Of a stretch of DNA of 64,000 bases, positions 1 through 64,000 are shown piece after piece (positions within the stretch are counted from its first letter, which is position 1; every line of letters starts with the position of its first letter). The notes beneath the pieces are model-generated. The model was not told where the DNA came from. It did no database searches and was given only the letters and a program-made list of their open reading frames with translations. The translations under genes and the position numbers were made by a program. This DNA is from Pirellulales bacterium (lineage in GTDB: Bacteria; Planctomycetota; Planctomycetia; Pirellulales; Lacipirellulaceae). The stretch is taken from contig JAHBXQ010000003.1 of assembly GCA_019636345.1 (NCBI GenBank), positions 372,001 to 436,000 of the forward strand, read 5' to 3'.

Positions 1-2915
<2,915 letters not shown>

Positions 2916-2929
2916 GGGCGGACATTGCG

Positions 2930-2948
2930 AATTGGTCATTGACCAATT
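2930..2948. repeat. Perfect inverted repeat between rpoB and rpoC
   Basis: The arms AATTGGTCA and TGACCAATT are separated by one T. The stem is AT-rich and has no T-run, so it is not a typical terminator. The word TTGGTCATTG recurs between sufS and sufU, which suggests a dispersed spacer repeat rather than a gene-specific element. Confidence 0.7.
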
Positions 2949-3018
2949 TGAAATCCCAACGTGACTTCACAGCCGGTTCGTCTCCCCGACGACCGCGGTC
3001 ACTTGTACGAGGAAATCC

Positions 3019-7416
<4,398 letters not shown>

Positions 7417-7460
7417 GCGCCGCGGCGATTGCCCGCCCGGTCGCATTCGCAACACCACCC

Positions 7461-7487
7461 GACGGGGGGCCGATTCGGCCCCCCGTC
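7461..7487 (+). terminator. Hairpin terminator after rpoC
   Basis: Perfect 13-bp arms (GACGGGGGGCCGA and its complement) are separated by one base, about 45 bases after the rpoC stop. The stem is very GC-rich but no clear T-tract follows, so termination may be weak or factor-assisted. Confidence 0.65.
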
Positions 7488-7813
7488 GTCGTTGGCGAAT
7501 GCAGGGGCGGCGCGATCGAAGGCGAATCTCGTCGCGGTCGCGGTCCACGAGCCTAGCGGCCGCGACGCCGAACTCGCCGAGTCGCAATCGCTCGCCCTGC
7601 CGACGCTCGTGCCGGGCTTTGCGTTGCCGCTGGCGGACGTCCTTCGCGGGTGAGCCGCATCCCGGAAGGCGCTCGTAGCCCCATTGGGCCGTAACTGGCG
7701 CCAAGCTTCGGGCTTCGGCAACCGCCGGGGCGCGAGGCGGGGCGGAATTTGCCGACGTTGGGTCGAGTCGGCCGGCCGGCTGGAAATCTTCGCTCGCTGG
7801 CCATTTCGCCCAG

Positions 7814-7842
7814 TTGACGCCCTTGGCGGATTGCCCTAAAAT
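7814..7842 (+). promoter_or_regulatory. Predicted promoter of the S10 operon
   Basis: TTGACG (7814-7819) and TAAAAT (7837-7842) are separated by exactly 17 bases, each matching the sigma70 consensus at five of six positions. Transcription would start near 7849, giving an untranslated leader of about 145 bases before rpsJ, long enough for feedback control of the kind known for S10 operons. A second weaker TTGACA lies at 7882 without a good -10 element. Confidence 0.65.
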
Positions 7843-7992
7843 CCGCGGTTCGCCCTCGTATTCGGGGGTCAGTAGGGTTCTTTGACACTTGGGAGTCGGT
7901 CCCGTTGTTCCGTCGATTTCGTCCCGGTTTTCGGGGGGAAGTCGCCGCGAGGCGGGCCGTATTCGACGGGCCGGTGCGCCCTGGAGCGAGTC

Positions 7993-8316
7993 GTGGCATC
8001 TGCGAAGGAAGTCATCAGGATTCGGATGGAGGCGTACGACCACTCGGTGCTCGACCAAAGCGCCGCGGAAATCGTCGATACGGCCAAACGGACCAATTCC
8101 GAAGTTCACGGCCCCATCCCGTTGCCGACCCGGATCGAGCGGTACACCGTTCTGTCCGGTCCCCACGTGGATAAGAAGGCCCGTCAGCAGTTCGAGATTC
8201 GGACCCACAAGCGGCTCATCGACATCGTTCAGGCCACGGCCAAGACGATCGAGGCGCTCAATAAGCTGAGTCTGCCGGCTGGCGTGGATATCAAGATTAA
8301 GGCGACGACGGCCTAA
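7993..8316 (+). CDS. rpsJ: 30S ribosomal protein S10
   Basis: S10 sits in the head of the small subunit and, as NusE, in antitermination complexes. The protein is 107 residues, the usual length, with [18 protein letters not shown] at the start and [19 protein letters not shown] in the middle. A longer frame opens at 7882, but the extra N-terminus is not S10-like. GTG at 7993 is preferred because GGAG lies six bases upstream and the family sequence begins there. It is the first gene of the S10 block, downstream of the 7814 promoter. Confidence 0.97.
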
Positions 8317-8451
8317 CGGGGCGATTGCGGCGATGTCGGCGACTTGTCGGTCGTCGGGATTGCCAGTCGCGATTTATCGGGCTGTCGTCGATTTCATACC
8401 GACCTCAGCGAGTTTTTTCACCGCTATGACTTGGAAGCTCGAAGGGTAAGC

Positions 8452-8465
8452 CGGGGCATGCCCCG
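8452..8465. repeat. 14-base palindrome in rpsJ-rplC spacer
   Basis: CGGGGCATGCCCCG is a perfect palindrome in the 190-base spacer between rpsJ and rplC. It has no T-run and lies inside an operon, so it is more likely a spacer repeat or RNA structure than a terminator. Confidence 0.4.
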
Positions 8466-8506
8466 CGTCTCCCGTCGAGCCCAGCCGATCTCGGGGATCA
8501 CCAGCG

Positions 8507-9208
8507 ATGGCCACGCAAGTGCGCGTTCCAGGCATTCTGGGGCGCAAAATTGGCATGACGCAGATTTACGGCGAAGACGGCGGCGTCGTTCCTGTGACGG
8601 TCGTGCAGGCGGGTCCTTGCCACGTGCTGCAAGTGCGCACGGCGGAACGAGACGGCTACGAAGCGGTCCAGTTGGGGTATCTCGACAAGCCTCGGCGATT
8701 GGCTCGCCGCAGCGAGCGCGGTCATGTCGCCAAGCTTGACAGCAAGGCGGCCAAAAAGCGAACTGCTGCCGGCGTCGAAACGCTCCCCAAGGCTGGGTGC
8801 GAGCCGAAGCGGTTTGTCCGCGAGATTCGCGGCGGCGCCGGCGACCTGGAGGTGGGCGCCGCGGTCGACGTGACCGCCTTCGAGGGGGTTCAGCGGGTCG
8901 ACGTCGTCGCGACCAGCAAGGGTCGCGGCTTCTCGGGCGCCATGAAACGGCACAACTTCAGCGGCCAGCGGGCCACGCACGGCGTCAAGAAATGCCACCG
9001 GGCCCTCGGCGGCACCGGTTGCAGCGCGTTTCCCAGTCGGCTGTTCAAGGGCGTCCGCATGCCGGGGCAATACGGCAACGCTCGTTGCACGGTCCGGAAT
9101 CAGTTGGTGGTCAAGGTCGACTCCGAGCAGAACCTGCTGTTGATCCGAGGCGCCGTCCCCGGCCCCAACGGCGGTTACGTGGTGGTCAAGCAAACGAACA
9201 AAGTGTGA
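8507..9208 (+). CDS. rplC: 50S ribosomal protein L3
   Basis: L3 is an early-assembly 23S rRNA binder whose loop reaches toward the peptidyl transferase centre. The protein is 233 residues against about 209 in E. coli. The N-terminus reads VPGILGRKIGMTQIY, followed by the signature GRGFSGAMKRHNF and the basic loop KGVRMPGQYGN. The start at 8507 matches the family N-terminus. It is the second gene of the S10 operon, after a 190-base spacer. Confidence 0.98.
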   Translation: MATQVRVPGILGRKIGMTQIYGEDGGVVPVTVVQAGPCHVLQVRTAERDGYEAVQLGYLDKPRRLARRSERGHVAKLDSKAAKKRTAAGVETLPKAGCEPKRFVREIRGGAGDLEVGAAVDVTAFEGVQRVDVVATSKGRGFSGAMKRHNFSGQRATHGVKKCHRALGGTGCSAFPSRLFKGVRMPGQYGNARCTVRNQLVVKVDSEQNLLLIRGAVPGPNGGYVVVKQTNKV

Positions 9209-9314
9209 TAAGGGAAGGCCGTCGGCTGTCGAGCGCAGTCTCTTGGCCGGATCGTCATTTTCGATGCATTCGTCCGGCTCACGCCCGGCAGCTTACAGCT
9301 CTTAGCTAGCAATC

Positions 9315-9977
9315 ATGCCCAAGCTTACTGTTCTCGATGCCAAGGGTCACAAGGTCGGCACCTACAATTTGGAGGTGTCCGATCTCGCTCCGCGCATCAA
9401 CAAGCAGCTTCTGCACGACGCGGTGGTCATGTACCAGGCCAACGCCCGGCAGGGGACGCACAAGACCAAGAATCGGCACGAAGTGTCCGGTTCGACCCGC
9501 AAGATGTACAAGCAGAAGGGGACCGGCAACGCCCGGGCCGGCCATCGCAAGAGCGGCATTCGTCGCGGCGGCGGTCACATGAAGCAGATTCATCCGCGGG
9601 ATTACAGCTACTCGTTGCCGCGCAAGGCGTTGCAGTTGGCCACTCGCATGGCCCTGGCCGCCAAGCTGCGGGACGACGAAATCGTGGTCGTCGACAAGCT
9701 GGAGTTCGCCGCCCCGAAGACCCGCGAGATGGCCGGCGTGATCAGGGCCGTCGGTTGCGACGGGGCCTCGGTGCTGGTCGCGACGGCGGCTCACGACGCG
9801 AACGTGTACAAGAGCGCCCGGAACATCGCCAAGGTGGCGATCTCCCCGGCGAGCGATTTGAACGCCCTGAAGCTGCTGTCGGCCCGCAAGGTGCTGGTGA
9901 CGACCGCCGCGTTGGATTACTGGAAGGCCAAGGCCGCCGGCAACGGCAAGGCCGAGGGCGAGTCGTCGGGAGTCTGA
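9315..9977 (+). CDS. rplD: 50S ribosomal protein L4
   Basis: L4 lines the exit tunnel; in enterobacteria it also represses the S10 operon. The protein is 220 residues. The long basic loop (KMYKQKGTGNARAGHRKSG, then RRGGG) that reaches into the tunnel is near residues 60-85. A conserved C-terminal half follows (DLNALKLLSARKVLVT). The gene lies between rplC and rplW in canonical order. The spacer before it ends with AGCTTACAGCTCTTAGCTAGC, related to the repeats in the next three spacers. Confidence 0.97.
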   Translation: MPKLTVLDAKGHKVGTYNLEVSDLAPRINKQLLHDAVVMYQANARQGTHKTKNRHEVSGSTRKMYKQKGTGNARAGHRKSGIRRGGGHMKQIHPRDYSYSLPRKALQLATRMALAAKLRDDEIVVVDKLEFAAPKTREMAGVIRAVGCDGASVLVATAAHDANVYKSARNIAKVAISPASDLNALKLLSARKVLVTTAALDYWKAKAAGNGKAEGESSGV

Positions 9978-10046
9978 CGCCGATCGAGCGGACGCCGAGA
10001 TCGCTTGAGCAACTGACGACGAACTACGGAATACGGACTTACGACC

Positions 10047-10361
10047 ATGCCACGACATGTACCGCTAAAGCCGGGCCTGACGCTTGAGCCTCATCAGGTG
10101 ATCGTCAAGCCGCTGGTGACCGAAAAGGGAATGCATAAGTCGACTCGCAACAACGCGTATGCGTTCGAGGTGAATCGACTGGCGACCAAGGCGGACGTGA
10201 AGCGTTCCGTCGAGGAGTTGTTCGAGGTGAAAGTCCTGAAGGTTCACACGCAGAACCGCAAGGGAAAGCCGCGGCGGACGCGGTTCCGTTTCGGCTATAC
10301 GGGCGCCTGGAAGAAGGCGATCGTCACGCTCGATGCGGAACATCGGATTGAATTTTTCTAA
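10047..10361 (+). CDS. rplW: 50S ribosomal protein L23
   Basis: L23 sits at the tunnel exit and docks trigger factor and SRP. The protein is 104 residues. It carries HQVIVKPLVTEKGM and the pattern NAYAFEVNRLATKADVKRSV of the family, plus the lysine/arginine-rich loop NRKGKPRRTRFRFGY that inserts into rRNA. Order and spacing are those of the S10 operon. The stop codon is followed immediately by GGAGCTGT, the start of the first spacer repeat. Confidence 0.97.
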   Translation: MPRHVPLKPGLTLEPHQVIVKPLVTEKGMHKSTRNNAYAFEVNRLATKADVKRSVEELFEVKVLKVHTQNRKGKPRRTRFRFGYTGAWKKAIVTLDAEHRIEFF

Positions 10362-10454
10362 GGAGCTGTCAGCTGGGGGCCGCAAACTGTTAACCAGAAA
10401 GTGGATAACGGCTGAGCGGTTCAAGGCTTGGAGCTTACAGCCTAGAGCTTGATT
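10362..10454 (+). repeat. Spacer repeat unit 1 (rplW-rplB)
   Basis: The 93-base spacer opens with GGAGCTGT (10362-10369) right after the rplW stop and closes with TAGAGCTT (10443-10450) just before the rplB start. The same two words occupy equivalent places in the next two spacers. AGCTGTCAGCTG and AGCTTACAGCCTAGAGCTT can pair with each other in part. Confidence 0.6.
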
Positions 10455-11318
10455 ATGGGTATTCGCAAATACAACCCGACGTCCGCCGGCCGGCGCAACG
10501 CCTCGGTGAGCGACTTTGCCGAGCTGACTCCAGGCGCCAAGCCGGAGAAGAGCCTTCTGCGCCCGAAGCGCAAGACCGGCGGTCGCAACAACCAGGGGAA
10601 GATCACCGCCCGTCACCGCGGCGGCGGTCACAAGCAGCAGTACCGGTTGATCGACTTCCGACGGAACAAGGACGGCATTCCGGCGAAGGTCGACTCGGTG
10701 CAGTACGACCCGAATCGCTCGGCCCGGATCGCGCTTTTGTTCTACGCCGACGGCGAAAAGCGGTACATCATCGCCCCGGCCGGACTCAAGGCGGGGGACG
10801 AGGTGATGAGCGGCGAGACGGCCCCGGCGAAACTGGGCAACTGCCTGCCGCTTAAGAAGATGCCCTTGGGGACGGAAGTCTACAACATCGAACTGCAACC
10901 GGGCCGCGGCGGCGAATTGTGCCGCAGCGCCGGATCGCGGGCGACGCTCATGGCGCGCGAAGCCGATTGGGCGCAGATTTCGCTTCCCAGCGGTGAAATC
11001 CGCCGGATTCCCGCCGCCTGCCGGGCCACGATCGGCGCCGCCAGCAACGGCGACCACAGCGCCATCGAGTTGGGCAAGGCGGGCCGCAAGCGGTGGATGG
11101 GGCGCCGTCCCCACGTCCGCGGCACGGCGATGAACCCGATCGACCATCCCCACGGCGGCGGCGAAGGTCGCACCAAGGGGGGGCGCAATCCGGTCAGCCC
11201 GCAGGGCAAGTGCGCCAAGGGCGGCATGACCCGCCAGCGTCGCAAGGCGTCGAACAAGGCAATCGTCCGTCGTCGCCGCAGCCGGCGCTACGGGGTGCAG
11301 AAGTTGGTCACGAAGTAA
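10455..11318 (+). CDS. rplB: 50S ribosomal protein L2
   Basis: L2 supports subunit association and the peptidyl transferase centre. The protein is 287 residues from the ATG at 10455; a TTG six bases upstream is also in frame but the family begins [33 protein letters not shown] lies near residue 50. The C-terminal block has the invariant sequence [15 protein letters not shown], whose histidine is functionally critical in E. coli. The protein ends with a basic tail. Fourth gene of the S10 operon. Confidence 0.98.
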
Positions 11319-11413
11319 ATAGGAGCTGTAAGCCGTAGGTCGTCAACCAGAGCAATGGCTCCGGCTTTCGCGATCTGGCTTAGAGCTTTATAGCCAAGAG
11401 CTTAGAGCCACTT
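11319..11413 (+). repeat. Spacer repeat unit 2 (rplB-rpsS)
   Basis: The 95-base spacer opens with AGGAGCTGTAAGCC (GGAGCTGT at 11322-11329) and carries GGCTTAGAGCTTTATAGCC (TAGAGCTT at 11381-11388) followed by another TTAGAGCC close to the start codon. GGAGCTGTAAGCC and GGCTTAGAGCTTT are near-complementary and could close a stem over the whole spacer. Confidence 0.6.
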
Positions 11414-11683
11414 ATGGGACGTTCACTCAAAAAAGGCCCGTACGTCGACCCCAACGTGTACGCGAAGGTCGAGAAGCAGAACGATGCGGGGACGAAGAAC
11501 CCGATCACGACGTGGGCCCGGGCGTGCACGATCATCCCCGAGTTCGTCGGCCACACGTTCATGGTCCACAACGGCAAGAGTCATTTGAAGGTGTTTGTGA
11601 CCGAAGACATGGTCGGCCACAAGCTGGGCGAGTTTTCCCCCACCCGCAGCTTCCGCGGCCATGGCGGCAAGGGCAAGAAGTAG
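11414..11683 (+). CDS. rpsS: 30S ribosomal protein S19
   Basis: S19 pairs with S13 in the small-subunit head near the A site. The protein is 89 residues, standard length, with [12 protein letters not shown] at the start, then [18 protein letters not shown] and the C-terminal [16 protein letters not shown]. Canonical position between rplB and rplV. Confidence 0.98.
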
Positions 11684-11780
11684 CAGAGGAGCTGTTCGCT
11701 GGAGGCTGCAAGCCGGAGACTTCGTCGATTCAGCGTTTTTCAGGCTAACGGCCCATAGCTCATAGCGTAGAGCTTCAATT
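11684..11780 (+). repeat. Spacer repeat unit 3 (rpsS-rplV)
   Basis: The 97-base spacer has GGAGCTGT at 11688-11695, five bases after the rpsS stop, and TAGAGCTT at 11768-11775, five bases before the rplV start. The middle (AGGCTGCAAGCCGG) also carries a small inverted repeat. Length and layout match the two preceding spacers although the inner bases differ. Confidence 0.6.
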
Positions 11781-12107
11781 ATGTCATACACAGCAACGCA
11801 CAAACACGCCCGCATCAGCCCGCGCAAGGTTCGGCCGATCGCCGATCTGATTCGCGGTCAGCGGGTGGACGACGCCCTGGCGATTTTGCAGTACCAGCCG
11901 CAGCGGGGCGCCCGCATGCTGGAGAAGGTGCTCAAGAGCGCCATGGGCAACGCCGAGGATCTGCGGGCTCCCAATTTGGGCGGACTGCGGGTCGTCGAGG
12001 CGCGGATCGACGGGGGGCCGATGTTCAAGCGGGTTCGCCCCCGGGCTCGCGGCATGGCTCACGTGATCAAAAAGCGGATGTCCCACATTATCGTTTCGCT
12101 CGCCTAA
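11781..12107 (+). CDS. rplV: 50S ribosomal protein L22
   Basis: L22 binds all 23S domains and its beta-hairpin lines the exit tunnel. The protein is 108 residues, with HARISPRKVRPIADLIRG near the N-terminus and the hairpin region DGGPMFKRVRPRARGMAH near residues 78-95. Macrolide-resistance deletions in other species map to this hairpin; it looks intact here. Confidence 0.97.
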   Translation: MSYTATHKHARISPRKVRPIADLIRGQRVDDALAILQYQPQRGARMLEKVLKSAMGNAEDLRAPNLGGLRVVEARIDGGPMFKRVRPRARGMAHVIKKRMSHIIVSLA

Positions 12108-12162
12108 CGCTCGCGCGAGCGGACTTCGCCGCTCGACGGGTTCGCAAACTCAGAAGTTACTT

Positions 12163-12858
12163 ATGGGTCAAAAAGTCAATCCCATCGGTTTCCGCACCGG
12201 CGTCATGCTCGGCTGGAAGAGCCGCTGGTACGCGTCCAAGAAAGAGTTCGCCGAGTTGTTGGTCGAAGACCATAAGATTCGCAAATACGTCCACGCAAAG
12301 TACAAATTCGCCGGAATCCCCAAGGTGGAGATCGAGCGGACCCGCGACGAAGTGAAGGTCGTTCTGTTCGCCGCCCGTCCGGGCGTGATCATCGGCCGCA
12401 AGGGGGAAGAGGTCGAGCGGTTGCAGGACGAGCTGCAGACGCTGGTCGGCCGGCGAATCAACATCAAGATCGAGGAAATCGGCCGCCCGGAGTTGCAGGC
12501 GCAGCTTGTGGCCGAGGACATCGCCGAGCAGTTGGCCAAGCGGGCCAGCTTCCGCCGGACGATGAAGCGTTCGATGGAACAAACGATGGAAGCGGGCGCC
12601 AAGGGGGTGAAGATCCAATTGGCGGGCCGACTGGGCGGGGCCGAAATGGCTCGCCGCGAGAAGCAATCGCTCGGGTCGATCCCGCTGTCGACGTTGCGGG
12701 CGAAGATCGACTACGGATTTACGGAGGCCAAGACCGCTCAAGGGCACATTGGCGTCCAGGTGTGGGTCAACCAAGGCATGTTTGAGGACGAGACCGATGG
12801 CGCTGATGCCCAAGAGGGTCAAGCACAGAAAAAGCCAAAGAGGTCGTATAAGAGGTAA
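12163..12858 (+). CDS. rpsC: 30S ribosomal protein S3
   Basis: S3 forms part of the mRNA entry site. The protein is 231 residues, with the N-terminal MGQKVNPIGFRTGV and a KH domain (VIIGRKGEEVERLQDEL, GxxG loop near residue 77). The C-terminal domain includes GAKGVKIQLAGRLGGAEMAR. The conserved core ends near GVQVWVN, after which comes an acidic then basic tail. The last 62 bases of this tail also encode the N-terminus of L16 in another frame. Confidence 0.97.
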   Translation: MGQKVNPIGFRTGVMLGWKSRWYASKKEFAELLVEDHKIRKYVHAKYKFAGIPKVEIERTRDEVKVVLFAARPGVIIGRKGEEVERLQDELQTLVGRRINIKIEEIGRPELQAQLVAEDIAEQLAKRASFRRTMKRSMEQTMEAGAKGVKIQLAGRLGGAEMARREKQSLGSIPLSTLRAKIDYGFTEAKTAQGHIGVQVWVNQGMFEDETDGADAQEGQAQKKPKRSYKR

Positions 12859-13207
12859 TGCGACGCGCGGCAATCGAGTCGTGTTTGGCGAGTTCGGTCT
12901 GCAGTCGCTGGAAGGCGGCTGGCTGAGCGCCCAAACGATCGAAGCCGGGCGTATCGCTGCCCAGCAATACATCCGCGGCGAAGGCAAGTTGTACATTCGG
13001 GTGTTTCCGCACAAATCGATCACGTCGATTCCGCTGGAAACTCGAATGGGCAAAGGCAAGGGCGAGCCCGAGTTTTGGGCCGCCACGATTCGCCCCGGAA
13101 CCGTGCTGTACGAACTGGCTGGCGTGAGCGAAGCGGCCGCGAAGATTTGCTTCGCCCGGTTGGCTCACAAGATGCCGGTGCGCGTGCGGATGATTAAGCG
13201 AACCTGA
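12797..13207 (+). CDS. rplP: 50S ribosomal protein L16
   Basis: L16 helps form the A-site tRNA binding region. From ATG 12797 it has 136 residues beginning MALMPKRVKHRKSQRGRIRG, matching the family N-terminus and the E. coli length. ATG at 12806 is the alternative. The open frame extends to 12749 but that part is not L16-like. GKGKGEPEFWAA and a C-terminal KMPVRVRMI are present. The start lies 62 bases inside rpsC in a different frame, so the two proteins are dual-coded over that stretch. Confidence 0.95.
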   Translation: MALMPKRVKHRKSQRGRIRGNATRGNRVVFGEFGLQSLEGGWLSAQTIEAGRIAAQQYIRGEGKLYIRVFPHKSITSIPLETRMGKGKGEPEFWAATIRPGTVLYELAGVSEAAAKICFARLAHKMPVRVRMIKRT

Positions 13208-13235
13208 CGACTGGCCGAAAGCTGAGAACCGACCG

Positions 13236-13439
13236 ATGTCCAAAGTCACTGAACTCCGCGACATGAGCGACGAGCAGTTGGCGCTGACCATCAAGGAAGC
13301 GGCCGACAAGCTGTTCCGTCTGCGGGTCCAATCGCAGACCGAGCGGCTCGACGCGCCGACCGAGCTGCGTCGCCAGCGTCGCCTGATCGCCCGCGTCAAG
13401 ACGATTCAAACCGAGCGGCGGCTGACCGCCAGCAAGTAA
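13236..13439 (+). CDS. rpmC: 50S ribosomal protein L29
   Basis: L29 lies by the tunnel exit next to L23. The protein is 67 residues and mostly helical, with MSDEQLALTIKEAADKLFRL and the C-terminal ARVKTIQTERR typical of the family. It follows rplP after 28 bases. Confidence 0.95.
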   Translation: MSKVTELRDMSDEQLALTIKEAADKLFRLRVQSQTERLDAPTELRRQRRLIARVKTIQTERRLTASK

Positions 13440-13487
13440 CCGCGAGCAAGCAAGCGGCGGAACGCCGACAGCTGAAAGCTGGAACCT

Positions 13488-13796
13488 ATGCCCAAGAAAG
13501 TAATGACCGGCGTCGTCACCGGCGACAAGTGCGCGAAGACCCGGCGGGTCGAGATCAATCGGCTCGAGCGGCACCCGAAGTACGGCAAGTTCATCCGCAA
13601 GCGGACCGTTTGCCACGTCCATGACGAGGCGAACGAGTCGGCGGTGGGGGACACGGTCGAGATCGTCGAGTGCCCGCCGAAGTCGAAGCTGAAGCGGTGG
13701 GACTTGGTGCGGGTGGTGGCCAAGAGCCAGTTGGTCGACATCGCCGCGATGCGAGCCGCCGCCAAGCAGGCCCAGGCGGCCGAAGGCGCCAACTAA
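13488..13796 (+). CDS. rpsQ: 30S ribosomal protein S17
   Basis: S17 binds 16S rRNA early in assembly and has an OB fold. The protein is 102 residues against about 84 in E. coli. [21 protein letters not shown] lacks little of the family start, and [22 protein letters not shown] with [14 protein letters not shown] completes the core. The extra length is an alanine-rich C-terminal tail after VRVVAKSQ. Confidence 0.96.
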
Positions 13797-13910
13797 ACGA
13801 GCCCCGGAAACAACCTCACGGCAAGCCGCGGCCTCGCGGGGCGTCGTTCAAGATCGCCCGTCGAGCGTCGCTCGAGAGCCCGACGAAAGTCGCTAGAGAG
13901 TCAGTCAGCC

Positions 13911-14279
13911 ATGATCCAAATGCAAACTCGCCTGAACGTCGCGGACAACACCGGCGCGAAGGAAGTGATGTGCATCAAGGTGCTCGGCGGCAGCCGCAAG
14001 CGCTACGCCCGTCTGGGCGACGTGATTATCTGCAGCGTCAAGAGCGTAATCCCCGGCAGCGACGTCAAGAAGAAGGCGGTCGTGCGAGGCGTGATCGTGC
14101 GGGCCAAAAGCCCCTCGCGTCGCAGCGACGGCAGCTACGTCCGATTCGACAACAACGCGATCGTCATCATTGACAAAGACAACAATCCGCGCGGCACGCG
14201 CATCTTCGGGGCCGTCGCCCGGGAGTTGCGGGAGCGCAAGTTCATGAAGATCGTCAGCCTGGCGAACGAGGTGGTGTGA
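13911..14279 (+). CDS. rplN: 50S ribosomal protein L14
   Basis: L14 contacts the small subunit and is the binding site of RsfS in other bacteria. The protein is 122 residues, exactly the usual length. [19 protein letters not shown] opens it, [20 protein letters not shown] follows, and [19 protein letters not shown] closes it. First gene of the spc-type section; rplX follows after a repeat-bearing spacer. Confidence 0.98.
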
Positions 14280-14305
14280 GGCGCGGCCTCGCTGCGGAAC
14301 TGCGG

Positions 14306-14338
14306 CCATGGGACGACAGGACCATGGAACGGCAGGAC
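14306..14338 (+). repeat. Tandem 16-base words in rplN-rplX spacer
   Basis: Two near-identical units, CCATGGGACGACAGGAC and CCATGGAACGGCAGGAC, lie end to end with two mismatches. Further on, TCCCATCGTCCCAACGTCC near 14394 carries the related word in the opposite orientation. The spacer is 154 bases long. Confidence 0.55.
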
Positions 14339-14433
14339 CCGGCGGCGGCTCCGTCAGTAAAGACAGACGCCTCCCGCTCCGTTCGATCCAACGTCCCATC
14401 GTCCCAACGTCCTCGAATCGTCCCCGCCCAGCC

Positions 14434-14781
14434 ATGTTTATTCGCACAGGCGACAACGTCCAAGTGATAGCCGGAGCCGACCGCGGAACCGTCAGCCGGG
14501 TGATCCAGGTCGACCGGGCCGCCGGCAAGGCGCTCGTCGAGGGCGTCAATCGCGTTTACAAGCACGTCCGCCGCAGCCAGAAGCACCCTCAAGGGGGCCG
14601 ACTGAGCAAGGAAATGCCGATCAATCTGTCGAACGTGGCGTTCGTGTGCAGTTCGTGCAACACGGCCGTGCGGCTCGGGTCGCGGTTCCTCGACGACGGA
14701 TCGAAGGAACGTTTCTGCAAGAAGTGCGGCGCCTCCGCGGGCCAGATTTCGCCCGCCCACAAGTCGCACGCCAAGAAGTAA
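14434..14781 (+). CDS. rplX: 50S ribosomal protein L24 with zinc-ribbon tail
   Basis: L24 is an assembly initiator with a KOW motif. The protein is 115 residues from ATG 14434; an open frame runs further upstream but that part is repeat-derived spacer. The KOW region (TGDNVQVIAGADRGTV) is at residues 6-20. After INLSNVAF come four cysteines, C72, C75, C95 and C98, in two CxxC pairs, which should bind zinc; E. coli L24 lacks them. Cysteine-bearing L24 forms exist in other bacteria, so this is a variant rather than a new protein. Confidence 0.95.
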   Translation: MFIRTGDNVQVIAGADRGTVSRVIQVDRAAGKALVEGVNRVYKHVRRSQKHPQGGRLSKEMPINLSNVAFVCSSCNTAVRLGSRFLDDGSKERFCKKCGASAGQISPAHKSHAKK

Positions 14782-14858
14782 GTCACAAGCAGTCAAGCCA
14801 CCGTCGCCGAGACCTGATCTCGTATCCCAAGTCTCCCGACTCAAGCCTCACGCCTCCC

Positions 14859-15416
14859 ATGACCCCGCGCCTGCAAGAACGATACTCGACGGAAATCCTG
14901 CCTTCGATGGCGGAGAAGTTCGGTCGCGCCAACCGACTCAGCCTGCCGAAGATCGAGAAGATCGTCGTCAGCATGGGCGTCGGCAGCGCGATCGCCGACA
15001 AGAAGCACATGGACGACGCCGTCCAGGCGATGACTGAGATCACCGGCCAGAAGCCGATGGTCTGCCGGGCGCGCAAGTCGGTCGCCGGTTTCCGACTCCG
15101 CGAGGGAATGCCGATCGGCTGCAAGGTGACGCTCCGCGGCGCCCGGATGTACGAGTTCCTCGATCGGTTGATCTCGCTGGTGTTGCCCCGCGTGCGTGAC
15201 TTCCGGGGGCTCAGCCTCAAGGCGTTCGACGGTCACGGCAACTACAGCCTGGGGCTTACCGAGCAGCTCGTGTTCCCCGAGCTCAATCCCGACAAATATC
15301 CGCGGCAGCAGGGGATGAACATCGCCATCTGCTGCAGCGGCGGATCGGACGACGAATCGCGCGAGATGTTGCGAGGATTCGGCATGCCGTTCCGGGCCGA
15401 AGGAGCGGCGGTGTAA
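14859..15416 (+). CDS. rplE: 50S ribosomal protein L5
   Basis: L5 binds 5S rRNA and contacts the P-site tRNA. The protein is 185 residues from ATG 14859. PKIEKIVVSMGVG, the block ITGQKPMVCRARKSVAGFRLREGMPIG (read in parts) and DFRGLSLKAFDGHGNYSLG are family hallmarks. An in-frame opening at 14646 overlaps rplX and is not L5-like. The spacer before it carries GACTCAAGCCTCACGCC, a word found inverted near 52690. Confidence 0.97.
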   Translation: MTPRLQERYSTEILPSMAEKFGRANRLSLPKIEKIVVSMGVGSAIADKKHMDDAVQAMTEITGQKPMVCRARKSVAGFRLREGMPIGCKVTLRGARMYEFLDRLISLVLPRVRDFRGLSLKAFDGHGNYSLGLTEQLVFPELNPDKYPRQQGMNIAICCSGGSDDESREMLRGFGMPFRAEGAAV

Positions 15417-15487
15417 GCGAGCCGTTTGCCGCGGCTCGTCAGTTTGATTTCCGTGTAACGTTGCAAAGTTCCTAACGAGGCCCTTAC

Positions 15488-15673
15488 GTGGCAAGCAAGT
15501 CGAAGATCGCCAAGGCCGAACGCACGCCGAAGTTCTCGACGCGGCGCGAGAGTCGGTGCAAGTTGTGCGGACGTCCTCGGGCCGTGTATCGCAAGTTCGG
15601 CGTGTGCCGGATTTGTTTCCGCAAGCTGGCCGACCAGGGATTGATTCCCGGCGTGAAGAAGTCGAGTTGGTAA
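15488..15673 (+). CDS. rpsN: 30S ribosomal protein S14, zinc-binding type
   Basis: S14 sits in the small-subunit head. At 61 residues it is the short zinc-binding (type Z) form. C24, C27, C40 and C43 form two CxxC pairs in [20 protein letters not shown]. The GTG at 15488 gives the family start [16 protein letters not shown]. Canonical place between rplE and rpsH. Confidence 0.97.
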
Positions 15674-15820
15674 GCGAGTCGGCTATTCGTCGAGCCCCGC
15701 GGCCAGCCAGCCGCCGGGCCGAGTTCCTTTCAGGTTGTTACGAGTTCAATCGGGGGCGTCGCCCCCAGTTGTTGGCAGCGGCGGGGATGCCGAACAATCC
15801 CCCGGGAGTTTGAAACCGCA

Positions 15821-16222
15821 ATGATGACCGACCCCATCGCCGACATGCTCACCCGCATTCGCAACGCCGTTCGCGTCGAACGGCCGATTGTGGACATGCC
15901 GCTTTCCAAGGTGAAGCGCGGCGTCGCCGAGGTGCTGAAGCGTGAAGGCTACATCTGGGACTTCCACGAGGAGCAGGGCGAGGAAGATCCCGCCAAGCGG
16001 CTCTGCATCGACCTGAAGTACGGTCCCAACGGCGAACGGGTCATTCGCCATATCAAGCGCGTCAGCAAGCCGGGCCGCCGCGTGTACAGCAAGGCGATCG
16101 ACTTGCGGCCGATCCTCAACGGCTTGGGCATTTCGATCATCAGCACCAGCCGCGGCGTGCTGAGCGATCGCGAGGCTCGCCAGAAGAAACTCGGCGGCGA
16201 AGTGCTGTGCGAACTGTGGTAA
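15821..16222 (+). CDS. rpsH: 30S ribosomal protein S8
   Basis: S8 is a central 16S rRNA binder; in E. coli it represses the spc operon. The protein is 133 residues. TDPIADMLTRIRNA opens the protein and ISIISTSRGVLSDREARQKKLGGEVLC closes it (read in parts). Two adjacent ATG codons at 15821 and 15824 are both possible starts. A 147-base spacer precedes it. Confidence 0.97.
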   Translation: MMTDPIADMLTRIRNAVRVERPIVDMPLSKVKRGVAEVLKREGYIWDFHEEQGEEDPAKRLCIDLKYGPNGERVIRHIKRVSKPGRRVYSKAIDLRPILNGLGISIISTSRGVLSDREARQKKLGGEVLCELW

Positions 16223-16380
16223 AGGGCCTTCGGCTCGCAGCGACAAGACGCTTTCAGTTCAGGTTCAACTCAAACGCATTAACAGGAGCGGCCCTTAAGC
16301 ATCAGACCGTGTTCGGCCGCTTGTTCAGGCGATCATCGCTTGGCCAAGCGCCGACGGCTGACAGCTGACAGCCCCCCGCC

Positions 16381-16923
16381 ATGTCCCGAATCGGCAAGAA
16401 ACCCGTTGAGATTCCCTCCGGCGTCAAAGTGACCGTCGCTTCGCGCGAGATCACCGTCGAGGGGAAGCTCGGCAAGCTTTGTTGGACCCACCGTCCCGAG
16501 GTGCAGGTCGTCGTCAGCGACGACGGCAAGGAAGCGCTCGTCACGCGCGAGAGCGACGAGCGAGCCCCCCGCGCCCTGCACGGCCTGACCCGCGCACTCG
16601 TCCAGAACATGGTCGACGGCGTGTCGAAGGGCTACGAAAAACGGCTGGAGATCCAAGGGGTCGGCTACCTGGCGGCGATCCAGGGGGACGTCCTCCAATT
16701 GCGCGTCGGGTTCGCCAACGAAATCCACAAGAAGATACCCGCTGGTCTCGACGTGACCTGCCCCGACCAGACGCACATTTCGATCAAGGGGATCGACAAG
16801 CAGAAGGTGGGACAGTTCGCCGCCGAGGTGCGGGCCGTCCGCAAGCCGGAGCCTTACAAAGGCAAAGGCGTCCGTTACGAAGGCGAACAAATCCGTCGCA
16901 AGGCCGGCAAGACCGCCAAGTAG
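16381..16923 (+). CDS. rplF: 50S ribosomal protein L6
   Basis: L6 lies near the factor-binding site. The protein is 180 residues, with MSRIGKKPVEIPSGVKV at the start, GVSKGYEKRLEIQGVGYLA in the middle and the C-terminal signature PEPYKGKGVRYEGE. The 158-base spacer before it contains GGCTGACAGCTGACAGCC, a member of the AGCTGTCAGC word family. Confidence 0.98.
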   Translation: MSRIGKKPVEIPSGVKVTVASREITVEGKLGKLCWTHRPEVQVVVSDDGKEALVTRESDERAPRALHGLTRALVQNMVDGVSKGYEKRLEIQGVGYLAAIQGDVLQLRVGFANEIHKKIPAGLDVTCPDQTHISIKGIDKQKVGQFAAEVRAVRKPEPYKGKGVRYEGEQIRRKAGKTAK

Positions 16924-16990
16924 TTTCGGAATCCTCCCGGCATTCGCCGCATCGCTTGCGGCCTAGCGCTCCAACCAACTCGACACGACC

Positions 16991-17359
16991 ATGGATCATA
17001 GCAAAGCACTCGGCAAGCAGCGTCAGCGCCGCAAGTGGCGCGTCCGCAAGCGGCTCAAAGGCGACGCCGAGCGTCCCCGGCTCAGCGTTTGCCGCAGCCT
17101 GAAGAACATCTCGGTGCAGGTGATCGACGACTCGATCGGCAAGACGATCGCTTCGGCGTCGACCGCCGACAAGACGCTCGCCAAGACGATCAGCTACGGC
17201 GGCAACTGCGACGCGGCCGCGGCGATCGGCAAGGCGATTGCCGAGCGGGCCAAGCAAGCCGGCGTGACGAAGGTGCGGTTCGACCGCGGCGCCAACAAGT
17301 TTCACGGCCGCGTAGCCGCTCTGGCCGCCGCGGCCCGCGAAGCCGGCCTGGAGTTTTAA
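16991..17359 (+). CDS. rplR: 50S ribosomal protein L18
   Basis: L18 binds 5S rRNA together with L5. The protein is 122 residues. An N-terminal basic stretch ([20 protein letters not shown]) is followed by [17 protein letters not shown] and the conserved [20 protein letters not shown]. Position between rplF and rpsE is canonical. Confidence 0.97.
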
Positions 17360-17426
17360 GCATTCGACCACCGCAGGCCCCGCAGGGCGCTTGCCGTTCC
17401 CCTTTGCCATCGAAGGATTCCCAACC

Positions 17427-17921
17427 GTGTCTACCGGCTCCTCCGAACGCCAACGCGGCGAATTGTCCGAAACCGTGGTGAAGATCAAGCGCTGCTCGGC
17501 CGTGGTGAAGGGCGGTCGTCGATTCAGCTTTGCCGCGATGGTGGTCGTGGGGAACGGCCATGGCAAGGTGGGCTGGGGTTACGGCAAGGCCAACGAGGTC
17601 CCCCCGAGCGTCGAGAAGGCGGTCAAAGAAGGGATGCGCAGCCAGGTCGAAATTCCGCTGGAGGGGGAGACGATTCCGCATGAAGTGCGGGGTCGCTACG
17701 GCGCCGCCCAGGTGGTGCTGGTCCCTGCCGGTCCTGGCACCGGGGTCATTGCGGGCGCCGCGGTGCGGGCCGTTTGCGAGGCCGCCGGCATCCACAACAT
17801 CCTCACGAAGAGTTTTGGTTCCAATAATCCCGTGACGCTGGTCAAGGCGACGATCAACGCCTTGCAGCAGTTGCGACCCAAGTACGAGATCGAGCGCTTG
17901 CGCGGAGTCACCCTGTCATGA
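17427..17921 (+). CDS. rpsE: 30S ribosomal protein S5
   Basis: S5 acts in decoding fidelity and mRNA helicase activity. The protein is 164 residues from the GTG at 17427, chosen because AAGGA lies nine bases upstream and the product starts [20 protein letters not shown]. The open frame from TTG 17391 adds residues not seen in the family. The dsRNA-binding-like N-domain has [15 protein letters not shown], and the C-domain has [20 protein letters not shown]. The stop overlaps the rplO start by four bases, leaving no room for rpmD. Confidence 0.97.
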
Positions 17922-18424
17922 ATTTGAGCGACGTCAATCGCGGCATTCATCGCCACAAGAGCCGCAAGCGACTGGGCCGGGGCATCGGCTCGGGCCAGGG
18001 CAAGACCGCGGGCCGGGGCCACAAGGGCCAGGGCGCGCGCAACGGTTACTCGCGCCTGGTCGTGTTCCAAGGGGGCACGATGCCGGTCGTGCGCCGCGTT
18101 CCCAAGCGGGGTTTCAACAACCGTTGGGCCCTGACCGTGGCGGTCGTCAACCTGGGACAGATCGACGCCGCGTTCGCCGCGGGCGACGAGGTGACCCCTG
18201 CGACGCTTGCCGCGAAGAACCTCGCCGGCGGTCGGTACGACGAGTTGAAGATCCTGGGCGACGGCGAGCTGACCAAGAAGCTCTCCGTCTCGGCTCACCG
18301 GTTCAGCAAGTCGGCGATCGAGAAAATCGAGAAGGCGGGGGCTCAAATGGTCTTGCTACCCGGCAAGACGCCGGTGGAAGATAAGAAGAAGGCGGCCAAG
18401 GCGGCGAAGACGGCCAAGGCCTGA
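17918..18424 (+). CDS. rplO: 50S ribosomal protein L15
   Basis: L15 is a late-assembly 23S binder. The protein is 168 residues. Its glycine/arginine-rich N-terminus ([20 protein letters not shown]) and [19 protein letters not shown] are typical. The C-terminus carries an extra lysine/alanine-rich tail ([13 protein letters not shown]). It overlaps rpsE by four bases (ATGA), implying translational coupling. Confidence 0.97.
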
Positions 18425-18553
18425 GTTCGCCGCAAGCAAAGCCGCTGGTCGAGAGCCGGCGGCCTTGGCCGCCGCGTGATCGGCGTTCAAGGTCGCCGGC
18501 TTAGTTCTTGTAATTCTTGATCGCGGTCCGCCGCGCAGTAGGACGCACAAGTC

Positions 18554-19924
18554 ATGTGGGAAAAACTCCGCGTCGTTTGGCAGATCCCCGAGCTGCGGCG
18601 GAAGATCCTCCTTACGCTTGCCCTGCTGGCCGTCTATCGGCTCGGCTTCCAAATCCCGTTGCCGATCGTCGACCCGCAAAAGGTCGAGGCGTTCAGCAAG
18701 TCGGGGGGCGGCGTCGCCGACGTGCTGCAGCAGGTGGCCGTGTTCAGCGCCGCCCAGGTGAGCAACGTCACCATTTTCGGCCTGGGGATCATGCCGTACA
18801 TCTCGGCGTCGATCATCTTCCAGCTCTTGGGCAGCGTCTATCCGCCGCTCGAACGACTGCAGAAGGAGGGCGAGGCGGGCCGCAAAAAGATCAACGAATA
18901 CACCCGCTACGCCACAGTCTTCATCTGCATCATCCAAAGCTGGATCTACATCAACGCCTACGTCGTGCAGTACGACCTGGTCGACGCCAACTTTCTCAAT
19001 CCCGACACCGGCAACGTCTACTTCGGCTCGAAGGTCATGGCGGTGCTGACGATGACCGCCGGCACGATCTTTCTGATGTGGGTCGGCGAGCAGATCGACG
19101 AGTTCGGCATCGGCAACGGCATCAGCCTGCTCATTATGGCGGGCATCCTGGCCGGCATGCCGGGGGCGTTCGTCGAGCTGATCGGCAAGAGCAAGCTGGA
19201 ACTGTCCGGCGGCGGCGGCGATTTGGGCATCGAGCAACTGCTGCTGTTGGTGGCCATGTTCTTCAGCGTGATCGTCGGCGTGGTCTTCATTACGCTCGGC
19301 CAGCGGCGGATCCCGATGCAAAGCGCCAAGCACATCCGCGGGCGCAAGGTGGTCGGCGGCGGCAAGAACTTCCTCCCGCTCAAGGTCAATCAGGCCGGCG
19401 TCATGCCGATCATTTTCGCCAGCAGCTTGCTGATGCTGCCGGCCCTGTTGTTCGGCATGCTGGCTCGCATCAACTGGGCCGAGGGGAGCTTCTGGAGCCG
19501 GTTGTTCACCGGGGCGACCGAGGCGTTCCAGCGCGGCAACGGGTTCGTCTATGCGGTGTCGTATATCGCGCTGATCTACTTTTTCTGTTTCTTCTGGACC
19601 GCGATTACGTTCAATCCGAAGGACGTGTCCGAGAACTTGAAGAACTACGGTTCGTTCATCCCGGGCTACCGTCCCGGCAAGCGGACGGCCGACTACCTGG
19701 AAAAGGTGATGGTTCGCATCACCTACGTAGGAGCCGGCTTCTTGGCCCTGATCGCGATCATCCCGACGATGATATCCACCCAATTGGGCGTGTCGTTTAT
19801 GGTGGCCCAGTTCTACGGAGGGACCGGCCTGCTGATCGCCGTGAGCGTGGCGTTCGACCTCGTGCAGAAAATTGACAGCCACTTGGTGATGCGCAACTAC
19901 ACAGGTTTGTTGGAAAAGTCCTAA
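18554..19924 (+). CDS. secY: Protein translocase subunit SecY
   Basis: SecY is the channel-forming subunit of the Sec translocon in the inner membrane. The protein is 456 residues with about ten hydrophobic helices. Family sequences include YRLGFQIPLPIVD in helix 1, the plug-region FGLGIMPYISASIIFQLL, GQRRIPMQ in a cytoplasmic loop, and FIPGYRPGKRTADYL before the last helices. It lies in the usual place after rplO and just before adk. Confidence 0.98.
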   Translation: MWEKLRVVWQIPELRRKILLTLALLAVYRLGFQIPLPIVDPQKVEAFSKSGGGVADVLQQVAVFSAAQVSNVTIFGLGIMPYISASIIFQLLGSVYPPLERLQKEGEAGRKKINEYTRYATVFICIIQSWIYINAYVVQYDLVDANFLNPDTGNVYFGSKVMAVLTMTAGTIFLMWVGEQIDEFGIGNGISLLIMAGILAGMPGAFVELIGKSKLELSGGGGDLGIEQLLLLVAMFFSVIVGVVFITLGQRRIPMQSAKHIRGRKVVGGGKNFLPLKVNQAGVMPIIFASSLLMLPALLFGMLARINWAEGSFWSRLFTGATEAFQRGNGFVYAVSYIALIYFFCFFWTAITFNPKDVSENLKNYGSFIPGYRPGKRTADYLEKVMVRITYVGAGFLALIAIIPTMISTQLGVSFMVAQFYGGTGLLIAVSVAFDLVQKIDSHLVMRNYTGLLEKS

Positions 19925-20005
19925 GCCGCCCTTCGCCTCGCCGGGCAGTCAGTCGCTGCATCCGGGCGTCGCCCAACTCGCCCCGTTCGGGCGAGAGGTC
20001 ATGCC

Positions 20006-20554
20006 ATGCGTATAGTGCTCTTTGGCGCCCCTGGCGTCGGCAAGGGGACCCAGGCGGTGCGCTTGTCGCAACGGCTGAGCGTGCCGCACCTGTCGACCGG
20101 CGACATGCTGCGAACCGCTCGGGCCGAGGGAACTGCGGACGGCGTCGAGGCGGGCGCCCACATGGACGAGGGCCGGCTGGTCCCCGATGCGCTCGTCCTG
20201 CGGATCGTCGAGGCTCGACTCGCCCACGGCGATTGCGGCGGGGGGTTCATCCTCGACGGCTTTCCCCGGACCGAGCCGCAGGCCGAAACGCTCGACGAGT
20301 GGCTCGCCGACCAGGGTTTGCCGCTCGACGGCGTCGTGCAGATCGTGGTCGGCAAGGAAGTGATCCTCGAGCGGTTGTCGCTCCGCGGTCGCTCGGACGA
20401 CGACGTCCGCGTGATCGAACGCCGACTCGATCAATACGAGCAGCTCACCCGGCCGCTGATCGAGTACTACGAACACCGCGGAATAATGCGCTACGTCGAC
20501 GGCATCGGCACGCCGGACGAGGTCTTCCAACGCCTGCTGCGCGAGTGTGCGTAG
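20006..20554 (+). CDS. adk: Adenylate kinase, short-LID form
   Basis: It interconverts 2 ADP with ATP and AMP. The protein is 182 residues. The P-loop GAPGVGKGTQ is at residues 7-16, then the AMP-binding STGDMLR and DGFPRTEPQAE. The LID is reduced to LRGRSDDDVRVIERRL without the four-cysteine or long lid of larger forms, as in short bacterial kinases and eukaryotic AK1. The gene sits between secY and map, as in many spc operons. Confidence 0.95.
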   Translation: MRIVLFGAPGVGKGTQAVRLSQRLSVPHLSTGDMLRTARAEGTADGVEAGAHMDEGRLVPDALVLRIVEARLAHGDCGGGFILDGFPRTEPQAETLDEWLADQGLPLDGVVQIVVGKEVILERLSLRGRSDDDVRVIERRLDQYEQLTRPLIEYYEHRGIMRYVDGIGTPDEVFQRLLRECA

Positions 20555-20621
20555 TTCCCGCCGCTTTCCGAGTCGCCTTGACCGCAGCCTCCCCCCGAGA
20601 AGTCGCTTGATTGTCGAAACG

Positions 20622-21437
20622 ATGTTGCAGTTGAAGTCCACGCGCGAGATCGGATTGATGCGCCGCTCCGGCCTAGCCGTGTGGCGTGCGCATCAGATAG
20701 CCGCGCGGATGATCAAGCCCGGCGCCACGACCTACGAAATCGACAAGGCGATCGAGACGTACTTCGACGGCATCGGCGCCGAGCCGCTGTTTCGCAACTA
20801 CCCCAATACGGTCAAGGGCAAACCGCCGTTCCCCGCGGTCACGTGCATGAGCGTCAACGAGGCGGTCGTCCACGGCATTCCCAGCCATCGGCCGCTGGTC
20901 GAGGGGGACGTGGTGAGCATCGACACCGGCTGCCGGCTCAACGGGTGGTGCGGCGACGCGGCCTACACCTACTCGGTGGGCCGACTGAAGCCCGAGGTGC
21001 AGCGGTTGTTGGACGTGACCCAGGGCACGCTGCAATTGGCGATCGACCTGCTTCACACGAAGAGCTACTGGAGCGCAATCGCTCGCGAGATGGCCAAGTT
21101 CGTCCGCGACCACGGCTACTCGACCGTCGAGTGCTTCGTCGGGCACGGCATCGGTCGCGACATGCACGAGGATCCCCAGGTCCCGAACTTCCCCAGCCGG
21201 TCGCTGCGGGGGAGCGGGGATTTCCGGATCGAGCCGGGGCTGGTCATCGCGGTCGAGCCGATGGTCAACATGGGAACCAAGCGGGTCAAGCTGTTGGGGG
21301 ACCATTGGACCCAGGTCACGTCCGACGGCAAGCCGAGCGCCCACTTTGAACACACGATCGCGATCACGGCCGACGGGCCCCAGGCCCTGACCATCGGCCC
21401 CACGAGCCCCGCGGAGACAGAGTTGGCGGCGGTCTGA
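20622..21437 (+). CDS. map: Methionine aminopeptidase, type I
   Basis: It removes the initiator methionine from nascent proteins. The protein is 271 residues from ATG 20622 (MLQLKSTREIGLMRRSG); an upstream frame overlapping adk is not family-like. Metal ligands are visible: Asp in SIDTG, Asp in GDAAYTYS, His in FVGHGIGRDMHED, Glu in AVEPMVN and Glu in HFEHTIAIT. NYPNTVKGKPPFPAVTCMSV is a type I pattern. Infrequently for this operon, rpmJ rather than infA follows. Confidence 0.97.
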   Translation: MLQLKSTREIGLMRRSGLAVWRAHQIAARMIKPGATTYEIDKAIETYFDGIGAEPLFRNYPNTVKGKPPFPAVTCMSVNEAVVHGIPSHRPLVEGDVVSIDTGCRLNGWCGDAAYTYSVGRLKPEVQRLLDVTQGTLQLAIDLLHTKSYWSAIAREMAKFVRDHGYSTVECFVGHGIGRDMHEDPQVPNFPSRSLRGSGDFRIEPGLVIAVEPMVNMGTKRVKLLGDHWTQVTSDGKPSAHFEHTIAITADGPQALTIGPTSPAETELAAV

Positions 21438-21544
21438 GCGGGAGGAGGCTGCCGAGGGCCGTTCCCCCCTGGAAATCCGGCCTGTCCGGCTCGCCCCGAC
21501 CGAGCGAGCCGAATCCGCCAAGGCAAATTATGTGCCCAGCCCCC

Positions 21545-21574
21545 TTGCCCCTTGGGACTCGGCGCGGCTAAATT
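21545..21574 (+). promoter_or_regulatory. Possible promoter before rpmJ and the alpha operon
   Basis: TTGCCC (21545-21550) and TAAATT (21569-21574) are 18 bases apart in the 184-base spacer after map. The match is moderate. It would drive rpmJ, rpsM, rpsK, rpsD, rpoA and rplQ independently of the S10/spc section. Confidence 0.4.
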
Positions 21575-21621
21575 AACCCGTTTCGCCAAATACCGACCGG
21601 GCCAACCCCCCGGAGGACGTG

Positions 21622-21735
21622 ATGAAAGTCAAAGCCAGCGTCAAGCGAATCTGCGACAAGTGCAAGGTGGTTCGCCGCCGCGGCGTCGTGTACGTCGTGT
21701 GCGCCAATCCCCGCCATAAGCAGCGTCAGGGCTAG
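21622..21735 (+). CDS. rpmJ: 50S ribosomal protein L36, zinc-binding form
   Basis: L36 is a 37-residue zinc-finger protein of the large subunit. The product starts [19 protein letters not shown]. The ligands C11, C14, C27 and H32 are all present, so this is the zinc-containing form. GGAGG at 21612-21616 is placed five bases before the ATG. It lies between map and rpsM, the usual place. Confidence 0.97.
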
Positions 21736-21812
21736 TCCGCCCCGAATCGCGCCCGGCATCCCTGCCGTAAGTCGTTCGCATCGCGACACTTCGAGATTGA
21801 AAGAGACCATCC

Positions 21813-22196
21813 ATGCCTCGTTTGCAAGGCGTCGACATCCCGGCTGATCGCCCGACGGTGATCTCGTTGACCTACCTATACGGCGTCGGGCCGAAGATCG
21901 CCCGCGAGTTGTGCCACAAGGCGGGGGTCGATCCCCACGCCCGGGCTCGCGAGATGTCCGAGGACGAGGTCGCGCGGATCGCCGCCTTGCTCGACAAGGA
22001 CTATGTGGTCGAAGGCCAGTTGCGCCGTCAGGTGAGCCAGAACGTCTCCCGACTGCGCGACATCGCCTGCTATCGCGGGTTGCGGCACCGTCGCGGCCTG
22101 CCGGTCCGCGGGCAGCGCACCAAGACCAACGCTCGGACCCGCAAGGGCCCCAAGAAGACCGTCGCCGGCAAGAAGGGCGTCAAGGATCTGCGTTAA
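21813..22196 (+). CDS. rpsM: 30S ribosomal protein S13
   Basis: S13 is in the head of the small subunit and touches the P-site tRNA and L5. The protein is 127 residues. GVDIPADRPTVISLTYLYGVG starts the helix-two-turn-helix region (read in parts), and the C-terminal tail RGLPVRGQRTKTNARTRKGP is the tRNA-contacting extension. First ribosomal gene of the alpha-type cluster after rpmJ. Confidence 0.98.
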   Translation: MPRLQGVDIPADRPTVISLTYLYGVGPKIARELCHKAGVDPHARAREMSEDEVARIAALLDKDYVVEGQLRRQVSQNVSRLRDIACYRGLRHRRGLPVRGQRTKTNARTRKGPKKTVAGKKGVKDLR

Positions 22197-22290
22197 TCGC
22201 GGTCGCGACGACCCTCCCCCCGGCGCCGCACGCGGCTTGACGATTCACCCCCCGTTCAACCTTTAAGATTCCCGACGGAGTCGACGCGCA

Positions 22291-22695
22291 GTGGCCAAAG
22301 AAAAGAAAGCCGTCAAGACGAAGGTCAAGACCAAGAAGGCTCGTCGCAACGTGACGGTGGGCGTGGCCCACATCGTGGCGACCTTCAACAACACGACGGT
22401 GACCATCACCGACACCAAGGGAGACGCCTTGTGTTGGGCGAGCGCCGGCACGAGCGGTTTCAAGGGAAGCCGCAAGAGCACGCCGTTCGCCGGCCAGTGC
22501 GCCGCGCAGCAGGCCGCTGAGAAGGCTCGCAAGTTCGGCATGAAGGACGTCGACGTCAAGGTGAAGGGCCCCGGCAGCGGCCGCGAAAGCGCGATCACGG
22601 CGCTCGAGGCGGCCGGCCTGAAGGTCAAGAGCATCGAAGACGTCACCCCGCTCCCCCACAACGGTTGCCGCCCCCGCAAGAAGCGGCGCGTGTAA
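22291..22695 (+). CDS. rpsK: 30S ribosomal protein S11
   Basis: S11 forms part of the platform near the E-site mRNA. The protein is 134 residues, starting with GTG at 22291. After a lysine-rich N-terminus come [20 protein letters not shown] and the signature [18 protein letters not shown], ending in [13 protein letters not shown]. Canonical order rpsM-rpsK-rpsD. Confidence 0.98.
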
Positions 22696-22836
22696 CGACG
22701 ATTCGCATGCACGATGCGTGCGGGGCCTCGGCTCGACCCGGCTCCGCAATGCGTCTGCTGGCATTCCATTTTTTTCCGTCGCCCGCCCGGCAGTCGCCGC
22801 ACGTGGTCGGCCCCTCAGGATTGCTTAGCTCGCTCT

Positions 22837-23463
22837 ATGGCTCGATACAACGGACCGGTTTGTCGTCTCTGCCGTCGTGACGGCATGAAATTGTTCCTCA
22901 AAGGCGTTCGCTGCGACTCGACGAAGTGCGCGTTCGACCGCCGCGACTCCCCGCCGGGGCAACAACAGGCCCGCCGCGGCAAGCCGACGGACTATGCAAT
23001 TCACCTCCGCGAGAAGCAGAAGGTGAAGCACTACTACGGCGTGCTCGAACGGCAGTTTCGCCGCTATTTCGACATGGCCGACCGCGGCAAGGGGAATACG
23101 GGCGACTCGCTGTTGGCCCTGCTCGAGCGGCGGCTGGACAACGTCGTCCACCGGCTCGGCTTCGGCGCCAGCCGCGCCGACGCGCGGCAGTTGATTAACC
23201 ACGGCCACGTCACGGTCAACGGCAAGCGGGTCGACATCTCCAGCTACCTAGTCTCGGTCGGCGACGTCATCCGGATCAAGAATCGGGCGAAGAGCCTCGA
23301 CCGGGCCCGGGCGACCCTGGCCGACTTCAGCCGCGACGTGCCCGACTTCCTGTCGGTTTCGACCAGCGACATCCCCGAGGGGGTGGTCGGCCGGTTGCCG
23401 ACGCACGAGGACGTGTCGTTGCCGGTGCAGACGCAGTTGATCGTCGAGTTGTGCTCGCGGTAA
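22837..23463 (+). CDS. rpsD: 30S ribosomal protein S4, zinc-binding form
   Basis: S4 is a primary 16S rRNA binder. The protein is 208 residues from ATG 22837 (MARYNGPVCRLCRRDG); the frame opens earlier at 22714 but without family similarity. C9, C12, C26 and C31 give the four-cysteine zinc site found in C+ S4 proteins. The S4 RNA-binding domain has RLDNVVHRLGFGASRADARQ (20 residues) and NHGHVTVNGKRVDI. Confidence 0.97.
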   Translation: MARYNGPVCRLCRRDGMKLFLKGVRCDSTKCAFDRRDSPPGQQQARRGKPTDYAIHLREKQKVKHYYGVLERQFRRYFDMADRGKGNTGDSLLALLERRLDNVVHRLGFGASRADARQLINHGHVTVNGKRVDISSYLVSVGDVIRIKNRAKSLDRARATLADFSRDVPDFLSVSTSDIPEGVVGRLPTHEDVSLPVQTQLIVELCSR

Positions 23464-23577
23464 GCGTCGCTCGTCGCACGCGTTATCGATTCGTCGAACA
23501 AAGATTCAAGCGACAACCAACCGACGACCGCTTCGCCGCGCTGCGGCTTCGCTCGTCGTCCCTTGAGGAGGTTTCTC

Positions 23578-24573
23578 ATGCATATCCGCTGGCGTGGTTT
23601 GGAGCTGCCGAGTCAGGTCGTGTGCGACGCCGCGACGTTGACCCCCACCTACGGCAAGTTCTTCGCGGAGCCGTTTGAACGCGGCTTCGGCACGACCGTG
23701 GGCAACGGCCTGCGGCGGATTCTGCTTTCCAGCCTCGAAGGGAGCGCCGTCACCCAAATCAAGGTCCACAACGCCCAGCACGAGTTCACGACGATCGAAG
23801 GGGTGATGGAAGACCTCACCGACATCGTGCTCAACATCAAGTCGCTGGTCGTCAAGAACCACAGCGAGTCGACCAAGGTGCTGCGCGTCGAACGCACCAC
23901 CGCGGGGGTCGTCACCGCCGCCGACATCGAAACCGACGAAGCGGTCGAGATCATCAACAAGGATCTCGTGATCGCCACCCTGACGGCCGACGTGCCGTTC
24001 ATCGTCGAGATGGTCGTCGAGAACGGTCGCGGCTACACCTCGGCGTTCGAGCACGGCGAGAACATTCAGGAAATCGGCATCATCCCGATCGACTCGGTCT
24101 TCAGCCCCGTGACCCGCGTTCGGTACGCGGTCGAGGAGACTCGCGTCGGTCAGAAGACGAACTACGACAAGCTGACGATTGAAATCTGGACCGACGGTTC
24201 GGTCAGCCCCGAAATGGCGCTGGTCGAGGCGGCGAAGATTCTTCGCAAGCACCTCACCCCCTTCGTGCAGTACGCCGAGCTGGGCCCGCAGGTCCATTCG
24301 GCCGCTCGCGGCGGCGGGGCGCCGGGGTCCGACGCGGCCCTTGAATCGAAGCTCAGCATGCCGCTGTCGGAGTTGAACCTGTCGGTTCGAGCCGGCAACT
24401 GCCTGGAATCGGAAAACATCATGACGGTCCGCGATCTCGTGCAGCGGAACGAAGACCAATTGCTCGAGGTCCGCAACTTCGGCGAGACGACTCTCGCCGA
24501 GGTGCAGCAGAAGCTTCGCGAGTTGGGGCTCCACCTGGGAATGCGCGTCGCCAGCCCCGCCGGCAGCTTCTAA
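23578..24573 (+). CDS. rpoA: RNA polymerase subunit alpha
   Basis: The alpha subunit nucleates polymerase assembly through its N-terminal domain and binds UP elements and activators through its C-terminal domain. The protein is 331 residues. ATG 23578 is used because GAGGAGG lies just upstream. The N-domain has [19 protein letters not shown] and [17 protein letters not shown]. The C-domain has [18 protein letters not shown] and [15 protein letters not shown] (helix-hairpin-helix). Order rpsD-rpoA-rplQ is canonical. Confidence 0.98.
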
Positions 24574-24664
24574 TACTCCGTACTCAACGCGATCATTTTC
24601 CCGGCGCGGTTCGGCGCCGTTCCGGGATTCGCCTCACGCCACATCGCCGACGGTAGTCACTGCC

Positions 24665-25237
24665 ATGCGTCACCGCAGAAAAGGCCGCAAGCTCGGTCGC
24701 AATCCCAATCACCAGCGCGCCCTGCTGCGCAGCTTGGCCAGCGCCCTGTTCCTCACCGAACGCGATGCCGAGTTCGACGACAACGCCCCCAAGGTGAAGG
24801 GGCGGATCATCACCACGATCCACAAGGCGAAGGAAGTTCGCCCGCTCGTGGAGAAGTGCATCACGATCGCCCGCCGCGGTTTGCTGGCCGAGAAAGCCGC
24901 GCGCGAGTTCGGCACGTCCGCTGAACGCCAGAGCGAGCAGTGGAAGGCGTGGCGCGAGAGCGAGTCCTGGAAGAAGTGGAACCAGGCGATCGCCCCATGC
25001 GTCGCCGCTCGTCGCCGCTGTCTGCAGCTCTTGGGCGACAAGCAGGCCGTGCGCGTCCTGTTCGACGAGGTTGCCGAGCGGTTCCTCGATCGCCCGGGCG
25101 GATACACGCGGATCGTGCGGTTGGCCAAGCCCCGGTTGGGCGACGCCGGCGTGCAAGCCCTGCTGGAGTTCGTCGGCCAGCGCGATCGCGTCGTCGAGCG
25201 GAGCCAGAAGCCGAGCTTCGAGACCGCTGAAGCGTAG
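24665..25237 (+). CDS. rplQ: 50S ribosomal protein L17, enlarged
   Basis: L17 lies at the tunnel exit side of the large subunit. MRHRRKGRKLGRNPNHQRAL and RPGGYTRIVRLAKPRLGDA are unmistakable. At 190 residues it is about 60 longer than E. coli L17. The extra sequence is a short insert near residues 36-50 (DAEFDDNAPKVKG) and a tryptophan-rich charged insert near residues 80-115 (SEQWKAWRESESWKKWNQA). It ends the ribosomal block. Confidence 0.96.
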   Translation: MRHRRKGRKLGRNPNHQRALLRSLASALFLTERDAEFDDNAPKVKGRIITTIHKAKEVRPLVEKCITIARRGLLAEKAAREFGTSAERQSEQWKAWRESESWKKWNQAIAPCVAARRRCLQLLGDKQAVRVLFDEVAERFLDRPGGYTRIVRLAKPRLGDAGVQALLEFVGQRDRVVERSQKPSFETAEA

Positions 25238-25295
25238 GCGTAGGCTTCGCGCCAAGTCTTGCTGCTGACGGATTGTCCGACGCCCAGGAGGAGCT

Positions 25296-25877
25296 ATGGA
25301 GAGCTCGTCGCGCGGGTTCGATTTCACTGCCGCGATGCGCAACCTCTGCGCCGACATGGTCCGCCGGCTTCCCGAGTTGGGGCATGTCGAGATCGAACGC
25401 GTCGCCGTCGGCATCGTGCAAACACGCCGGCCCGTCGCTCACGGCATGTACGCGGCTCTCACCCCGCTGCGGTTCGAGGGGGGCCGGACCGAGAGCGTCG
25501 TTCGCGGCCGCCGCTATCGCGTGCAATCGCTCCGCGACGCCCGGGGGCGGGACTATCTGTACCTGCTCACGTTCTATTTGCCGCGGTTCCAGAACACGAC
25601 GCTCGAGGAGAAGCTCTCGACCGTGCTCCACGAGTTGTGGCACATCGGGCCGAACTTCGACGGCGACCTGCGGCGGCACGAGGGGCGGTGCTTCGCCCAC
25701 GGCCGATCGCGCAAGGACTACGACGCCGAGATGGACCGCCTGGCCCAGCGGTGGCTGGCGGAGGACCCGTCGCCGGCTTTGTATGAGTTTCTCGATCGCA
25801 ACTTCGACGAGTTGCAGGCCGAGTTCGGCTTCGTCGCGGGGGATCGTTGGCCCGCCCCCAAGCTGATCCCCGCGTGA
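25296..25877 (+). CDS. Putative metallopeptidase with HELWH motif
   Basis: The protein is 193 residues. HELWH at residues 112-116 followed by H128 and H135 (RRHEGRCFAHG) is a zinc-metallopeptidase layout like that of the phage-associated putative metallopeptidase family (HEL(W)H plus downstream histidines). There is no signal peptide, so it should act in the cytoplasm. The start follows GGAGGAGC at about 25285. It lies 58 bases after rplQ on the same strand and may read through from the alpha operon. The substrate is unknown. Confidence 0.65.
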   Translation: MESSSRGFDFTAAMRNLCADMVRRLPELGHVEIERVAVGIVQTRRPVAHGMYAALTPLRFEGGRTESVVRGRRYRVQSLRDARGRDYLYLLTFYLPRFQNTTLEEKLSTVLHELWHIGPNFDGDLRRHEGRCFAHGRSRKDYDAEMDRLAQRWLAEDPSPALYEFLDRNFDELQAEFGFVAGDRWPAPKLIPA

Positions 25878-26022
25878 CAGCAGTGCGGGCGCCGGCCGAT
25901 CTTGCCGGCGTTATGCAGACGGCGTACTCTCCCCCTCGCGTCGCGTTGCGGCCCGCTGGCCGGGGGAGTTCCTGGTCGCCGGCGTCCGTTCCTCGCCCTT
26001 CCGCACAAGTTCGAGCGATTCG

Positions 26023-26889
26023 ATGCCGTCCGTGCTTCGCACCGGCTGTTTTGCATGGTTCGTCGCAGCGACGCTGGGGGGGTGCCACAGCGTGGCGCCG
26101 ACGTCGACCGATGCGCTCGACAAGCTGCTGAAGCCGGTTGCGCTGACTCCCGACAAGGTGTTGCTCGAGGTCTACCAAATTCGCGTGTCGCCGGCGCAAC
26201 GCACCGCGGCCGACGCCGCCTGGGCCGCGGCCGACGAGCAAGTCCTCTCCCCCGAACTGCGGACCAAGCTGCTGGCCAACGGATTGCGGGCCGGGGTGGT
26301 CGGCACGGCAATGCCCTCCGAGTTGACGAAGTTGCTGAATCCCGACGGCTCGGCGGCCTCCACGCCGAACTCCGGCGAGCAGCTCATCACGCAAAAATCA
26401 ATCTCGCCGCCGGCCGCGAAGAGGATCGAGCAACTTCGCTCCCATGAGGAGATGACGGTGCTCGTCAACGAGGTGCGCGACTCGCTTAGCCTGCTGATCA
26501 GCGACGACTCGGTCCGCGGGCGGACCTACTCCCAGGTGCAAACGGCTTACGTGGTCAAGGCGGCCGCCGAGCCGGGGCAGCAGGTCGTCGTCCGCGTCAC
26601 TCCCGAATTGCAGTACGGCGAAATCCGCAATCGCTATCAGGGCCGCAGCGACCAGGGGATCTTTATGTACACCCCGTCGCGCGAGCGGGAGTCGTATCCG
26701 CAGTTGGCGATCGAGGCGAAGCTCGCCCCAGGCGAGTCGTTGCTGTTGGGCGGGTTGGCCGATTCCGCGGGCAGTCTTGGCCACGCGCTGCACGGCTCGG
26801 TCGCCAAAGACGAAGCCGTCGGCGAATCGCGGCTGGTTTTGGTCCGCGTCGCCAAGGTGCCCGACAGCGAGATCCTGGCGGAGCGGTGA
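26023..26889 (+). CDS. Putative lipoprotein of unknown function
   Basis: The protein is 288 residues. A hydrophobic N-terminus ending in LGGC (Cys21) looks like a lipobox, so the mature protein is probably membrane-anchored. The C-terminal half ([20 protein letters not shown], then [11 protein letters not shown]) recalls the beta-rich end of secretin proteins, where an LxPExxxG strand and a GExLLxGGL turn occur; the resemblance is weak and there is no secretin pore. It lies between the metallopeptidase and fba on the same strand. No firm function. Confidence 0.6.
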
Positions 26890-27035
26890 CCCGCTCCCGG
26901 CGCCGGATCTTGCCTCGTGCGGCGCCCCCTCTTCGTCGGGGGGGGATCCTGGTAAAATTGGCAGCCGTTGCCCGGACGGAGCCGATTTCCCCAGCCTCTT
27001 GCCTCCCCCCGCCACTCCCTCGAAGGAGCCCCGCC

Positions 27036-28079
27036 ATGCCTCTGGTGCCCATGCGTTTGCTGTTGGATCACGCCGCCGAGAACGACTACGGCCTCGCCGC
27101 GTTCAATGTGAACAACATGGAGCAAATCCAGTCGATCATGGAGGCGGCCAAGGAGACTGATTCGCCGGTCATCGTCCAGGCCAGCCGGGGAGCCCGCAGT
27201 TACTCGCAGGACAACTACCTGCGGCACCTGATGCTGGCCGCCGCCGAGCTGTACCCCAGCATCCCCATGGCGATGCACCAAGACCACGGCAACAGCCCCG
27301 AGACCTGCAAGAGCGCCATCGAGAACGGCTTCACCAGCGTCATGATGGACGGCTCGCTCGAAGCGGACGGCAAGACCCCCGCCAGCTACGATTACAACGT
27401 CAAGGTCACCAAGGACGTCGTCCAACTCGCCCACGCCCAAGGGGTGTCGGTCGAAGGGGAACTCGGCTGCCTGGGTTCGCTGGTGAGCGGCGAGGGCGAG
27501 CAGGAAGACGGCCACGGCGCCACGGGGGTGTTGTCTCACGACCAGTTGCTCACCGATCCCGAAGAAGCCGAACGATTCGTCGCCGAGACCGGCGTCGACG
27601 CCCTGGCCGTGGCGATCGGCACCAGTCACGGCGCGTACAAGTTCAGCAGCAAGCCCACAGGCGACGTGCTGGCCATGGACCGCATCATCGAAATTCACAG
27701 GCGGCTTCCCAATTGCCACCTCGTCATGCATGGCTCCAGCAGCGTGCCGCAAGAGTTGCAGGACGTCATCAACAAGTACGGCGGCAAACTGAACCCCACG
27801 TTCGGCGTGCCGGTCGAGGAGATCCAGCGGGGGATCAAGCACGGGGTGCGCAAGGTGAACGTCGACACCGACAATCGTCTGGCGATCACCGGCGCCATTC
27901 GCAAGGTGTTCGCCGAGAGCCCCGAGAAATTCGACCCCCGCGACTATCTCAAACCCGCCCGCGAGGCGATGAAGCAGGTGTGCGTCGCCCGGATGACTGC
28001 CTTCGGCCAGGCCGGCAATGCCGGCAAGATCAAGCCGGTCTCGATCGAGAAGTTCGCCAGCTATTACGGCAAGGCGTAA
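27036..28079 (+). CDS. fba: Fructose-bisphosphate aldolase, class II
   Basis: It cleaves fructose 1,6-bisphosphate to DHAP and glyceraldehyde 3-phosphate in glycolysis and makes it in gluconeogenesis. The protein is 347 residues from ATG 27036, with GAAGGA at 27022-27027. Zinc-ligand region [20 protein letters not shown], the potassium and substrate loop [24 protein letters not shown] and [13 protein letters not shown] are all typical of the class IIB, long-form group. Upstream codons in the same frame are not family-like. Confidence 0.96.
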
Positions 28080-28170
28080 CGCCGCGGGCAGGCTTCCAGG
28101 CTTCCCACGACCCGATTCGCCGCCAGGGACGTCGAGTGCGCCAAGCAGACGCCGAGCCGCAGGCTCTGCT

Positions 28171-28200
28171 CTTGGCGAACTTGGCGGCCTTGGCGGTTTT
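28171..28200. repeat. Dispersed CTTGGCG repeat, copy 1, in fba-DUF3891 spacer
   Basis: CTTGGCGAACTTGGCGGCCT continues as TGGCGGTTTT. The same CTTGGCG...CTTGGCGGTT word recurs near 46211 and, inverted, near 47753. The 332-base spacer 28080-28411 holds this repeat and a promoter-like pair; I see no gene in it. Confidence 0.6.
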
Positions 28201-28249
28201 CTATTCCCCCCCTTTTTTGTCGGTGAATCTGCACGAGGCTCGTCCAAGT

Positions 28250-28278
28250 TTGGCCCCATCACGGTGTGCGGATAGAAT
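28250..28278 (+). promoter_or_regulatory. Possible promoter of the DUF3891 gene
   Basis: TTGGCC (28250-28255) and TAGAAT (28273-28278) are 17 bases apart. The -10 element is good and the -35 element is partial. It lies about 130 bases before the GTG start at 28412. Confidence 0.4.
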
Positions 28279-28411
28279 CACGCCATGCGCGCTGCAGAAT
28301 CCTTGGCGACGATTCAGGATGAAGCGCACCTGATCGCCGAGCGCCAGTTGCTGTCCGGCGGCGACGTCGTGCCGGGATTCGAGTTCCTATCCCCGATCTC
28401 ATTGCTGCACC

Positions 28412-29275
28412 GTGATCCGCCGCGAGACGACGCTTGCCGACGGTCGGCCGGGGTGGCTGCTCATCTCGCAGATCGAGCATGCGCGGATCAGCGCCGAGTT
28501 GGCCGCTGCGTGCGTGCCTGATGCGCTGCTTCCCGCTCGCGATGGCGGCAACGGCGCTTCGCCTCGCGCTGCGCCGCTTCAAAAGTCGCACGACGCCGAT
28601 CTTGTCGCCGTCCGCGCCGAGGTTCTCGCCGCCATCGCCGCCCACGACGACGGCTGGCGGCAATGGGAATCCTCCCCCGGCCTCGACGCCGACGGCCGCC
28701 CGCGATCGTTCACCGAGTTGCCGCTGGTGGAGGCCCTGCGGATCTGGTCCGCCTCGATCGCCGCGGCCGCGACGATCGGCCCGCTCGCGGCCTGGATGAT
28801 CGCAGGGCATTTTCGTCGGCTGCTTGATCACAGCGAGTCGCTAGGGCGCGAACCGCTGGCCGACCTGTGGCGGGCGACCCACGATCGGCCGCGCGAGTTG
28901 CGTCTCGACGAGTGGCAATTCGCCGACCCGCTCGTTCGCACGCGCGCCCTGGCCGACGCGGCCCTCGCGGCGCTCCGTACGTTCGACGCGGCCAGCCTGT
29001 GGTTCTGCTGCGGCTGCGGCGGGTTTGACGGGGCTCGGCAGGACGAGGAGGCGATCTCCTGCAGCCCGCTGAAACTCGAGCTCGTCGGCGGGGCGACGAC
29101 GACGCTCCGATCCGCGCCCGGCGGCGCAACCGCCGACCCGTGGCCGTTCACGCCGCCGGAGTTGACGCTGATCGCGCCGGCCCTGTTGGTCCCGGCGCGG
29201 CGGCATGGAAGTGCGTCGGAGCTGCTCGCCGCCGCGGCGCCGTGCGAGTTGCGCTGGACTCTTCGCTCCAGGTAA
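28412..29275 (+). CDS. DUF3891-like protein
   Basis: The protein is 287 residues starting with GTG. The pattern WLLISQIEHARISAELAA near residue 15 and the HDDGW motif at residues 78-82, followed by WESSPGLDADGRP, match what I know of the DUF3891 family, whose function is undescribed. CCGCGG near residue 195 is a cysteine-rich turn. The conserved histidine and aspartates could bind metal as in HD-type folds, but that is inference. It converges with the MnmE-like gene; a hairpin lies between them. Confidence 0.6.
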   Translation: MIRRETTLADGRPGWLLISQIEHARISAELAAACVPDALLPARDGGNGASPRAAPLQKSHDADLVAVRAEVLAAIAAHDDGWRQWESSPGLDADGRPRSFTELPLVEALRIWSASIAAAATIGPLAAWMIAGHFRRLLDHSESLGREPLADLWRATHDRPRELRLDEWQFADPLVRTRALADAALAALRTFDAASLWFCCGCGGFDGARQDEEAISCSPLKLELVGGATTTLRSAPGGATADPWPFTPPELTLIAPALLVPARRHGSASELLAAAAPCELRWTLRSR

Positions 29276-29298
29276 GCCGCGCTGCACGTGGGCCGTTC

Positions 29299-29328
29299 TC
29301 TCCGAGAATTGCCGTCCGCTCTCGGAGA
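29299..29328. terminator. Hairpin between convergent genes
   Basis: TCTCCGAGA (29299-29307) and TCTCGGAGA (29320-29328) flank a 12-base loop in the 60 bases between the DUF3891-like gene and the MnmE-like gene. It could end transcription from both sides although T-runs are lacking. The word TTCTCTCCGAGAAT at its left edge recurs near 57086, so it may be a dispersed repeat instead. Confidence 0.45.
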
Positions 29329-29335
29329 AAGCGGA

Positions 29336-30556
29336 CTACGAGGCCGGCGGCGCCGTCGAGATCCGTCGCAGACCGGCGCGACAGGCGGCCATGTCTCCCG
29401 CGGCGAGCGCCTCGCGGGCGGCCGCCAGCGCCGTCTCTTGCTCGGGCGTGAACGGCACGGCCGCGCCGGGGGGGGGAGGCGACGGAACAAGCTTCGTCCC
29501 GATCGCCGCGATCAGCGCGGGGAGTCCCGCGCCGGTGGAAGCGCTCACGGCGATCGCCGATCGCGATCTCTCGACCGCCGTGCGTTCCGGCAAACCCAAC
29601 CGATCGATCTTGTTGAGCACCGTGATCGTCGGCGTTTTCCCCAGATCGCTGCCGATCTCGCCCAGCAGTTCGGCGCGCTGGGAGGCGGCGGTCGAATCAA
29701 GTTCGCCGAGCGAGTCGGCGGCCAACTCGCTCGCGTCAAGCACCCACAGCGCAAGGTCTGCCGCGGCTAGTCGCCCCCGGGCAAGCTCGACTCCCGCGGC
29801 CTCGAGCGGATCGCTCGCCTCGCGCAGCCCCGCGGCGTCGGCCAGTTCGATCGGCCAGCCGTCGAGCGCGGTCGCGGCGGCGACCACGTCGCGGGTCGTT
29901 CCCGGCTGGTCGTACACGATCGCCCGGTCGTAGCCGACGAGCGCGTTCAGCAGCGTACTCTTCCCCACGTTCGGTCGCCCGGCGATCGCCACGCGCCACG
30001 GGGTCGTCAGGTGCAGCCCCAGCGGCGCCCGCGCGAGCAGATCGTCAAGGAGCGTCGCGGCATCAGCTCGATCGTCAGTCGCCAGCGCATCGGCGATCGC
30101 GTCCAACTCGCAGCGCAGGGCCCCTTGCCGCTGGTCGAGCAAGATTCTCGCCGTGCGCAGAGTCGGCGCCGCGGCGAGCGCGATCTCCGCCGCCGCCTCG
30201 ATCGAACCCGCGCTGTTCGCGAGCCAGTCCTGCCATGGAAGAATCTCGCAGCCGGCCTGCGCAAACGCCGCCAGAATCCGTTCGACCGCCGCGACGCCGC
30301 CGTGGCAGTGCACCTCGACGGCCTCGTCGCCGGGGCGCGTCACGACGACGTCCTCCGCGCTGGCCTCGTCGTCGCGCCACGCTCCCAGGGCGATCCGCAT
30401 CAGCGGTTGATCGCGAATGGCACGCCTGCTGGCGGCTTGAAATGCGCGATCCACGGCGTCCAACGCCGCGGGGCCGCGTGCAGCGACCACCGCAATCGCC
30501 CCGCGCCCGGGAGGAGTCAGCACGCTCGCCGCATTGCGAGGCGACGCGGGTTTCAT
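29336..30556 (-). CDS. MnmE-like GTPase lacking the catalytic C-terminal cysteine
   Basis: The protein is 406 residues from the ATG at 30556; codons further upstream lie inside coaX. The N-terminal LTPPGRGAIAVV and VEVHCHGG resemble the folate-binding domain of MnmE, which modifies wobble uridine in tRNA. The inserted G domain has G1 GRPNVGKS (193-200), DQPGTTRD (216-223), DAAG (240-243), NKID (315-318) and a G5-like SAS. The protein ends at CRAGLRRISTAPPAS, before the place where MnmE has FCIGK. It therefore probably does not do MnmE chemistry. It overlaps coaX by four bases and is the last gene of obgE-coaX-this. Confidence 0.8.
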   Translation of the reverse strand: MKPASPRNAASVLTPPGRGAIAVVAARGPAALDAVDRAFQAASRRAIRDQPLMRIALGAWRDDEASAEDVVVTRPGDEAVEVHCHGGVAAVERILAAFAQAGCEILPWQDWLANSAGSIEAAAEIALAAAPTLRTARILLDQRQGALRCELDAIADALATDDRADAATLLDDLLARAPLGLHLTTPWRVAIAGRPNVGKSTLLNALVGYDRAIVYDQPGTTRDVVAAATALDGWPIELADAAGLREASDPLEAAGVELARGRLAAADLALWVLDASELAADSLGELDSTAASQRAELLGEIGSDLGKTPTITVLNKIDRLGLPERTAVERSRSAIAVSASTGAGLPALIAAIGTKLVPSPPPPGAAVPFTPEQETALAAAREALAAGDMAACRAGLRRISTAPPAS

Positions 30557-31440
30557 AAGGCGTGCCGCTCGTCGAGTTCTTCCGCTGCGGCGTTCAGCCC
30601 CGCGAGCGTCAGGTGCGGCACGTGGCGCACGGGAAGGGCGCCGGCGTTCATCTCGGCGACGAACGCCGCAGCGGCCCCGCCGGTTATGAGCGCCTGAGCG
30701 ACGTCGGCGCGGGTTGCGGCAAGGCGGCGGACGAGCTCCATCGCTGCGCCGATCGCGCCCCAATACAGCCCCGCGGCGATCGCCTCCTCGGTCGATTTGC
30801 CCAGCGGCGCGGGAGGCGAATCCCACACGGTCGTCGACAAGTCAGGCAGCGCCGCAGTCCCGGCGTGCAGCGCCGCAGCCGCCACAGCCGGGCCCGGCAA
30901 AATCGCCCCGCCGAGGAACGTCCCGTCGACGCCGACCAAATCGACCGTGGTCGCCGTCCCCATGTCGACGACGATCGCGGCGCCCTGCGGCACAAGCCGA
31001 TGCGCGGCGACCGCATTCAGCAACCGATCGATGCCGACGCGCTCGGGCCGCTCGACTTCGATCGCCAGCGGCAGGTCGGTCCCGGCAACGCGGCGCACCA
31101 CATTGCCGGCTCGCGCCAAAGCGCCGGCCAGGGCATCGGCCGCGGCGGGATGGACCGAAGCGATCAGCCCGCGCCACAGCGGCGCTTCGATCTGCTCGTC
31201 GCACCAGCGGTGGATCTCGCTCAGCCACTCGGTCGTCGGCCGATCGCGATGCCGCACGGCGAAGGTGGCCGCCGGGGTCGCCAGCGCCGGCGGGGCGATC
31301 TCCAGGCACGCCGCCGCGGCCGGCTTGCCGCCGGGACAGTTTTGCGCGACCGGAAACCACCCGAGCTTCACGCGGCAGTTTCCCACGTCGATGGCCAGTA
31401 CGCCGCGGGCGTCGGTCGCGTTGTTCGCGGAGTGCGTCAT
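30553..31440 (-). CDS. coaX: Type III pantothenate kinase
   Basis: It phosphorylates pantothenate, the first step to coenzyme A. The protein is 295 residues. The ASKHA-fold motifs are visible: [15 protein letters not shown] at residues 15-29, [18 protein letters not shown], and [20 protein letters not shown] with GGAILPG. A stretch of about 70 residues between motifs is rich in alanine and proline. It overlaps obgE upstream and the MnmE-like gene downstream by four bases each, so the three are translationally coupled. Confidence 0.9.
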
Positions 31441-32438
31441 GCGTTCTGCCGAGCGGCATCAAGCATCTGATAAGTGCGGCGGGTCAGATCGTTGAGCCCT
31501 GCGCCGGTCACGGACGAGAAGAGAATCACTTCCCGCCCGGTCGCGGCGGCCAAGGCCTCGCGCACCGCGGGGGCGTCGGGGAGCTCCGCCTTGCTCACGG
31601 CGATCAACTCGGGCCGGTCGGCCAAGTCGACGTCGTACTGGGCGAGTTCGGCTCGGATCGCCTGATAGTTTTCTACGGGGTCGCTGCCGTCCATCGGAGT
31701 CGGCTCGACCAAGTGCACCAGCACGCGACACCGTTCGACATGCCGTAGGAACTCGTGCCCCAACCCGGCCCCCTCGTGGGCGCCTTCGATGAGCCCCGGG
31801 ATATCGGCCATCACCAGCGTGCGATCCATGTCGATCTGCACGATTCCCAGGTTGGGGATCTTGGTGGTGAACGGGTAGTCGGCGATCTCGGGGCGAGCCC
31901 GCGACACTCGCGACAGCAGCGTGCTCTTGCCCGCGTTCGGTTTGCCCAAGAGGCCCACGTCGGCGATCACCTTCAGCTCGAAGGTCAGCCGGCGGCGTTC
32001 TCCGTCGGTCCCGGGGGTCGATTGCCGCGGCGCCTGGTTTGTGGCGCTTTTGAAGCGGGCGTTCCCTTTGCCCCCTTTGCCTCCTTGGGCGGCGCAGACC
32101 CGTTCGCCGGGCGCATTGAGATCCTTGAGGACGAAGTCGCCGTCGGCGTCGATGATCACGGTGCCTGGGGGGACGCGAATGATCACGTCGTCGGCGTTGG
32201 CGCCATGCCGGCCTGAGCCGCTGCCGGCCGTTCCCGAGCGGGAGCGCCAGTGTTTGCGGTGGACCAGCTCGGCGAGCGTGTCGACCCCCGGCTCGGCGAC
32301 GACGATGATGCTCCCTCCGTTGCCGCCGTCGCCGCCGTCGGGTCCGCCGCGGGGGACGTACTTCTCGCGTCGAAAGCTGACGCACCCGTCCCCGCCGCGA
32401 CCGGCCTCGACTTCAATAGTGACGCGATCGACGAACAT
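31437..32438 (-). CDS. obgE: GTPase Obg (CgtA)
   Basis: Obg is a ribosome-associated GTPase for large-subunit assembly and stress signalling. The protein is 333 residues. The glycine-rich Obg fold occupies residues 1-158 ([46 protein letters not shown]). The G domain has GKPNAGKS at 165-172 and [16 protein letters not shown]. There is no long C-terminal extension. rpmA lies upstream on the same strand but a hairpin separates them; rplU, the frequent third partner, is not here. Confidence 0.97.
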
Positions 32439-32546
32439 GGCGCGAGGCGGGGAGGGGGGAGAGTGCGGAGGTCAGGGGCCAAGATCGAGAACTACGCGGG
32501 TCACGCGACAAACGCTTGCGGCTTAGCTCCGCGCAATCGCCCGCAC

Positions 32547-32585
32547 CAGAAACAAAACAGGGATGCACCTCGCGGCGCATCCCTG
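32547..32585 (-). terminator. Terminator after rpmA
   Basis: Read on the minus strand, CAGGGATGC and its complement (32558-32566 with 32577-32585) form a 9-bp stem with a 10-base loop, followed by TTTTGTTT. It lies about 37 bases after the rpmA stop, so obgE probably depends on read-through or its own promoter. Confidence 0.75.
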
Positions 32586-32621
32586 GCGGTGGATCGTGTC
32601 GATCGAAGCGACGCAAACGCG

Positions 32622-32879
32622 TCAGTTCGCCGCCGCTGCGGCGACGACGTTCACGCGACGACCTTCCTGGTCGAACATCACCTTGCCCTCGACAAGCGCA
32701 AACAACGTGTAGTCCTTCCCCTGACCGACGCCGCGACCGGCGCGGAACTTGTTCCCGAGCTGCCGGACGAGGATGCTGCCGGGGGTGACCGCTTGGCCGC
32801 CGAACCGCTTGACCCCGCGGCGCTGACCGTTGGAGTCGCGCCCGTTGCGGCTGGAGCCTTGACCTTTTTTGTGTGCCAT
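32622..32879 (-). CDS. rpmA: 50S ribosomal protein L27
   Basis: L27 has an N-terminal tail that reaches the peptidyl transferase centre. The protein is 85 residues, standard length. [20 protein letters not shown] is the family start, without the cleavable extension seen in Firmicutes, followed by [20 protein letters not shown]. The terminal Val/Ala-rich tail is a local variation. Next gene is obgE. Confidence 0.97.
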
Positions 32880-33013
32880 GACCGGGAGTCCTGAGACGTG
32901 AGAGCTGATTCGTGAGGGAGCAAGTGCGACCGCAAACGCTTGGGCTCGCGTCCTGACTGCTCAGGAATCAACCCCCGCGCCTTACGGCGTCCCGCTCAAC
33001 CGAGTCCCGAATT

Positions 33014-34039
33014 TTACCGGTAAACCCAGCGATAGGCAACGCCTTCGCCGACGCCGTAGAGGGCGCCCTGTTGCGGGGGGACGCCGAAGCGGATTTCCCG
33101 CTCGTTTTCCCCGAACTCGTCCCCGGGGCGCCAGAAATTCAGCTGCAGCGTCTTACGGGTGAACGTGCGACCAGTCCCCGGGGGATCCCCCGCCTTGAAG
33201 GCCCCGGCGGGGTCCTTCCAGTCGTAGCCGTTCGACAGGCCCCCGACGAAGATGCTGAAGAAGTCGATCTCCGGATCAACGTCGACCCAGGTCGCCACCC
33301 CCCACGCGCCCTGCTGTTGCCGGCCGGTCTCGATCGGCAGCTCCAGTTGCGCGATCTCGGCGCTGTTGAGCAGCTTGCCTCCACGCATTTCGCGGCGGGC
33401 GATCGCCGGGATCGCCGCAGGGACGACCCGGTCGAGGTAGGCCTTGCGGACCCGCTCGCCCGTCTTGGTTCGGTCTTGGCTCACAAGTACGAACTCGGGG
33501 AGGAACCGCACGGGATCGCTCCCTTCGGCGCTCGTCTGGAATTCCCCCTGGGAGTTGACCGATCCGGCCAGCCCCGTTCCCGTGTTGCGGATTCGATAGA
33601 CAAGGTACCACACCAACTGCTTGCTTATCTGGCCGTCGGGTTGCGGGACATCGACCTCGATCATTCGCAGCGGCTTCATCGCCAACTCCAGGCACCACGC
33701 GTTCTGCGTGAACGGCGCGTCCTTGGCCATTTCGTAGAGCGTCCGAGTGACGGTCGTGCTGAACGGATCCCACTCGAGCGACTTGTCGGCCCGCAGTTCG
33801 ACCACGTCGTGACGCTGGATGGCGTCGCCGCGATCGACGTCGGGGGGGATCACCGTCAAAACGCCGGGGGCGAAGTCGATCGAACCGGCCTCCAGGTCCG
33901 CGACGCTCGTCGGCGCCGCGTCGGAAGTCGGCAGGCTTTGCGCTGCCACGAACGGCTGAGCCCCGACGGGCCACGCGCACAACCACCCGGCGGCCGTCAA
34001 CGACAGCCGGACTATCAGGACTCGGGCGCCACGGGGCAT
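33014..34039 (-). CDS. Exported protein of unknown function
   Basis: The protein is 341 residues from the ATG at 34039, beginning MPRGARVLIVRLSLTAAGWL; the next residues CAWPVGAQP complete a plausible signal peptide. The mature part is beta-rich with conserved-looking blocks such as FTQNAWCLELAMKPLRMIEV, QLVWYLVYRIRN and DVDPEIDFFSIFVGGLSNGY. I recognise no domain with a known function; planctomycete genomes carry similar exported proteins with long aromatic-rich blocks, as far as I recall. A promoter-like pair lies 84 bases upstream. Confidence 0.65.
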   Translation of the reverse strand: MPRGARVLIVRLSLTAAGWLCAWPVGAQPFVAAQSLPTSDAAPTSVADLEAGSIDFAPGVLTVIPPDVDRGDAIQRHDVVELRADKSLEWDPFSTTVTRTLYEMAKDAPFTQNAWCLELAMKPLRMIEVDVPQPDGQISKQLVWYLVYRIRNTGTGLAGSVNSQGEFQTSAEGSDPVRFLPEFVLVSQDRTKTGERVRKAYLDRVVPAAIPAIARREMRGGKLLNSAEIAQLELPIETGRQQQGAWGVATWVDVDPEIDFFSIFVGGLSNGYDWKDPAGAFKAGDPPGTGRTFTRKTLQLNFWRPGDEFGENEREIRFGVPPQQGALYGVGEGVAYRWVYR

Positions 34040-34122
34040 GAAAGGCTCGCTGCTGTTCCGGCAAAGGGGCACAAGAGACGCCCCCTCAAGAGCAGGGGCG
34101 AGTACGGGCGGGAAGTTCCTTC

Positions 34123-34151
34123 AGTATAAATGCCCCCCCGGCCTGCAGCAA
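34123..34151 (-). promoter_or_regulatory. Possible promoter of the exported protein gene
   Basis: On the minus strand TTGCTG (34146-34151) and TATACT (34123-34128) are 17 bases apart. The -10 element matches five of six consensus positions. It lies 84 bases before the ATG at 34039. Confidence 0.45.
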
Positions 34152-34372
34152 ATTTCGCCCCGGGCTCGCCGCGATGCCCATTGCGCTTTCAGGAAGGGCG
34201 CCTGAGGTCGGAGCGCAGCGAAGCCCCCGGATGGCATCGGGAGGCTCGCTCCGTCCGACCCTCCGTCCCGCCTCCCGCGGCGTCAGCAGGATGGCGTGCC
34301 GGTCGGGTTGCGCCGATCTTGCACTTTGCAGCAGTTAGACCGAGACGGCGCCGTCGAGCACCGCAGCCCGCC

Positions 34373-34420
34373 AAAAAAAACGCCCCGATCCGCCGGCCAA
34401 GGGCCGAGCGAACCGGGGCG
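34373..34420 (-). terminator. Rho-independent terminator of the EF-hand gene
   Basis: On the minus strand CGCCCCG (34414-34420) pairs with CGGGGCG (34381-34387), with an inner stem CGGCC/GGCCG, and is followed by eight T residues (34373-34380). It lies about 42 bases after the stop codon at 34462. Confidence 0.85.
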
Positions 34421-34461
34421 CGCGAGATCAACTCTCGGAGACGTCGATCGCTACGAGCCGA

Positions 34462-35304
34462 TCAGGTCTCCTTGTCGTCAGCCGGAGTTGCGGATTCGGC
34501 CGGCGTCTGATCCGAGGGGGAGGCGTCCTCGACCGGCGGGCGTTGGGGCCGATCGGGCCGCGGGCCGCGTCCGAAGCCTCCGCGACCGCGACCGTCGCCA
34601 GGGCCTCCCGGTCCGCGACCTTCCGGCCCGCGAGCGCCGGGACCTCCGCGACCATAGGCGGGCCGGTCGTCATCCGGCCCAAACCCGCGACCGACGCCCG
34701 GGCCGGGACCAGGACCGCGACCGGGGCCGCGGGGCCCGGGGGGCGGGCCGAATTCCTCCCCGGGACCGCCGCGACGACCCATCTCCATCATCCGCTCGCG
34801 AATCTGCCGCAGTCGTTCCGTGAGTCGGCCGAATTCCTCGCGCGACAGCTTGTTGTCCTTGTCCGCGTCGAACTCGTCGAACATCACCATGGGATCCCGG
34901 AGCGGCCCGCCTTGCGGGGGGCCTTCCGGCCGCGGACCCCGACCCGGGGGCGGACCGAATTGATCGCCCGGGGGAGGTCCGGCTTGTTCGCCGCGACCCG
35001 CGCCAGGACCGCGACCTGGGCCGCGCCCTTGCCCGCCGCGGGCGCCGGGTCCGGCGGGACGTTCGCCTTGCTGGCTGCGACGAAACTCGCGGGCTTTCGC
35101 TCGCTCCTCGTCGCTCAGTTGGCCGTCGCCGTCTTCGTCAAACCGCTCGAGCATCTGGGCGCGCCATGCGGCGCGATCGCCGCGGGCGGCGGGCGCCCCG
35201 TCGCTCGGCGGAGTCGTCTCGGCAGCCCCCTGAGCCCAGGCGGATCCGCCCGCCAACGCCCCGGCCGCACACGCCATCGTCAGTGAGTACAAAATTCGTC
35301 GCAT
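34462..35304 (-). CDS. Exported EF-hand protein with Gly/Pro/Arg-rich regions
   Basis: The protein is 280 residues from the ATG at 35304, preceded by GGAGG. A signal peptide ends at SAWAQ near residue 25. Two EF-hand loops, DEDGDGQLSDEE (56-67) and DADKDNKLSREE (146-157), keep the calcium-binding acidic positions. Between and after them run long low-complexity stretches of Gly, Pro and Arg. Such exported EF-hand proteins are numerous in Planctomycetota. A calcium-dependent structural or regulatory role outside the cytoplasm is inferred. It has its own terminator. Confidence 0.75.
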   Translation of the reverse strand: MRRILYSLTMACAAGALAGGSAWAQGAAETTPPSDGAPAARGDRAAWRAQMLERFDEDGDGQLSDEERAKAREFRRSQQGERPAGPGARGGQGRGPGRGPGAGRGEQAGPPPGDQFGPPPGRGPRPEGPPQGGPLRDPMVMFDEFDADKDNKLSREEFGRLTERLRQIRERMMEMGRRGGPGEEFGPPPGPRGPGRGPGPGPGVGRGFGPDDDRPAYGRGGPGARGPEGRGPGGPGDGRGRGGFGRGPRPDRPQRPPVEDASPSDQTPAESATPADDKET

Positions 35305-35662
35305 CTCTGCCTCCGTTTTCCCTGAAGGAAAGAAAAGGATCGGGTCGGGCCCTCTATGGAAATTCAACGCCGGCAACACGAAAAAGTTTCGATGTCGGGA
35401 TTCGCCGATGCCGGCGGCTGGCAATGTCCGCAAGAAACGGGACTGTCTGCACGGGATGCGGACGGATTGCACGTTGTTGACCAAGGGGACAGGCACGCCC
35501 GCGGAATGCGACGATCGGGAGGGTTCTTGGCATTTATCCGCGACCCAGGCCCCCGGTTTCAACCGCCTGTGAGGCGGAACTGAATCGCGCTTCGTCGGCG
35601 GGGGAAGTCGTCTAGAATACGCCTGTTTTGGCGGTTTGGTCGGTACGGGCTGCGCTCGCGTT
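35305..35662. other. 358-base divergent spacer
   Basis: It separates the EF-hand gene (minus) from the antiporter gene (plus). It holds the ribosome binding site of the former, a small CCGCC/GGCGG hairpin at 35563-35577 and a TAGAAT at 35613-35618 that could be the -10 element of the antiporter gene. No gene is seen. Confidence 0.5.
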
Positions 35663-37534
35663 ATGAACACCTCGCTTCAAATCGCCGGAATCCTCGCCCT
35701 GGGCGTCGGCGCCCAATGGGCTGCGTGGCGGCTGCGCGTGCCGGCGATCGTGCTGCTGTTGGGCTTCGGGCTTGCCCTGGGGCGGGTGCTGCCAGCCAGC
35801 GAACTGGGGATGAACGACGACCTGTTCTTCGCCGTCGTGTCGTTGTCGGTCGCCATCATCCTGTTCGAAGGGGGGCTCTCTCTCACCTTCCGCGAGATTC
35901 ACGGCATTCGCGGCGTCGTCATCCGATTGGTGACGGTCGGCCTCGTCGTCACATGGCTGGGAACCGCCGCCGCGGCCAAGTGGCTCGCCGGGTTTTCGAC
36001 CGAATCGGCGCTGCTTCTCGGCGCGCTGTTGACCGTCAGCGGGCCGACGGTCGTGTTGCCGCTGTTGCGCCATGTGCAGCCGGTGCGACGAGTCGGGTCG
36101 CTTGCCCGCTGGGAGGGGATCGTCAACGACCCCATCGGCGCCGTGCTGGCGGCGTTGGTCTTCGAACTTCTCCTCCACGGCCAGGGGGAGTACGGCATCG
36201 CCGGCGAGAGCGTCAAGCAGTTCACAATGTCGCTCGCGCTGGGCGTTGCGCTCGGGCTGGGGGGAGGTCGACTTTTGCAAGGGGTGTTGCGTCGTTACCT
36301 GCTTCCCGACCACTTGCAGAACCCGCTCATCCTGGCGTACGTGCTGCTGTTGTTTGCCTTGTCGAATCAGCTCAAGTCCGAATCGGGGCTCGTGACCGTT
36401 ACGCTTCTGGGCATTTACCTCGCCAATCAGCGAGTCGTTTCCGTGCGGCACATCGTCGAGTTCAAAGAGAATCTCAGCGTCCTGTTGATTTCAATGCTGT
36501 TCATCACGCTGGCCTCGCGACTGCGGCTCGACGCCGACGCGTTTCGCAGGATCGGTTGGGGCAGCGTGGCGATGGTCGCGGTGATGATCTTCGCGATCCG
36601 TCCCGCGGCCGTGTTCGCGTCGACGATCGGTTCGACCCTGTCGTGGCGGGAGCGGGCGTTCCTGGCCTGGATTCACCCGCGCGGCATCGTGGCCGCCGCG
36701 GTCGCGTCGCTGTTGGCGCTTGAGATCAAACGCAAATTGGCGGACGTCCCCGGGGCTCAGGACCTGGCGGCCGACGCCGACCGGTTCGAATTGGTCGTGT
36801 TTCTCGTCATCATCGGGACGGTCACCGTGTACGGCTTGTCGCTGGCGCCCGTGTCGCGCTGGCTGGGACTCTCCGGCGAGAATCCGCAGGGGATCCTCTT
36901 CGCCGGGGCCTCGCGGGCCTCGCGGCTTATCGCCAAGGCCGTGCAGGACGAGGGCTACTCGGTGCTCCTGGTCGACACCAACCCGCGCAACAACGCCGCG
37001 GCTCGCATGGCGGGTCTGCCCGTTCTCTACGCCAGCATCGGCAGCGAGTACGTCCATGATCAGATCGATCTGGGGGGGATCGGGCGTCTGCTGGCGATGA
37101 CTCCCAACGACGAGGTGAACACCCTCTCCGTCATGGGGTTCGCGGAGCGGTTCGGCCGGGCCGGGGTCTACCAACTCGCCGCTCAAGAAGCGTCGAGCGA
37201 ACGGACCGACCGCGTCGCCGCGTATCGTCGCGGTCGGACGCTGTTTAATCGCCCAATCACGCTGCAACAGCTTGAGGAGCGAATCGCAGGAGGCGCCAAG
37301 CTGAAAAAGACCACGATCAGCGACGACTTCACTTACGACGACTTTCTCGCCCGCTACGGCGACGCGGCGCTCGTTCTGTTCCGCGTCGACGAAACCGGCA
37401 AGCTGATCATCGCCACGTCTGAAACCCAACAGCATCCCAAGAGCGGCCAGAAGCTCATCGCGCTCGTCGGCGAAGGAGTGGAGCCGCCTCCGGCCGAGGA
37501 CTCGCAACGCAACGCCGGTTCGCCCTCGGCGTGA
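35663..37534 (+). CDS. CPA1-type sodium/proton antiporter with TrkA-N-like domain
   Basis: The protein is 623 residues from ATG 35663. The first 400 residues form about twelve hydrophobic helices, with FEGGLSLTF, LTVSGPTVVLPLL and the EGIVNDPIGAVLAAL block that carries the transport aspartate of CPA1 exchangers. From about residue 412 (ILFAGASRASRLIAKAV) a Rossmann-like TrkA-N/RCK domain starts; its usual GxGxxG is changed to GASRAS. The last 150 residues are soluble. It should exchange Na+ or K+ for H+ across the inner membrane with nucleotide control. It stands alone as a transcription unit. Confidence 0.85.
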   Translation: MNTSLQIAGILALGVGAQWAAWRLRVPAIVLLLGFGLALGRVLPASELGMNDDLFFAVVSLSVAIILFEGGLSLTFREIHGIRGVVIRLVTVGLVVTWLGTAAAAKWLAGFSTESALLLGALLTVSGPTVVLPLLRHVQPVRRVGSLARWEGIVNDPIGAVLAALVFELLLHGQGEYGIAGESVKQFTMSLALGVALGLGGGRLLQGVLRRYLLPDHLQNPLILAYVLLLFALSNQLKSESGLVTVTLLGIYLANQRVVSVRHIVEFKENLSVLLISMLFITLASRLRLDADAFRRIGWGSVAMVAVMIFAIRPAAVFASTIGSTLSWRERAFLAWIHPRGIVAAAVASLLALEIKRKLADVPGAQDLAADADRFELVVFLVIIGTVTVYGLSLAPVSRWLGLSGENPQGILFAGASRASRLIAKAVQDEGYSVLLVDTNPRNNAAARMAGLPVLYASIGSEYVHDQIDLGGIGRLLAMTPNDEVNTLSVMGFAERFGRAGVYQLAAQEASSERTDRVAAYRRGRTLFNRPITLQQLEERIAGGAKLKKTTISDDFTYDDFLARYGDAALVLFRVDETGKLIIATSETQQHPKSGQKLIALVGEGVEPPPAEDSQRNAGSPSA

Positions 37535-37918
37535 TGTCGGGCGACTGAGGCAAGCATCGGACTCGGTTCGCCGCTGAGCGGGCCCGTCGTCTCAGGGCCG
37601 CTTTGTGCCGACGTCGTCGTCGGCGATAGCTGCTGGCGGCGATTCGATTCCCCCCGACCGGCGGGGAACGTCGCCGTCGTCGTCCGGGGGGCGTCCGGCC
37701 GTGCATTCCGGACATCCCGCAAAGTTTCTCAAAAGCCTTCGCCTCTCTCGGTCGATAACGAGTTTTGGATAAAGCCTATTCGTCGTCCGCCGAGGCGATT
37801 GGCGCGGTGCGTCTCATGGGAGAGACGCCGCGGCCTCCGCGAGACGATTCACACGATCGGCGCCGCGACTGGCGCCAGCGGCTGAGGGCGCACGGCCTCG
37901 GCAGGGGGGGAATCTGTC
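37535..37918. other. 384-base spacer
   Basis: It lies between the antiporter and the TPR-like gene. A weak hairpin (GCGGGCCC...AGGGCCGC near 37577-37602) could end antiporter transcription. The open frames here have no ribosome binding site and no family similarity, so I call no gene. Confidence 0.5.
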
Positions 37919-40186
37919 ATGAGGGGGGATCATTTCGCCGGGGCGCCGACGCGGCGCGCCGGTCGGCCGCTCTCGGCTGCTCTGCTGGGGGGCGTGTCGT
38001 TGTTGGCCGCCTTTGCTCCGCCGACGAACGCGTCGGCACAGTCGACGTCGACCGCCGCGTCCCCGGGGCGTCGCGAGAAGTCGATCGTCATCTCGACGGG
38101 GCAACTCGCTCCGGGCGATCCTGAACTGGCGATCGTCACGGACCAAGCGGACGAATGCCCGCTGGAACCGATCAACCGCAGCACCGGCGCCGAGCCGGAG
38201 CTCGCTCGCAACCCGCAGTTTGCGAAGTCTTCCTCGACCGGCGCCGGTGCTGCCGGCGTGCTCGAGTCCGGCGATTACGTCGACGCCTGCGAGCCCGACG
38301 CGGCCGACTTCGATCAAACGACCGCCGGCGCCGAGACTTTGGCCGCCGAAGCGTTGCCGGTCGATTCTGCGGAAGTCCGCCCCGCGAGCTTCAACGGCGT
38401 GACCCCCGGCGTCTCGACCCGCGAAGAGCTCGTCGTCGAGTGGGGCGAACCCGCGCTCCAAGAGCGCGGGCGGCTGACGTACCACTTCGAAAACTTTCCC
38501 CGCATCGACGTTCAGGTCGTCGCGGGCGTGGTGACCACGATTCGCGTGTCGTTGCCCGAGCCTGTCGACGCCCCGGCCCTGGCCGCCAAACTGGGTCTCA
38601 GCGAACTGGCGCCCGCCGTGGCCGTCACCGACGACGGGGCGGCGATCAGCACCGCGTTCCCCGAACGGGGCGTTACGCTGCTGCATCAACCGCAGGGGAT
38701 GCTGGCGGTCGCTTCCGACGCGCTGGCCGGCGCAGGCGACGGCGAAACGTTGGTTTACGAAATCGAACTTGCGGGGATCACCGCCGCTCCGTTCGTGCGT
38801 CGGGCCGAGAACGCCGGTCCGCGCGACCACGCGGCCAAGATGGCCGATTTGCAGCAGGCGCTCGAGCTCGACGGCGCCAGCGCCCGGACCCGGTACCTGC
38901 TGTCACAGTGCCAGCGCGCCGCCGGAGCCGCGGTCGAAGCCGAGTCCTTGGCCGCCGCCGCGGTCGAACTTGACGAGACGAGCGACGTCTACCGACTGCA
39001 ATGGGCGACATGCCTCAAGGATCTCGCCCAGTACGACGCGGCGGTCGACCAGACCCGCAAGGTGCTCGAGAGCCCGCAGACGACGAAGCTCGTTCGCGCC
39101 GAAGCGCTCAATCTGATGGGTCGGCTGGCGGCCCTTGGATCGCGCGACGTGCAACAGCGAGCGGTGCCGCTGCACGCCAAGGCCATCGAACTGGCCGACC
39201 AGTTGGCCAATGCCGGCGACCCGCCGACCTGCCGGGCCGCAAACGCTTTGCTGGTCGACGCCCACTTAGCGACTGCCGAGCGCTTGGCCGCCGGTCAGTG
39301 GCAGGACAAAGACGAAACGATCGCCCAGTGGATCGCTCGCGCTTCGGCGATCGCCGAGCAGATGATCGCCGACGGGCAAGGGGACGAGGGGCTGCGCCTG
39401 CAGGTGGCGGTCGCCGCGCTGCGGGCCGGGGCCAAGCTCAATCCGCCGATCGATCCCAAACTGTGGATTGCCGAAGCCGAGCAAGCCGCCGAAGCGGTCA
39501 AAGAGAAGTGCGACGACGACCTGGGAATCGCCGAGATCGACTGGCAGCTTGCGCTGGCCTACTCGTCGGCGGTCGAGATCCAGCACCGTCGCGGCATGGC
39601 CGAGGCGGCCCTCGAGTACGGCTCTCAAGCCGAGCAGTTGTTGGCCACCCTGGCCGTCCAACGCGAGCAGTTGCCTGACACGGGGTTCATCGTCGGGCGG
39701 CTGTTCTTCCAGATCGGCGCGGTGCATGCGGTCCATCTCGACAATCACGCCGACGCATGCGAATGGTACGACCGAGCGCTCGAGCCCCTGCTGACCCCGA
39801 CTCCTGTGACTCCCGAGGCCGCCCCTGGCCAGCACGGCGACGCGCTGGTGAGCATGGGCGTTTCGTTCTGGAACCAGGACGAGCGCGAGCGGGCGTACGA
39901 GCTGACCCAAGCCGGATTGGAACTGATTCAGCAAGGAGTCGCCGAGGGGCTGCTCGACGCCGAGTCGCTCAAGGTGCCCGAGAGCAACCTCGCGGCGATG
40001 GGCCAAGTGCTAGGCAAGAAGCCGCTTGTGGCTGTTCACCAGCCGAAAGTCGACCTCGTGCCCTTGCCGAACGCCAAGCAGTCGCAGCCCAACGGCACGC
40101 AGCGCCAAGCGGCTGCCGGCAACAATCGACGCATGCCGCAGCAAACGGCCGCGCGCCGCACCAACGATGGCGTGCAGCGCCGCTAA
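37919..40186 (+). CDS. Exported TPR-like protein of unknown function
   Basis: The protein is 755 residues. A signal peptide ends at NASAQ near residue 41. GVTPGVSTREELVVEWGEP near residue 160, followed by a short beta domain, resembles the SmpA/OmlA-like fold. From about residue 300 the sequence is a series of alpha-helical repeats (HAAKMADLQQALELDGASAR, RYLLSQCQRAAGAAVEAESL) consistent with TPR. The tail is glutamine-rich. It is likely a periplasmic scaffold; the partner is unknown. A strong terminator follows. Confidence 0.65.
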   Translation: MRGDHFAGAPTRRAGRPLSAALLGGVSLLAAFAPPTNASAQSTSTAASPGRREKSIVISTGQLAPGDPELAIVTDQADECPLEPINRSTGAEPELARNPQFAKSSSTGAGAAGVLESGDYVDACEPDAADFDQTTAGAETLAAEALPVDSAEVRPASFNGVTPGVSTREELVVEWGEPALQERGRLTYHFENFPRIDVQVVAGVVTTIRVSLPEPVDAPALAAKLGLSELAPAVAVTDDGAAISTAFPERGVTLLHQPQGMLAVASDALAGAGDGETLVYEIELAGITAAPFVRRAENAGPRDHAAKMADLQQALELDGASARTRYLLSQCQRAAGAAVEAESLAAAAVELDETSDVYRLQWATCLKDLAQYDAAVDQTRKVLESPQTTKLVRAEALNLMGRLAALGSRDVQQRAVPLHAKAIELADQLANAGDPPTCRAANALLVDAHLATAERLAAGQWQDKDETIAQWIARASAIAEQMIADGQGDEGLRLQVAVAALRAGAKLNPPIDPKLWIAEAEQAAEAVKEKCDDDLGIAEIDWQLALAYSSAVEIQHRRGMAEAALEYGSQAEQLLATLAVQREQLPDTGFIVGRLFFQIGAVHAVHLDNHADACEWYDRALEPLLTPTPVTPEAAPGQHGDALVSMGVSFWNQDERERAYELTQAGLELIQQGVAEGLLDAESLKVPESNLAAMGQVLGKKPLVAVHQPKVDLVPLPNAKQSQPNGTQRQAAAGNNRRMPQQTAARRTNDGVQRR

Positions 40187-40221
40187 TCGCCTCTACGGCG
40201 ACGACAATCGACTCGACCCAG

Positions 40222-40248
40222 CGGCCGGCGCAAGCCGGCCGTTTCTTT
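40222..40248 (+). terminator. Rho-independent terminator
   Basis: CGGCCGGC and GCCGGCCG (40222-40229, 40234-40241) form a perfect 8-bp stem with a GCAA tetraloop, followed by TTTCTTT. It lies 36 bases after the TPR-like gene. Confidence 0.88.
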
Positions 40249-40318
40249 GCGCGCCGCGATTCTTGCGTTAGGCTGTTGGCTGGTCCTCTGCCACGCCGAG
40301 CCCCGAGCAAGACGAGCC

Positions 40319-40891
40319 GTGTCCTCCTTCGACCCGCAAGCCTACGGTGCGGCGATGTCGCCGCTCCTGGCGATCGATCGCTGCCGCGCACTCGATGGCG
40401 GCGCTCCCGATCGCGACGTTCCGACCGCTTTGGGTCAGTTGTCGCTCGCTGAAGCGTTCGCCCCGGAGCGAATCCGCGATGAGACGGCCGCCCGGGCGTG
40501 CTTGGCCGGGCTCTGGCTGCTGCATGACTGTATCGACGAGTCGCACGCCGTGAGCCAGGGGATCGACACCCCCTCGGGCAGCTTCTGGCACGGGATCATG
40601 CACCGTCGCGAGGGGGATTTCGGCAACTCGAAATACTGGTTCCGGCGGGTCGGCGACCACCCGGCGTACGAATCGCTGCCGGCCGCCGCTGCGTCGCTCG
40701 CCGCAACCGCCCCCCAGCGCTCTTGGGCCGAACGGCTGGCTCCCGGGGGGCGGTGGGACCCGTATGCGCTGGTCGACGCCTGCCAGGCGGCCCTGCGTGA
40801 CCGGGGGGATTTGGCCCCCTTCTGCCGCCGGGTTCAGCAGGCCGAGTGGGAGTCGCTCTGGGACTTCTGCTACCGCTCGGCGATCGGCTGA
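40319..40891 (+). CDS. Conserved hypothetical protein
   Basis: The protein is 190 residues from GTG 40319. A TTG at 40247 is also in frame but lies in the T-tract of the terminator upstream, so it is unlikely to be used; ATG 40355 is another option. Notable blocks are GLWLLHDCIDESHAVSQGID and SFWHGIMHRREGDFGNSKYW, with FRRVGDHP. Histidines and acidic residues in these blocks could be an active site, but I know no function for this family. It is cytoplasmic as called. Confidence 0.6.
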   Translation: MSSFDPQAYGAAMSPLLAIDRCRALDGGAPDRDVPTALGQLSLAEAFAPERIRDETAARACLAGLWLLHDCIDESHAVSQGIDTPSGSFWHGIMHRREGDFGNSKYWFRRVGDHPAYESLPAAAASLAATAPQRSWAERLAPGGRWDPYALVDACQAALRDRGDLAPFCRRVQQAEWESLWDFCYRSAIG

Positions 40892-40929
40892 CCGCCCCCG
40901 GCGGATCGTGATGCCTTTGCCAAATTGAG

Positions 40930-41003
40930 GGGTGGCTGGGGTCGAACGAAGTGAGCCCCCAGGGGATCCTGGGGGCTCCGCTGCGCTGCGACCTCAGCCA
41001 CCC
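40930..41003. repeat. Long imperfect inverted repeat
   Basis: Outer arms GGGTGGCTGGGGTCG (40930-40944) and CGACCTCAGCCACCC (40989-41003) pair with one mismatch. Inner arms GAGCCCCCAGG (40953-40963) and CCTGGGGGCTC (40968-40978) pair perfectly around GGAT. The whole can fold into one long hairpin in the 267-base spacer before tpx. No transposase is near. Confidence 0.75.
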
Positions 41004-41158
41004 TTCCAAGGGCATTGGTATCACCACCCCCCCGGCGGCGACCCTTGCCGGGGCTCGGCAAAAGCCGATACTGAAGGTCTTGCCAACCCCGCAGGACCGC
41101 CGGGCTCGCGCCCCGCGTCGCCTGCCTTCTTGCCACACATCCGTAAGGAACCCTCGCC

Positions 41159-41677
41159 ATGTCGCGCTCCGGAGCGATCACGTTCAAAGGCAACCCCATG
41201 ACGCTCGCCGGCCAAGCCGTCTCCGCCGGACAAGCGGCGCCTGACTTCAAGCTTCACTACTTCGAGGGGGGGATGAAGGCGATCACCCTGGCCGACTGCA
41301 AGGGCAAGCCGACGCTGCTGTCGGTCGTCCCGTCGCTCGACACGGGCGTCTGCGCAATGCAGACCAAGAAGTTCAACGAATCGCTCGGTTCGCTGGGCGA
41401 CAAGATCAACGCGCTCACCGTCAGCCTCGATCTGCCGTTCGCGATGAACCGTTTTTGCGGCGCCGAGAACATCACCAACATTCGCCCCGCGAGCGATTAC
41501 CAGGATCGCAACTTCGGTCAGAACTACGGCACGCTGATCGAGGAGTTGAAGATCTTGACCCGCGCCATCTTCGTCCTCGACGCCGACGGCAAGCTGACGT
41601 ATGCCGAGTACGTCCCTGAAGTCACGAGCGAACCGAACTACGATGCCGCGCTGGCCGCGGTGAACGCCCTGCTGTAG
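41159..41677 (+). CDS. tpx: Thiol peroxidase (atypical 2-Cys peroxiredoxin)
   Basis: It reduces hydroperoxides with electrons from thioredoxin. The protein is 172 residues. The peroxidatic cysteine is C65 in SLDTGVCAMQTKKFNE and the resolving cysteine is C100 in DLPFAMNRFCGAENI, both as in the Tpx family. MTLAGQ-like N-terminus (residues 14-19) suggests ATG 41198 as an alternative start. It is followed by an AhpC-type peroxiredoxin and a di-haem peroxidase on the same strand. Confidence 0.92.
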   Translation: MSRSGAITFKGNPMTLAGQAVSAGQAAPDFKLHYFEGGMKAITLADCKGKPTLLSVVPSLDTGVCAMQTKKFNESLGSLGDKINALTVSLDLPFAMNRFCGAENITNIRPASDYQDRNFGQNYGTLIEELKILTRAIFVLDADGKLTYAEYVPEVTSEPNYDAALAAVNALL

Positions 41678-41910
41678 GAGCTAGGTCGACTGAAGATCCG
41701 ACAAGCCATGGGTTGTCGTATGAAAGCCCGTAAGCACGAAGTCGGAGGATGTCCGCCAGAAGCAATGCTGTGTGGCTTACAGCCGTCAGCTTACGGTCTT
41801 TCGCCTCGTCGCGCGAACGATTCGCGACCGTTTGGATTTGCCGCTGAATCCCGCCTGAAATCCCGCCTTGCTCTCGATTCTTGCCAGAACCCCACCCCAG
41901 GAACCCCGCC

Positions 41911-42513
41911 ATGTCCAGTCTTGTGCAAAAGCCGGCCCCGTCGTTCCAAGCTCAGGCCGTCATGCCCGACGGCTCGTTCAAGCAGGTCAGCTTGGAGGAC
42001 TACCAGGGCAAGTACGTCGTGCTGTTTTTCTATCCGCTCGACTTCACCTTCGTTTGCCCGACCGAGATCATCGCGTTTTCGGACGCGGCGAAGGACTTCG
42101 AGTCGCGCGGCGTGCAGCTCTTGTCCTGCTCGATAGACAGCCACTTCACGCACCTAGCGTGGCGTGAACGGCCGCGCGAGCAGGGGGGCCTGGGGAACAT
42201 CCAGTACCCGATGCTCGCCGATCTCAACAAGCAGATCGCCGAGAACTACGGCGTGCTGCTCCCCGGCGGGATCGCCTTGCGGGGGTTGTTCCTCATCGAC
42301 AAGACCGGCGTCGTTCGGCATCAGGTCGTCAACGACCTGCCGCTGGGCCGCAGCGTCGAGGAAACCTTGCGGATGGTCGACGCCCTGCAGTACTTCGAGG
42401 CCAACGGCGAGGTCTGCCCCGCAAACTGGAAGAAAGGTTCGCTGACGATCAAGCCGAACCCGCGGGAGAGCCGCGAGTATTTCGAGAAGGCCCACCTGCA
42501 GACTGCAGGTTGA
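41911..42513 (+). CDS. Typical 2-Cys peroxiredoxin (AhpC/Prx1 type)
   Basis: It reduces hydrogen peroxide and alkyl hydroperoxides. The protein is 200 residues from ATG 41911. C49 in [10 protein letters not shown] is the peroxidatic cysteine and C169 in GEVCPANW the resolving one. GGLG (residues 92-95) and a C-terminal YF (EYFEKA) are the pair linked to sensitivity to over-oxidation in Prx1-type enzymes. The spacer before it (233 bases) carries GGCTTACAGCCGTCAGCTTACGG, the same word family as the S10 spacers. A terminator follows. Confidence 0.94.
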
Positions 42514-42545
42514 CGACTGCGCAGCTGCGGGCGATCGATTTTCCG

Positions 42546-42577
42546 GGCGGCGCAGGATGACCTGCGCCGCCTCGGTT
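42546..42577 (+). terminator. Terminator after the peroxiredoxin gene
   Basis: GGCGGCGCAGG and CCTGCGCCGCC (42546-42556, 42561-42571) form a perfect 11-bp stem with an ATGA loop, followed by TCGGTTT. It lies 33 bases after the stop. Confidence 0.78.
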
Positions 42578-42751
42578 TCGATATTGGGCCCGCACGACGC
42601 TCCGCAACGGGCTCGTGAACGACTCTCGGTCGGGGCGGTTGTGAACGAATCGACGCAGCGAGACGTTGTTGACTTCCGTGTGCTTTGACGCAGCCGATTC
42701 GACTCGATCTGACAAAGCACGAGATTTCCCTGGCGTGAAAGAAGTTTGGTC

Positions 42752-44245
42752 ATGGCTCGATTGATTGTCATTGTCGCGACGATGATCGCGATTGCGCTTT
42801 TGGCGAATCACTTTTTGTTGCAGGGGGGCGACGTTCCCCCGCCCGGCGCCCTCGACGCGCCGGCCGAGAAGGCCGTGGTCGAAGAGCCGGCCAAAGAGAA
42901 GGCGGCCAGCAAGTCCGCCACGGAAGCGGTCGACCAAGAGTCCGCCTCAGATAAGGTCGCCGACACAGTCCAGGCGGCCGGCGCTGCTGAAGAGACTGCC
43001 CCGGCGAGTCCCGCGACGCAAGACGTCGTCGCCGAAGCCCCGATCGCTCCGGTCGGGAAGCCGGCCGAGGAGACGGTCCTGTTGGGCGAGGACGACTTGA
43101 CCGCAGGTGTTCCCGGCGAGGGGGATCTCACGCTCGACGAGATCAGGGCGTGGGTCTCGGACGCCAAGAATCACGTCGTGCTCAAGCCGCAGTTGCCGCT
43201 GGGGCTCGACGCCGGCGCCGGCGAGATCCAAGGGCTCGACGAGAACCCGCTGACCCGGGCGAAGATCGAACTCGGCCGACAGTTGTTCTTCGATCCCCGC
43301 CTCTCCAAGGACGGCACGATCAGTTGCGCCTCGTGCCACGACCCTGAGTTCGGATACGCCAAGGACACGCAATTCGGCGTCGGCATCGCCGGGCAGACCG
43401 GCAATCGCAATTCCCCCGTGGCGTACAACCGCATCCTCAGCGGACCCCAGTTCTGGGACGGTCGGGCCTCGTCGGTGGAAGAGCAGGCCGTCGGCCCGAT
43501 CGCCAACCCGATCGAGATGGGCCACGAGCACGAGGCCTGCGTCGCGCAGCTCAGGGAAATTCCCGGCTATGTGGCGCAGTTCGACGCGGCGTTCCCCGGG
43601 ATCGGGCTCACGCTCGACGGCGTGGCCCAGGCGATCGCGTCGTTCGAGCGCACGCTCGTCACTGGCCCGGCGCCGTGGGATCATTATCAGGCCCTCAAGT
43701 CGTTCGAGCAGGCGTACGCCGAGGACCTTGAGCCCGAGTATCTCGGAGAGTTCGAGGAGGACGATCCCGAGGCGTTCGCCCAATACCAGGCGCTCAAGGC
43801 TGCGGCCGAGGCGAACCCGATTTCCGCCAGCGCGGTTCGCGGCGGCGAGATTTTCTTCTCGAACAAGGGAGGCTGCACCGCCTGCCACGTCGGGGCCAAC
43901 TTCACGGACGAGAAGTACCACAACCTCGGCGTCGGGATGGACGCCGACGAGCCGGACCTCGGCCGGTACGTCGTTACCGAAGTCGAAGCCGACAAGGGCG
44001 CCTTCAAGACCCCGACCGTGCGCAACGTCGCCCTGACGGCGCCCTACATGCACGACGGTTCGCAACAGACCTTGGAGGAAGTCGTCGAGTGGTACGCCAA
44101 GGGAGGACATCCCAACCCCTGGCTGAGCGACAAGGTGCTGAAGCTCGAACTCACCGACCAGGACAAAGCCGACCTTGTGGCGTTCATGAAAGAAGGCCTC
44201 ACGAGCAAGCTGCCGAAGGTCGAGAGGGGACGGTTGCCGGAGTAG
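42752..44245 (+). CDS. Di-haem cytochrome c peroxidase, MauG/CcpA family
   Basis: It is an exported enzyme that reduces hydrogen peroxide with electrons from c-type cytochromes; related MauG proteins oxidise protein side chains. The protein is 497 residues. An N-terminal hydrophobic anchor (MARLIVIVATMIAIALLANH) is followed by an Ala/Glu-rich linker to about residue 125. Haem sites are CASCH (192-196) and CTACH (375-379). KIELGRQLFFDPRLSKDGTI, AYNRILSGPQFWDGR and TPTVRNVALTAPYMHDGS are hallmarks. Insert near residues 318-350 is acidic. ATG 42752 is preferred over TTG 42746. Confidence 0.93.
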   Translation: MARLIVIVATMIAIALLANHFLLQGGDVPPPGALDAPAEKAVVEEPAKEKAASKSATEAVDQESASDKVADTVQAAGAAEETAPASPATQDVVAEAPIAPVGKPAEETVLLGEDDLTAGVPGEGDLTLDEIRAWVSDAKNHVVLKPQLPLGLDAGAGEIQGLDENPLTRAKIELGRQLFFDPRLSKDGTISCASCHDPEFGYAKDTQFGVGIAGQTGNRNSPVAYNRILSGPQFWDGRASSVEEQAVGPIANPIEMGHEHEACVAQLREIPGYVAQFDAAFPGIGLTLDGVAQAIASFERTLVTGPAPWDHYQALKSFEQAYAEDLEPEYLGEFEEDDPEAFAQYQALKAAAEANPISASAVRGGEIFFSNKGGCTACHVGANFTDEKYHNLGVGMDADEPDLGRYVVTEVEADKGAFKTPTVRNVALTAPYMHDGSQQTLEEVVEWYAKGGHPNPWLSDKVLKLELTDQDKADLVAFMKEGLTSKLPKVERGRLPE

Positions 44246-44459
44246 CCAATCCCGTCCGGCGCAACTGCGACCGAGCAATGCGACAACCACGGATGACACG
44301 GACCGTTTCGATTCCTGTCGGCTCGGCTTGATTTCTAGCGCGTGTTGCCATGCGATCTCCAAGTCGAGATCGAGTCGCGGCAGTATCGATCGGCGAGATC
44401 TGTGAATTCCGCGGTACCTGGGGATGCGGCTTTGAGCTGTCGCGATAGGAGAGTTCCGG

Positions 44460-45545
44460 ATGCAACCTCCCCAGGGACCGACGCCTCGGGGACGAGGGGC
44501 GGCCATCCGACCCGACAATCCGTATCTCACGGTTCAGCAGGCCCCCGACCTTGAGCATGTCGCCGACGACGCGGAGTACCTGGGCGAACTCGAGCGCCCC
44601 GCGACGCAGTACCTCGACGATCTGTCGCAGTCGATCGTCAGCGAGAACGATTCGCCCGACATTCCGTTTCGTTGGAGCGTGAACCCCTACCGCGGGTGCG
44701 CCCACGGGTGCAGTTACTGCTACGCCCGGCCGACGCACGAGTATCTGGGATTTTCCTCGGGACTCGATTTCGAAACGCGCGTGCTCGTCAAACGCGACGC
44801 CCCGCGGCTGTTGGCCGAACGGCTCGCCGCTCCCCGGTGGCGGCCCGAGTTGATCGCCTTCTCGGGGGTGACCGACTGCTACCAGCCGATCGAGCGCGCG
44901 CTGCAGCTCACCCGCGGTTGTTTGGAAGTCCTCGCCGAGTGCCGCAATCCGACGGCGATCATCACCAAGAACGCGCTGGTGCTCCGCGACCTCGACCTGC
45001 TCAAGGTCCTCGCCGCACACGACGCGGTGCGCGTGGGGGTGAGCGTCACGACGCTCGATCAGTCGCTCGCGCGGGAACTCGAGCCACGGACGAGTTCTCC
45101 CGCGGCGCGGCTGCGGGCGATTGCGGAGCTCTCTGCGGCGGGGATTCCGACCGAGGTCCTCGTGGCGCCGGTGATTCCCGGGCTCAACGACAGCGAGATC
45201 CCCGCGATCCTCCGCGCCGCGAAGGAGGCGGGGGCCCGTCGGGCCGGATTCATCCTGCTGCGGCTGCCGACGACCGTGCAGCCGATCTTTTTGGAGTGGC
45301 TCGCCCGCTGCCGACCGAACGAAGCGGCCAAGGTCGAGGCGTTCGTTCGCGACGCGCGCCAGGGGCGGCTCAACACGGCCCAGTTCGGCGAGCGCATGCG
45401 GGGCCGCGGCGTGCGGGCCGAGCAAATCGCACAGACCTTTCGCGTCTTCGTCAAGAAGTGCGGCCTCGACGAGCTTCTCCCCCCGCCGAGCGCCGCCGCG
45501 TTCCGCCCCCCGCGCATCACGGGGAAACAGCAGTCGCTGTTCTGA
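44460..45545 (+). CDS. Radical SAM protein, PA0069 family
   Basis: The protein is 361 residues. RWSVNPYRGCAHGCSYCYAR carries the CxxxCxxC cluster motif (C80, C84, C87) that binds the 4Fe-4S cluster and SAM. YARPTHEYLGFSSGLDFETR and PELIAFSGVTDCYQPIE are typical of the PA0069/Rv2578c group, which is related to spore photoproduct lyase (SplB). Its substrate is not established. It converges with the next gene. The 214-base spacer before it shows no gene but holds ACCACGGATGACACGG, a possible relic repeat. Confidence 0.88.
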   Translation: MQPPQGPTPRGRGAAIRPDNPYLTVQQAPDLEHVADDAEYLGELERPATQYLDDLSQSIVSENDSPDIPFRWSVNPYRGCAHGCSYCYARPTHEYLGFSSGLDFETRVLVKRDAPRLLAERLAAPRWRPELIAFSGVTDCYQPIERALQLTRGCLEVLAECRNPTAIITKNALVLRDLDLLKVLAAHDAVRVGVSVTTLDQSLARELEPRTSSPAARLRAIAELSAAGIPTEVLVAPVIPGLNDSEIPAILRAAKEAGARRAGFILLRLPTTVQPIFLEWLARCRPNEAAKVEAFVRDARQGRLNTAQFGERMRGRGVRAEQIAQTFRVFVKKCGLDELLPPPSAAAFRPPRITGKQQSLF

Positions 45546-45578
45546 GAACGAAGTTGCTTCTCCGGCAAGAGCGCCGAG

Positions 45579-46055
45579 TCAGGGCGTCAAAGCTGCGGTC
45601 AACGCCGCGTCGACGTACGCTCCGATCGCCGGCTCCTGCGAGGCGCGCGGGCCGGCGACGTTGAGCCGGGCGACGGCGTGCCGCGACAGAAACTGCCGCA
45701 GCAGCACCGCGGCCTCGAGCGGCCCGCACTCGTCAGCCGTCAGAACAAGCAGCGGTTTCCCCTCGCGCTCGGCCGACTCGGCGGTGAGCCGCGTTCCGCC
45801 GGAGAGCTCGCGTCGCAGGGCGAAGACGACCGTCGCCTCGCTTTCGCGGACGTTCCGTTCGGTCCGTTCGGCGTAGCGGCGCGACTCGGTCTCGCGCAGC
45901 CGGTACCGCGCCGGCAGCGGCCCGTCCTCGGCCAACCGTCCCAGCGGACACCAGCCGTCGTGCGGCAGTCCCGTGCGAATAGCAAAATCAAGCGCCGCCC
46001 GATCCGCCCCCGTCTGTCCGCCCGAAACGATCGTCAGCACTGATGGAGACGCCAT
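45579..46055 (-). CDS. YpsA/putative molybdenum carrier-like protein
   Basis: The protein is 158 residues from the ATG at 46055; codons upstream are repeat-derived spacer. SVLTIVSGGQTGADRAALDF at residues 5-24, DGWCPLGRLAEDGPLPARY and RNVRESEATVVFALRRELSG match the putative molybdenum carrier family of Rossmann-like nucleotide-binding proteins (SLOG/YpsA superfamily). The ligand is unproven; some members act in ADP-ribose-related signalling by inference. It stands alone. Confidence 0.82.
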   Translation of the reverse strand: MASPSVLTIVSGGQTGADRAALDFAIRTGLPHDGWCPLGRLAEDGPLPARYRLRETESRRYAERTERNVRESEATVVFALRRELSGGTRLTAESAEREGKPLLVLTADECGPLEAAVLLRQFLSRHAVARLNVAGPRASQEPAIGAYVDAALTAALTP

Positions 46056-46107
46056 GGGCAAAGGGGGAGAGGCTGAACCGCCAAGCATCTCAAGTAGCGT
46101 CGACGAA

Positions 46108-46232
46108 CCCCGGATGAACGCAGACGCACGCGGACGCGAAGGCAAGGAACACGGACTCATTCCGATCTGCGTTCGCCGGCGGTTCCTCCCAGCCGGTTCC
46201 TGAGAGGCGCTCTTGGCGTCCTTGGCGGTTCA
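46108..46232. repeat. Cluster of dispersed spacer repeats
   Basis: CCGGATGAACGCAGACGCAC begins at 46110 and continues with CGCGGACGCG; ATCTGCGTTCGCC occurs near 46162; TCTTGGCGTCCTTGGCGGTT lies at 46211-46230 and is copy 2 of the repeat seen at 28171. These words are the kind of near-identical spacer phrases found across many planctomycete genomes, from memory. The spacer 46056-46290 has no gene. Confidence 0.55.
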
Positions 46233-46290
46233 AGAGAACGTGCACAGGCTGCTCTGCACGGTGTCCTCCGTGCCGATCAACCCGCAGCCG

Positions 46291-47253
46291 CTACGGTCGC
46301 AGGCCGTCCGGCACGCCGTTGGGATAGTACTTCTCGATCGCTTGCTCGATGTATTCCGCCCGGTTGGCGGGCTTGGGGTGGGTGCTCATGAACTCCGGCG
46401 GGCCGCCCCCGCCGCCGGTCGCCCGGTCGAGCACCTCCATCACCTTGATCATCGACCGCGGGTCGTATCCGGCCGAGCCCATCAGCCGCACGCCCCAGTC
46501 GTCGCTCTCCAGTTCCTGATCGCGGCCGTACTTCATGCTGAGGACCGACGAGACCATCTGCGCCATCCGGGCGCTGTTCGCGTCGCCCCCCAGCACGCCC
46601 ATCGCTCCGGCCAGCCCTTGGTACAAGCCCTGCTTGGCCATCCGTTGGTTGCCGTGGCGGGCCAGCACGTGGCCGATCTCGTGCCCCAGCACCCCGGCCA
46701 CGGACCCTTCGGTCGGCAATTGGTCGTACAGGGCTTGCGTCATGAACACTTGCCCCCCCGGCAACGCGAACGCATTGACCGTCCGCGGGTCGGACAGCAG
46801 CGTGAACTGGAACGCTTTGAGATAGGGGTTGCGCCGCGGCGGCTGATCCGGGTGCTTGCGCGACTCCTCGCGGAGGTCCTTCTCCAGCGCGTCCAGCAGC
46901 CGCCAGCCGATTGTTTGCACCGTTTGTTGGGCCTGGAAATCGCGCGACGGCCCGCCGTGCTGAGCGACCATCTCGGGCGCCGCCTGCAGGCCAAGCTGGA
47001 TCTCCTCGGCCTCTTCGGTCATCGCGACCCGCTGCACCTCGCCGGTCGTCTCGTTGAGATCGCCCGGTTTGGCGTAATAGCTGAGAAAGGCAAACGCGGC
47101 GATTGCCAGGGCGATCAACAGCCGCACCTTGAGCGCGCTGCCCATGCTCGGCTGGGCCCCGTTTCGCGGAGTCCCGCGCCCGAACATGGGCCGGGCCTGC
47201 CGCGATTGGCCGTAGCCCCGTTGCTGCTGAGGAGTTCCGAATTGAAAGGGCAT
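46291..47253 (-). CDS. M48 family membrane metallopeptidase
   Basis: The protein is 320 residues from the ATG at 47253. A Gln/Arg/Gly-rich N-terminus is followed by one membrane helix (residues 41-60). The zinc motif HEIGH is at 191-195 in VAGVLGHEIGHVLARHG, and ELESDDWGVRLMGSAGYDP provides the third ligand region. SDPRTVNAFALPGGQVFMT is a family hallmark. The catalytic domain should face the periplasm, where relatives such as BepA and LoiP act in envelope protein quality control. Confidence 0.9.
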   Translation of the reverse strand: MPFQFGTPQQQRGYGQSRQARPMFGRGTPRNGAQPSMGSALKVRLLIALAIAAFAFLSYYAKPGDLNETTGEVQRVAMTEEAEEIQLGLQAAPEMVAQHGGPSRDFQAQQTVQTIGWRLLDALEKDLREESRKHPDQPPRRNPYLKAFQFTLLSDPRTVNAFALPGGQVFMTQALYDQLPTEGSVAGVLGHEIGHVLARHGNQRMAKQGLYQGLAGAMGVLGGDANSARMAQMVSSVLSMKYGRDQELESDDWGVRLMGSAGYDPRSMIKVMEVLDRATGGGGGPPEFMSTHPKPANRAEYIEQAIEKYYPNGVPDGLRP

Positions 47254-47461
47254 GACGCAACTCGCCAAATGCGATCCCAAGGGGGGAGAAGCGACGACCG
47301 ACGAGCCGTATCATAGCAAAGCGCGTTCGCCGAAGCACGCGCCGTGATCGCCTCGATGAGCCGAGGGCGTTCGACCCCGGGCGCCTGGCGGCAGAGTTGG
47401 TTCCCCTCAACGCCCTCATTGCCGCGAGCCGCCCGTATCTGTCCCAGCGAGAGACCCGACC

Positions 47462-47752
47462 ATGCCCCGCACGCCCCGCGTCGAGATCGAATTCTGCACC
47501 CAGTGCCGCTGGCTGCTGCGAGCCGGGTGGACGGCTCAGGAGCTGCTGACCACCTTCTCGCAAGAACTGGGCGAGGTCGCTCTCGTCCCAGGCACGGGCG
47601 GGGTGTTTCGCGTCAGCATCGACGACCGCCTTGTCTGGGATCGCGCCGCCGAAGCGGGTTTCCCCGAGCTCAAGGAGCTCAAGAAGCGCATCCGCGACCT
47701 CGTCGCACCGACCAAAGACCTCGGCCACAGCGACCGGATCGCGGAGCAGTAG
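47462..47752 (+). CDS. SelT/SelW/SelH family (Rdx) selenoprotein homologue
   Basis: The protein is 96 residues with a thioredoxin-like fold predicted for the Rdx family. VEIEFCTQCRWLLRAGW holds the CxxC redox pair (C12, C15); cysteine replaces the selenocysteine of animal SelW. LPGTGGVFRV-like turn (ALVPGTGGVFRVSID) and LVWDRAAEAGFPELKELKKR are typical. Role is probably thiol redox, not proven. It lies divergent from the M48 gene. Confidence 0.88.
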   Translation: MPRTPRVEIEFCTQCRWLLRAGWTAQELLTTFSQELGEVALVPGTGGVFRVSIDDRLVWDRAAEAGFPELKELKKRIRDLVAPTKDLGHSDRIAEQ

Positions 47753-47780
47753 AACCGCCAAGGACGCCACAAGCGCCCAG
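47753..47780. repeat. Dispersed CTTGGCG repeat, copy 3, inverted
   Basis: AACCGCCAAGGACGCCACAA followed by GCGCCCAG is the reverse complement of the phrase at 46211-46230. It starts directly after the SelW-like stop codon. Confidence 0.6.
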
Positions 47781-47801
47781 AAAGGGCGCGACGGCACAAC
47801 C

Positions 47802-49004
47802 TCACGGCGCCAGCGAGTTCGCCAGCGCCACGACCGCCAGGGCCGTGCAGAGCAGGGGGTCGTCTTCTTTCATCAGCGAGCTCGCTTCGTTCCGAAAGGC
47901 GCCGTCGGGACGCTGCTGCGCCGCCACGAGCTCGGCAAGCTGCCGGCGCTCGGTCTCCGGCCAGTCGAGGGCGCGATACGCCTCGGCCCGGACCGAGTAG
48001 TGATAGAACTTGACCGCGTCTCCCCACGGCTCGGGGTAGTCGGTCGGGATCCCCTGCGGGTAGTCGAGGTTCGAGTGCTCGCGGAGCCACGACTCGGCGC
48101 CGGCGAGCCGCTCGTCGTCGCGTGCCACGCCGGCCGCGATCAACGCCAGGATGCCGTCGCAGGTGGCCGTCGCGTAGCTGCGCCAGTGAGGCGCCGGGTC
48201 GTCGCCGACGCGCCCCTTGTTCGCCGCGAGCACGGTCGGCGAGAAGTAGAATCCCCCGTCAAAAGGAGAGGCGGAGACCCCCTCGCCGGCGGGGAGCGCA
48301 GGCTGCGGTCGCGTCATCATCAAGAAGGGCGAGTTGTACCGCTGGACCACCCCCAAAAACACCTCGGCCCGGGCGGAGTACCGCGACGTCAATTCCGCTC
48401 GCACGCCCGCCGGTCCCTCGGCCGCGGCCGCGAGGGCCGCCAGCGCCCGTCGCGTGTGGGCCAAGTCCATGTGTCCGGGATCGCCGGGCCCCTTGGCGAC
48501 GTCGAACCCCCACCCGCCGTAGGCGAAGTTTGCCGGCGAGAACTCCTCCGCTTCGTCGAACTGAGCGCCTGCGAGCCAGCGGGTCATTTTCGCGAGCAAC
48601 TCCTCGTCGCCAGGATCATCGACCGCCAGCAGGCACAGGATCGCATACGACGTGCTGTACGCCGGGTACTCAAGCACGTCCGCATCGGTCCGTCCCAGCG
48701 CCCCGGCTTCGTCGACGTGTCGGCGAATGAAGTCGAGCGCCCGATCGACCCCCTCGGCAGGTCGGGGCGCAATCTCCTCGGGGACGGCGAGCAACGCATG
48801 CAGCACGTACGGCGTGAGCGCCTGCCCGCTGCGCATCACCGCGTACTGCCCGCTATGCCACCCCCCGTCCTTGCCTTGCTGCGACCAGAGGCGAGCCGCG
48901 GCGCGAGCAAGCGCCAGGCGCGGCGACTCGATCTCGGCCGACGCCGTCGGAACGGCTTGGAAAACGATCGCAACGGCAATCACTGACAGCATCAGCGGAT
49001 TCAT
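47802..49004 (-). CDS. Exported squalene-cyclase-like (alpha-toroid) protein 1
   Basis: The protein is 400 residues with a signal peptide ending near TASAE (residue 24). Repeated helical segments with G-G-W turns (QQGKDGGWHSGQYAVM, FAYGGWGFDVAKG, AAQQRPDGAFRNEASSL) match the prenyltransferase/squalene-oxidase repeat fold. The DxDD catalytic motif of real squalene-hopene cyclases is not seen, so it is probably a binding or scaffold protein. It lies 147 bases downstream of a second protein of the same type. Confidence 0.75.
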   Translation of the reverse strand: MNPLMLSVIAVAIVFQAVPTASAEIESPRLALARAAARLWSQQGKDGGWHSGQYAVMRSGQALTPYVLHALLAVPEEIAPRPAEGVDRALDFIRRHVDEAGALGRTDADVLEYPAYSTSYAILCLLAVDDPGDEELLAKMTRWLAGAQFDEAEEFSPANFAYGGWGFDVAKGPGDPGHMDLAHTRRALAALAAAAEGPAGVRAELTSRYSARAEVFLGVVQRYNSPFLMMTRPQPALPAGEGVSASPFDGGFYFSPTVLAANKGRVGDDPAPHWRSYATATCDGILALIAAGVARDDERLAGAESWLREHSNLDYPQGIPTDYPEPWGDAVKFYHYSVRAEAYRALDWPETERRQLAELVAAQQRPDGAFRNEASSLMKEDDPLLCTALAVVALANSLAP

Positions 49005-49151
49005 GCTCAGCGTCTCTCATCAGCGCAGGGAGAAGAAAACAATGACGAGCCGGTCCGCCGCGCGGTCCGGAACGGGCACGTGCGATCGCCGCGGTCGGCA
49101 ATCGCGAGCGTGCACCGATCTCGGCGAGTCCGGACGACGGCAGGCGCTACG

Positions 49152-50558
49152 CTATTTGCTCACCGCCTCGGTCGCCGCGGCGAGAGTTTGGCCGCCGCCG
49201 GCGGTCCGTTCTGCCATCGCCACGAGAAACTCGCGGTCGCGGTCGGTGGTGAGGCATTGCACGACCGCCGCGGTGCAGAACACGGGGCTGGTAATGCAGT
49301 GATGGCCCGCCCAACTGCCGTCGTTGTTTTGGATCTTGGCGAGCCGCTCTTCCATCTTCTTCTGCCACTCGGCGAACTTCTCGCCCCCGGCGATGACGAG
49401 CGTCTCGCTCGTCATCAGATAGCTGAGGAATTCCTCGCCGCCGTTGTTGCCGAAGCCGGCCAGCAGCTTCTCGTCGTTGAGCCGATCGATTTGCGAGGCG
49501 TTTTGGACTGCAGCCGCGGCGAGGCGGCGGACTTGCAACTCGTCGGTCACGCCCGACTGCCGGATCGACTCTTCGCTCACCGGGGCCGAAGCGGCCACCT
49601 TTCCCTCAGCCTTGGCCCGTTCGACGACCTGCTCGGCGGCCGCGGCGTCGGCGGCATTGCCGCGGAAGGCGCCGTTGAAGGCGTACAAGTCGACCCCCGC
49701 AGCGGCGCTCGATTCGGTGCGCCCGCTCTTGGAGTCGTAATTCCCCTTCTGGTAATCGCGCGCCTTCTGCAATACTTCTTTGTCGACCTGCTTTCCTCCG
49801 GCGGCGGCCAGCTCGAGCGCCGAGCAGGCCAGCGACGACTGCAGCACGGGCGCCCAGCCCCCGCCTTCGTTCCAGGCCCCGTTGGCCGATTGCGACTTCT
49901 GCAACTTCGCCAGGCAGACGTCGAGCGCCTTGTCGGTCCGCTCCCGCAGCGGATCGTCGGCCGGCAGCATCGCCAGCGCCCGGGCGAGATACTGGGCCGT
50001 CATCGCCGTGTCGACGAACCGGCCGAGCTTCGTCTGCGGCTGAGTTCCTTCGATCGCCGTGATCCGCGACTCGTTGGGGGGGGCCTGTTCAACGGCGGTC
50101 AGCAGGTACTCGAGCCCCTTGCGGACCTGCGACTTGTACTCGCCGGCGATCGGGGTGTGCCCGCTCCGCAACAACGACAGCAACGTGAACGACGTCGTCG
50201 CCGGGTCGGTCTTCACCGCGTGGGGATCGCGAATGTTTTGGGCCGAGTGGGACCCGCCCCCCCAGCCCCCGTCGTTGTGCTGGGCCGCGATCAGCCACGC
50301 GACCCCCTTGGTGACGAACGCGGGGATATCGCCAGGGCTTGTGTGGTTGGGATGCTCGTCTCCTTTCGCCTTGCCGTCGGTTTTCGCCTCGGTCGATTCG
50401 TCGGCGGGCTTCTCCTCGGCGGCGATGGCCTCGGCCTGTTTTGCCGCGGCGAGCGACTCCTCGATGGTTCGCGGGGCGTCGTCCCCCCGCGTCCCTGCGG
50501 CCCAGACCGCCCACCCCGCCAGTCCCGCCGCTCCCCACGCCCATGCTTGCAGTTTCAT
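49152..50558 (-). CDS. Exported squalene-cyclase-like (alpha-toroid) protein 2
   Basis: The protein is 468 residues. The N-terminus (MKLQAWAWGAAGLAGWAVWA) is a signal peptide or anchor, followed by an Ala/Glu/Lys-rich linker to about residue 75. Repeats include LIAAQHNDGGWGGGSHSAQN, SANGAWNEGGGWAPV and KIQNNDGSWAGHHCITSPVF with TAAVVQCLT at the end, as in prenyltransferase/squalene-oxidase repeats. No DxDD motif is seen. It is upstream of protein 1 on the same strand, probably co-transcribed. Confidence 0.77.
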   Translation of the reverse strand: MKLQAWAWGAAGLAGWAVWAAGTRGDDAPRTIEESLAAAKQAEAIAAEEKPADESTEAKTDGKAKGDEHPNHTSPGDIPAFVTKGVAWLIAAQHNDGGWGGGSHSAQNIRDPHAVKTDPATTSFTLLSLLRSGHTPIAGEYKSQVRKGLEYLLTAVEQAPPNESRITAIEGTQPQTKLGRFVDTAMTAQYLARALAMLPADDPLRERTDKALDVCLAKLQKSQSANGAWNEGGGWAPVLQSSLACSALELAAAGGKQVDKEVLQKARDYQKGNYDSKSGRTESSAAAGVDLYAFNGAFRGNAADAAAAEQVVERAKAEGKVAASAPVSEESIRQSGVTDELQVRRLAAAAVQNASQIDRLNDEKLLAGFGNNGGEEFLSYLMTSETLVIAGGEKFAEWQKKMEERLAKIQNNDGSWAGHHCITSPVFCTAAVVQCLTTDRDREFLVAMAERTAGGGQTLAAATEAVSK

Positions 50559-50899
50559 CTCGTTCGCCTCTCGTAGAACCGGAAGTGGATGTCATGCCTG
50601 AATCGGGGCGCAACGCCGCGACTCGCGACCTGCCGCCGCTCAGGCGTTCGGCCGAAGCGTTGGACGCCCGAATTCTACGAAGAGTTCCCGTGATTTCTTG
50701 TCACGAGGATGTAACGAGGGGCGGGGCGAGTCGCTTGCATGCAACCGGCGCCGCACGGACAGGCTGAGCATGCAGTCCGATGTCCCGGATCGTGAGTTCT
50801 TCCGAGTTCATCGTCGACTGCGATGAATTCGGAACAAGATTCGCCCGACGACTGCCAGGTCGCCTTCGATCAGGTCGACCGCGAGTGACGTGAAGCACG
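50559..50899. other. 341-base spacer upstream of the alpha-toroid genes
   Basis: It separates sufS (ending at 50900, minus) from the alpha-toroid protein 2 gene (starting at 50558, minus). It should hold the promoter of the latter, but I see no clear -35/-10 pair and no gene. Confidence 0.45.
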
Positions 50900-52198
50900 T
50901 CATTCGTCCGGCTTGCGCCGCTTGCGCACGCGGCCCTTCGGGGCGAACATGCTTTGCACTGCCGCGACCCCTTCCAGGAGCAGGTCGACTTCCTCGAGCG
51001 TGTTGTACAGATAGAAGCTCGCCCGCGTGCTGGCCGAGATCCCCAGCACCCGGTGGAGCGGTTGCGTGCAGTGGTGCCCGGCCCGCACCGCGACGCCGAA
51101 CCGGTCGTTCAGCACCTGGGCGAACTCGTGGGCGTGGATCTGGTTGAACGCAAAGCTTACCAGTCCCGCGCGGTGCTCGGGCGCCGGGCCCAGGATGCAC
51201 AGCCCGTCGGTCTGTTCGAGCCGTTCGTAGCAGTACCGCGTCAGTTGCTGCTCGTGCCGGTGGATCGCCTCGAGCCCGACCGCCTGCAGATAATCGATGG
51301 CCGCGCTCATGCCGATCGCCGGGACGATCGGCGGGGTCCCCGCCTCGAACTTCGCCGGCAACTCGGCCGGGGTGAACGTGTCGAGAAACACGTCGTTGAT
51401 CATGCTCCCCCCGCCCAAGAACGGGGGCATCGCGTCCAAGAGCGCCTCCTTGCCGTACAGCACGCCGACGCCGGAGGGGCCCAGCATTTTGTGCCCGCTG
51501 AAGGCCAGAAAGTCGCAGTCGAGCGCCTGGACGTCGGTGGTCATGTGGGGAACGCTTTGGGCTGCGTCCACCAGCACCAGCGCCCCGGCCGCGTGGGCCT
51601 GCTCGATGATCTCGCGGATCGGGGTGATCGTCCCCAGCGTGTTCGAGACGCTCGTCACGGCCGCCAGCTTCGTCCGTTCCGACAGCAGCGACGTGAACGA
51701 CTCCATGTCGAGCCGCCCGTCGCCCGTCATTCGCACGTGCTTAATCGTCGCCCCGGTCCGGGCCGCCAACTGCTGCCACGGGACCAGGTTCGAGTGGTGC
51801 TCCATAATCGTCGTCAGGATCTCGTCCCCGGCGCGAACGTTGGCGTCCCCCCAACTGCGAGCCACGGTGTTGATCGACGCGGTCGACCCCGAGGTGAAGA
51901 TCACCTCGTGAAAGCGCTTGGCGTTGATAAACGCCCGGGTCTTCTCGCGGGCCTCCTCGTATAGTTCGGTCGAGCGCTCGCTGAGGGTGTGGATCCCCCG
52001 ATGGACGTTTGCGTAGTCGCGCTCGTAAACCCCGGTGATCGCGTCGATCACCTGCCGCGGATGCTGCGTGCTGGCCGCATTGTCCAGGAACACCAGCGGC
52101 CGCCCCTGGCCGACTTCCTCCGTGAGAATCGGAAAGTCCGCCCGCCACTGGGGCGAGAGAAGCTGCGCGGGATCGACGGGCGTGACTGAGGGCGGCAT
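50900..52198 (-). CDS. sufS: Cysteine desulfurase SufS
   Basis: It takes sulfur from cysteine for iron-sulfur cluster assembly, using PLP. The protein is 432 residues from the ATG at 52198. PLP lysine K237 lies in FSGHKMLGPSGVG and the persulfide cysteine C377 in RAGHHCTQPLH, the class II (SufS) pattern. LDNAASTQHPRQVIDAI opens the fold. The C-terminus has a basic tail (KGRVRKRRKPDE). sufU lies upstream on the same strand, so the two probably work as sulfur donor and acceptor; sufBCD are not in this window. Confidence 0.95.
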   Translation of the reverse strand: MPPSVTPVDPAQLLSPQWRADFPILTEEVGQGRPLVFLDNAASTQHPRQVIDAITGVYERDYANVHRGIHTLSERSTELYEEAREKTRAFINAKRFHEVIFTSGSTASINTVARSWGDANVRAGDEILTTIMEHHSNLVPWQQLAARTGATIKHVRMTGDGRLDMESFTSLLSERTKLAAVTSVSNTLGTITPIREIIEQAHAAGALVLVDAAQSVPHMTTDVQALDCDFLAFSGHKMLGPSGVGVLYGKEALLDAMPPFLGGGSMINDVFLDTFTPAELPAKFEAGTPPIVPAIGMSAAIDYLQAVGLEAIHRHEQQLTRYCYERLEQTDGLCILGPAPEHRAGLVSFAFNQIHAHEFAQVLNDRFGVAVRAGHHCTQPLHRVLGISASTRASFYLYNTLEEVDLLLEGVAAVQSMFAPKGRVRKRRKPDE

Positions 52199-52220
52199 GC
52201 GAATTGAGCGTGGCGAATGA

Positions 52221-52300
52221 CCAATGACCAAGTTCCATTGACCACGGTCAGACTCCCGCGTTCCTTTTCTTGGTCATTGGCGCTTGGTTATTGGTCATTT
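52221..52300. repeat. TTGGTCATTG repeats between sufU and sufS
   Basis: CCAATGACCAAG (52221-52232) and CTTGGTCATTGG (52269-52280) are exact inverted copies; a variant CTTGGTTATTGGTCATT follows at 52283. The same word makes the inverted repeat at 2930-2948. The stem could form in the sufU-sufS message. Confidence 0.65.
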
Positions 52301-52680
52301 CCAACTGGCGAATGAATCGCCCCTTGGATCACCTTCCACGACAGCAGGCAGCACTTCTGCCGATTCGGGGTCAGCCGCGGGCCGTAGAGATTGAGCATGT
52401 CCTCGGCCGAAAACTGCTTCACGTCCTCGACCGTCTTGCCGAACAGTTCCTCGAGCAGCATCGAAGCCGAGGCTTGGCTGATGACGCATCCCTCGCCGGT
52501 GAAGGCCAGATCGACGATCTTCCCCGCGTCGTCGAGCTTGAGCTGAATCTCGACGACGTCGCCGCACAGCGGGTTCTTGTCCCGATGAACGTGCGTCGCC
52601 CCCGCGAGCGGCCCGCGATGAAACGGGTCCTCGTAATGGTCGAGGATGTGGTCCTGATAGAACTCGTCGTCGGAAGGCAT
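52288..52680 (-). CDS. sufU: SufU-type sulfur acceptor
   Basis: SufU takes persulfide sulfur from SufS, with zinc at its active site in Bacillus. The protein is 130 residues. C39 in NPLCGD, C65 in GEGCVISQASAS and C110/C111 in KCCLLSW are the conserved cysteines. The stretch of about 20 residues between the second and third cysteines (EELFGKTVEDVKQFSAEDM) marks SufU rather than IscU. It precedes sufS on the minus strand with about 90 bases between them. Confidence 0.93.
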   Translation of the reverse strand: MPSDDEFYQDHILDHYEDPFHRGPLAGATHVHRDKNPLCGDVVEIQLKLDDAGKIVDLAFTGEGCVISQASASMLLEELFGKTVEDVKQFSAEDMLNLYGPRLTPNRQKCCLLSWKVIQGAIHSPVGNDQ

Positions 52681-52820
52681 GCGAGCGGCGTGAGTCGTGA
52701 GTCTTGAGGCGTGAGATCCGGCGAGCGAACTTCAGTTCGCGGCACAAGCGGCAAAATATCCTCGCGAGCTGCGGCGTCCCCGCCGCTGGCCGGCGAAACC
52801 GATTCGCCGTTCCATGCAGT

Positions 52821-53342
52821 CTAGAAACGCCCCGAGCGCAGGGCAAGAACGGCGTGTCTCCCTCGTGGACGAGCAACACGATGAACAAGAGTGTCGAGTG
52901 AGGTTGCGAGGACCGCAAAGAACACGCCTGCCAACAGCAAGGGAACCCGCAGAAACCCGCTCAGCGGCGTATCGCTCGGTACGAAGAGCACTGTTGCGAC
53001 GAAGCAGCCTATCGCGACGCTCCGACAAAAAGTCAATATCCGCTGCTGGCGAAGGCGTTTGCGCTCGGCGACCTGGGCGGCGATCTGCCTGGCGAAGGAC
53101 TTCGTCACCGTACTCGGATGTGTTGACGTCGCGGCGACCTCGGGCGAGGCGCCCCGCAGTTCCGGCGTCGTCCGACCGGAAAACTCGTTCGCTGCCCGAA
53201 AATCAGGAGTAAACCACAACAATGTCCCGCAATGCGGACACGGCGCATCGTGCGACCAAATCGATGGCTCGATGCACACCGACTTGCCGCACACTCGGCA
53301 GCAACTCGGCTCCCCTTCGGGCGTGCGGGTCGGGGTGAACAT
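52821..53342 (-). CDS. Zinc-ribbon membrane protein of unknown function
   Basis: The protein is 173 residues from the ATG at 53342; an in-frame TTG at 53372 would add ten residues. Two cysteine pairs near the N-terminus (CCRVCGKSVC and APCPHCGTLLWF) form a likely zinc ribbon. After a polar linker, two hydrophobic segments near residues 110-155 (FCRSVAIGCFVATVLFVPSD and VPLLLAGVFFAVLATSLDTL) should span the membrane. Function unknown. It is upstream of sufU on the same strand but a 140-base spacer with repeat words separates them. Confidence 0.55.
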   Translation of the reverse strand: MFTPTRTPEGEPSCCRVCGKSVCIEPSIWSHDAPCPHCGTLLWFTPDFRAANEFSGRTTPELRGASPEVAATSTHPSTVTKSFARQIAAQVAERKRLRQQRILTFCRSVAIGCFVATVLFVPSDTPLSGFLRVPLLLAGVFFAVLATSLDTLVHRVARPRGRHAVLALRSGRF

Positions 53343-53441
53343 CGCGCGGAGGCGCCATGGATGCGGGGTCAAGAAACCTTTGAATTCATTCTACGCCAGC
53401 GCGTGAGCGACCGCCAAACAGTAGGATGGCGCACGCGACGG

Positions 53442-53466
53442 GCCGGGGGCGAGACGCCCCGGCTCG
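53442..53466. repeat. GC-rich dispersed repeat, spacer copy
   Basis: GCCGGGGGCGAGACGCCCCG followed by GCTCG. It is the one copy in this window that lies outside genes. Related 26-base copies lie in coding sequence at 56249, 60551 and 61410. This copy lacks one base relative to them. Confidence 0.7.
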
Positions 53467-53500
53467 CGCCGAGGGGGGGAACTCCAATTCGAGCGCAGTG

Positions 53501-55126
53501 TCACGCCTTGTCCCGCAAGATTTCCGTCGCCCCGTTCTTGCCGCAGGCTCCCATCACGCCTCCGCCCGGGTGGCTGGCGGCGCCGCAGAGGTAGAGGCCC
53601 GGGACCGGCGTGCGGTGGTCGGCCCACCCGGCCACCGGGCGCATGCTGTACAGTTGGTGGAAACCCATGGCCCCCTGCATGATGTTTCCCCCCGTGATCC
53701 CGTACACCCGCTCCAGATCCAGCGGGGTGAGGACCTGCCGATGCTCGATCGCCCCTGGCACGTTCGGGGCGTAGCGGGCCAGCACCTCGACGCACCGATC
53801 GCCCAGCGCCTCGCGCTGGTCGTCCCATGAGCCCTCGGCCAGCTTGTACGGGGCGTACTGGACGAAGATGCTCAGGATGTGCTTGCCGGGCGGGGCGATC
53901 GTGTCGTCGACGCTGGTGGCCATCGTGCATTCCAGCACCGGCTCGGCGCTGGGTCGGCCGTACTTCGCGTCGTCGTACGCCCGGTCGATGTAATCCATGC
54001 TGGGGCCGATGTGCATCGTGCCGTGATGGTGAGGCATGACCCCCGACCCCGGCAGGCAACTGAACTGCGGCGGTTCGGCCAACGCGAGATTCACTTTCGC
54101 GCTTGCGCTGGCGTAGTCGATCCGCGCGACCGCCTTGCGGAACTCGTCGGGGAGCACCGCCGGGTCGAGAAACTTCTCGAACGTCAGATGCGCATCGACC
54201 GTCGAGGCGACGACCCGCGTCTCGATCTGCGAGCCGTCCTCGAGCCCCACGCCGCACACGCCGTGCCGGTCAGTGTGGATGGCGTGAACCGGCGCCTCGC
54301 GACGGACGACGACCCCCAGGTCGGTGCAGGCCCGCTCGAGCGCGTCGGACAGCCCCCCCATTCCCCCCTGCACGTACCCCCACACCCCGCGGGCGCCGCC
54401 GGCCTCGCCCATGACATGGTGCAACAGCACGTACGCGCTCCCTGGCGAGCTGATTGACGTGAACGCCCCGATGATCGCGTCGGTGGCCAAGGTCGCCTTG
54501 AGCGCCTCCGACTCGAACCAGCGGTCGAGGATCGGCCGCGCGGCGCCGGTCAACAGCTCGATCGCCTCGGGCATGTCGGAGCCCAGGGCCTTGAGCGCAT
54601 TGTGCAGCTTCCACAATTTCTTGCCGTCACGCAGCCGTTTGGCCAGACCGATCTTCCGCCACCCCTCGGGCAGCGGCAGCGGGTCGGGCGCCGACTCGCC
54701 TAGGCTCGGTTCCAGCGTCTCGGCCACTCGCTCCAGCAGCCGGTTGTAGCGCGGGTACGCCACCGCGTCGGCGACGCTGAATTTGCTGATCTCCCGCTCC
54801 ACGAGCGCCGCGTCGGGTCCCAGGGTCAGGCTCCGCCCGTCGGGCAGCGGCGTGAACGACGACGGGTTCCGCGGCAGGATGTTCAGCCCGTACTCTTTCA
54901 ACCGCAGCTCGCGCAGGATCGGCATCTGAAACAGGCTGATCACGTAGGCCGCGGTCGAGACCTTGTACCCGGGCCACAACTCCTCGGTCGTCGCGCAGCC
55001 CCCCAGCACGTGTCGCCGTTCGAGGACGCAGACCCGTCGCCCCGCCTTGGCCAAATACGCCGCGCAAACCAACCCGTTGTGCCCGCCGCCGATAACGACC
55101 GCGTCGAACTTTCCAAGGTGAATCAT
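53501..55126 (-). CDS. FAD-dependent oxidoreductase, PYROXD2/phytoene desaturase-like
   Basis: The protein is 541 residues from the ATG at 55126. The FAD-binding Rossmann motif VVIGGGHNGLVCAAYLAKAG is near residues 10-29, followed by VCVLERRHVLGGCATTEE. The C-terminal FAD motif is VPGLYLCGAASHPGGGVMGA. This is the pattern of the phytoene desaturase superfamily and closest to PYROXD2-like proteins, as far as can be read. No carotenoid genes are near, so a role in carotenoid synthesis is not supported. Substrate unknown. Confidence 0.85.
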   Translation of the reverse strand: MIHLGKFDAVVIGGGHNGLVCAAYLAKAGRRVCVLERRHVLGGCATTEELWPGYKVSTAAYVISLFQMPILRELRLKEYGLNILPRNPSSFTPLPDGRSLTLGPDAALVEREISKFSVADAVAYPRYNRLLERVAETLEPSLGESAPDPLPLPEGWRKIGLAKRLRDGKKLWKLHNALKALGSDMPEAIELLTGAARPILDRWFESEALKATLATDAIIGAFTSISSPGSAYVLLHHVMGEAGGARGVWGYVQGGMGGLSDALERACTDLGVVVRREAPVHAIHTDRHGVCGVGLEDGSQIETRVVASTVDAHLTFEKFLDPAVLPDEFRKAVARIDYASASAKVNLALAEPPQFSCLPGSGVMPHHHGTMHIGPSMDYIDRAYDDAKYGRPSAEPVLECTMATSVDDTIAPPGKHILSIFVQYAPYKLAEGSWDDQREALGDRCVEVLARYAPNVPGAIEHRQVLTPLDLERVYGITGGNIMQGAMGFHQLYSMRPVAGWADHRTPVPGLYLCGAASHPGGGVMGACGKNGATEILRDKA

Positions 55127-55318
55127 GAAGGGAGCGCTTCCGTGCAAAAAGGGGCTGGCGGCCGACGGTTGTCGGCTCACGACCTCGCTACGAAACTAGC
55201 CGAGCAGGCCGGCGCCGAAAAGGCGATTCGCGCCGAGTCGCCGCCGCGCTCCCCCGATCGACGCTGGTTGAGCCCTGCGAACTTTGCCGTGCTCGCGCAG
55301 TTTTCCATGCTTCGCGCG

Positions 55319-55807
55319 CTACAACCCTAGCAATTTCGCGGTGGCCAACCAGTGAAGCTCGCCCGAATCCGGTCCGGGGGCTTCCCACAGACTCACCGCG
55401 GCGACCGCCCCTTTGGCGAACCGGAGGTTCGCGTTCCGCCGGCCGATCAGCTCGCCGGCGAGAAAACTCACGTCGGGGGCGTGGCCGACCCAGCACGCCG
55501 AATCGACCTCCAGCGAGCGGGTCCACGCCGTCAGCTCGTCGAAGTCGCTTCCGGGGGCGAGCGCCTCGAGCCGGACGACCTCGGGTTCGTGGGCCGTCCC
55601 GGCGGCGATCAGCTCGGCCGTCTCGACGCACCGGGCGTAGGGGCTCGTGGCGATTGCCTGCGGAGCGAACCCCGCCTCGGCCAGCCGGGCGACGACCCGC
55701 GCGTAGCGCTCTCGCCCTGCTTCTTCGAGCGGTCGCTGCGAATCGTCGGGCCACCGCGGATCGCCGTACTCATAGGCCCAGGCATGCCGGGCGATGTAGA
55801 TGAACAT
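55319..55807 (-). CDS. SixA-like histidine phosphatase
   Basis: The protein is 162 residues. FIYIARHAWAYEYG carries the catalytic RH pair (R7, H8) with alanine replacing the usual glycine, as in SixA. TSPYARCVETAELI has the second arginine, and ACWVGHAPDVSFLAGEL has the second histidine. SixA in E. coli dephosphorylates phosphohistidine in a phosphotransfer protein. The target here is unknown. It lies downstream of the oxidoreductase start on the same strand as its neighbours. Confidence 0.85.
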   Translation of the reverse strand: MFIYIARHAWAYEYGDPRWPDDSQRPLEEAGRERYARVVARLAEAGFAPQAIATSPYARCVETAELIAAGTAHEPEVVRLEALAPGSDFDELTAWTRSLEVDSACWVGHAPDVSFLAGELIGRRNANLRFAKGAVAAVSLWEAPGPDSGELHWLATAKLLGL

Positions 55808-55859
55808 GGGGGAGGAGCGAGGGTGATTGATGAGCGTTCCAAACCCGGCGCGGATCGCG

Positions 55860-57056
55860 TCAGCGATCGCGCCACAAGTCGCGATCCGCGACGCCGAGCC
55901 GTTGTTGCACCGCGGCGATCTCCCGTTTGAAGCGTTTTGCGTCGACCGGATACCCCGCCGTCGGCTTGAGCCCCGGGACGCGCTCCCGCCACCAAGCGTT
56001 GAACTCGTGCATTGCCAGTTCGCGCAGGTACTTGGCCGTCATCGAGGCGAGCGCCGCGGGGAGTTCCGCCTCGCCGCCGACGCGAAACGTCGCCGTGCAG
56101 GACGCGCCGCGATGCGACCAAGCATAGCGACTCGCCGCCCGGCTCTCGCCGTGGATCTCGATCCAACTTTCGGGAAAATGACTTTGCACGAGCGCCGCGT
56201 AGCGATTCCGCCCCCCGTGCTTGTCGCACGTGATGACGATCTCGCCGCGAGCCGGGGCGTCCCCGCCCCCGGCAAACTCGGCGTCCCCGCCCCCGGCGCA
56301 CATCCCCTCCGCCTCGATCGCTTCGTCGACGATCTCCCGCACCAAGGCGAGCGTCACGTGCGACAGCGCCGCCCCTTTCGTGCCGTGCACGTCGACCAAC
56401 GCATTGAACTCCGCGGGAAACACCAGCCGCGCCCGCAGCGAGACGAGCTGCACCCCGGCTTCAAGACACGACGTTCTCAACAGCTCGGCGGCCCCGGCGA
56501 CGTCGTCCCTCGTCGCTTCGAGCGGCAGGGCCAACGCATCCTCGGCATGCCACGGCAACCGCCGCCGCAATTTGTGCGGATCGGCGCCGAGCGATTCCAT
56601 AAGATCGGTCGTGGAGAGCGTCGGCGGACCGGAAGAAGCCGTCCACGCTGCGAGCACGCCGCGCTCAAGCGTCCGCAAGCCGCTCCCCGGCTTGTAGAGC
56701 GCCTTGGAATCGGCGATCGCCACCGGCGGCGCCCCGTCGCCCCGCAGAGCCCGCTCCCCGTTCCGCTTGCGGCTTCGCGCCCCCCGGTCGGAGCCGTCCC
56801 GTGTCACCCCCTCGCGGAGCAACGCGTAGAGATCGACTTCGTCGCGGTGCAGTGCGACGGGCGTTGCGGCGATGGCCGCCGCGGGCGAGGACGCCGCGGC
56901 TCGCGGAGAAGCATGTTTCGAAGTCGGCGTCGTTGCGCGCGACTTGTTGCGAAGCGCATCCCCCATCGCACCGACGCACCACGCCGTCGCCGCGACCGCC
57001 AGCGGTCCCAGATTCGGCCCGTACCCCGCTTCGTCGACCCCGATGAGAATCGTCAT
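55860..57056 (-). CDS. RNase HII-like protein, enlarged
   Basis: The protein is 398 residues from the ATG at 57056. MTILIGVDEAGYGPNLGPLA contains the DEAGxGP(N)LGP block of RNase HII (D8, E9), VAIADSKALYK corresponds to the DSK region, and VITCDKHGGRNRYAALV may carry a further acidic residue. RNase HII is about 200 residues; here large inserts double the size, including a stretch encoded by the GC-rich repeat (AGGGDAEFAGGGDAPARG). It may be a diverged RNase HII specific to planctomycetes; whether it cuts RNA-DNA hybrids is unproven. Confidence 0.7.
   Translation of the reverse strand: MTILIGVDEAGYGPNLGPLAVAATAWCVGAMGDALRNKSRATTPTSKHASPRAAASSPAAAIAATPVALHRDEVDLYALLREGVTRDGSDRGARSRKRNGERALRGDGAPPVAIADSKALYKPGSGLRTLERGVLAAWTASSGPPTLSTTDLMESLGADPHKLRRRLPWHAEDALALPLEATRDDVAGAAELLRTSCLEAGVQLVSLRARLVFPAEFNALVDVHGTKGAALSHVTLALVREIVDEAIEAEGMCAGGGDAEFAGGGDAPARGEIVITCDKHGGRNRYAALVQSHFPESWIEIHGESRAASRYAWSHRGASCTATFRVGGEAELPAALASMTAKYLRELAMHEFNAWWRERVPGLKPTAGYPVDAKRFKREIAAVQQRLGVADRDLWRDR
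56249..56298. repeat. GC-rich dispersed repeat inside the RNase HII-like gene
   Basis: One full inverted copy (CGAGCCGGGGCGTCCCCGCC then CCCGGC, 56249-56274) and one partial copy (GGCGTCCCCGCCCCCGGC, 56281-56298) lie 24 bases apart. They are translated as AGGGDAPAR and AGGGDAEF. The full copy differs from the one at 60551 by a single base. Confidence 0.75.
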
Positions 57057-57080
57057 GCGAGGCAGTATAGCGACCTCGTG

Positions 57081-57103
57081 GTCGATTCTCTCCGAGAATC
57101 GAC
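57081..57103. repeat. Perfect inverted repeat upstream of the RNase HII-like gene
   Basis: GTCGATTCTC and GAGAATCGAC flank TCC. The core TTCTCTCCGAGAATC recurs at 29297 with one end changed. It is located 25 bases before the minus-strand start at 57056. Confidence 0.65.
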
Positions 57104-57236
57104 TGCAATGAGCGGACGGCGCTAGCCGCCGGCGTCGCCACAGCGGAGCCATACCGACCGCCGCAGGGGGGCGTGAAGCGTAACGGAGCGTATCGTACTC
57201 ATGTCGGCGAAAGCGCCGCGAACTTGTCGAAATCCG

Positions 57237-60200
57237 TCAGAAGAACCCGCCCCCGCCTTGGGGCGCGGTCGAGTCGGGCGTGTACGCGGCCTTGTGTTCT
57301 TCGAGGATGAGTTCCCTCGCCTCGTCCGCCTTCAGTTCGGCGTTCCACCCGGTGAGCATCTCGACGCCGACTTGCGTTCGGTCGACGCCGCGCTCGAAGG
57401 CGTCCAGCCAGCAAACGGCCGCTATCGCCGCGACCTGCACTTCGACCGAATCGCTCTCCTCGCCGATTCTCACCAGGGACTCCGCCAGTTTGCTGTCGAA
57501 ATCCGCTCCTCGCGAACCAGACAAGCCCAGCGCTCGCACTAGTGCGACTTGCTTGCGAGGCTCGCTGTCCCCGGCGGCCTCTTGGATGACGCGCTCCGCG
57601 ACCGAGAGATTGTTGCTTTTTCTCGTAGTAGCGCCCATGAGCTGCCGAGCGCGCCGCTGGACCCTTTCATTGGGGTGCGTCAGTCCGGTTATCAAGGCGT
57701 CGAGGTTCGAGTCCGTCAGGGGCATGCCCGAGCCCATGCCGTCGGACCCGAACCCGTGATAACCGGCCGGCGTCGTGAGCAGCCCCAGGGCGAGGATCGC
57801 CTCGTCGGCCTCGTCGCCGGCGAGCAGTTCGTCAAGCAGCGCACGTCCGTGGTCGCTCTGCGACGCGGCCAGCGCCGTCAGCGCCGACGGCCGCAGCGGC
57901 GACTTCCGGTCGCGAGCCCACTCCAGCAGCGTCGCTTGACTCTGTGTGTCGACGTGGCGCAGATGACTGACAAGGACGTCCGTCAACTTGCCCCACTTCT
58001 TCGCATCGCTGCGATACCGCTCGACGAGCGCCGGAAACCAATCTTCCACGGGGAGCTGCGGATCGCCCCCGGCGGTCAGCAGCTCGATGGTCCGATGCTT
58101 CAGCTTCCCGGCGCCGTCGCCGCCCCAAGTGGTGAAGTCGTACTCCCCCGCCACGTCGAGGATCGCCTCGGCCGCCTCGCGCCCCTTGCCGGCTCGGCCG
58201 AACGCCGCCATCGCCTCGATCGCGTCGATTCGCTTCTCGGTTTTCAGTTCGTACCGCCACTTCGAACGCCACTGCTCGAACGTCTGCCCGTCGTACAACA
58301 GCACCTCCCCCTGCAAGCCCGGTCGTCCCCGACCCCGACCCGGGCCTGCGGCGGCATCAAGGGGATCGGCGTACCGCTCCTGCCGGCCATACTCCGGCGC
58401 CGCCTTGCGCGTGATCTGCACGGCGACCTCAGACAGCATCTTCGAAAGCTCCTTCTTCACCGCCGCCTCGGCCTCCTCGACCGTCATCCCCCCCACCGCG
58501 ACGCGGCCGTAAGCCGGCCCGAGAGCGAGTCGGCCTTGCTCGTCGAGCCGATACTCGCCGTCGATCGGCTTGTCAGGAAACGCGCCGAGCACTTGCACCA
58601 CGACCGTTTCGCCCGGTCGCAGCCGCATCGTTTCCGGCGGCAGATCGCCCGAGACGTACGGCGCAGTCGGAACGGGCGCCGCCGTTGTCGCCATTGACGC
58701 TATCTTAGTCGCCGGCGCGCCCACAAGCGGATGCCCAGAGCCCCAGTTCGAGGACGGCTCGCTGGTCGCGGCGTCGGAAATAAAGGGAGAACTGCCAGAC
58801 GGCGCCCAACCCGGCGGAGAAGCCCACGTAGTACGAGCAGCCTCGTGATCCGTCGTCGCCGCCGGCGCGAGCACGCGGAAATCTTTGCGGAACTCCTCGT
58901 CCGACTCTTGCCATTCCTTGCGTTGCTTCTTCGCCGCGGCGAGGAACTTCCGAATAATCGCGTCGAGGGCGCGGCGGTCCTTGTCAGGATCGGGGAATAT
59001 CTGCCGAAACGACAACGTGATTGTGTTACCCTCGGTCGGGATGTAGACGGCAAGCCGACCCTCGAACGGATGGCCGATCGTCGGATCGATTCTGATTCCC
59101 AGCGAGCCGTAATCTTGATACCTCGACAGTTCCTCCCACGCGGAGTGCAGCACTGCTTGGCTCGTCAGAAGTTGCTGCCACTGTCGCAGCGACTCGTTGC
59201 GGGCCTTCGCCGCGTCGTCCGCGGTTGCATCCGGGGCAGCCGGGGCGGCGGGCACGGTCAGATGGACGACCGTTGTCCATCGTTCCATGAGTTCTTGCTG
59301 CCAATCTTGCGGGAGGTACGCGGGCGCCGACGCATAGGGATTGAACGTACTCAGGACCTGCGGGTCTTGCAACGTTACGCTCTCGCCGGCCCGCACCGGT
59401 TTCAGCTCACTCGTCGCTCCGTATGTCTTCGCCATGGGGGCGGCTTGCGATGAGCGCAGCTTTTGCAGTTCGTCCTTCTTCGCCGCGAGTTCCTCGGCCA
59501 GGATTTCTTGCACGCCGACATACTCGTCCGCCAACTCGTCTCGACGGACCTCCATTCGCTCGCTGAAGGTCCGTTCGGCCTTCTCGACCGCAACGGATCT
59601 CTTGGCATTCAATTCCGCTTGCAGTTCGGCGAGTTGCTGCTTGAGTTTCTGCATGCGCTCGACGTGCTGGGCATCGCCAGTTTGCAGGGCCGCGATCTCG
59701 TCGTTGCCGAGGGCTTGCAGGACGAACGAAATGCGACTGCGAAGCATCCCAAGCTCGGCGTCGTCCCCCAGGGCCTGCTTGACTGCGCCGAGCCGCCGGT
59801 CGGCCGACTTGAGTTTCGCCAGCTCGCGGGCCTGTTCGAGCCGACTCTCCAGCAGCCGCTTTTCCAGGTCGACGATCGCCGCCTCGATCCGCGCCTCGTC
59901 GCCGGGGGCGGACGGACGATATCCGCTCGTCGCCGGCTGCGGTCTGTCGACCTGCGTCGGCCACGGGGAAACAGGCTCGACTGTGCTGCCGTACCTTTCG
60001 CCCATCTGCTGGGGCGTCAGCATCGGGTTCGAGGGCAGCGGGATCCCCTCGCCGACCAGTCGGGCCGTCACCCGCGTCCCGGAACCCCCTTGTCGCGACT
60101 CGAACACGAACTTCGCGTTGGAATCTGCCGGCACCGTTGCGATCAGCATCCGCACGACCGTCTCCCGACCGTCCGGGGCCTGGCGAACCCCCTCCTCGAT

Positions 60201-61661
60201 GCGGCACGGAAATCCTTGCGATTCGATATCCCCGAGCAATTGCCGCTCATCGGCCCCGGCGGGCGTCGTGGTACGGATTTCTTTGGTCCGAGATAATGGG
60301 TCTAGATCCGTCGCTAGAGTATATCGGTCCTGAGCCGCAGGCTGAGAAACGGTGGTTTGTGCTTGTCCTTCCACGGCGATCGCCTTCTGCGACACGGCCG
60401 TCAACGACACGACGCCTGCAGCAGTTGCCGCCAGCGCCGCGCCGACGACGCATACCGTACTCCGTGAAACTCGCATCGATTCGCGCTCCACATTGAGGAT
60501 GCGCCGCACCCGCGACGCGAGGGGATGATTGGCCATCGCACTTGCCGCAGCGAGCCGGGGCGTCCTCGCCCCCGGCGCGCGCCGCTTCGCCGCCAGCGTC
60601 ACCAACAAGTCCGCATACTCGACCGGTCGCCCGGTGAGCCCGACCACGATCGCGTCGCAGCACTCCTCGCGATCGCGGCGCACCTGCCGGCTCGCCAACC
60701 ACACGGCCGGGTGGAACCACAGGCACGACTCGACCACCCGCTGGGCGAGGTTGACCGCATTGTCCCAGCGGCGGACGTGGGCCAGTTCGTGGACGAGCGC
60801 CAGCTCGAGATCCTCGGGGCCCCACCCCGTGACCGCCGCGGCCGGCAGCAGCACGAGCGGGCGGACAATCCCCACGAGCACCGGTTGGGCGATCGCATCG
60901 CTGGCCGCGACGGCGACCTGGCGCGAGATCCGCAGCGCCGCGCGAATCCGCTCGGCCGCGGCCACGATCGGCCCGTCGCTCACCGGAACGGCGTTTCGTC
61001 GCAATCGTTGGGCGCCAGTCAGCCCGAGGGCAAGCCACGCAAAGGTGACGGGCGCCCCGACGAGCCACGCCCAAGGCAAGTGCGCAACGGCCCCGTCGAG
61101 GAGCGTGTGCCAAAACGCGCCGCTCGCGCCCCCGTCGCCGTCTGCGACGAGTTGCGGCGCACTCGGAACCGGCCCGCCCCCCGCTGGCGGCTTAGCGGGC
61201 TGGGCGCCCGACGCCTCGTTCCAAGTCGCCGCCTCCGACGTCGTCGTCTCCCAATCCCCCGCAGGCGTCGGCTTGCCTGCCACGAACGGCGTCTCTTTGA
61301 GATCGATCACCCGCGGCGGCGCGCTCGGCGCCGGCGCGGGCGCAAAGGAGGGAACCCAGTTCGCGGCGTCGGCGAAGACGGCCCCAGCGGGGCTCGCCAT
61401 GGGATGTGCGCCGGGGGCGGGGAGGCCTCGGCTCGCAGGGCCGTCATGTGTTGCGAGCCATGCGGCGATGGCGATTGGCGCCATCGACAAGCCGGCGAGC
61501 GTCGCCAGCGACGCGGCGTACCGCACGCCGGGGGCTGCCCGTCGCAAGGCGAGCCGCAACGTCGCCCCGACCGCCGCGACGAGCGCTCCGATCCACAACG
61601 AGTGGATCATCGTCCAACCCGCGAGCCGCCATAACGATTCCCCGACGATTGGCAAGTTCAT
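57237..61661 (-). CDS. BlaR-like M56 peptidase with coiled coil, polysaccharide-export-like domain and HEAT-like repeats
   Basis: The protein is 1474 residues, more than twice BlaR1. Membrane helices are near 12-38, 48-69, 195-218 and 400-422. The M56 zinc motif HELAH is at 291-295, with REECCDA (331-337) as the third-ligand region. Residues 585-740 are a charged coiled coil. Residues 1008-1086 (MRLRPGETVVVQVLGAFPDK, EYRLDEQGRLALG, MTVEEAEAAVKKEL) resemble the Poly_export domain of Wza-like proteins. Residues 1130-1430 look like HEAT repeats. It lies 83 bases after a BlaI-type gene, so the pair should act as sensor protease and repressor. The inducer is unknown. Two copies of the GC-rich repeat are translated within it. 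Confidence 0.82.
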   Translation of the reverse strand: MNLPIVGESLWRLAGWTMIHSLWIGALVAAVGATLRLALRRAAPGVRYAASLATLAGLSMAPIAIAAWLATHDGPASRGLPAPGAHPMASPAGAVFADAANWVPSFAPAPAPSAPPRVIDLKETPFVAGKPTPAGDWETTTSEAATWNEASGAQPAKPPAGGGPVPSAPQLVADGDGGASGAFWHTLLDGAVAHLPWAWLVGAPVTFAWLALGLTGAQRLRRNAVPVSDGPIVAAAERIRAALRISRQVAVAASDAIAQPVLVGIVRPLVLLPAAAVTGWGPEDLELALVHELAHVRRWDNAVNLAQRVVESCLWFHPAVWLASRQVRRDREECCDAIVVGLTGRPVEYADLLVTLAAKRRAPGARTPRLAAASAMANHPLASRVRRILNVERESMRVSRSTVCVVGAALAATAAGVVSLTAVSQKAIAVEGQAQTTVSQPAAQDRYTLATDLDPLSRTKEIRTTTPAGADERQLLGDIESQGFPCRIEEGVRQAPDGRETVVRMLIATVPADSNAKFVFESRQGGSGTRVTARLVGEGIPLPSNPMLTPQQMGERYGSTVEPVSPWPTQVDRPQPATSGYRPSAPGDEARIEAAIVDLEKRLLESRLEQARELAKLKSADRRLGAVKQALGDDAELGMLRSRISFVLQALGNDEIAALQTGDAQHVERMQKLKQQLAELQAELNAKRSVAVEKAERTFSERMEVRRDELADEYVGVQEILAEELAAKKDELQKLRSSQAAPMAKTYGATSELKPVRAGESVTLQDPQVLSTFNPYASAPAYLPQDWQQELMERWTTVVHLTVPAAPAAPDATADDAAKARNESLRQWQQLLTSQAVLHSAWEELSRYQDYGSLGIRIDPTIGHPFEGRLAVYIPTEGNTITLSFRQIFPDPDKDRRALDAIIRKFLAAAKKQRKEWQESDEEFRKDFRVLAPAATTDHEAARTTWASPPGWAPSGSSPFISDAATSEPSSNWGSGHPLVGAPATKIASMATTAAPVPTAPYVSGDLPPETMRLRPGETVVVQVLGAFPDKPIDGEYRLDEQGRLALGPAYGRVAVGGMTVEEAEAAVKKELSKMLSEVAVQITRKAAPEYGRQERYADPLDAAAGPGRGRGRPGLQGEVLLYDGQTFEQWRSKWRYELKTEKRIDAIEAMAAFGRAGKGREAAEAILDVAGEYDFTTWGGDGAGKLKHRTIELLTAGGDPQLPVEDWFPALVERYRSDAKKWGKLTDVLVSHLRHVDTQSQATLLEWARDRKSPLRPSALTALAASQSDHGRALLDELLAGDEADEAILALGLLTTPAGYHGFGSDGMGSGMPLTDSNLDALITGLTHPNERVQRRARQLMGATTRKSNNLSVAERVIQEAAGDSEPRKQVALVRALGLSGSRGADFDSKLAESLVRIGEESDSVEVQVAAIAAVCWLDAFERGVDRTQVGVEMLTGWNAELKADEARELILEEHKAAYTPDSTAPQGGGGFF
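60551..60576. repeat. GC-rich dispersed repeat inside the M56 gene, copy A
   Basis: CGAGCCGGGGCGTCCTCGCC then CCCGGC. On the coding strand it is translated as APGARTPRL near residues 362-370, in a frame different from that used in the RNase HII-like gene. Confidence 0.75.
61410..61435. repeat. GC-rich dispersed repeat inside the M56 gene, copy B
   Basis: GCCGGGGGCGGGGAGGCCTC then GGCTCG, opposite in orientation to copy A and two bases different from the 56249 copy. It is translated as ASRGLPAPGA near residues 76-85, in the linker after helix 2. Confidence 0.7.
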
Positions 61662-61744
61662 AACGCAGGACCTTGTTCAGCGAGAGTTGGAGAAGTCGTC
61701 TGTTCCCGTCAGGGCGTCGTCAGATCCCAATCCGCGCGAGCCGC

Positions 61745-62146
61745 TCACCTAGTTCGTCCTCGCTTCGTGTCCGGCGCCGCGTCGATCAGCGCGCGGAGCT
61801 CGGCGAGCTGATCCGCGCTCAGCGCCCCCCCTTCGACGAGGTGGGCGACCAGCCGATCGGCCGCGCCGCTGAAGACGCGCTCGACGAGTCGATCGACGAT
61901 CCGCCGCTCGGTCTTCTGCTGCGTGACGACGGCCGACCACACCGCGCCGCGGCCGCTGCCGGTCCGCTTCACCAGCCGTTTGTCGGCCATCAACCGCAGC
62001 ATGGTGGCGACGGTGGTCGTGGCGACCTCGCGGTCGCGACGAATCGTTTCGCACAGCTCGCTCAGCGCGATCGGCCCGGCGGACCAGAGGACGCGCAGGA
62101 TTTCGAGTTCGCCGTCGGTCGGCTGTTCGCTGGGGGGGCGGGACAT
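61745..62146 (-). CDS. BlaI/MecI-family transcriptional repressor
   Basis: The protein is 133 residues. The winged-helix N-domain reads PTDGELEILRVLWSAGPIAL, then REVATTTVATMLRLMADKRL, the classic BlaI recognition region; the C-terminal dimer domain follows (RLVAHLVEGGALSADQLAEL). In Staphylococcus and Bacillus such repressors are cut after signalling by an M56 peptidase, and an M56 gene follows here. A palindrome overlapping its own promoter is the likely operator. The beta-lactam link of the namesakes should not be assumed. Confidence 0.92.
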   Translation of the reverse strand: MSRPPSEQPTDGELEILRVLWSAGPIALSELCETIRRDREVATTTVATMLRLMADKRLVKRTGSGRGAVWSAVVTQQKTERRIVDRLVERVFSGAADRLVAHLVEGGALSADQLAELRALIDAAPDTKRGRTR

Positions 62147-62200
62147 GAGGGGCTCCGGAAGTCGATGCGGTCGGGCGCCGTGCGCGGCCCCGACGCCTGA

Positions 62201-62230
62201 ATTCTAACGAATTAGAACAATCGGAATCAA
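62201..62230 (-). promoter_or_regulatory. Promoter and palindromic operator of the BlaI-M56 pair
   Basis: On the minus strand TTGATT (62225-62230) and TAGAAT (62201-62206) are 18 bases apart. The palindrome TTCTAATTCGTTAGAA (62202-62217) has 6-bp arms and overlaps the -10 element and the spacer. The start codon lies about 55 bases downstream. This is the arrangement expected for an autoregulated repressor gene. Confidence 0.65.
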
Positions 62231-62278
62231 GCGAATTTTGGAGAATACCGCTGAGAGCAGCTTGACGCCGCACGCAAG

Positions 62279-63580
62279 CTATTCGAATCGCACGACGACA
62301 AATGACGCCGGGGTCGGTCGCGGCGGAGCGGGGGGGGCGGCGGCGGAGGGGAGGCGCTCGGCGGCCAGCGCCCACGCCTCGCCGGCGGTCGGCGCCCGCG
62401 GCGCCAGCGACTCCCACGGGATCGCCGCTTCGCATTGCCATCGCTCGTCGTTCCCCAATGCGGCGACGAACCACTCCGGGTTCCAACGCGCCGCGCCCCA
62501 TGCGGCGTCGGCCGTGTGACCGCGGTCGTCGACGGTCAGCTCGAACCAACTCGCGTAGTCGCGGTCGACGTCCACGAGCAGCCGCACCCGCTCGCGGCGG
62601 AAGCTCGCGCTGTCGTGCGTGCGCGGCGGACCGCCGTCGTTTGCGCCGGTCGGCGTCGCGCCGTGCGCCGTCGGCAAGCGTTCCGCCTGCAGGGCGAGGT
62701 ACAAGTACTCCGCGTCCCAGGCGACGCGCAACTCCGCGGTCGGCTCGTTCGCGGCTTGCTCGGTCGCCAAGCCCGCGGCGCCGAGGGGCAACGCGGTCCC
62801 CTTGGACCAACACGCATCGTCAAGCTGCCCGTCGAGCGTCGGCGGGTCGGTCGCGGGGCAGGGGACTACCCGGTCGGGCGTCTCGCCGCGGGGATCGGCC
62901 AGCCACGCCTCGATCCGCGCCGCGTCGCCCCAGGGATTGCCGGGAGGAAGTCGCTTCACCGGTCGCAACGCCGAGGCCGAGCCGGCGCCATGCAGCTTGC
63001 GCTGCGCTGCAAACGTCGCCAGCGCCAGCGCGGGGTCGTCTCCCCATTCCTTGCGTCGAGCGATCGCCTGGTTGGCGGCGGTCAGCGCGTACTGGAGATA
63101 ACTGGCGTACGGATTCGCGGGGGGCGAGTCCTCGTCGGCGACACGCTTGCCCGGCGTCTGCGGCTGTTGCGAGCGGGCCGCCTCCGCGCTGGCGTAAAGA
63201 TTGACCAGCCAGCGCGTCGCCGCGAGCGCCGCCGGCTCGTCGGGGTAGCGCTCGACGATCGCTTGGCACACGATCGCCGCTTCGTTGAACTCGCCGGCGC
63301 GGGCGTTTTCGTCGGCAAGCTCGGCGAACAGCGCGGCGCCGGCGGCCGGAGAGAGATCGGCCGTCAGTTGCACCAGCTGCGCCGCGAACGCCGGATCTCC
63401 GAGCCGGCCGCGGATCATCTGCCGCACCAGCCGCACCCGAGCGGCCTCGTCTTCGCCCCCGCCGGCGACATGCGTCGCGGGCTGCACCCCCGCAGGCGCC
63501 GGCTCGGCGTCGGCCCTACGTGAATTGCAGGTGACGACCGCGATTGCCAGGGCAACCGCGGCGAACAATCGTGTCGGCAT
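62279..63580 (-). CDS. Exported protein with CBM9-like C-terminal domain
   Basis: The protein is 433 residues from the ATG at 63580. A signal peptide (MPTRLFAAVALAIAVVTC) precedes a helical, alanine-rich region that resembles TPR-like repeats (QIVERYPDEPAALAATR-like pattern near residue 110). From about residue 245, PPTLDGQLDDACWSKGTALP starts a domain like the carbohydrate-binding module family 9 (DOMON-like) found in many planctomycete exported proteins, ending WQCEAAIPWESLAPRAPTAG. It may bind sugars outside the cytoplasm. It lies upstream of the BlaI gene on the same strand. Confidence 0.7.
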   Translation of the reverse strand: MPTRLFAAVALAIAVVTCNSRRADAEPAPAGVQPATHVAGGGEDEAARVRLVRQMIRGRLGDPAFAAQLVQLTADLSPAAGAALFAELADENARAGEFNEAAIVCQAIVERYPDEPAALAATRWLVNLYASAEAARSQQPQTPGKRVADEDSPPANPYASYLQYALTAANQAIARRKEWGDDPALALATFAAQRKLHGAGSASALRPVKRLPPGNPWGDAARIEAWLADPRGETPDRVVPCPATDPPTLDGQLDDACWSKGTALPLGAAGLATEQAANEPTAELRVAWDAEYLYLALQAERLPTAHGATPTGANDGGPPRTHDSASFRRERVRLLVDVDRDYASWFELTVDDRGHTADAAWGAARWNPEWFVAALGNDERWQCEAAIPWESLAPRAPTAGEAWALAAERLPSAAAPPAPPRPTPASFVVVRFE

Positions 63581-63860
63581 CGCCCCCCTCCTTGGTCGAG
63601 AATCCCGCCGCGATTGTACTCCCGGGGTATGCGAACCCCCAAGCCCAGCCAGGGTCCAAGGAGACTCGCGAGACTCGCATCCTGGCGCGAGTTCCGACAG
63701 CCAGCAGCCGGCCGGCAAGCTACACGTCCGCCTATACCGATTATGCCGGCGCGATCTCCGCGCCCGCCCCGGCGCCGCCTCGCGGAGTTCCGCAAGCTAA
63801 GTTTCAGTTGCCGCGGTCTCGCTGTTTGCTTCCCTCTCGTCGCTTGCCCCCTGGTTCGCC

Positions 63861-64000
63861 ATGTCGGTCGTAGGCGCCACGCCGTCGCAGCTCGACGAAC
63901 TGGCCGCTCGGGCCGGGGCGCTCTACACGCTTCCCGCCGTGGCGGTCGAGGTGTTGCAGCTCACCGACAATCCGCGCGTCGACGTGCGGGCGCTCAAGCA
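63861..64000 (+). CDS. HDOD-domain protein, 3'-truncated by window edge
   Basis: About 46 codons are visible from ATG 63861: MSVVGATPSQLDELAARAGA, then LYTLPAVAVEVLQLTDNPRV and DVRALK. LPAVAVEVLQLTDNP followed by a DVRAL helix is the usual beginning of an HDOD domain (non-catalytic HD relative involved in signalling). The rest is outside the window, so fused output domains cannot be seen. It diverges from the CBM9-like gene; the 280-base spacer between them shows no clear promoter. Confidence 0.7.
   Translation, partial: MSVVGATPSQLDELAARAGALYTLPAVAVEVLQLTDNPRVDVRALK

Follow-up and report, generated by a model that had tools for sequence, protein, structure and literature searches.

A BlaI-M56 protease-repressor pair of the Pirellulales with a candidate sensor region unlike the penicillin-binding domain of BlaR1

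The blaI-m56 gene pair described here encodes what we take, with slightly better than even confidence, to be a transmembrane receptor of the BlaR1 type that carries a new sensor and signals through a protease-repressor circuit. BlaR1 is known as an antibiotic sensor; here the same logic would be coupled to a sensor that is unrelated to it and exchangeable. The pair lies in the window, by which we mean the whole stretch of 64,000 nucleotides analysed, from a Pirellulales genome of 5.18 Mb in 15 contigs. The genes concerned are:

57237-61661, minus strand: gene of the M56 metalloprotease receptor, 1474 aa
61745-62146, minus strand: gene of the BlaI-type repressor, 133 aa; Penicillinase_R, PF03965
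55860..57152, minus strand: RNase HII-like gene, possible operon member, 84 bases downstream of m56
55319..55807, minus strand: histidine phosphatase gene, possible operon member; His_Phos_1, 35.3 bits (Pfam), and synteny

Protease and repressor both score well above their Pfam cut-offs (Peptidase_M56, 114.7 bits, E 5.9e-33, cut-off 31; Penicillinase_R, 90.5 bits, cut-off 22.6), which bears out the pairing of BlaI with a 1474-residue M56 protease made in a first-pass annotation of this DNA, and the coordinates give the same 83-base gap from the end of blaI to the start of m56 as had been read there. The repressor resembles the MecI/BlaI chains 1sd6, 1okr and 1sd4. Four neighbouring genes scanned with Pfam are RNase HII-like (RNase_HII, 28.4 bits, cut-off 25.8, over a short matched stretch), a histidine phosphatase, an amine oxidoreductase and a CBM9-like gene, the last a member of a carbohydrate-binding family; no beta-lactamase or PBP2a gene is among them. 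The genome holds one further M56 match, a protein with a carboxypeptidase-regulatory-like domain that is paired with its own BlaI.

60504..61085, minus strand: Peptidase_M56 domain, residues 193-386 (Pfam PF05569)
60777..60791, minus strand: HELAH zinc-binding motif, residues 291-295 (sequence, alignment)
60402..60458, minus strand: last membrane helix, residues 402-420 (hydropathy 2.05)

The active site is that of a gluzincin. HELAH lies where it had been annotated, and both gluzincin motifs, HEXXH (H291, E292, H295) and EXXXD (E332..D336), are present; H291, E292, H295, D300, E332, D336 and Y349 are invariant in the alignment of 20 syntenic sequences defined below, the first six with the spacing of BlaR1 in all 20. 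For BlaR1, the available text of PMC9834060 gives a zinc site made up of H201EXXH, E242XXXD, Asp210 and Tyr261, a domain-swapped dimer of N-out, C-out topology, an M56 active site on the cytoplasmic side, where BlaI is, and direct cutting of BlaI by BlaR1 between Asn101 and Phe102. By analogy the M56 protein here would also be N-out, C-out, and it is homology to BlaR1, as that text describes it, that supports the extracytoplasmic C-terminal part proposed at first pass. Three of the four membrane helices proposed with it stand by hydropathy (threshold 1.5), at residues 13-39, 52-70 and 402-420; the remaining one, third in order at residues ~195-215, falls below the threshold yet its hydrophobicity is conserved among the homologues, which makes a set of four likely. 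Residues 248-279, within the protease domain, also have stretches above the threshold. Searches of solved structures returned weak BlaR1 matches, with a best E of 0.81 for the whole protein (and one EF-hand protein at 0.67), and weak BlaR1 matches only, best E 0.21, for the first 408 residues.

A penicillin-binding sensor was not found in the M56 protein: no transpeptidase family matches it up to E 1 (Pfam), and the NCBIfam model blaR1_generic reaches 91.5 bits against a cut-off of 400, matching the protease part alone. A role as beta-lactam sensor is rejected on this absence, and the proposal of a familiar protease-repressor architecture in which a different sensor takes the position of the penicillin-binding domain is supported. 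The repressor differs too: where Staphylococcus aureus BlaI has its scissile Asn-Phe, the alignment shows His-Leu for the window and the syntenic homologues, so that the dipeptide gives no support for cleavage of BlaI there. Five further M56 loci (L115, L117-L120) encode a BlaI with Asn-Leu at this place.

62202..62217, minus strand: putative BlaI operator TTCTAATTCGTTAGAA, 55 bases before the blaI start codon
62201..62230, minus strand: putative sigma-70 promoter, -35 TTGATT at 62230-62225, 18-base spacer, -10 TAGAAT at 62206-62201

In the blaI promoter the putative operator overlaps the last part of the spacer and takes in most of the -10 box. When as many as two mismatches are allowed, TTCTAATTCKTTAGAA is found once in the 5.18 Mb genome. 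With at most one mismatch the palindrome has 30 sites in 28 of 43 family genomes, against 2 sites for a reversed control pattern; 27 of the 30 stand just before BlaI on the same strand, the first matched residue lying 15-91 bases past the site, and the three that do not have one mismatch each. TTGAC or TTGAT is found at about the same distance at 24 of the 30 (counted by eye), and all 20 syntenic loci have the palindrome with at most one mismatch. Its absence, at this stringency, from 15 of the 43 family genomes counts against the explanation we prefer; these searches, limited to one or two mismatches, would miss more degenerate sites. Given the single genomic site and the 27 of 30 that precede blaI, the circuit appears to regulate no operon but its own, and the simplest reading would be one predicted operator per genome and autoregulation, with no regulon beyond the operon.

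How constant the rest of the system is can be judged from its relatives. When 196 genomes of the order were queried with the whole protein, 125 gave matches; the sample consists of 31 stretches of these genomes, including one that comes from the window's genome, together with L004. Twenty loci with both the protease and the C-terminal region are called syntenic: the window, L091-L100, L102, L104-L110 and L004, the last counted as one locus despite an in-frame TAG that interrupts its gene. Left out were L101 and L103, which contig ends truncate; L113, whose protease and C-terminal part lie in two overlapping frames; and the M56 loci L111, L112 and L114-L121, in which the C-terminal region had no match. 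The gene order is constant: blaI directly precedes m56 in 20 of the 20 (some frames overlap with mechanically chosen starts), and of 11 other M56 loci 10 show the same order, the eleventh being cut by a contig end. The downstream genes are less so. An RNase HII-like gene follows m56 in 11 of the 20 loci, and it is co-located with the histidine phosphatase gene in about half of them; it was not found after the receptor in the other nine, one of which has a contig that ends at once, so that the output may lie elsewhere than in the downstream genes.

Within the receptor, the protease and the C-terminal region are kept in all 20 loci and what lies between them is exchanged. A PDZ-like domain, called from its motif and from weak matches to DegP/DegQ and not named by Pfam (8 of 8 matches listed are of DegP/DegQ type, E 0.02-0.07), occupies the middle in 18 loci and is missing from the window and L097. 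Poly_export is found in three (the window, L102 and L107), thioredoxin above cut-off in one (L100) and DUF1559/SBP_bac_10 in one (L108). In L097, a protein of 740 aa with no recognised middle module, the protease is joined almost directly to the C-terminal region. With Poly_export in three of 20 and L097 lacking a middle module, the constant candidate for a sensor is the C-terminal solenoid.

57282..58319, minus strand: C-terminal YDGxTFxxWR motif and HEAT-like alpha-solenoid, residues ~1115-1460 (alignment, model, Foldseek)
57237..57257, minus strand: C-terminal tail GGGGFF with the stop codon (genome pattern search)

AlphaFold, given an alignment of four sequences, models residues 1093-1474 as an all-helical solenoid with a disordered start and tail (mean pLDDT 79.5, pTM 0.74). 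The matches listed by Foldseek are mostly ARM/HEAT-type solenoids, the best being designed repeat proteins, importin-alpha and alphaRep, with E values down to 3.4e-5 and low TM-scores by query length (0.2-0.33). HEAT_2 stays under its Pfam cut-off in the window protein (16.3 against 27.7) and exceeds it in six of the 19 other syntenic loci. The HEAT-like repeats read to the end of the protein at first pass thus agree with the model and its matches, at a sub-threshold Pfam score in the window. The C-terminal alignment opens with a conserved LYDGKTFxxWR; its invariant and nearly invariant columns all lie within the first 82 positions, and mean identity is 28%. In sequence the solenoid is weakly conserved, unlike a dedicated ligand pocket, and this too counts against our preferred explanation, as does the presence of the glycine-rich, Phe-ending tail in only half of the syntenic loci (10 of 20). 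In the genome, GGGGFF followed by a stop codon occurs at a single place, the end of m56. A profile of the C-terminal region, run against 10 family genomes, gave strong matches (E <1e-90) in five, one each: four are the profile's own M56 loci and one lies in a second genome of the same genus. Everything else it matched was weak, with E no better than 4.9e-11, and two of the 10 genomes had no match.

58410..58637, minus strand: Poly_export (Wza PES) domain, residues 1009-1084 (Pfam and model match)

The Wza-like segment first placed at residues 1008-1086 is a genuine Poly_export domain, both by Pfam (36.5 bits, E 5.7e-9, cut-off 28) and by fold. A model of residues 755-1095 built without an alignment has a pLDDT of 44 and is usable for the Poly_export part only; for this part nine entries, WzaB of Myxococcus xanthus and Wza chains, match over 73-82 residues with Z 8.2-10.8, the next row listed having Z 5.0. 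Structure prediction therefore finds both a Poly_export and a HEAT-like fold in the C-terminal part. No SLBB domain matches the M56 protein up to E 1 (Pfam), and there are no polysaccharide synthesis or export genes among the four neighbours scanned. The genome has four Wzz matches, none on the contig of the M56 locus.

The domain looks like one that has been gained or lost as a unit: in L004, the nearest relative, the C-terminal motif follows APYVSGD directly, and in the window it is Poly_export that comes after APYVSGD. The closest relatives of the three copies differ—a copy in an ECF sigma fusion for the window (55%), one in a kinase fusion for L102 (56%) and one in a short protein for L107 (57%)—which suggests, from sequence likeness, that M56 proteins captured Poly_export separately; a single M56 clade of Poly_export copies is not rejected (AU test, p 0.54, 85 columns). 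In a protease-domain tree with 27 rows (20 syntenic sequences, six from other M56 proteins and L205), four of them Poly_export carriers, presence of the domain needs four changes, all four forced by the starred branches, compared with two for the PDZ-like and five for the Wzz-like segment, counts that do not tell gain from loss; L121, L205 and L120 are long branches. The Poly_export label is no more clustered on this tree than shuffled labels (500 of 500 as low).

59427..59909, minus strand: probable coiled coil, residues about 585-745 (sequence by eye, weak HMM matches)
58917..59225, minus strand: possible Wzz-like (chain-length determinant) segment, residues 813-915 (profile, hhalign)

Most of the middle of the window protein has no close relative in the 196 genomes of the order: beyond the window, residues 561-980 (420 aa) found one weak match there (E 4.9e-4). 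Residues 585-745 give weak HMM matches to coiled-coil-rich families. A Wzz-only domain profile exceeds its best control (3.1 bits) in five of the 20 loci, at 22.4 bits in L091, 13.3 in L093, 11.8 in L109, 9.6 in L102 and 6.9 in L105. Segment 813-915 of the window protein scores 1.1 bits against it (best shuffle 3.1) and 1% in hhalign, below two solenoid segments (5-7%). With a profile that includes three M56 segments chosen by eye it reaches 13.5 bits (best shuffle 4.8) and an hhalign probability of 70%, evidence that is partly circular, and we therefore call the segment possible only. Full-length planctomycete Wzz profiles, with default filters, found nothing in the homologues.

Poly_export is also found in other signalling proteins. 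A profile of the three M56 copies matches 215 of 396 genomes at 1e-8, many of the matches listed being frames of about 350-500 aa. Eleven frames were picked for their length, nine of which were scanned with Pfam, and in all nine Poly_export is above cut-off: with protein kinase domains in L203, L209 and L211, with sigma-70 regions 2 and 4 in L204, L207, L208 and L210, and with M56 in L205 and L206. Of the other two, L212 was called an M56 protein from its likeness to L206, its Poly_export matches being weaker, and L213 looks like an ordinary export protein; since the frames were picked for length, the 10 signalling proteins among 11 are not a frequency. BlaI genes accompany L205, L206 and L212. 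L205, which belongs to another family, combines M56, Poly_export and HEAT_2, each above its cut-off, with YDGKTF before the repeats, so the domain combination found in the window recurs at least once outside the family. From hydrophobic stretches picked out by eye, the Poly_export parts of the long-frame fusions would lie outside the cytoplasm.

As we picture it, the M56 gluzincin with its four membrane helices would face the cytoplasm and the C-terminal two thirds of the receptor would lie outside the inner membrane. When this outer part is engaged or disturbed, the protease would inactivate, presumably by proteolysis, the BlaI-type repressor on the blaI-m56 promoter, and this would yield more BlaI and M56 and more of whatever is co-transcribed, perhaps the RNase HII-like protein and the histidine phosphatase. 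The HEAT-like solenoid, often with its glycine-rich, Phe-ending tail, would be the core sensor or docking surface, whatever ligand it may have, and the exchanged middle (PDZ-like, Poly_export, Wzz-like, thioredoxin or none) would adapt the receptor to its envelope partners. For the Wza PES domain of the window protein, possible roles would be docking to a polysaccharide export complex or imitating one of its subunits; such contact would be the weakest step of the mechanism.

The first-pass annotation had the receptor sense "something else, perhaps envelope polysaccharide", and of this the non-penicillin sensor is supported; that Poly_export defines the signal is not, the domain being present at three loci in 20. 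Poly_export could still be the sensor itself, with the receptor gauging the state of polysaccharide export: its PES fold is genuine by Pfam and by model, it recurs in other signalling proteins of the order, and L102 has both Poly_export (40.6 bits) and a Wzz-like segment (9.6 bits; best shuffle 3.1), counterparts of the export machine's two partners. We think this unlikely, given those 17 syntenic loci that do without it, the lack of the domain in the nearest M56-tree relative of each of the three carriers, the missing SLBB match and a scanned neighbourhood of four genes that are not polysaccharide genes, though one is CBM9-like. At the other extreme, the middle modules might be neutral insertions in a tolerant linker, with no part in sensing. 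The middle does turn over fast, and L097 nearly lacks one, but the PDZ-like and Poly_export sequences are well conserved between carriers and the Poly_export part still models as a Wza fold, and we consider this very improbable.

The circuit itself can be read differently, with BlaI as a plain autorepressor and M56 as a protease of membrane quality control that acts on other substrates, the shared operon setting their dose. A palindrome found only before its own operon, PDZ-like modules with weak DegP/DegQ matches in 18 of 20 loci and a BlaI that lacks the scissile dipeptide would all fit; against this, the active site of BlaR1 M56 is on the cytoplasmic side with BlaI, as the available text of PMC9834060 has it, and BlaI accompanies M56 in 30 of the 31 loci counted. 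We give this reading a low probability too, and retain a BlaR1-type receptor with a new sensor as the best explanation. The sequence shows which parts vary and which are constant, along with a lone operator-like site, and this makes stimulus and output testable. A broader view, doubtful at present, is that the planctomycete Wza PES domain has become a general envelope-sensing module exchanged among M56-BlaI receptors, ECF sigma factors and Ser/Thr kinases, reporting on export by docking to its ring, the M56 receptor then being a one-operator circuit whose sensor is rebuilt in each lineage from parts of envelope machines.

We found no description of M56 receptors with Poly_export or HEAT domains in the open-licence literature, among the matches listed, which agrees with the first-pass statement that no described system is known to have this domain set. 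Planctomycete ECF sigma factors with WD40 repeats have been described (PMC8567305, available text), and fusions of Poly_export to sigma factors may already have been described in the planctomycete signalling literature; a word search did not find "polysaccharide" in the available text of PMC8999054 or PMC8103513. Two surveys of OPX proteins, as far as their available text goes, were not built to see a signalling use of PES, since one (PMC9601211) was restricted to proteins in polysaccharide clusters and the other (PMC9603273) scanned with only four Pfam domains.

Among known systems the closest are BlaR1/MecR1 with BlaI/MecI of Staphylococcus aureus and Bacillus licheniformis, with which the window pair shares the active-site residues of the M56 gluzincin, an adjacent gene for a BlaI-type repressor, a palindrome over the operon promoter and a large C-terminal part, here expected to lie outside. 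It departs from them in lacking the penicillin-binding sensor, a beta-lactamase or PBP2a gene among the four scanned neighbours and the Asn-Phe scissile dipeptide of BlaI (here His-Leu), and in having a C-terminal part that exceeds 1000 residues and carries HEAT-like, Poly_export and further modules. Wza/OPX export proteins share the PES domain with it in sequence and fold; in the available text of PMC9603273 they are defined by Poly_export plus one or more SLBB domains after it, whereas the window protein has no SLBB match, its Poly_export is tethered to the inner membrane through M56 and, as far as the four scanned neighbours go, polysaccharide synthesis and export genes are not adjacent. 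The planctomycete ECF sigma factors and Ser/Thr kinases (L203, L204, L207-L211) are, like the window protein, signalling proteins with at least one Poly_export, and the finding suggests that the Wza PES domain serves in signalling more widely; they differ in their effector, a sigma factor or a kinase there and a protease-repressor pair here.

The following features accompany the M56 receptor gene and the genome that bears it:

Window 57237-57257: GGGGFF tail, the C-terminal end of the M56 receptor; its codon pattern is found nowhere else in the genome.
Window 55860-57152: a 430-aa RNase HII-like protein, in which Pfam matches just a short N-terminal stretch.
L121 7611-8027 and 8067-10922: another BlaI with its M56 partner, the second such pair in this genome.

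Glycine-rich tails ending in Phe are seen at 10 of the 20 syntenic loci (window included), and the order of genes following the receptor, RNase HII-like, histidine phosphatase, amine oxidoreductase-like, is conserved in several relatives. In the nearest relative, L004, an in-frame TAG (8563-8565) interrupts the M56 gene and separates its protease portion from the solenoid; this split may reflect decay, a sequence error or a genuine two-gene form.

The L121 pair includes a carboxypeptidase-regulatory-like domain, and the palindrome upstream of its blaI, TCTACTGGCTGACCAGTAGA, is unlike that at the blaI of the window.

The receptor homologue of the syntenic locus L108 (5038-9357) has a DUF1559 (SBP_bac_10) match in its middle part; DUF1559 and Poly_export are both present in the kinase fusion L203. 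Poly_export, the PES domain of Wza polysaccharide-export proteins, is fused to Ser/Thr kinases at three of the loci L203, L204, L207, L208, L209, L210 and L211, and to ECF sigma factors at four of them, where the sigma-factor and Poly_export parts are separated by a stretch that, by eye, is hydrophobic and membrane-like.
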